This document shows, one piece after another, positions 1-22,279 of a DNA stretch of 22,279 bases. Under the pieces are notes generated by a model, which saw only the letters and a list, made by a program, of their open reading frames with translations, was not told where the DNA came from and searched no databases. The first letter of the stretch is position 1; each line of letters begins with the position of its first letter. The stretch spans positions 1 through 22,279 of IMG/VR virus record IMGVR_UViG_3300030451_002475, one strand, 5' to 3'. The position numbers and the translations under genes are program-made. This DNA comes from a virus.

Positions 1-279
1 AGCGCATATATTATAACGGGGTCACAAATTACTTTCACATCAAACCCTGCTGCATCAGATACATTTTTTGGTGTAGTGCTAGGTGATACTTTTGATATTG
101 GAACTCCAACAGATTCAACAGTCACAGCAGCAAGTTTAGGTTCAACATTCTTTGTAAAGAACAGTCAAACGTTTACAAGTATATCTATGGCAGGTACAAC
201 TAACGGAGCAGTCGTTGGTCCTGTTACAGTTTCAGGTACAGTGACTATACCATCAGGGAGTACATTCGTAATTTTATAA
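1..279 (+). CDS. Tail fibre-like protein, C-terminal part (5' end outside window)
   Basis: The frame is open from the first base of the window, so the gene begins upstream; the 92 visible residues are its C-terminus. A methionine at position 76 is internal and not a credible start. The segment is rich in Thr, Ser, Gly and Val in short alternating stretches (for example SDTFFGVVLGDTFDIGTP and VTVSGTVTIPSGSTFVIL), the look of a beta-structured phage fibre. From general knowledge of marine phage proteins, the pattern of a Gly/Phe/Val-rich strand followed by an IPSG-type ending is common in tail fibres. Its TAA overlaps the next ATG by one base (279), so the two are translationally coupled. No receptor-binding function can be shown from this fragment. 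Confidence 0.6.
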   Translation, partial: SAYIITGSQITFTSNPAASDTFFGVVLGDTFDIGTPTDSTVTAASLGSTFFVKNSQTFTSISMAGTTNGAVVGPVTVSGTVTIPSGSTFVIL

Positions 280-860
280 TGAGTAAATTAGAAACTAATA
301 CAATTGATACCGTATCAGGAACAACTAATTTAGTTATTGGTTCTACTAATTCATCTACAGTTACATTTGAAAGTGGAGCTGCCACTGGACATATGAGTCC
401 AGCTTTTGAAGCGTATCTTTCAGCGTTTCAAGGAATTGCAAATAATACTTATGTAAAAGCACAATTTAATACTGAAGTTTTTGATACTGATAATGCTTAT
501 GATAATTCATCTAATTATAGATTTACTGTACCAACAGGAAAAGGTGGTAAATATTTTATAACAGCACAAGTTAATTTAAAATGTAATTCTGGTAATAACT
601 TACAAACTACTTTTATTGCACTTTATATTAATGGAAGTGCGGTGAACACACATCATAAAAATGATAGTGCTTTTAATACAAGTAATTATTCAAGAAGAGA
701 TACAAGATTTATTTCTACTATATTAGATTTATCTGCTGGTGATTATGTAGAAGTTTATGCACAATTAGGAGATAACAGTCACGATATTGGTGGATCAGGA
801 ATACAAGCAAATAATGCTAAAGCAAGTTCATTTTTTGCAGGATACAGGATAGGAGCATAA
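279..860 (+). CDS. C1q/TNF-like jelly-roll fibre protein
   Basis: A 193-residue protein probably displayed on the virion as an adhesin. Residues 1-35 form a short N-terminal part (MSKLETNTIDTVSGTTN) like the docking segments of neighbouring fibre genes. From about residue 45 to the end the sequence follows the C1q jelly-roll pattern: an aromatic/hydrophobic start, then VKAQFNTEVFDTDNAYD, then FTVPTGKGGKYFITAQV, a LYINGSAV strand, LSAGDYVEVYAQ, and a terminal SSFFAGYRIGA. The FN..vFD..naYD and FTvP..GkY.f elements are the family signature; C1q domains are known in phage and bacterial surface proteins, usually as trimers. It overlaps both neighbours by one base. Assignment is by motif reading only. 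The ligand is unknown. Confidence 0.7.
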   Translation: MSKLETNTIDTVSGTTNLVIGSTNSSTVTFESGAATGHMSPAFEAYLSAFQGIANNTYVKAQFNTEVFDTDNAYDNSSNYRFTVPTGKGGKYFITAQVNLKCNSGNNLQTTFIALYINGSAVNTHHKNDSAFNTSNYSRRDTRFISTILDLSAGDYVEVYAQLGDNSHDIGGSGIQANNAKASSFFAGYRIGA

Positions 861-1396
861 TGGCAAACGGAATTTTAAAAGTCGGTGAAATAACAACTAG
901 CTCTGGATCTGGTAACATTACTATTGGATCAGGTGTTACGTTGGAAAATAATACACCAGCCTTAAAAGTTACAAGAGCCTCTTCAAATCAAGCAAGTATC
1001 TCAAGCGCCACTGCTACAAAAATACAATTTAATTCTGAAGATTCTTTAACAACAACAGGCACTTGGGATTCAACTAATTATAGATGGACTCCAGGTGTAG
1101 CAGGAAAATATTTAATATCTATAAATGTAGAAATAGTTGCTGGATCAGATACGGCAAAACAATGCATTGCTCACATATATAAAAACGGATCTAGCATTTG
1201 TTATGGTTATTTAAATATGAATGCTTTTGATTTAAGAAGTAGTGGTTCTCAAGCAATTGGTGCTGCTACAATTGTTACAGCGACAGCAACTGATTACTAT
1301 GAAGGATTTGTATATATGCAAACTAACTCTGGAACTGTTTCTGTAAGAGCAAATAATGATAATACAAATTTAATAGGGTATAAATTAGGAATATAG
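860..1396 (+). CDS. C1q-like fibre protein, second copy type
   Basis: 178 residues. The N-terminus (MANGILKVGEIT, then a Ser/Gly-rich stretch and ITIGSGVT) matches the ILKV-type start of the next gene and resembles that of the preceding gene, suggesting a shared attachment module. The C-terminal ~130 residues have the same strand order as the upstream C1q-like protein: KIQFNSEDSLTTTGTWD, then YRWTPGVAGKYLISINVEI, an IYKNGSSI strand, YYEGFVYMQ and a final NLIGYKLGI. The W.P...GkYlisi element corresponds to FTvP..GkYfit of its neighbour. The domain bodies differ strongly, as expected for adhesins under diversifying pressure. Start ATG overlaps the previous stop by one base. Confidence 0.62.
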   Translation: MANGILKVGEITTSSGSGNITIGSGVTLENNTPALKVTRASSNQASISSATATKIQFNSEDSLTTTGTWDSTNYRWTPGVAGKYLISINVEIVAGSDTAKQCIAHIYKNGSSICYGYLNMNAFDLRSSGSQAIGAATIVTATATDYYEGFVYMQTNSGTVSVRANNDNTNLIGYKLGI

Positions 1397-1397
1397 T

Positions 1398-1892
1398 ATG
1401 AGTAGTATTTTAAAAGTAGACCAGCTTCAGGATTCAGGAGGAAATAACCTAGTCACATCGAATGGTAGTGGTGTAATCACTGCTGCAGGGTTTGGTAAAG
1501 TGGGGCAAGTTGTTTCGACAACAAGCACTGCACAACAAACCACAACTTCTAGTAGTTATACAGCTAGTACAGGCTTAACATTAAGTATTACTCCAACTTC
1601 GACTAGTTCTAAAATTTTAGTTTCAATAATGAGTAATGTTCGTTCCTCAAATGATGCTACGTACACTTTATATAGGGGGTCTACAAATTTAGCTAGTTCT
1701 GGTAGCTTTGTTCAAATTTATGGAAATAATAATGATATTCGTCAATTAATGACGATTAATTACCTGGATTCGCCCAGCACCACGTCATCAACTACCTATA
1801 CCCTTTATTTTAAAGCTGGTGCTGGAACTGCATATATTAATCAAGAAGGAAGTAAACAAGGTCAAATTATTTTACAGGAGATTTTACCATAA
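1398..1892 (+). CDS. Tail fibre-like protein with LDSPSTTSST motif
   Basis: 164 residues. The N-terminus MSSILKVDQLQDSGGNNLV is a recurrent docking-type start in marine phage fibre genes. The middle is Thr/Ser-rich (TSSSYTASTGLTLSITPTSTSSKILVSI), then a YTLYRGSTNLASSG strand and the motif NYLDSPSTTSSTTYTLYFKAG near residues 121-141. The same order of elements occurs in the gene at 2280-2783, so the two are paralogues. The DNA encoding the LDSPSTTSST motif is almost identical in both genes and uses G+C-rich codons (CTG, TCG, CCC, AGC, ACC) unlike its surroundings. Likely a virion fibre or adhesin; the exact position on the particle cannot be told. Confidence 0.6.
   Translation: MSSILKVDQLQDSGGNNLVTSNGSGVITAAGFGKVGQVVSTTSTAQQTTTSSSYTASTGLTLSITPTSTSSKILVSIMSNVRSSNDATYTLYRGSTNLASSGSFVQIYGNNNDIRQLMTINYLDSPSTTSSTTYTLYFKAGAGTAYINQEGSKQGQIILQEILP
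1756..1793 (+). repeat. 38-nt conserved block, copy 1
   Basis: This stretch matches 2641-2678 at 37 of 38 positions; the only difference is G at 1784 against T at 2669, and the first 28 bases are identical. It encodes NYLDSPSTTSST in both fibre genes and is more G+C-rich than the DNA on either side. Confidence 0.9.
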
Positions 1893-1896
1893 AATT

Positions 1897-1903
1897 AAGG
1901 AGG
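1897..1903 (+). promoter_or_regulatory. Strong Shine-Dalgarno AAGGAGG
   Basis: AAGGAGG lies five bases before the ATG at 1909 and decides that start over the in-frame ATG at 1819. It is the strongest ribosome binding site in the late-gene part of the window; most neighbours instead rely on overlapping stop/start codons. Confidence 0.75.
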
Positions 1904-1908
1904 AAAAT

Positions 1909-2274
1909 ATGATAGACATATCACAAGCAATACAAGGTCTTGACGCAGACGCTCAATTCGTAGTTACTGGTTCGCCATCAAACGAAGCTGAGTATCAAGC
2001 ACAAGTAAAGTATGTATCAGGAGCTGACGAAAATGGCTCTGCTATATTTTCCGACACTCAACCATGGACATGGGCACAAGTGTCTGCTAAACAAGCAGAA
2101 CTGCAAGCAGACTACGATGCTAAACAGTATCAAAGAGATAGAGCTGCAGAATACCCAGAACTCGGTGAACAGCTAGATAAGTTGTACCACGATATAAATA
2201 ATGGTACACTAACTACGAGTGGCGGATTCTTTACGGCTTTAAATGCAGTTAAGACTAAATATCCAAAGGAGTAA
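1909..2274 (+). CDS. Tail fibre assembly chaperone-like protein
   Basis: 121 residues starting at MIDISQAIQGL. This ATG is chosen because a perfect AAGGAGG ribosome binding site (1897-1903) lies five bases upstream; the frame is open further back to 1819 but that extension overlaps the previous gene heavily and is basic and unlike the rest. The C-terminal part carries AAEYPELGEQLDKLYHDINNG followed by GGFFTALNAVKTKYPKE. The R..yP..geQLD.L.hdi..G and vK..yPK pattern is common in small phage proteins near tail fibres, often annotated as fibre assembly or hypothetical. DNA here is visibly richer in G+C (about 47% in 1921-1980) than the flanking fibre genes. Chaperone function is inferred from family resemblance and position. 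Confidence 0.5.
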   Translation: MIDISQAIQGLDADAQFVVTGSPSNEAEYQAQVKYVSGADENGSAIFSDTQPWTWAQVSAKQAELQADYDAKQYQRDRAAEYPELGEQLDKLYHDINNGTLTTSGGFFTALNAVKTKYPKE

Positions 2275-2279
2275 TATAG

Positions 2280-2783
2280 ATGGCAATAACTAGAATAGGT
2301 GGAGCGAATGCTATTAGTGGCACAATACCCGCTGCTAATGTAGCTACTCTTACGTCCAGTAATTTACCCACTGGAAGTGTTTTGCAAGTAGTGAGTAGTC
2401 AATACTCCACAGAAACATCATCAACAAGTACAACAATTATTGATACTGGATTAGCAGCCAGTATTACTCCGTCATCAACATCATCAAAAATTTTAGTTAC
2501 AGCAAGTATGTCGGTTGCAAAAGGTTTAGATAACACTTACGGAGATTGGTATGTTTTTAGGGGTAGCACTGAATTAATTAGACAACATAGAAACATAACA
2601 TTTAACAATCAGGCAAAACATAACTATGTAGGTTGTTCTTTTAATTACCTGGATTCGCCCAGCACCACTTCATCAACTGAATATAAGATTAGATTTCGTA
2701 GATCAGGTGGAGGTTCAGCAGCAGTTGAGTCACAAACCGATGACTCAGTATCAGTAATGACATTGATAGAAATTAAAGGCTAA
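2280..2783 (+). CDS. Tail fibre-like protein, paralogue of the gene at 1398
   Basis: 167 residues. An AAGGAG ribosome binding site at 2265-2270 sits at a usable distance inside the end of the previous gene. The start (MAITRIGGANAISGTIPAANV) is a Gly/Ala-rich docking-type N-terminus common in marine phage fibres. Then follow VVSSQYSTETSSTSTTIIDTG, SITPSSTSSKILVTASM, a WYVFRGSTELI strand, NYLDSPSTTSSTEYKIRF near residues 122-139, and a final VMTLIEIKG. Element by element this repeats the gene at 1398-1892 (SITPTSTSSKILV, LYRGSTNL, NYLDSPSTTSSTTYTLYF, IILQEIL), so the two genes are related by duplication or module exchange. Confidence 0.62.
   Translation: MAITRIGGANAISGTIPAANVATLTSSNLPTGSVLQVVSSQYSTETSSTSTTIIDTGLAASITPSSTSSKILVTASMSVAKGLDNTYGDWYVFRGSTELIRQHRNITFNNQAKHNYVGCSFNYLDSPSTTSSTEYKIRFRRSGGGSAAVESQTDDSVSVMTLIEIKG
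2641..2678 (+). repeat. 38-nt conserved block, copy 2
   Basis: Second copy of the block at 1756-1793, with one mismatch. It lies about 105 bases before the stop codon; copy 1 lies about 100 bases before the stop of its gene, so the position in the two paralogues is equivalent. Confidence 0.9.
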
Positions 2784-2788
2784 GACTA

Positions 2789-3232
2789 ATGCTCGGCTTT
2801 AGTTCCATATCAGAGCTACCAATTTCAAGTAGCATATTTGATCCTAACGTTTCAGTTAACGTAACAGGAAGTCCTTTAACACTATCTATAGGAGCAGCAT
2901 CAACACTAGCAGGAGCTCTTGTTAATGTAACAGGGAGTCCGTTAACAGCAGCTACAGGAAACGTAGTAATTAATGCTGCAGCTAATGTAACTGTTGCAGG
3001 AAGTGGTTTAACTCTTGCTGCAGGAAGTGTAGTAATTAATGCAGCAGCTAATGCAAACGTAACTGGAAACCAATTGACGTTAAACACAGGAAGTGTTACA
3101 CTGATTGGTAAAGCAAACGTAACGCCTGATGCGACACCTTTAACTATAACTGTTAAGGATGCTACGGCAATAACATGGAGTGAAATAGATCCAAACACAA
3201 ATAGTGTTTGGGTAGAAATAGACCCGATTTAA
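2789..3232 (+). CDS. Repeat-built structural protein (five ~22-residue units)
   Basis: 147 residues. After a short hydrophobic N-terminus (MLGFSSISELPISSSIFDP) come regularly spaced units, each opening with V-T/A-G-x-x-L-T: VTGSPLT at residues 25 and 47, VAGSGLT at 69, VTGNQLT at 91, and a degenerate VTPDATPLT at 111. The spacing is 22, 22, 22 and 20 residues. Two units continue with the same VVINAAAN tail. The protein ends with a tandem W-x-EIDP motif (residues 130-147). Such VTG-x-x-LT arrays occur in marine phage structural proteins, probably forming a beta-solenoid or fibre shaft. Function is inferred. It starts six bases after the previous stop. Confidence 0.6.
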   Translation: MLGFSSISELPISSSIFDPNVSVNVTGSPLTLSIGAASTLAGALVNVTGSPLTAATGNVVINAAANVTVAGSGLTLAAGSVVINAAANANVTGNQLTLNTGSVTLIGKANVTPDATPLTITVKDATAITWSEIDPNTNSVWVEIDPI

Positions 3233-3233
3233 T

Positions 3234-3959
3234 ATGGCATCAACATTTTCAACAAATTCAAAATTAGAGATTATTACAACCGGTGAAAAGGCTGGTCTTT
3301 GGGGTAATATAACAAATACTAATTTACAGATATTGGAGCAACTTGCTACAGGTTATCTATCTTTAGATGTAGCCGCTGCCGATGTTACATTAGCATTGGA
3401 CAACGGAGCAACATCTAATGGTAAAAATATATACTATAAATTAACAGGGACATTAGCTGCTAATAGAACTGTGACGATGCCTAGCGGTGCTGAAAGATAT
3501 TTTATAATAGAAGATGCAACAACTAGAACTACGAGCAATTTTACATTAACTGTAAAAACAGCTTCGTCTTCTAATCCTGTAACAATCGCACCAGGTTCTA
3601 TCGTTAGTTTAATATCTGATGGGACAGATACAACAGAATCTATTTTACAAAAAGGATATTATACAGTTAACTCTTCATCTGTAACCACATACACAGCTGT
3701 AAAAAACGATCAAATAATTGGAATAACAAATACTAACCCCATAACAATTACATTACCAGCTTCTGCTGCGACAGGAGACGAAGTAACTATTATAGATGGT
3801 GGTAACTTTTTTGCATCTAACAATCTTACAGTAAATAGAAATAGTCATAAAATAAATGCGGGAACTTCTAATTTAGTTTTAAATGTTAATGGTCAAGCAG
3901 TAACGCTTGTTTATGCTAATGTAACTGTTGGCTGGGTATTAAAGTCAACTAATCAGTAG
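3234..3959 (+). CDS. Fibre-like virion protein
   Basis: 241 residues. The start (MASTFSTNSKLEIITTGEKAGLWGNITNTNLQILEQL) is a recognisable marine phage N-terminus in which a TGE.aG.WG..tNtNl segment precedes a long beta-rich body. Strand-like repeats follow: NIYYKLTGTLAANRTVTMP, FIIEDATTRTTSNFTLTVKT, PVTIAPGSIVSLISDG, TITLPASAATGDEVTIIDGG and NLVLNVNGQAVTLVY. The phrase ITLPASA.tGdevtiiDg resembles lectin-like or pectate-lyase-like fibre tips found in phages. It starts one base after the upstream stop with no good ribosome binding site, so coupling is likely. Role in host recognition is inferred from company and composition. Confidence 0.55.
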   Translation: MASTFSTNSKLEIITTGEKAGLWGNITNTNLQILEQLATGYLSLDVAAADVTLALDNGATSNGKNIYYKLTGTLAANRTVTMPSGAERYFIIEDATTRTTSNFTLTVKTASSSNPVTIAPGSIVSLISDGTDTTESILQKGYYTVNSSSVTTYTAVKNDQIIGITNTNPITITLPASAATGDEVTIIDGGNFFASNNLTVNRNSHKINAGTSNLVLNVNGQAVTLVYANVTVGWVLKSTNQ

Positions 3960-3970
3960 GGGCGTTTAAT

Positions 3971-6199
3971 ATGGCTCTAATAGACTACAGTTTTAAACCT
4001 GGAATAGATAAACAGGATACAACATCTGGTGCAGAACAGCGTTGGGTAGATTCCGACAACGTAAGATTTAGATACGGACTGCCTGAGAAAGTGGGTGGTT
4101 GGTCATCTTTAATTTCAGAATCAATAGTAGGTGTTGTTAGAAAACAACACTCTTTTGTAGATCTAGATGGTAACCGGTACGTGGCTCTTGGAACAGATAA
4201 ATTTTTACTTGTTTACTTTGAAGGACAACTTCATGATGTTACACCTGTAAAATCTACAATTGGTTCTGTTGCTATATCTTGTTTAGATGCAACTTTTGAA
4301 GTTAGTCTTACTTTTACATCAGACCATAATTTAGAATCTGGAGATATAATATTATTAGATAATGTAACTGTACCAACAGGGGTGGGTTTAACTAACGCTG
4401 CATTTGAAGATAAATTATTTCAAGTTACAAGAGTTACATCATCAAAGATTGCAATTGTAACAGGAACACAACAAACATCAAGTTCAGGTTCAGGTGGATC
4501 TTGTAGTGTTATACCTTATGAGAAAGTAGGTCCTGCTGCACAATCTTACGGCTATGGTTTTGGTATAGGTAATTATGGTGGAACAGTATCAGGTGTTACT
4601 ACAACAACTTTGAACGGAGCTTTACTTGCTGATACAGCTGGTACAGGAGGATCTGGTACAGCAATAACTTTAACATCAACATCTGGTTTTCCAACTGCCG
4701 GAACAATCGCTGTTGGTAACGAATTAGTTACATACACAGGTATAAGTTCAAATGATTTAACTGGTATCACCAGAGGTGCAAATGGAACAGCGACTGCTGG
4801 AACATCAAATGGACAAGCACAAAGTGATGGAAGCACTGTAACAAATGCTACAAACTTTTCTGGATTTGGGAGTGCAGTAAATGCATCAACTGTAGTTCTA
4901 GAACCTGGTCTTTGGAGTTTGGATAACTTTGGTCAAGTATTAATTGCAACGATTGCAAACGGTAAAACATTTACATGGAATGCAGGAGCTGCAACACCAC
5001 TAACTACAAGAGCATCTACAACAACATCTGGCTTTGCAACAGGTAGTAATCCAACTGCATCAAGAGTAACATTGATATCACCAACTACGCGTCACTTAAT
5101 TCATTTAGGCACAGAAACAACTATTGGAACAACAACTACACAAGACGATATGTTTATAAGATTTTCGGATCAAGAAGATATAAATACTTACGCTCCGTCT
5201 GCAACTAATTCAGCAGGAACATTAAGAATTCAAGATGGTACAAAAATAGTTGGAGCTATAAAAGCGAAAGAAGTTATTCTAATATTTACAGATAATGCTT
5301 TATATACCATGAAATTTATAGGGGCTCCTTTTACTTTTCAATTGGATCAAGTTGGAACAAACTGTGGTTTAATAGGTAAGAACGCTGTTGTAGAAATAGA
5401 TGGAGCTGCATTTTGGCTAAGTCAAAAAGGTTTCTTTTTATTTGATGGTACAGTTAAATCTATACCTTGTACTGTTGAGGATTTTGTTTTTGATAATTTT
5501 GATACCACAAAAGGTCAACAAGTTGCTGCGGGATTAAATAATTTATTTACAGAAATAACTTGGTATTACCCATCTTCAGGCTCTACTTTTAATGATAAAT
5601 ATGTTGTATTTAATTACGGAGAGTCTACTGGTGTACCGGGTGGTGTTTGGTATACAGGAACGGAAGCAAGAACAAGTTGGATGGATGCAACTATATATCC
5701 AACTCCGTATGCCACAAAATATGACAGCAGCGGTTTTGGAACTTTTCCAGAGGTAGTAGGTGAAAATGGATTAGGACAGACAAAATATTTTGAACACGAA
5801 GTTGGAACAGATCAAGTTAATGAAGATGGTTCAACAACCACAGTAACTTCATTCATAAAATCTTTTGACATAGATTTAGAACAAAAACAAAGGGATGCTA
5901 GGGGTAGAACATCTGGACCAAAAATAGCAGGTGAAGTCTTTTTAGCGATGAGAAGATTCGTGCCTGATTTTAAAAATTTACAAGGTAATGCTAAAATAAG
6001 TTTAGCTGTAAAAAGATATCCACAACAATCTGATTCTACAACTACTTTAAGTCCTTTCACTGTTACAGCATCAACAGATAAAAAAGACACTAGAGCCAGA
6101 GGTAGATTTGTAAATGTTAAAATAGAAAACGATGCCGCTAGTGAAAAATGGAGATTCGGCACATTAAGGTTAGATATACAACCAGACGGTAGGAGATAA
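3971..6199 (+). CDS. Tail tube/hub-type structural protein with inserted beta modules
   Basis: 742 residues. The N-terminus (DYSFKPGIDKQDT, then WVDSDNVRFRYGLPEKVGGW) is the start of a family widespread in marine podovirus-like genomes and reminiscent of tail stabilisation / tail-tube proteins with a beta-propeller fold. Residues ~105-165 look like an inserted small beta domain (SLTFTSDHNLESGDIILLDNV...FQVTRV). A Gly-rich turn (GYGFGIGNYGG, ~195-205) is followed by a second insert at ~225-275 (GFPTAGTIAVGNELVTYTG, then LTGITRGANGT). The propeller-like sequence resumes with LWSLDNFGQVLIATIANGKTFTWNAG, later FWLSQKGFFLFDG and VWYTGTEARTSWMD. The C-terminus (~600-742) is strand-rich. Exact virion position is not determinable from sequence alone. 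Confidence 0.6.
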   Translation: MALIDYSFKPGIDKQDTTSGAEQRWVDSDNVRFRYGLPEKVGGWSSLISESIVGVVRKQHSFVDLDGNRYVALGTDKFLLVYFEGQLHDVTPVKSTIGSVAISCLDATFEVSLTFTSDHNLESGDIILLDNVTVPTGVGLTNAAFEDKLFQVTRVTSSKIAIVTGTQQTSSSGSGGSCSVIPYEKVGPAAQSYGYGFGIGNYGGTVSGVTTTTLNGALLADTAGTGGSGTAITLTSTSGFPTAGTIAVGNELVTYTGISSNDLTGITRGANGTATAGTSNGQAQSDGSTVTNATNFSGFGSAVNASTVVLEPGLWSLDNFGQVLIATIANGKTFTWNAGAATPLTTRASTTTSGFATGSNPTASRVTLISPTTRHLIHLGTETTIGTTTTQDDMFIRFSDQEDINTYAPSATNSAGTLRIQDGTKIVGAIKAKEVILIFTDNALYTMKFIGAPFTFQLDQVGTNCGLIGKNAVVEIDGAAFWLSQKGFFLFDGTVKSIPCTVEDFVFDNFDTTKGQQVAAGLNNLFTEITWYYPSSGSTFNDKYVVFNYGESTGVPGGVWYTGTEARTSWMDATIYPTPYATKYDSSGFGTFPEVVGENGLGQTKYFEHEVGTDQVNEDGSTTTVTSFIKSFDIDLEQKQRDARGRTSGPKIAGEVFLAMRRFVPDFKNLQGNAKISLAVKRYPQQSDSTTTLSPFTVTASTDKKDTRARGRFVNVKIENDAASEKWRFGTLRLDIQPDGRR

Positions 6200-6366
6200 T
6201 GGCAAAAATAAATATTAGAATACCAGAACCAAAACAAAATTACGATTTTTCTAATCAAAAACAAATAAACAGAGCTTTAACTATTATGAAAGATCAATTA
6301 AACTCAACTTTTTTAGATGAATTAAAACAGGAGCAAGAAAGATTTTCTTGGTTTGTAAGTGGCTAA
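6199..6366 (+). CDS. Small conserved-type virion-operon protein, 55 aa
   Basis: A complete 55-codon frame starts with ATG at 6199, overlapping the previous TAA by one base and preceded by an AGGAG at 6191-6195. Its start is MAKINIRIPEPKQNYDFSNQ and it ends QERFSWFVSG. It is hydrophilic and predicted helical in its second half. The opening IRIPEPkqnYd..nQ.QinRal..mkdQLn resembles small proteins found in other marine phages at this place, downstream of the tail-tube-like gene. It fills what would otherwise be a 160-base gap, and its codon use matches its neighbours. Function unknown; a structural or chaperone part is a guess from position. Confidence 0.7.
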   Translation: MAKINIRIPEPKQNYDFSNQKQINRALTIMKDQLNSTFLDELKQEQERFSWFVSG

Positions 6367-6688
6367 TATATATAAAAATGAATTAGTGGATTTAACTACC
6401 ACAGATAATACTATTATCTATACTACACCATCTAGTTCTAGAGCTATAATTAAAAGTATTCTAGTGTCCGAGGATGCTGGATCAGGAACCACGATAACTT
6501 TCACTATAACAAATGCCGCTTCAGCAATATTTAATTTATTCAAAGATAAAGCAATAGCCTCAAAAGCAACAGTTGAGCTGTTAACTCACCCTTTAATTTT
6601 AGAAGAAAATGAGGTATTAAAGGCACAAGCGGCCGATGCAAATGAATTACATGTAATTGCATCTATATTGGAGATAAATAGAGACTAA
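6359..6688 (+). CDS. Small structural-type protein, GTG start
   Basis: 109 residues. The start is GTG at 6359 (ANIYKNELVDLTTTDNTIIYTT follows), overlapping the end of the 55-residue gene by eight bases. The sequence alternates short strands (AIIKSILVSED, TTITFTITNAAS, IFNLFKDKAI, TVELLTHPLILEENEVLKAQAADANELHVIASILEI), a compact beta-sandwich pattern seen in small phage neck or tail proteins. LILEENEVLKAQA near residues 79-91 resembles the conserved core of such proteins in marine phages. No catalytic motif is present. It ends sharing one base with the next ATG. Confidence 0.6.
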   Translation: MANIYKNELVDLTTTDNTIIYTTPSSSRAIIKSILVSEDAGSGTTITFTITNAASAIFNLFKDKAIASKATVELLTHPLILEENEVLKAQAADANELHVIASILEINRD

Positions 6689-6933
6689 TGCCATTCATAG
6701 AAACAGAAGCTAAAAAAGAAATGAAGATTATAAACGGTAAACCAACTATGGTTCTTACGCCAGAGTGTGAGGTTACTTTAAAAAATTTAAAAACGGGTCA
6801 AGAATATATGTCAGATGCAGAAGCGGATGAGGATGTAAATAACCCAGGAACAGACACTAAAAGAGAAGATATCTCTAGAAGTGTAAAATTAACTGTAGAG
6901 TCTTTACCACTTGGAGGAGACTCAAAAATATAA
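6688..6933 (+). CDS. Small hypothetical protein of the virion operon
   Basis: 81 residues starting MPFIETEAKKEMKIINGKP. It is acidic, with TPECEVTLKNLKTGQEYMSDAEADEDVNNP in the middle, and lacks a signal or membrane segment. The ATG overlaps the previous TAA by one base. I do not recognise a named domain; a small beta structure with an exposed acidic loop is the most that can be said. Placement between a small structural gene and the first large internal protein suggests a minor virion protein or a scaffolding-like accessory, by position only. Confidence 0.5.
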   Translation: MPFIETEAKKEMKIINGKPTMVLTPECEVTLKNLKTGQEYMSDAEADEDVNNPGTDTKREDISRSVKLTVESLPLGGDSKI

Positions 6934-6945
6934 TAAGATGGTACG

Positions 6946-8943
6946 ATGGCAATAACTAGAGCACAACAAGCAAGACAGATGTTAAAAAATGCAGGAGCTG
7001 TAGAGCAAGATGGTGTTATGAATTATATAAAAAATTCTGAATCTGTAACTGTACCTAAAGAATTTAAAGCTAGATCAAACGCACCTGCAACTAAACTAGC
7101 ATACATTACAGCTGATGAAGCTAAGATGTTAAAGAAGGAAAAACCAGGCACACCGCACAAAGGACCAAAAGGTATACCTAGTTATGATAGTTTTGATGCA
7201 CAAGGTAATTATTCATCTGGTGAGGCTCAAAGTGCTGCAGAAAGAGGAGATTTTGATCGCGCAGAAAAAGAAGGTTTGAGTCGAGATAAAGCAAAAGATA
7301 TTCGTGCGGGAGCTGTAGCGGCTGGAGCAAGAGAATCAGAAAAAGAAAAAAAAGATAGAGAATTTCAAAAAAGAAAAGCAGAAATTCAAAAACAAGTTGA
7401 AAAAAGGAAGAGAGAAGCAGCCGCAGCAATAACAAAACAAGAAAAAAAGGAAGCTCGTGCAAATAGAAAAGCAATGGAAGAGCTTAAAAAAAGAGATAGA
7501 ATTAGACGACAAGAAAGAATAAAAAATGTGTTGGCTCGTAAAACTAAAAATCCTTTTGGTTTAACAGATACTGAATTAGCAGATTTAAAAGCTGCTGGAT
7601 TGTATGATGAAGAAGAGGGTTTATTAAGTCCTGAATTAACTAGTTCATCTCTTTATGGTGGTTTACCAGAATCTGTTGCTAGTCTTTTTGAAAAATCAGA
7701 TAAATTTTCTGGTGCAGAGATGGAGGCATTTAAAGAAAAATTTAATCTACCTGACTTACCTGGTATTTTAGGTGTAGGTTTGAATTTATTAGAATCTCCT
7801 TTAAAAAAAGGATCAAGAAAAACAAAAGACTTTTTTACTGATGATGTTCTAAAATCAGGTAAATTCAAATATAAAGGTCAAGTAGTAACACCTGAAATGT
7901 TTCAGTTTTTATCTCCAACAGAGATGCAAGAAGTTTATGGTGATTATATGGATAGAAGAATGGGAGGAGATATTGATGCATATGGTAATCCAATAATTAG
8001 ACAAGACAATGAAGGACCAGATTCGATATTACCTATTTTACCAACAATACCCACAACACCTACAACACCACAAACACCAGCAATACCTATTGTCGACCCA
8101 ACTAGATTTAGATTCATGAACCGTGGTGGTATGGTTGAGGATGCACCTGTAGGAGTAGGGATCATGGATCTTGAATCAGCAAGACAGATGATGTTCATAG
8201 GTGGTGTAGCAAAAGCAATTGGTAAAGGTTTAAAAAGTGCAACTAGGGCTGTTAAGAAAGTTGTTAAGTCACCACTTGGTAAAGCTGCATTGTTAGCTGC
8301 ACCATTTGTAATGAGTGGTGGTGTTGGTAGTTTTTTTGGTAAAGGTAGTTTTAATCCGTTTTTAAGAAAAGTTGCTGGTGATACAGCATTTAGTGGTTTG
8401 GGAGAGGCTTTAAGTAAAATAGGTTTGGTAAATAAATCTGGTGGTTTAACTGGTGCAGGCGTTGGGAGTTTATTTGGTATAGGAACTTTATTAGCCAGTA
8501 TGCAAGAACCAAAAGAAGATGAAAATTTTAATTTAAAAAATTATTATGAAACAGAGGGTTTAAAAGATTTTATAGCTAGTCTTGGTCAAAGAAGTAGATT
8601 ATTAGCAGAAGGTGGTAAAGCAGAGCCAGTGGCTAAAAAGACTATGCCTTTGTTAGACTTAGATGGTAAGGAGATGGACTTTAGAGCAGAAGGTGGGTTT
8701 GTGCCTATAGGACGTATGGAAAAAGCAGATGATGTCCCAGCTAGATTATCCAAAAATGAGTTCGTATTTACGGCTGAGGCTGTTAGAAATGCAGGAGATG
8801 GCGATGTGGACAAAGGTGCAGAAGTTATGTATAATACCATGAAAAACCTCGAAGCCGGAGGTAAAGTATCCGAAGAAACGCAAGGCTTAGATGGCGCTAA
8901 AGAAATGTTTCAAACAGCACAAAGATTAGAAGGAGTAATGTAG
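6946..8943 (+). CDS. Large internal virion protein, coiled-coil and glycine-motif type
   Basis: 665 residues. The N-terminal 125 residues are polar. Residues ~128-198 form a long, strongly charged Lys/Glu/Arg helix. A globular part follows, then a Pro/Thr linker at ~363-385, the basic RFRFMNRGGM element at ~387-396, and a basic to hydrophobic segment (~418-455, GGVAKAIGKGLKSATRAVKK leading to LAAPFVM) that could touch membrane. The last 85 residues contain AEGGFVPIGRMEKADDVPARL followed by SKNEFVFTAEAVRNAGDGD and a helical tail; this DDVPARLs.nEFVfta.AV.naG block is a recurrent C-terminal element of marine phage virion proteins. Together these suggest a DNA-ejection or core protein. It starts 12 bases after the upstream stop without a clear ribosome binding site. 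Confidence 0.55.
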   Translation: MAITRAQQARQMLKNAGAVEQDGVMNYIKNSESVTVPKEFKARSNAPATKLAYITADEAKMLKKEKPGTPHKGPKGIPSYDSFDAQGNYSSGEAQSAAERGDFDRAEKEGLSRDKAKDIRAGAVAAGARESEKEKKDREFQKRKAEIQKQVEKRKREAAAAITKQEKKEARANRKAMEELKKRDRIRRQERIKNVLARKTKNPFGLTDTELADLKAAGLYDEEEGLLSPELTSSSLYGGLPESVASLFEKSDKFSGAEMEAFKEKFNLPDLPGILGVGLNLLESPLKKGSRKTKDFFTDDVLKSGKFKYKGQVVTPEMFQFLSPTEMQEVYGDYMDRRMGGDIDAYGNPIIRQDNEGPDSILPILPTIPTTPTTPQTPAIPIVDPTRFRFMNRGGMVEDAPVGVGIMDLESARQMMFIGGVAKAIGKGLKSATRAVKKVVKSPLGKAALLAAPFVMSGGVGSFFGKGSFNPFLRKVAGDTAFSGLGEALSKIGLVNKSGGLTGAGVGSLFGIGTLLASMQEPKEDENFNLKNYYETEGLKDFIASLGQRSRLLAEGGKAEPVAKKTMPLLDLDGKEMDFRAEGGFVPIGRMEKADDVPARLSKNEFVFTAEAVRNAGDGDVDKGAEVMYNTMKNLEAGGKVSEETQGLDGAKEMFQTAQRLEGVM

Positions 8944-9896
8944 TGGCAACAGAAACTACGATATCGAGACCAGCACCTTTTGTAGAAGATTTAGGTAAAG
9001 ATCTATCGAAACAGGTATTAACACAAACAACAGTACCAGTCGTAACAACAGGTTTAGCTGGACTTGGTACAATGGCTCAACCAACAAGGCAAACTTTTGA
9101 AACACAAGAACAATTTAATCAGAGAAAAGGTTTATTTGATGCTCAAAGAAGAGCAGCATTAGGTTTTGAACAAAGACAACAAGCACTATCAGGACTTGCA
9201 CCACAAGTTGCAGGTTTAGATCCATTACAGCAACAAGCACAACAAAGAGCTGTAGCGGGTTTAGGTTCTTTTCAACCGTTCTTAACACAAGCACAACAAT
9301 TATCTGGAGCAGGTGCAGGGACAGGCCCTGGTTCAGTTCAACAATTCATGTCTCCATATCAACAACAAGTTATTGATACAAGTTTATCTGAGTTTGATAG
9401 ACAAGCAGCAATTAATAGACAACAGATTAGAGATAGAGCAGTAACAGCGGGTGCCTTTGGTGGTGGACGAGAGGGTGTTCAACTAGCGGAACAAGGAGCA
9501 CGAACAGCTGAAGCAAGAGGTAGATTACAAGCAGGACTATTATCAGAAGCTTTTAAAGATGCAGTGAGTAGAAGACAACAAGCTGCAGCCGATCAACTAA
9601 CATTTGCACAAGCTTTACCACAATTACAAAGAGCAGATGTTTCAACATTAGGTGGCCTTGGATCGCTAAATCAAGCATTAGCACAAGCTAGATTAGATGC
9701 TAATAGAGAGGCTGCAAGACAAGCTGCATTCCAACCACAAGAACAAGTGGATAGATTTGCTGATATCGTAACAGGGATCATGGGTGGTATGAGAGGCACA
9801 GGTACAAGTGTATCCAATGTCCCTAATCCAACACCACTACAATCTGCATTAGGAGCAGCAGCTACAGGATTTGGTATATATAAAGCTTTGAGGTAG
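8943..9896 (+). CDS. Gln/Ala-rich internal virion protein, GTG start
   Basis: 317 residues from a GTG at 8943 (ATETTISRPAPFVEDL follows) that overlaps the previous TAG by one base. The protein is very rich in Gln and Ala. A central block (~135-180) reads FMSPYQQQVIDTSLSEFDRQ, then an Arg/Gln-rich helix and GAFGGGREGVQL. The mSPYqqqViD..l.e.drq and AFGGgReg elements recur in phage structural proteins thought to sit in the head core or ejection apparatus. The C-terminus (TPLQSALGAAATGFGIYKAL) is a short hydrophobic Gly/Ala helix and a possible membrane-active tail. No enzyme motif is seen. Ejection function is inferred from composition and order. Confidence 0.55.
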   Translation: MATETTISRPAPFVEDLGKDLSKQVLTQTTVPVVTTGLAGLGTMAQPTRQTFETQEQFNQRKGLFDAQRRAALGFEQRQQALSGLAPQVAGLDPLQQQAQQRAVAGLGSFQPFLTQAQQLSGAGAGTGPGSVQQFMSPYQQQVIDTSLSEFDRQAAINRQQIRDRAVTAGAFGGGREGVQLAEQGARTAEARGRLQAGLLSEAFKDAVSRRQQAAADQLTFAQALPQLQRADVSTLGGLGSLNQALAQARLDANREAARQAAFQPQEQVDRFADIVTGIMGGMRGTGTSVSNVPNPTPLQSALGAAATGFGIYKALR

Positions 9897-9899
9897 ATA

Positions 9900-11249
9900 A
9901 TGAATAGAACTTTAAAAAGACCAATGTTTAGAATGGGTGGTTCTACAGGAACTGGTATTACTAGTGGTTTAGATAAACCTAGAAAACAATTTAGTGATGG
10001 CACTAATAATCCTCTTTTACAGTATCCAACAGATTATTTTCCAGAGTTAGGTGTTAAAAAACAAGAAACCACTCCATCTATAACGATAGATAAACCACAA
10101 GAAACAACGAGTATGCTTCCTAGTGAGCAACTTATGAAAGCTTTTGCAGATAGAGATACTAAACCAGACCTTTCACAATTTTTAATTAACTTTGGGTTAA
10201 ATTTAGCATCAGCAACTCCAAGGGGAAATATTTTAGCAACAGCCGCAGAAGCTGCAAAAGCTCCGACAGATACATTGTTTAAACAAATAGGAGCAGAAAA
10301 AGCTTTTGATAGACAGTTAGCTTTAAGTGGAGCTGAAATGGATATAAATCAAAGACTTAAAAAGGAAGCTGCTGATCAAAAATTTTCAAATGATCTTGCA
10401 TTAGCATTAGCCACAGCTAAACCAGAGACTAAAACTGCTGCAGTTAAAAATGCTTTAGCTATGGGTCTTGAACCAGGAACTAAACCTTTTAACGATTATG
10501 TTACTGCTGCAACTATTAAGGGTGCAGGACTTAATATTGATTTTAATCCTGATGGAACTATTAAATCAATATCAGAAGGTAATCAAACAGATACCAAAAC
10601 AATAAATGCAGCTAGAGATTTAAAAATTGGAACTTTTAAAATGAACAACGCTGCAAATAATTTATTTAAAAATTTAAAAAATGCTAAAACAGGTCCAGTT
10701 GGTGCATTTGTACAAGCTTTAGACAGTACGGGAGCACAATTAAAAATGGCTGCAGACTCTTTCGGTTTTAAAACTACAGGAGAAAACAGAACTTTTATTG
10801 ATACAGGAAGTGGTGATATTGATAATTATATTAAAAAGAACTTTGGTAGTTTTGTAGGAAACGACGCTGTACAATTAGGTAAAATTAAATCTGCTTCAAT
10901 TAATCTTGCGTACTTAATGGCAAGAATTGATGAGCCAGGTGGAAGATTTACTGATAGAGATATTGCATTAAAAATGGAAGAGTTAGGCATAGGAGCTAAT
11001 CCAGAAAGAACAATTGCAATTATGCAAAATGCAATTAAATTAAGAAACGATAATGCTGCTTTTGAGTATAAAGAATTAACAGGTAATCCTTTAGATTTTT
11101 CTGACATGAATGTATTTGAGGGTGGATTTACTCCTCAAGATACGTCAAAAAAAACTACAAAAACCGATGAATCAGAAATGGATGAATTTAAATTTATTGA
11201 TGGTGTTCTACACAAAAAAGTAAATGGTAAATTTACAAAGGATTTCTAA
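9900..11249 (+). CDS. Internal virion protein with N-terminal RPMFRMGG motif
   Basis: 449 residues; GAGGT at 9890-9894 gives a modest ribosome binding site. The N-terminus RPMFRMGGSTGTGITSGLD (residues 7-25) is a motif that recurs at the start of marine phage internal proteins; it resembles the RFMNRGGM element inside the 665-residue neighbour. Residues ~85-200 are Ala/Lys-rich helix. A better conserved-looking core at ~331-365 reads NLAYLMARIDEPGGRFTDRD followed by IALKMEELGIG, a pattern (LAy..AR..dPgGR.td.Di....lG) met in phage ejection or virion-associated proteins. The C-terminus is charged. Role in genome delivery is inferred. Confidence 0.55.
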   Translation: MNRTLKRPMFRMGGSTGTGITSGLDKPRKQFSDGTNNPLLQYPTDYFPELGVKKQETTPSITIDKPQETTSMLPSEQLMKAFADRDTKPDLSQFLINFGLNLASATPRGNILATAAEAAKAPTDTLFKQIGAEKAFDRQLALSGAEMDINQRLKKEAADQKFSNDLALALATAKPETKTAAVKNALAMGLEPGTKPFNDYVTAATIKGAGLNIDFNPDGTIKSISEGNQTDTKTINAARDLKIGTFKMNNAANNLFKNLKNAKTGPVGAFVQALDSTGAQLKMAADSFGFKTTGENRTFIDTGSGDIDNYIKKNFGSFVGNDAVQLGKIKSASINLAYLMARIDEPGGRFTDRDIALKMEELGIGANPERTIAIMQNAIKLRNDNAAFEYKELTGNPLDFSDMNVFEGGFTPQDTSKKTTKTDESEMDEFKFIDGVLHKKVNGKFTKDF

Positions 11250-14200
11250 TGGCTAAAGTAAAAATTGATGGTTTAGGTGTAATAGAAATACAGGGAGATA
11301 CACCCTCTGCTCAAGAAATTGAAACTATTCAAAAATTATTAAATAAAAAAACTTTAGACTCAATACCTAATGTAAGAGAGTACAAAGAAAAAAATCCAGA
11401 CGCTGTGAATATACCTAGTGTGGATTTAGCAGAGCAAGTTTATAATCAAGAGTTTAAAGGCAAAGGTGTAGATGAAACAGAGTTTTATCAAAAATTTTTT
11501 CCAAACATAGCGAAAGAAAAATTTGAAGAAGCTGAAAGTATTATTGTAGGTCCTGATGATGCTATGTTGGGAAAAACAGAGTTAGATTATGTTTCTTTTA
11601 TACCAACAACAGCAGATTTAGCTAAACAAGGAAATGTATCCGTAAATGACCCCGCAACTAGTAAAGCAAGATTTGCTGCTTCTCTTGGATATAATCAAGA
11701 ACAAAAAGCTCTTGCAGTAAAAAATGTTTTATCGACCGCATTCAAACAAGACATAGACGTAAGAGTAGGACCAGACACTGGAGAGTTGGAATATTTTAAT
11801 CCGAGAACTAATACATATGCATTAGTTGATAAACCTGGTTTAGACTTTGGTGACATTTCTGATTTAGGTGGAGATGCTATGGTTTTAGTTCCCGATTTAG
11901 CTGCAACTATTTTTACTACTGTAAAAACAGGTGGTTTCATACCCGCAGGAATAGCAGCAGGTTCTGTTGCTGCAGGTATAGGTGAATTTTTAAGGTTAAA
12001 ATTAGGTCAAAGGTATGGAGCTAATTTAAATTTATCTGATATGGATTTATTAAATGAAGCACTTAAAACTGCAGGTATATCTGCAGGTGCTGGAGTTTTA
12101 GGTGTTGGTGCTGCTAAAATTATTAAAGGGGCAACTAATATATTAAAAGGTAGAATTTTTGGTAATGTAGATGAAGGAATTAAAACCGCTGAATCTGCAA
12201 AAGTTAAAGAGGCCAAAGAAATAGAAGATCAAATAAATTTAAAATTAGAGGACGCAGGAATAAAATCTAAATTAAAATATACATTAGCAGAGGCAGCTGA
12301 TGATAAAGATTTACTGTCCATACAAAAATCTTTTGAGGATGTAAGAAGATTAGGTTACACTAAAGAATTTAGTGAAGCATCACTTGAAAAAGCAAATGCT
12401 TTAAATTCTTATTTTAAACTATTAAAGGATAAATTTGGTAGTGCTACCGGTTCTACTTACGATACGGGAAAAGATATAGCAAAAGTTTTAGATGAGAGAA
12501 ATACTGACGTAATAAAAAATTTAATAAAAAAACAAGAAGCTTCAGATGAACTACTAACTAAATCTGTGTTTAATTTACCGGGTGGTAATGTAAAAACTAC
12601 AGGAGTTGAGTTTAGAAATATTATAAGTCAATTAAGTGATAATTATAAAAAAAAAGCTGCGGAAGCCGCATCTAAATTAGATCAAGTAACAGGTTTGAAA
12701 TCAATAAACACAAAAGAAATAGCAGATGCTATAAATAAACTTAGTAATCAACAAAAAAAAGATTTTTTAAATGTGGCTGAGGCTGAAGGTTTATTTAAAA
12801 AAGAATTTTTAGAAATTTTAGAAAACCCTAACGCAACATTACCTTTAGAAAATGTTAGACAAACGCTACAAACGTTAGGGGCAAAAATTAGAAAATCAGA
12901 AAAAGGTTTGGCTGCTGGAGAGGACATAGATGTAGGTGCTCTAAAACTTTTAAAAAATGCTTTTACTAACCAAGTTAAAAAAGATGCAGGTCCTGAATAT
13001 CTTAATGAGTTACAAAGATTTAATAACTTAGTTATTAGAAATAAAGAATTATTAAATAATGATATCATAGCTAAAATAACAAATAGAGAGGTAGGAAATG
13101 TTTTAAAAATAGGTGATGAGGCTATATTTGAGACAACCTTTAAAAAAGGTGTTAATTCTGAAAAAGTAGCTAGACAAGTTCATGATGTTATAAGTCAATC
13201 GCCTGATGCGATGAATGCTTATAAAAATTCTATATTTGATTTTTATAAAAAAGAAGTTTTAGATCAAGCGGGTAAACCTAACCTAGTTAAACATAATGCT
13301 TTTATGAAAAACTATGAAAAAATATTAAAAGTATTTTTTAATAAATCTGAATTTAATCAAATTAAAAGAATAGGTGGTTTAAAAGCCAACATAGAAAGAA
13401 CAAATAAACTTTTTGACAATGTTACAAAAGAATTAAACAGATCTTTTGAAGGTAAATTATTAAATAACTCTCCGCAAGAGATTTTTAATAAGATATATAA
13501 ACCAGGTAACATAGGTGAAATAAAAACACTTAAAAACATTTTACAAAAAAATCCAGAAATATACAAAAAGTTTCAAAGAGATGTTTTAACAGATTTAAAT
13601 GAAAGAGTTTTTACAAGATCTAAAAATTTAAGTTTAGATAAAGTTTTAGATGCGGACGCATTTAATAAGTATTTAAATGGTGGTGGAGGAGAAAGAGGTT
13701 ATAAAACTGCATTAAAAGAAATATTTGGCGAAAGTTATGTTAAAGATTTAGAAACTTTAAATAAGGCTTTACTAATAGCTAGTAGAAAAGCACCTGCTGC
13801 ACAACAAGGTGTTGTAGGTAGTGCATTAACAGATTTAATTAGAGCAAGATTGGGACAATTTACATTAGCAGGTAGATTGTTTACAGCTGGTAGAAGGATT
13901 TTTACAGCTGCATCCAACAGAGTAATTGCAAGAGCTTTATTAGATCCAAACTCATTAAAAGACCTTCTTGCATTAAAAAATTTAAAAACAGGTAGTAAAC
14001 AAGCAGCTGTTATTCTTGCTAAATTAGGTGGTAGTATATTTATTACTTTACCAGATGATGGAGCACCAATACCTCCAAAATCGTCAATTGAAAAAACTTC
14101 TTCTTTTCCAAATTTATTTAGAGAAAGAGAAAAAAGTTTTGATTTTTTACCACCTAAAGATCCTAAAATAGATTTATCTATGATGCCATCAATGATAGAA

Positions 14201-14341
14201 CCTGTGGAGTCTCCTAATATTGACACAACATTATTAGCCCAAGCCCAACCACAAAGTGGTCAAGGTATTATGCAAAATTTAAGTGCTACAGAAAGAGCTT
14301 TACTAGATCCAACTGAACAAGTTATAGCAACTAGAACATAA
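11249..14341 (+). CDS. Very large internal virion / ejection-type protein
   Basis: 1030 residues, the largest gene in the window. The first ~25 residues (MAKVKIDGLGVIEIQGDTPS) are a small beta segment. Residues ~209-300 are unusually hydrophobic and glycine-rich (TTVKTGGFIPAGIAAGSVAA and later TAGISAGAGVLGVGAAKII), a plausible membrane-inserting region. The remaining ~700 residues are lysine- and asparagine-rich and predicted almost wholly helical. The very low G+C (about 15-25% in the 133xx lines) makes Lys/Asn/Ile codons dominate. No transglycosylase or protease motif was found by eye. It has an AAGGA site upstream (11237-11241) and overlaps the previous TAA by one base. Size, position before lysis genes and helical nature fit a large ejection protein. 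Confidence 0.55.
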   Translation: MAKVKIDGLGVIEIQGDTPSAQEIETIQKLLNKKTLDSIPNVREYKEKNPDAVNIPSVDLAEQVYNQEFKGKGVDETEFYQKFFPNIAKEKFEEAESIIVGPDDAMLGKTELDYVSFIPTTADLAKQGNVSVNDPATSKARFAASLGYNQEQKALAVKNVLSTAFKQDIDVRVGPDTGELEYFNPRTNTYALVDKPGLDFGDISDLGGDAMVLVPDLAATIFTTVKTGGFIPAGIAAGSVAAGIGEFLRLKLGQRYGANLNLSDMDLLNEALKTAGISAGAGVLGVGAAKIIKGATNILKGRIFGNVDEGIKTAESAKVKEAKEIEDQINLKLEDAGIKSKLKYTLAEAADDKDLLSIQKSFEDVRRLGYTKEFSEASLEKANALNSYFKLLKDKFGSATGSTYDTGKDIAKVLDERNTDVIKNLIKKQEASDELLTKSVFNLPGGNVKTTGVEFRNIISQLSDNYKKKAAEAASKLDQVTGLKSINTKEIADAINKLSNQQKKDFLNVAEAEGLFKKEFLEILENPNATLPLENVRQTLQTLGAKIRKSEKGLAAGEDIDVGALKLLKNAFTNQVKKDAGPEYLNELQRFNNLVIRNKELLNNDIIAKITNREVGNVLKIGDEAIFETTFKKGVNSEKVARQVHDVISQSPDAMNAYKNSIFDFYKKEVLDQAGKPNLVKHNAFMKNYEKILKVFFNKSEFNQIKRIGGLKANIERTNKLFDNVTKELNRSFEGKLLNNSPQEIFNKIYKPGNIGEIKTLKNILQKNPEIYKKFQRDVLTDLNERVFTRSKNLSLDKVLDADAFNKYLNGGGGERGYKTALKEIFGESYVKDLETLNKALLIASRKAPAAQQGVVGSALTDLIRARLGQFTLAGRLFTAGRRIFTAASNRVIARALLDPNSLKDLLALKNLKTGSKQAAVILAKLGGSIFITLPDDGAPIPPKSSIEKTSSFPNLFREREKSFDFLPPKDPKIDLSMMPSMIEPVESPNIDTTLLAQAQPQSGQGIMQNLSATERALLDPTEQVIATRT

Positions 14342-14556
14342 TGCCAAACGGAGATAAAATAAAACCTAAAACGACAAGAGAGCATTTGCTTTCTATTTAT
14401 GGATACATTACAGGATTAAAAAAAGACGTTAAACATATGCACGAAGGTATTCACGATTTGGGCGGTAAGATAGATAAGATCTATTGGGTGTTATTGGGTA
14501 CTGTAGGGGCAGTATCACTTCTGTTGCTAGAAAAATTTTTAGACAAACTAACATGA
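14341..14556 (+). CDS. Holin-like small membrane protein (XhlA-type)
   Basis: 71 residues. A charged N-terminal helix (residues 1-46, with HLLSIYGYITGLKKDVKHMH and GGKIDKI) is followed by one transmembrane segment at ~48-64 (YWVLLGTVGAVSLLLLEKF) and a short charged tail. One membrane helix preceded by an amphipathic helix is the layout of XhlA/haemolysin-type phage accessory holins. It lies directly upstream of the endolysin and shares the classic ATGA overlap with it, so the two form a lysis cassette. It could be a pinholin or a holin-associated protein; sequence alone cannot separate these. Confidence 0.65.
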   Translation: MPNGDKIKPKTTREHLLSIYGYITGLKKDVKHMHEGIHDLGGKIDKIYWVLLGTVGAVSLLLLEKFLDKLT

Positions 14557-15029
14557 ATTTATCACGTAACTTTACTCTTCAAGAGCTTATCAAATCAGAT
14601 ACAGCTATACGTTTGGATATAGATAACAATCCAAATGCAGATCAAATAGAAAAACTAAAAGCATTATGTGAAAATGTTTTGCAAAAAGTACGTGACCATT
14701 TTGGCAGAGTCAAGGTCACGAGCGGATACCGTTCTCCTGAACTATGTGCAGCGATAGGTAGTTCTGTAAATTCGCAGCATGCCAAGGCTGAGGCGGCAGA
14801 TTTCGAATGTGTTGGAGTAGACAACGCTGAAGTTGCTGATTGGATCAATATGAACTGCACGACAGATCAGCTAATACTAGAGTTCTACACTCCCGGAGAA
14901 CCCAACTCAGGGTGGATTCATGCGTCTTATGTAGAGTTTAATCCAAGAGCACAATACATGAGAGCATACAAAGAAAATAAAAAAACAAAGTACAAACCAA
15001 TTATTGGTAGAGCTGTAGATCTAGTGTAG
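14553..15029 (+). CDS. Endolysin, peptidase M15 family (D-Ala-D-Ala carboxypeptidase type)
   Basis: 158 residues; the start ATG at 14553 overlaps the holin stop as ATGA and begins MNLSRNFTLQELIKSDTAIR. An in-frame start at 14484 lies wholly inside the holin gene and is rejected. The zinc and catalytic residues of the M15A group are in place: SGYRSPEL at 57-64, SQH at 74-76 (ligand H76), D83 in AADFE, glutamate E110 in LILEF, and WIH at 121-123 (ligand H123). The enzyme should cut peptidoglycan cross-links to release progeny. There is no signal peptide, so it needs the holin. The gene is close to 50% G+C over 14701-14820 while the preceding gene is 15-25% in places, a sharp composition jump. 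Confidence 0.85.
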   Translation: MNLSRNFTLQELIKSDTAIRLDIDNNPNADQIEKLKALCENVLQKVRDHFGRVKVTSGYRSPELCAAIGSSVNSQHAKAEAADFECVGVDNAEVADWINMNCTTDQLILEFYTPGEPNSGWIHASYVEFNPRAQYMRAYKENKKTKYKPIIGRAVDLV

Positions 15030-15108
15030 TGGTGGTTGGTTTACTTACGGGATAAACAAACAAAACCGAACCAACCTAGATAGCCGGAAACCACCAGAAG
15101 CCCACTAC
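15026..15108. ncRNA. Structured non-coding spacer at the convergent junction
   Basis: The spacer between the endolysin stop and the end of the opposing genes is about 48% G+C and highly self-complementary. GTAGTGG (15026-15032) pairs with CCACTAC (15102-15108). Inside it GGTTGGTT (15034-15041) pairs with AACCAACC (15069-15076), extended after a bulge by CGG/CCG (15048-15050 with 15066-15068). A competing pairing also exists: TGGTGGTT (15030-15037) with AACCACCA (15089-15096). The T6 run at 15124-15129 lies 15 bases beyond the outer stem, too far for a textbook intrinsic terminator. It may be a bidirectional transcription barrier, a small RNA or another structural site; the class is not certain. 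Confidence 0.4.
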
Positions 15109-15118
15109 TGCCCCAAAC

Positions 15119-15313
15119 TTAAATTTTTTCTTCCTTAATAATGTACCTTTCAGGTTGAGCAAAATCTTCTCGACAACCTCTTTTTAATTTACCTAATAAC
15201 TTTTCTCTTAAAGCTATCTCACATTGTAATTTAGCTTCAGTATGTGTTTTACCTTCTCCCCACACTCTTGGAAAATTTGGAGTGTCTTTTTCTACGCCTA
15301 TGTATCTAATCAT
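15119..15313 (-). CDS. Small hypothetical protein, 64 aa
   Basis: The start is taken as the ATG at 15313-15311 (MIRYIGVEKDTPNFPRVWGE), preceded on the minus strand by AGGTGG; the frame is open a further 17 codons upstream, but that would lie entirely within the upstream gene. It overlaps the stop of the preceding gene by eight bases. The protein is short and basic, with FPRVWGEGKTHTEAKLQCEI and ALREKLLGKLKRGC suggesting a strand followed by one long helix; the layout recalls small phage proteins with a GeG.T..eA...ce.Al fold, also seen in HicB-like antitoxin domains, but the match is too loose to name. Function unknown. It ends at the structured spacer. Confidence 0.55.
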   Translation of the reverse strand: MIRYIGVEKDTPNFPRVWGEGKTHTEAKLQCEIALREKLLGKLKRGCREDFAQPERYIIKEEKI

Positions 15314-15668
15314 TAACCACCACCTTTCCTGTGTCTCTATCTTTAAGATAGTAGCCTTCTTCATTTATATCTTTTTGAGTTCTAGATAATCTATTAAATA
15401 AAACCTCATCAAAGTTTTCCCAAGAAAAATAATTTCTAGGTAATAGTTCCATCTCTGTATTTAGTTCAATGGGTTTTGCACCCATACCTGGAACTAAAAC
15501 CCCAAATTTTCTTTTAGGATTATTTAAATCTGTGACTTTATATTTTACACTAACAAAATATTCTTTAGAATAATATTTGTTTAGTTGTTTATCACCTATC
15601 TCAGTTACTTTAATTAAATAATTACCAGATCTAATATCCGATAATTTTTGATTTAAGTTATTATACAT
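15306..15668 (-). CDS. Hypothetical protein, 120 aa, minus-strand early gene
   Basis: Starts MYNNLNQKLSDIRSGNYLIK with AGGAGA 5 bases or so before the ATG on the minus strand. It is rich in Lys, Asn and Tyr, with strand-like segments (NYLIKVTEIGDK, YFVSVKYKVTDL, KFGVLVPGMGAKPIEL) and a charged C-terminus (YYLKDRDTGKVVVND). No named domain is recognised. It lies downstream of the SNF2 helicase on the same strand, separated by 96 bases, and is probably transcribed with it or from a weak promoter of its own. It may be an accessory of the helicase or an unrelated early protein; nothing in the sequence decides this. Confidence 0.55.
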   Translation of the reverse strand: MYNNLNQKLSDIRSGNYLIKVTEIGDKQLNKYYSKEYFVSVKYKVTDLNNPKRKFGVLVPGMGAKPIELNTEMELLPRNYFSWENFDEVLFNRLSRTQKDINEEGYYLKDRDTGKVVVND

Positions 15669-15686
15669 TTTATTCTCCTGTATTAT

Positions 15687-15730
15687 TTATAAAAGTATAG
15701 TATCATGGATAAAATAGGATAGCAAGAAAA
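15687..15730 (-). promoter_or_regulatory. Possible weak minus-strand promoter in the 96-base gap
   Basis: The gap 15669-15764 between the SNF2 helicase and the next minus-strand gene contains TATACT (minus strand, 15699-15694; five of six to the -10 consensus) at a fitting distance before the Shine-Dalgarno. No good -35 lies 16-18 bases upstream; TTGCTA is 20 bases away. No terminator hairpin was seen in the gap. Confidence 0.25.
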
Positions 15731-15764
15731 TAATTCAAGTTATACACAAGCAATACCAACGGTT

Positions 15765-17195
15765 TTAAATCCATTCTTTTAAATCCTCCCCCATAACCTC
15801 AGATGCAATATTAATTTTTTCTCTTAATGCTTTTACAATTTTTTCATCAACAGTATCTTCAGCAATTAAATCAATATAGGTAACAGTTTTCTTTTGACCT
15901 ATTCTATGTGCTCTGTCTTCAGATTGTAATCTTTTTTCTAAATCATAACCATTAGAATAATAAATTACGGTATTGGCTTGTGTAAGTGTTATACCATAAC
16001 CACCTGTTTGTGGAGTGCCTATTAAAAATCTACATTTAGGATCATTTTGAAATTTACGAATATTGTCTTGTCTATCTTCTTGTGAGGTTAAACCATAATA
16101 GTGCACATAAGAATTTTTACCATATTCTTTAATTATTCTTTGTATAATCTCACCAACACTTAATTGATAATTAGCCCAAATAATAGCTTTACCATCTATT
16201 TCTTCAAGAATAGACATAAGTTCATTTATTCTGTTACTTTCAACTGATTGAGTAGAACCATCATCAGCTGTAAAATGTCCACAAGTAATTTGATGTAAAC
16301 GCATTAATTGTGTTAGCACGGTCATAGTAGTTGTGACCTTACCATTAAGAATAGCCATGGCTTCTTTTTTCATCTGTTCATAAATTCTTTTTTGGTCGGG
16401 AGTAAGAGCTACATGTCTCTTAATAAAATTTTTAGGAGGTAGATCCAAACAATCCTCTTTCAATACTCTGTATGAAAATCCTTTTACCTTATCCGATAGC
16501 TCTCCTAGATTTTGAAAGACATCTACTATCTGTATCGACCTACCACGCAGATGCATAGTCTTCATCTTTGCATATCTATTACGAAAAGCATAGAATGAGT
16601 CAAAGTTTAATAACCATGGATCAAGGAACTCACACTGACTAAATAAGTCTAGTGGATTTTTTGTAATAGGTGAGCCTGTCATTATTCTCCTATATTTTGC
16701 AAATTTTCCTAAATCGATTATATTTTTAGTTCTTTTTGCAGCTTGATTTTTAATCGTGGTAGACTCATCAATGGCCATCAATACTTTATGTGAGTTTAAA
16801 AATTTAGATGCAAATTTAACACCCTTATCTGTAGACAAAGACTCTACATTCATAATTAAAATATGTAAATCTTGACCTAATTCAAATAAAGATTCTAATT
16901 TTTCTCTTTGTGTTTTTGTTATATTCGATTGCCACAAAACTTTTGTGTTCTCAATGTGATTTGGTAAATGTGTTGGTAGTTCTTGTTCATACCAAGTTTT
17001 TACAACACCTTTTGGAGCAATAATTAAGGCACCATCCACCTTACCTTTGTCATACAACATGGCAAGATTATCTATTAATACTTTAGTTTTACCAGTACCC
17101 ATTTCCATAAAATAAGCATAGGTCTCTTTATTCCAAGATTTTTCTAACGCAGTTATTTGATGTGCGTAAGGTTTAGTTTTAAATTTATAATTCAT
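15765..17195 (-). CDS. SNF2-family (SF2) DNA helicase/translocase
   Basis: 476 residues from the ATG at 17195, chosen because AGGAGA precedes it closely and because the promoter places the transcript start near 17210, downstream of the alternative ATG at 17219. Visible motifs: PYAHQ (9-13), Walker A MGTGKT (32-37), motif Ia IIAPKGVVKTW (58-68), Walker B variant IDEST (142-146, DEST in place of DEAH), motif III TGSP (173-176), and in the C-terminal RecA domain GYGITLTQANTVIYYSNGYD, then EDRAHRIGQ (426-434) and TVDEKI. These are the ordered SNF2 motifs. The protein is the minimal helicase without extra domains. In phages such ATPases are thought to act in replication, recombination or remodelling of protein-DNA complexes. 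It is divergent from the plus-strand replication operon. Confidence 0.88.
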   Translation of the reverse strand: MNYKFKTKPYAHQITALEKSWNKETYAYFMEMGTGKTKVLIDNLAMLYDKGKVDGALIIAPKGVVKTWYEQELPTHLPNHIENTKVLWQSNITKTQREKLESLFELGQDLHILIMNVESLSTDKGVKFASKFLNSHKVLMAIDESTTIKNQAAKRTKNIIDLGKFAKYRRIMTGSPITKNPLDLFSQCEFLDPWLLNFDSFYAFRNRYAKMKTMHLRGRSIQIVDVFQNLGELSDKVKGFSYRVLKEDCLDLPPKNFIKRHVALTPDQKRIYEQMKKEAMAILNGKVTTTMTVLTQLMRLHQITCGHFTADDGSTQSVESNRINELMSILEEIDGKAIIWANYQLSVGEIIQRIIKEYGKNSYVHYYGLTSQEDRQDNIRKFQNDPKCRFLIGTPQTGGYGITLTQANTVIYYSNGYDLEKRLQSEDRAHRIGQKKTVTYIDLIAEDTVDEKIVKALREKINIASEVMGEDLKEWI

Positions 17196-17211
17196 TTTTT
17201 CTCCTGTATGG

Positions 17212-17246
17212 GTTGACATATATATTTTATTAAACTATATGTCAAC
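17212..17246. promoter_or_regulatory. Palindromic divergent promoter, mirror -35/-10 elements
   Basis: GTTGACATATA (17212-17222) and TATATGTCAAC (17236-17246) are perfect inverted 11-mers separated by 13 bases. Read rightward this gives -35 TTGACA (17213-17218), a 17-base spacer, and -10 TATATG (17236-17241). Read leftward it gives -35 TTGACA (17245-17240), a 17-base spacer, and -10 TATATG (17222-17217). Each -35 is a perfect consensus; each -10 matches four of six. The rightward start would be near 17248 and the leftward near 17210. The two polymerase sites occupy the same DNA, so firing should be mutually exclusive. The palindrome could also be an operator for a dimeric regulator. Confidence 0.72.
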
Positions 17247-17248
17247 GC

Positions 17249-17608
17249 ATGTCAGAAAGAATAGTGTATGTAATACAGGAGATAGCTGGTACTAAATTTG
17301 GCAACCCAAAAATAAATATCATGGGTGCATCTAAATTTGGTAAATTTAAATTTTTGTTGCCTGAAGATTCTCAAATAATATTTTCTCCAGGACCATTAGT
17401 ATATAAATTAAGAAGTCTTCTTAAAAATTTTAAACAAGAGGATTATTTATTATTAACTGGAGATCCAGCAATAATAGGCGTTGCATGTTCTATAGTGTCT
17501 GATATTACAAACGGTAAATACAATTTGCTTAAATGGGATAAACAAGAAAGAACATATTATCCTATAGAAATTAACTTATACGAGAAAGGAGAAATAGATG
17601 GCAATTGA
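17249..17608 (+). CDS. Conserved-type phage early protein of unknown function; probably leaderless
   Basis: 119 residues, first gene of the rightward operon. It reads ERIVYVIQEIAGTKFGNPKI, then NIMGASKFGKFKFLLPEDSQ, LVYKLRSLLKNF, DYLLLTGDPAIIGVACSIVSD, and ends KWDKQERTYYPIEINLYE. LLLTGDPAiiG..csivsD and LLkWDkQe..Y.pi.inly resemble a small protein often found beside replication genes in marine phages, without assigned function. No nucleotide-binding or DNA-binding motif is evident. The ATG begins about one base from the predicted transcription start and no Shine-Dalgarno precedes it, so the first cistron appears to be translated without a leader. It overlaps the next gene by 11 bases. Confidence 0.7.
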   Translation: MSERIVYVIQEIAGTKFGNPKINIMGASKFGKFKFLLPEDSQIIFSPGPLVYKLRSLLKNFKQEDYLLLTGDPAIIGVACSIVSDITNGKYNLLKWDKQERTYYPIEINLYEKGEIDGN

Positions 17609-18149
17609 TTTTGAAAAAGATCAACAAGATGCAATGAAAAAGACCGAAGGTATTCAGTCTCTTGCAGATCAAGTAGAAAAATTAGAGTCTTTACAAGAAA
17701 GATTAGAACTTCAAGAAGAGAATATAAAAAATACTAAATCAGAAATACAAAAAGTTTCTGGTGATATTATACCAACTATGATGTCAGAGATGGGACTTGC
17801 AGAATTAAAACTGCATGATGGATCGCATTTAAAAGTTTCAACGACGTATCGTGCTACCATTACGGAAGCAAACAAAGAGGCGGCGTTTAACTGGCTTCGT
17901 GAGAATGGACTAGGGGATATAATCAAAAACGAGATATCCGTATCCTTTGGTCGTAACGAAGATAACAAGGCAGCTGATTATGCTGAACTTGCGAAGGGTC
18001 AAGGGTTCCAACCAACACAAAAGATGAAGGTTGAACCCATGACTCTGAAAGCGTTAGTCCGTGAACGTATTGAGGCAGGTAAAGACATGCCAACGGAAAT
18101 CTTCGGAATATTTTCGGAGAATAAGACAACAATAAAAAGGAACAAGTAA
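17598..18149 (+). CDS. Conserved phage protein with N-terminal coiled coil
   Basis: 183 residues; AAAGGAG at 17585-17591 lies at a proper distance from the ATG. Residues ~20-54 are a coiled coil (LADQVEKLESLQERLELQEE onward). A compact domain follows: IIPTMMSEMGLAELKLHDGS (58-77), LKVSTTYRATI, then AAFNWLRENGLGDIIKNEIS (95-114) and VSFGRNED (115-122), and late MTLKALVRERIEAGKDMPTE. The mGl...L.dG..i.v...y.a.I...n...a..WLrengfgdiIKnevsv.fgr order matches a family of phage early proteins of unknown role, usually located beside ssDNA-binding proteins. The second half is clearly richer in G+C than the first. Function: unknown, probably DNA replication accessory by context. Confidence 0.65.
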   Translation: MAIDFEKDQQDAMKKTEGIQSLADQVEKLESLQERLELQEENIKNTKSEIQKVSGDIIPTMMSEMGLAELKLHDGSHLKVSTTYRATITEANKEAAFNWLRENGLGDIIKNEISVSFGRNEDNKAADYAELAKGQGFQPTQKMKVEPMTLKALVRERIEAGKDMPTEIFGIFSENKTTIKRNK

Positions 18150-18150
18150 C

Positions 18151-18909
18151 ATGAACCAAGTAACAACGAAAAAAGAAGGAGCATTAGCAACAAATATGTT
18201 TGAAGCTGATGCAAATATGGGTGCTCAAAATATATCGCAAGAAGATCTTGCGTTACCCTTCTTAAAAATTTTGGGACAACTATCTCCAGAGGTTAACAAA
18301 AGAGATGGTAAATATGTAGAGGGCGCAGAACCCGGCAAAATAATAAATACCGTTACTAACGCTTTGTACGATTCGATACAAGTTGTACCGTGTCATTACA
18401 AAAGACAGTACATAGAATGGCAAGATAGAGGTCAGAGTTCTGGCGCTCCTGTAGCTATTCATGAAGCTGATAGTGATATTATTAGTCAAACCACGAGAGG
18501 GAAAGACTATAAAGATAGATTACCAAACGGTAATTATCTTGATAATACCGCTAATCATTTTGTATTAGTTGTCGGTGATAGTCCTGAAACAGCGTTGATT
18601 TCTATGAAATCTACTCAACTTAAAGTAAGTAGAAAATGGAACTCAATGATGATGGGTATAAAAATGCAGGGTAAAAGTGGTTTGTTTACCCCGCCAACTT
18701 ACAGCCACATTTACAATTTAAAGACAGTGCAGATGTCTAACGACAAAGGCACTTGGTTTGGATGGGATGTAGAGAAAGTTGGTCCTGTTACAGATAAATC
18801 AATCTATGACATGGCTAAAAACTTTGCAACTAGTGTGGGTAAAGGTGAGATAGTCGCTAAACATGGTTCGGAAGACTCCGCACCAACTAATTCCACAGGC
18901 AACTATTAA
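18151..18909 (+). CDS. ssDNA-binding-like phage replication protein
   Basis: 252 residues following the previous stop by one base, with AAGGA upstream. It begins with a flexible polar segment, then QNISQEDLALPFLKILGQLS and a region ending GKIINTVTNALYDSIQVVPC. Later come HFVLVVGDSPETALISMKST, KVSRKWNSMMMGIKMQG, PPTYSHIYNLKTVQM and WFGWDVEKVG. The pattern of ipflkllq..sp......k.v.GA..G.i.nt.t...y..i.viP..y...y.ew resembles a phage family often annotated as hypothetical or ssDNA-binding and situated next to primase/helicase genes. I infer an OB-like or ssDNA-binding role from this; no experimental name is claimed. The acidic C-terminal tail expected of an SSB is only weak (GSEDSAPTNS). Confidence 0.5.
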   Translation: MNQVTTKKEGALATNMFEADANMGAQNISQEDLALPFLKILGQLSPEVNKRDGKYVEGAEPGKIINTVTNALYDSIQVVPCHYKRQYIEWQDRGQSSGAPVAIHEADSDIISQTTRGKDYKDRLPNGNYLDNTANHFVLVVGDSPETALISMKSTQLKVSRKWNSMMMGIKMQGKSGLFTPPTYSHIYNLKTVQMSNDKGTWFGWDVEKVGPVTDKSIYDMAKNFATSVGKGEIVAKHGSEDSAPTNSTGNY

Positions 18910-18924
18910 AAAGTATCCTAGGTG

Positions 18925-18964
18925 ATGGGCGGTGAAGGGAGACTGGAACCGCCCATTTATTATT
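18925..18964 (+). terminator. Hairpin between the ssDNA-binding-like gene and the primase
   Basis: ATGGGCGGT (18925-18933) and ACCGCCCAT (18948-18956) make a perfect 9-bp stem with a 14-base loop, extendable by one G-U pair. The stem is far more G+C-rich than its surroundings and is followed by TTTATTATT, a broken T-run. This fits a weak or partial rho-independent terminator that would reduce primase relative to the upstream genes. The loop contains AGGGAG, resembling a ribosome binding site, but 22 bases from the primase ATG. It could instead be a translational control hairpin. Confidence 0.5.
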
Positions 18965-20470
18965 ATGGAATTGATAGAAAGATTTAAAAATATATTTCAA
19001 GGTTTAGATAGAGCTCATGGTGTCACTAAAGTTGGAGAATCAAACGGAGATGGCAATAAAATAAAGGGTAAGTCTTTTGTAAAGAGAGAAATAATTACAG
19101 AAAATCATTGGGTAGAGCATTTACAAGGTGTAGAAAGTTTAGGCGTAATACCTATCAATGATGAAAATAAATGTAAATGGGGCTGTATAGATATAGACTC
19201 GTATGCAGGTTTTGATCACAAAAAACTAATTAATAAAATAGAAAATTTAAAACTACCTCTAATAGTATTTAGATCTAAATCTGGTGGTGCTCATGTTTTT
19301 TTATTCACATCAGAGTATGTCTCTGCTGCTTTGATGCAAGATAAACTAAATGAGATTAGATCTGTATTAGGTTATGGTGGATCTGAAGTTTTTCCAAAAC
19401 AAAGAGAATTAAAATCGAAAGATGATACAGGAAATTTTTTAAATTTACCATACTTTAAAGGTGATAATACGACAAGATATGCCTTTAATAATTTGGGAGA
19501 AGCTATTAATCTAGAAAGTTTTTATAATTTATACGATACTAAAAAAGTTACACAAGAACAATTACAAAATTTAAAAATAGAAAGACCAGAGACACCTTAC
19601 TCTGACGGTCCACCGTGTATAGAACTCATGGCACAAAATAGAATAGGGGAGGGTGGGCGTAACAATGCATTGTTTCATTATGGTGTATACGCAAAATCTA
19701 AATGGCCAGATAATTGGAAAACAAAAATAATGATATTTAATGATATGGCAATGGAGCAACCATTGTCAGATACAGAGGTAAATATAATAACAAAACAACA
19801 CGATAAAAAAGATTGGGGTTATAAATGTAACGATCAACCTATGTGTAGTTTATGTGATAAAAAATTATGTAAATCTAGAAAGTTTGGAATAGGGCAAGAG
19901 ATAATGTTTCCTAACTTAACAGACTTACAAGTTGTTAATTTAGAAGAACCTTACTATTATTTAAATGTCGATGGAGATAGGTTATATTTAGATTCAGCAA
20001 AACATTTAACTAATCAAGCTTTGTTTCAAGAAGAGTGTGTTAAGCAGCTTAGATTCAATCCACCTACTTTAAAAACTAATGAATGGAAACAAAAAACTAA
20101 TGTCTTATTAGAAGGTGCAGAGATAACAGAACCTGCTGAAGGAACAGGGACTAGGGATATTTTAAGAAACTATTTAGAAGATTATTGTCTAAATAGAGTT
20201 AAAAAAGATGACTTTGAAGATCTAAAAAATGGTGGAACTTATACTAAAGATGGTCATCACTATTTTGTATTTGATAATTTTTTCCATCAATACTTAACTC
20301 GTAGACATTGGAAAGTTCAATATCAAAGAACATCGCAAATGTTAAAAGATCACTTAAATTGTTTTACAAAAAGAGTAGGTAAAACAAAACTATCTGTATT
20401 TGTCGTAGCTAGATTCGATAAAAAACCACAAACATATAAAGAAAAAACATTTAACAAGGAGAACTATTAA
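18965..20470 (+). CDS. Archaeo-eukaryotic-type primase (TOTE conflict primase family)
   Basis: 501 residues from the ATG at 18965; the in-frame GTG at 18932 lies inside the hairpin stem and is less likely. AEP landmarks: IDID (75-78, the catalytic DxD), VFRSKSGGAHVFLF (101-114, sxH with H110), EVFPKQ (141-146) and FLNLPYF (158-164). These match primases of the TOTE type, which make primers de novo on single-stranded DNA. A GGRNNALFHYGVYAK segment (230-244) resembles the PriCT helical region behind phage primases, and residues 288-302 hold C-x5-C-x2-C-x4-C (C288, C294, C297, C302), a likely zinc or Fe-S site. The rest of the C-terminus is helical and may contact the helicase. It has no ribosome binding site at normal distance and overlaps the helicase ATG by one base. 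Confidence 0.82.
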   Translation: MELIERFKNIFQGLDRAHGVTKVGESNGDGNKIKGKSFVKREIITENHWVEHLQGVESLGVIPINDENKCKWGCIDIDSYAGFDHKKLINKIENLKLPLIVFRSKSGGAHVFLFTSEYVSAALMQDKLNEIRSVLGYGGSEVFPKQRELKSKDDTGNFLNLPYFKGDNTTRYAFNNLGEAINLESFYNLYDTKKVTQEQLQNLKIERPETPYSDGPPCIELMAQNRIGEGGRNNALFHYGVYAKSKWPDNWKTKIMIFNDMAMEQPLSDTEVNIITKQHDKKDWGYKCNDQPMCSLCDKKLCKSRKFGIGQEIMFPNLTDLQVVNLEEPYYYLNVDGDRLYLDSAKHLTNQALFQEECVKQLRFNPPTLKTNEWKQKTNVLLEGAEITEPAEGTGTRDILRNYLEDYCLNRVKKDDFEDLKNGGTYTKDGHHYFVFDNFFHQYLTRRHWKVQYQRTSQMLKDHLNCFTKRVGKTKLSVFVVARFDKKPQTYKEKTFNKENY

Positions 20471-21954
20471 TGAGAAAGATAATATATGGACCACCGGGTA
20501 CGGGTAAAACATATTACCTAATGAATGAGTTAGAAAAATTTTTAGAGAAAGTAGATCCTAGTAAAATAGGTTATTTTACATTTTCTAAAAATGCAGCACA
20601 AGAGGGTAAGAGTAGAGCTATGGAAAAATTTAATTTAACAGATAAGGATCTACCTTACTTCAGAACTCTACACTCTTTTTGTTTTAATTTATTGGGACTT
20701 AAAAAAGAAAATGTAATGCAAGAAAAAGATTACAGAGACTTGGGTAAAGACATACAGATAGAGTTTGAAGGTATTCGTTATGACAATGACCACGAAGGTG
20801 TGTTACATTCAAAGGATCCTTACATATCCCTCATAAGTCTTGCTAGAAACAAAAGAATATCGCCGTTGGAATTATATAATCGTAACGGTAATAATTATAA
20901 TATAACTTATGATAAGTTAGAGATAATTAATAAAGAACTATACAGATATAAAAAACACAAAGGTCTAATAGATTTTATTGATATGTTAGAGAAATTTTTA
21001 GACAAAGGTGAAAGCCCTAAGTTTGAGGTTATATTTGTAGATGAAGCACAAGATTTAAGTTTAATTCAATGGGACATAGTAAAAAAATTAGAAAAGAGTT
21101 CTAAGCAATCCATAATAGCAGGTGACGATGATCAAGCTATTTACAAATGGAATGGTGCTTATCCAGAGAACTTTATAAACTTAGAAGGAGAAAAGATTAT
21201 ATTACAACAATCTTACAGAGTTCCTAAAAAAATTTTTAATGTAGCAAACTCAATAATTACAAAAGTTAAAAATAGAGTACAGAAAAATTGGATACCTAAA
21301 GAAGATTTAGGTGATGTCGATTATCATTGGGAGTTAGAAAGGGTGAATTTATCTAAAGGTGAGTGGTTAATTTTAGCTAGAACTAATTTATTTTTAGAAA
21401 AGGTTGCTTATTATCTAGATCAAAATGGTTACTATTTTCAAAGAAGAAACTCTACACCAAGAGTGCAAAACATATATGCACTAATAGAAAATTGGAATAA
21501 GTTAAGAGAGGGCACACCTTTACATTATAATGATTATAAAAAGATAACTAATAAGATGAGTAAAAATGTAGATGTTAAAAAAATGAAATCTATGTCTAAA
21601 GAAAATTATTATGATATCGATACTTTAAAAGCTAACTATGGTTTAAAAACAAATGATGAGTGGTATAAAGCTTTTGATGATTTAGGTGATGATGAAATAA
21701 GAAAAATAAGAAAATTAATAGAGAGTGGAGAGGACTTATCAAGAGAACCTAGAATTAAAATATCAACTATTCATGGTGTGAAAGGTAATGAAAGAGATAA
21801 TGTGGTGTTGTTAACAGATTTGAGTAATGCTGCATATAATAAATACCTAGATGACCCAGACGATGAACATAGATTATTTTATGTTGGTGTCACAAGAGCT
21901 AAGAAAAAATTAAACATAATTTATTCAAAAACAGAAAGAGGTTATAAAATATGA
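20470..21954 (+). CDS. UvrD/PcrA-like superfamily 1 DNA helicase
   Basis: 494 residues. Ordered SF1 motifs: Walker A GPPGTGKT (7-14), motif Ia-like TFSKNAA (37-43) and TLHSF (67-71), DFIDML (168-173), motif II DEAQD (191-195), motif III GDDDQAIY (218-225), motif IV QSYRVP (247-252), motif V STIHGVKGNE (432-441) and motif VI YVGVTRAKK (471-479). It is shorter than bacterial UvrD (about 700 residues) because the 1B/2B insertions are reduced, as in phage members. With a primase immediately upstream sharing one base, it is likely the replicative or replication-restart helicase of this phage. The UvrD-like fold implies 3'-5' movement on ssDNA, by family knowledge only. Confidence 0.9.
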   Translation: MRKIIYGPPGTGKTYYLMNELEKFLEKVDPSKIGYFTFSKNAAQEGKSRAMEKFNLTDKDLPYFRTLHSFCFNLLGLKKENVMQEKDYRDLGKDIQIEFEGIRYDNDHEGVLHSKDPYISLISLARNKRISPLELYNRNGNNYNITYDKLEIINKELYRYKKHKGLIDFIDMLEKFLDKGESPKFEVIFVDEAQDLSLIQWDIVKKLEKSSKQSIIAGDDDQAIYKWNGAYPENFINLEGEKIILQQSYRVPKKIFNVANSIITKVKNRVQKNWIPKEDLGDVDYHWELERVNLSKGEWLILARTNLFLEKVAYYLDQNGYYFQRRNSTPRVQNIYALIENWNKLREGTPLHYNDYKKITNKMSKNVDVKKMKSMSKENYYDIDTLKANYGLKTNDEWYKAFDDLGDDEIRKIRKLIESGEDLSREPRIKISTIHGVKGNERDNVVLLTDLSNAAYNKYLDDPDDEHRLFYVGVTRAKKKLNIIYSKTERGYKI

Positions 21955-22190
21955 CAAATAAAGAAATATTTAAAGGTGTTACATATGAATCATTAGAAAA
22001 ACAAGTTGGTGGAAAACATTATGCAAAGATGAAAATTCAGCCCGCAGAGTTTATAAATGAGAACAAGTTGCTTTTTGCAGAGGGCAATGCTATAAAATAT
22101 ATTTGCAGACACTCTGTAAAGGGAAAGGAGGAGGACATTAAGAAAGCAATACACTATTTAGAAATGATATTGGAGAGAGATTATTCGTGA
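21951..22190 (+). CDS. DUF3310 family protein
   Basis: 79 residues. The diagnostic core is KQVGGKHYAKMKIQPAEFI (17-35), then EGNAIKYICRHSVKGKEEDI (44-63) and KKAIHYLEMIL. The qvGG.HY..m.iqP.efi......f.eGnaiKY..Rh..Kg...Di.KA.hYl pattern is DUF3310, frequent in phages and sometimes annotated as a nucleotide kinase-like protein, though function is not established. It shares an ATGA overlap with the helicase and a GTGA overlap with the next gene. Confidence 0.85.
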   Translation: MTNKEIFKGVTYESLEKQVGGKHYAKMKIQPAEFINENKLLFAEGNAIKYICRHSVKGKEEDIKKAIHYLEMILERDYS

Positions 22191-22279
22191 GTAGAAAATT
22201 AAAAGTTTTAGATTTATTTTCAGGTATCGGAGGATTTGCTTTAGGTTTAGACTCAACAGGTTTTTTTGAGACAGTAAAA
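22187..22279 (+). CDS. DNA (cytosine-5) methyltransferase, N-terminal part (runs off window)
   Basis: Thirty-one codons from a GTG at 22187, with GGAGAGA ahead of it, overlapping the DUF3310 stop by four bases. KVLDLFSGIGGFALGLDSTG is motif I of C5 cytosine methyltransferases, where FSGIGG binds S-adenosylmethionine; it lies at residues 6-25 as expected for the family. Catalytic PC and ENV motifs would lie beyond the window. A phage-borne orphan methyltransferase could protect its DNA from host restriction, but no cognate nuclease gene is visible here. Confidence 0.85.
   Translation, partial: MSRKLKVLDLFSGIGGFALGLDSTGFFETVK

Follow-up and report, generated by a model that had tools for sequence, protein, structure and literature searches.

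Inverted repeats between divergent genes are classically operators, as exemplified by the bio operon, where the divergent promoters of bioA and bioB overlap and the dyad lying over them is the repressor operator. In Escherichia coli and Salmonella, Warman and colleagues have described bidirectional promoters, which share a symmetric -10 element and have transcription starts 7-25 bp apart, mostly 18 bp (PMC12825309, PMC10268837). At the E. coli bidirectional promoters opposing polymerases are stated to be unable to bind together, and competition between them was found to be of consequence only if transcription one way is strong; at basal promoters of this kind, occupancy is reportedly too low for competition (PMC12825309). 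For alphaproteobacterial housekeeping promoters, the σ70 consensus of S. meliloti is CTTGAC-N17-CTATAT (PMC2873474).

The DNA analysed here is a 22,279-nt virus record (IMGVR_UViG_3300030451_002475, positions 1-22,279), the whole of which is referred to as the window. The annotated viruses nearest to it are Pelagibacter phages of the HTVC023P/HTVC027P group. HTVC023P-type phages have been described as widespread and as belonging to the most abundant pelagiphages (PMC9599517). HTVC027P is without an RNA polymerase and depends on the host enzyme throughout infection (PMC12753301). Our literature search found no promoter or start-site study of HTVC023P-type phages and no account of a divergent promoter combining TTGACA and TGTCAA. 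Close relatives of the SNF2-type helicase gene of the window are present in contigs of SAR11 single-cell genomes (L170, L171 and L177-L179), the cells having probably been infected. Remoter cousins (L172 and L174) were found in Prochlorococcus and Flavobacterium single-cell genomes, where they were perhaps co-sorted.

Anatomy of the intergenic site

An exact 11-bp inverted repeat lies between two divergent start codons, the ATG of the SNF2 gene at 17195 (minus strand) and the ATG of a gene for a Pam3 gp32-like protein at 17249 (plus strand). As read directly, it consists of the left arm GTTGACATATA (17212-17222), a 13-nt spacer TATTTTATTAAAC (17223-17235) and the right arm TATATGTCAAC (17236-17246). 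On the plus strand TTGACA (17213-17218) is followed after 17 nt by TATATG (17236-17241), and the minus strand is the exact mirror of this. The repeat, its 13-base spacer and the 17-base spacing on both strands had been described in an earlier note on this DNA and were confirmed. That note had also proposed a mirror-image divergent promoter, of which the central idea, that the same bases serve a promoter on each strand, is supported by the conservation of both arms and by an anatomy that behaves as two promoters. Its reading of the -10 elements, however, had to be corrected. The mirror-image hexamers are present at N17, but by the E. coli rule TATATG makes a weak -10 (4/6, last position not T), and it was replaced by the better CTATAT or ATATAT one base upstream. 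Read in this way, GTTGAC-N17-CTATAT on the plus strand (-35 at 17212-17217, -10 at 17235-17240) matches the S. meliloti consensus at 11 of 12 positions, and GTTGAC-N17-ATATAT on the minus strand (-35 from 17246 to 17241, -10 at 17218-17223) at 10 of 12. These two are the best matches to CTTGAC-N17-CTATAT on either strand of the 22-kb window. Both have the near-consensus hexamers and the 17-nt spacing of alphaproteobacterial housekeeping promoters, the spacing being kept in relatives, and each is located 5' of a gene start on its own strand.

The SNF2 gene (15765..17195; PF00176, PF00271; phrog_62) is the first of a leftward cluster on the minus strand that also comprises a 120-aa ORF 3' of it (15306..15668) and, as the last member, an 81-aa ORF (15119..15364), both without a family match. 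The rightward operon on the plus strand starts with the gp32-like gene (119 aa, 17249..17608; PF23992), and continues with genes for Pam3 gp33-like (17598..18149; PF23984) and gp34-like (18151..18909; PF23977) proteins, a primase of the AEP-TOTE type (18932..20470; PF22548, phrog_21866) and a UvrD-type helicase (20470..21954; PF00580). The suggestion that the site would divide 'early' transcription between these two gene sets is unsupported as regards timing: in HTVC027P all early genes are of unknown function (PMC12753301), and annotated helicase and primase genes therefore fall outside the early class there.

We consider it very probable, on the basis of the sequence comparisons described below, that the σ70-type RNA polymerase of the SAR11 host uses the site as a nested bidirectional promoter. 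The same 35 bp would hold two near-consensus promoters, one per strand, with each -10 overlapping or abutting the -35 of its partner, and the palindrome would be the outcome of this tight packing, in which the -10 on one strand passes directly into the other strand's reversed -35. To the right, transcription would start at or next to the A of the ATG at 17249, which is 36 nt downstream of the first T in TTGACA, and would give a leaderless mRNA of the replication operon. The rightward gene appears to be leaderless: in both span classes, most cores have its ATG 35-36 nt away from TTGAC, with no room for a Shine-Dalgarno sequence. From the mirror geometry, leftward transcription would start near 17209 and provide the SNF2 mRNA with a 14-nt leader (ATACAGGAGAAAAA), in which AGGAGA (17200-17205, minus strand) would act as the Shine-Dalgarno sequence (SAR11 16S 3' end, ACCTCCTTTCT). 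Because both polymerases would need the same DNA, the host enzyme would bind in one of two orientations at a time, blocking the other meanwhile. It should be noted that AGAAAG, which is also complementary to the SAR11 16S 3' end, is located at 17254-17259, inside codons 2-4 of the rightward gene and downstream of its ATG, and that this position is conserved in most relatives.

No exact inverted repeat in the window other than the dyad at 17212-17246 combines arms of at least 11 bp with a spacer of at most 30 nt. Such a repeat is by itself not rare, as 27% of simulated windows hold one, but it arises by chance in just 4 of 10,000 (0.04%) 53-nt stretches with the local composition. Far more than the rarity of the repeat, we regard its conservation among relatives as the real evidence against chance.

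The pattern TTGAC-N16-19-TATAT was found 33 times in six phage records versus 5 times in a reversed control, a count that includes the site at 17212-17246. Of the promoter-like sites fetched elsewhere in relatives, 14 of 15 were located outside long same-strand ORFs, and most were upstream of an ORF start. The host side of the promoter match was tested weakly. CTTGAT-N16-CTATAA is present at the rRNA operons of three of the four SAR11 cells examined, strict-pattern matches on SAR11 chromosomes were few and not above the control, and a small set of 149 host upstream regions likewise held too few sites to be informative.

Conservation and span classes among relatives

Relatives were collected in two scans of viral contigs; across the non-redundant rows that bear the dyad, SNF2 protein identities go down to ~61%. 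TTGAC...GTCAA is kept by all 143 close relatives that have a complete flank, representing 81 distinct versions, whereas the 13-nt centre drifts, which is the outcome that the earlier note had proposed as a check. Other loci without the dyad in this comparison have shortened flanks. The fourfold degenerate sites of SNF2 show an identity of 0.48 versus 0.36 expected from composition and are thus near saturation, which means that unconstrained DNA would have lost the TTGAC...GTCAA match. In four further relatives with insertions between the site and SNF2, the dyad is intact beside the rightward gene.

Insertions in the SNF2 leader were observed in L046, L065 and L111 (~110-150 nt, in the first ~160 nt upstream of SNF2), where they carry inverted repeats of the GGGCGTAT...ATACGCC type without an Rfam match, and at the same place in L068 (~500 nt). 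One 65-kb contig (G011) has two different SNF2/gp32 intergenic dyads, at C1:3147-3182 (span 36) and 59201-59237 (span 37). The first of these adjoins a shortened SNF2 frame, and the presence of two dyads reflects either a duplication or an assembly join.

TTGAC and GTCAA together span 33 bp in 35 of the versions, 37 bp in another 43, and 34 or 35 bp in the remaining 3. On the SNF2 protein tree the span class changes at least ten times, counting starred branches alone, and recombination at the site may contribute to this switching. Within each promoter the geometry is constant. The CTATAT match peaks at N16-N17 after TTGAC on both strands and in both main span classes, and the plus-strand TATA is found at index 22 or 23 in 80 of the 81 distinct cores. 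The minus-strand TATA is mostly at index 23, and 7 of the 81 cores are without a TATA in the interval searched. The distance between the rightward ATG and its own TTGAC is 35-36 nt in 23 of the 35 versions in the 33-bp class and in 36 of the 43 in the 37-bp class. Nearly all remaining rightward ATGs, about a fifth of the distinct versions, are at 38-39, which would leave a leader of ~3 nt. Measured against the other arm, the ATG is usually at +2/+3 in the 33-bp class and at -1 in the 37-bp class, as that arm moves by 4 bp. These data fit, and are most naturally read as, two promoters that are each rigid and slide against one another. Outside the hexamers the 37-bp class no longer has the palindrome, its symmetry being reduced to TTGAC/GTCAA plus the TATA boxes. 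The earlier statement that each -10 overlaps the opposite -35 thus holds at the window site, but in the 37-bp class the -10s only abut the opposite -35s.

These data bear directly on the view that the palindrome is the operator of a dimeric repressor or activator, coded by phage or host, with the promoters located elsewhere or only one of them in use. Besides the classical role of such dyads between divergent genes, this view draws on nine unrelated viral contigs that carry an idealised dyad, mostly beside one gene only. In addition, some relatives carry a short dyad, TTGACAATAGGATTGTCAA, within the spacer of another promoter-like site (G010:C1:51310-51328, G009:C1:22921-22939), where it could be an operator. 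However, a half-site spacing that takes values of 33, 34, 35 and 37 bp, and that switches between 33 and 37 bp at least ten times, would impose a large change of helical phase on a rigid dimer. Moreover, the symmetry of the 37-bp class is confined to the promoter elements, the ATG is phased to one arm only, and TTGAC-N17/18-TATA sites elsewhere are mostly unidirectional. Since the -35/-10 and ATG geometry remains constant while the span switches, the site has the properties of two promoters and not of one dimer operator. We therefore consider an operator very improbable; as the sole explanation it was rejected on the span changes and the ATG phasing. A regulator could still bind at the site in addition to the polymerase.

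The nested dyad is absent from the HTVC027P clade, which has the same gene pair and keeps the right arm alone. The clade has another mirror arrangement (L195-L274, and the junction of the L163 end and L164 start in the HTVC027P genome), consisting of a left -35 of the TTTACT type, TATATA at the centre and, to its right, TTGACT in the leftward reading; AGAAAG leaders flank it on either side. The central TATATA could be a -10 shared by both directions. The earlier note had regarded relatives with only one conserved arm as evidence against its proposal; such relatives thus exist in this clade, but they have another apparent two-way promoter at the same place. Neither the nested dyad nor the HTVC027P-clade mirror was found in HTVC023P and phage DSL-LC04, and 023Pt_psg01 has the nested dyad with a span of 37.

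Recurrence of the nested design at the terminase gene

The same nested design is found in relatives between the gene for the terminase small subunit (TerS, phrog_51) and a small ORF, with the sequence TTGACAATTTAAGGGAACTATCCTATAATGTCAA (G009:C1:20505-20538, G008:C1:42433-42466, G011:C1:46641-46674, G010:C1:48465-48498 and L316-L435). A pattern scan for this dyad returned at least 120 stretches and at least 115 usable contigs (88 distinct). Among the matches listed, 79 could be scored for the TerS ATG, and in every one it was 35 or 36 nt away from its own TTGAC; for the opposite small ORF, 78 of 87 matches had the ATG at 35-38 nt. G012 also carries a nested dyad between these two genes, one with another spacer and with ATG offsets of 35 and 37. 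Judged by these offsets, both genes at the terminase site look leaderless.

It could be argued that only one direction is a real promoter and that AT-rich sequence and a conserved coding start produced the mirror hexamers as by-products. The rightward promoter is indeed the one more tightly phased to its ATG, and the HTVC027P clade keeps the right arm alone. Nevertheless, relatives conserve the two hexamer pairs with unchanged spacing on either strand, each of the ATGs at the terminase site is phased (35-38 nt), and insertions that displace SNF2 leave both arms intact, so that we regard this explanation as very improbable. Even less credence is given to a replication origin, a recombination site or an RNA hairpin that resembles promoters by chance. 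The site adjoins replication genes, a recombination site could underlie the repeated span switching, and the site, as RNA, would fold with -10.2 kcal/mol (z -4.9). Yet these explanations leave the fixed -10 and ATG phasing unexplained, and the same design recurs at a packaging gene. A hairpin would, in addition, be located upstream of both predicted starts and lack a T-run. A terminator or RNA element was rejected on these grounds and on an Rfam search of the window, which gave no match. The sequences thus show the conservation, the fixed -35/-10/ATG geometry, the sliding of the two units and the recurrence at a second gene pair, whereas promoter activity, start sites and mutual exclusion are inferred.

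Comparison with known promoters

The nested site has the hexamers and the spacing of the alphaproteobacterial housekeeping promoter, but it has them on both strands over the same bases. The apparent intergenic promoter of the HTVC027P clade resembles it in gene pair, mirror symmetry and predicted bidirectionality. It differs in that its -10s share the central TATATA with the -35s outside, as in the published type, and in that its rightward gene has an AGAAAG leader.

If active, the nested site would be near the shortest possible divergent promoter, with start codons ~36-60 bp apart, and its many natural variants in two span classes would be a ready set for measuring how polymerase competition divides transcription. 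We judge the chances to be evenly balanced that it represents a distinct pelagiphage architecture, in which each strand of a single 33-37 bp DNA fires a gene that is leaderless or nearly so, the orientation of the polymerase sets the split between operons, and the arrangement is kept at two unrelated gene pairs in several genomes as a form of genome compression.

As in bioA/bioB, divergent promoters would overlap under a dyad, but here the symmetry is confined to the promoter elements and the two halves slide. As in the promoters of Warman and colleagues, one short symmetric DNA is predicted to engage RNA polymerase either way. Unlike these, the nested site has separate -10s, each overlapping or abutting the opposite -35, and both -35s are near consensus. 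Full overlap of the core promoters implies that polymerase would bind in two mutually exclusive orientations, and with near-consensus elements on both strands, competition is plausible. The predicted starts at 17249 and 17209 are ~40 bp apart and involve no shared symmetric -10. Bidirectional promoters as a kind are thus already known, whereas this geometry is outside their published definition and, if active, would extend them beyond the range of 7-25 bp.
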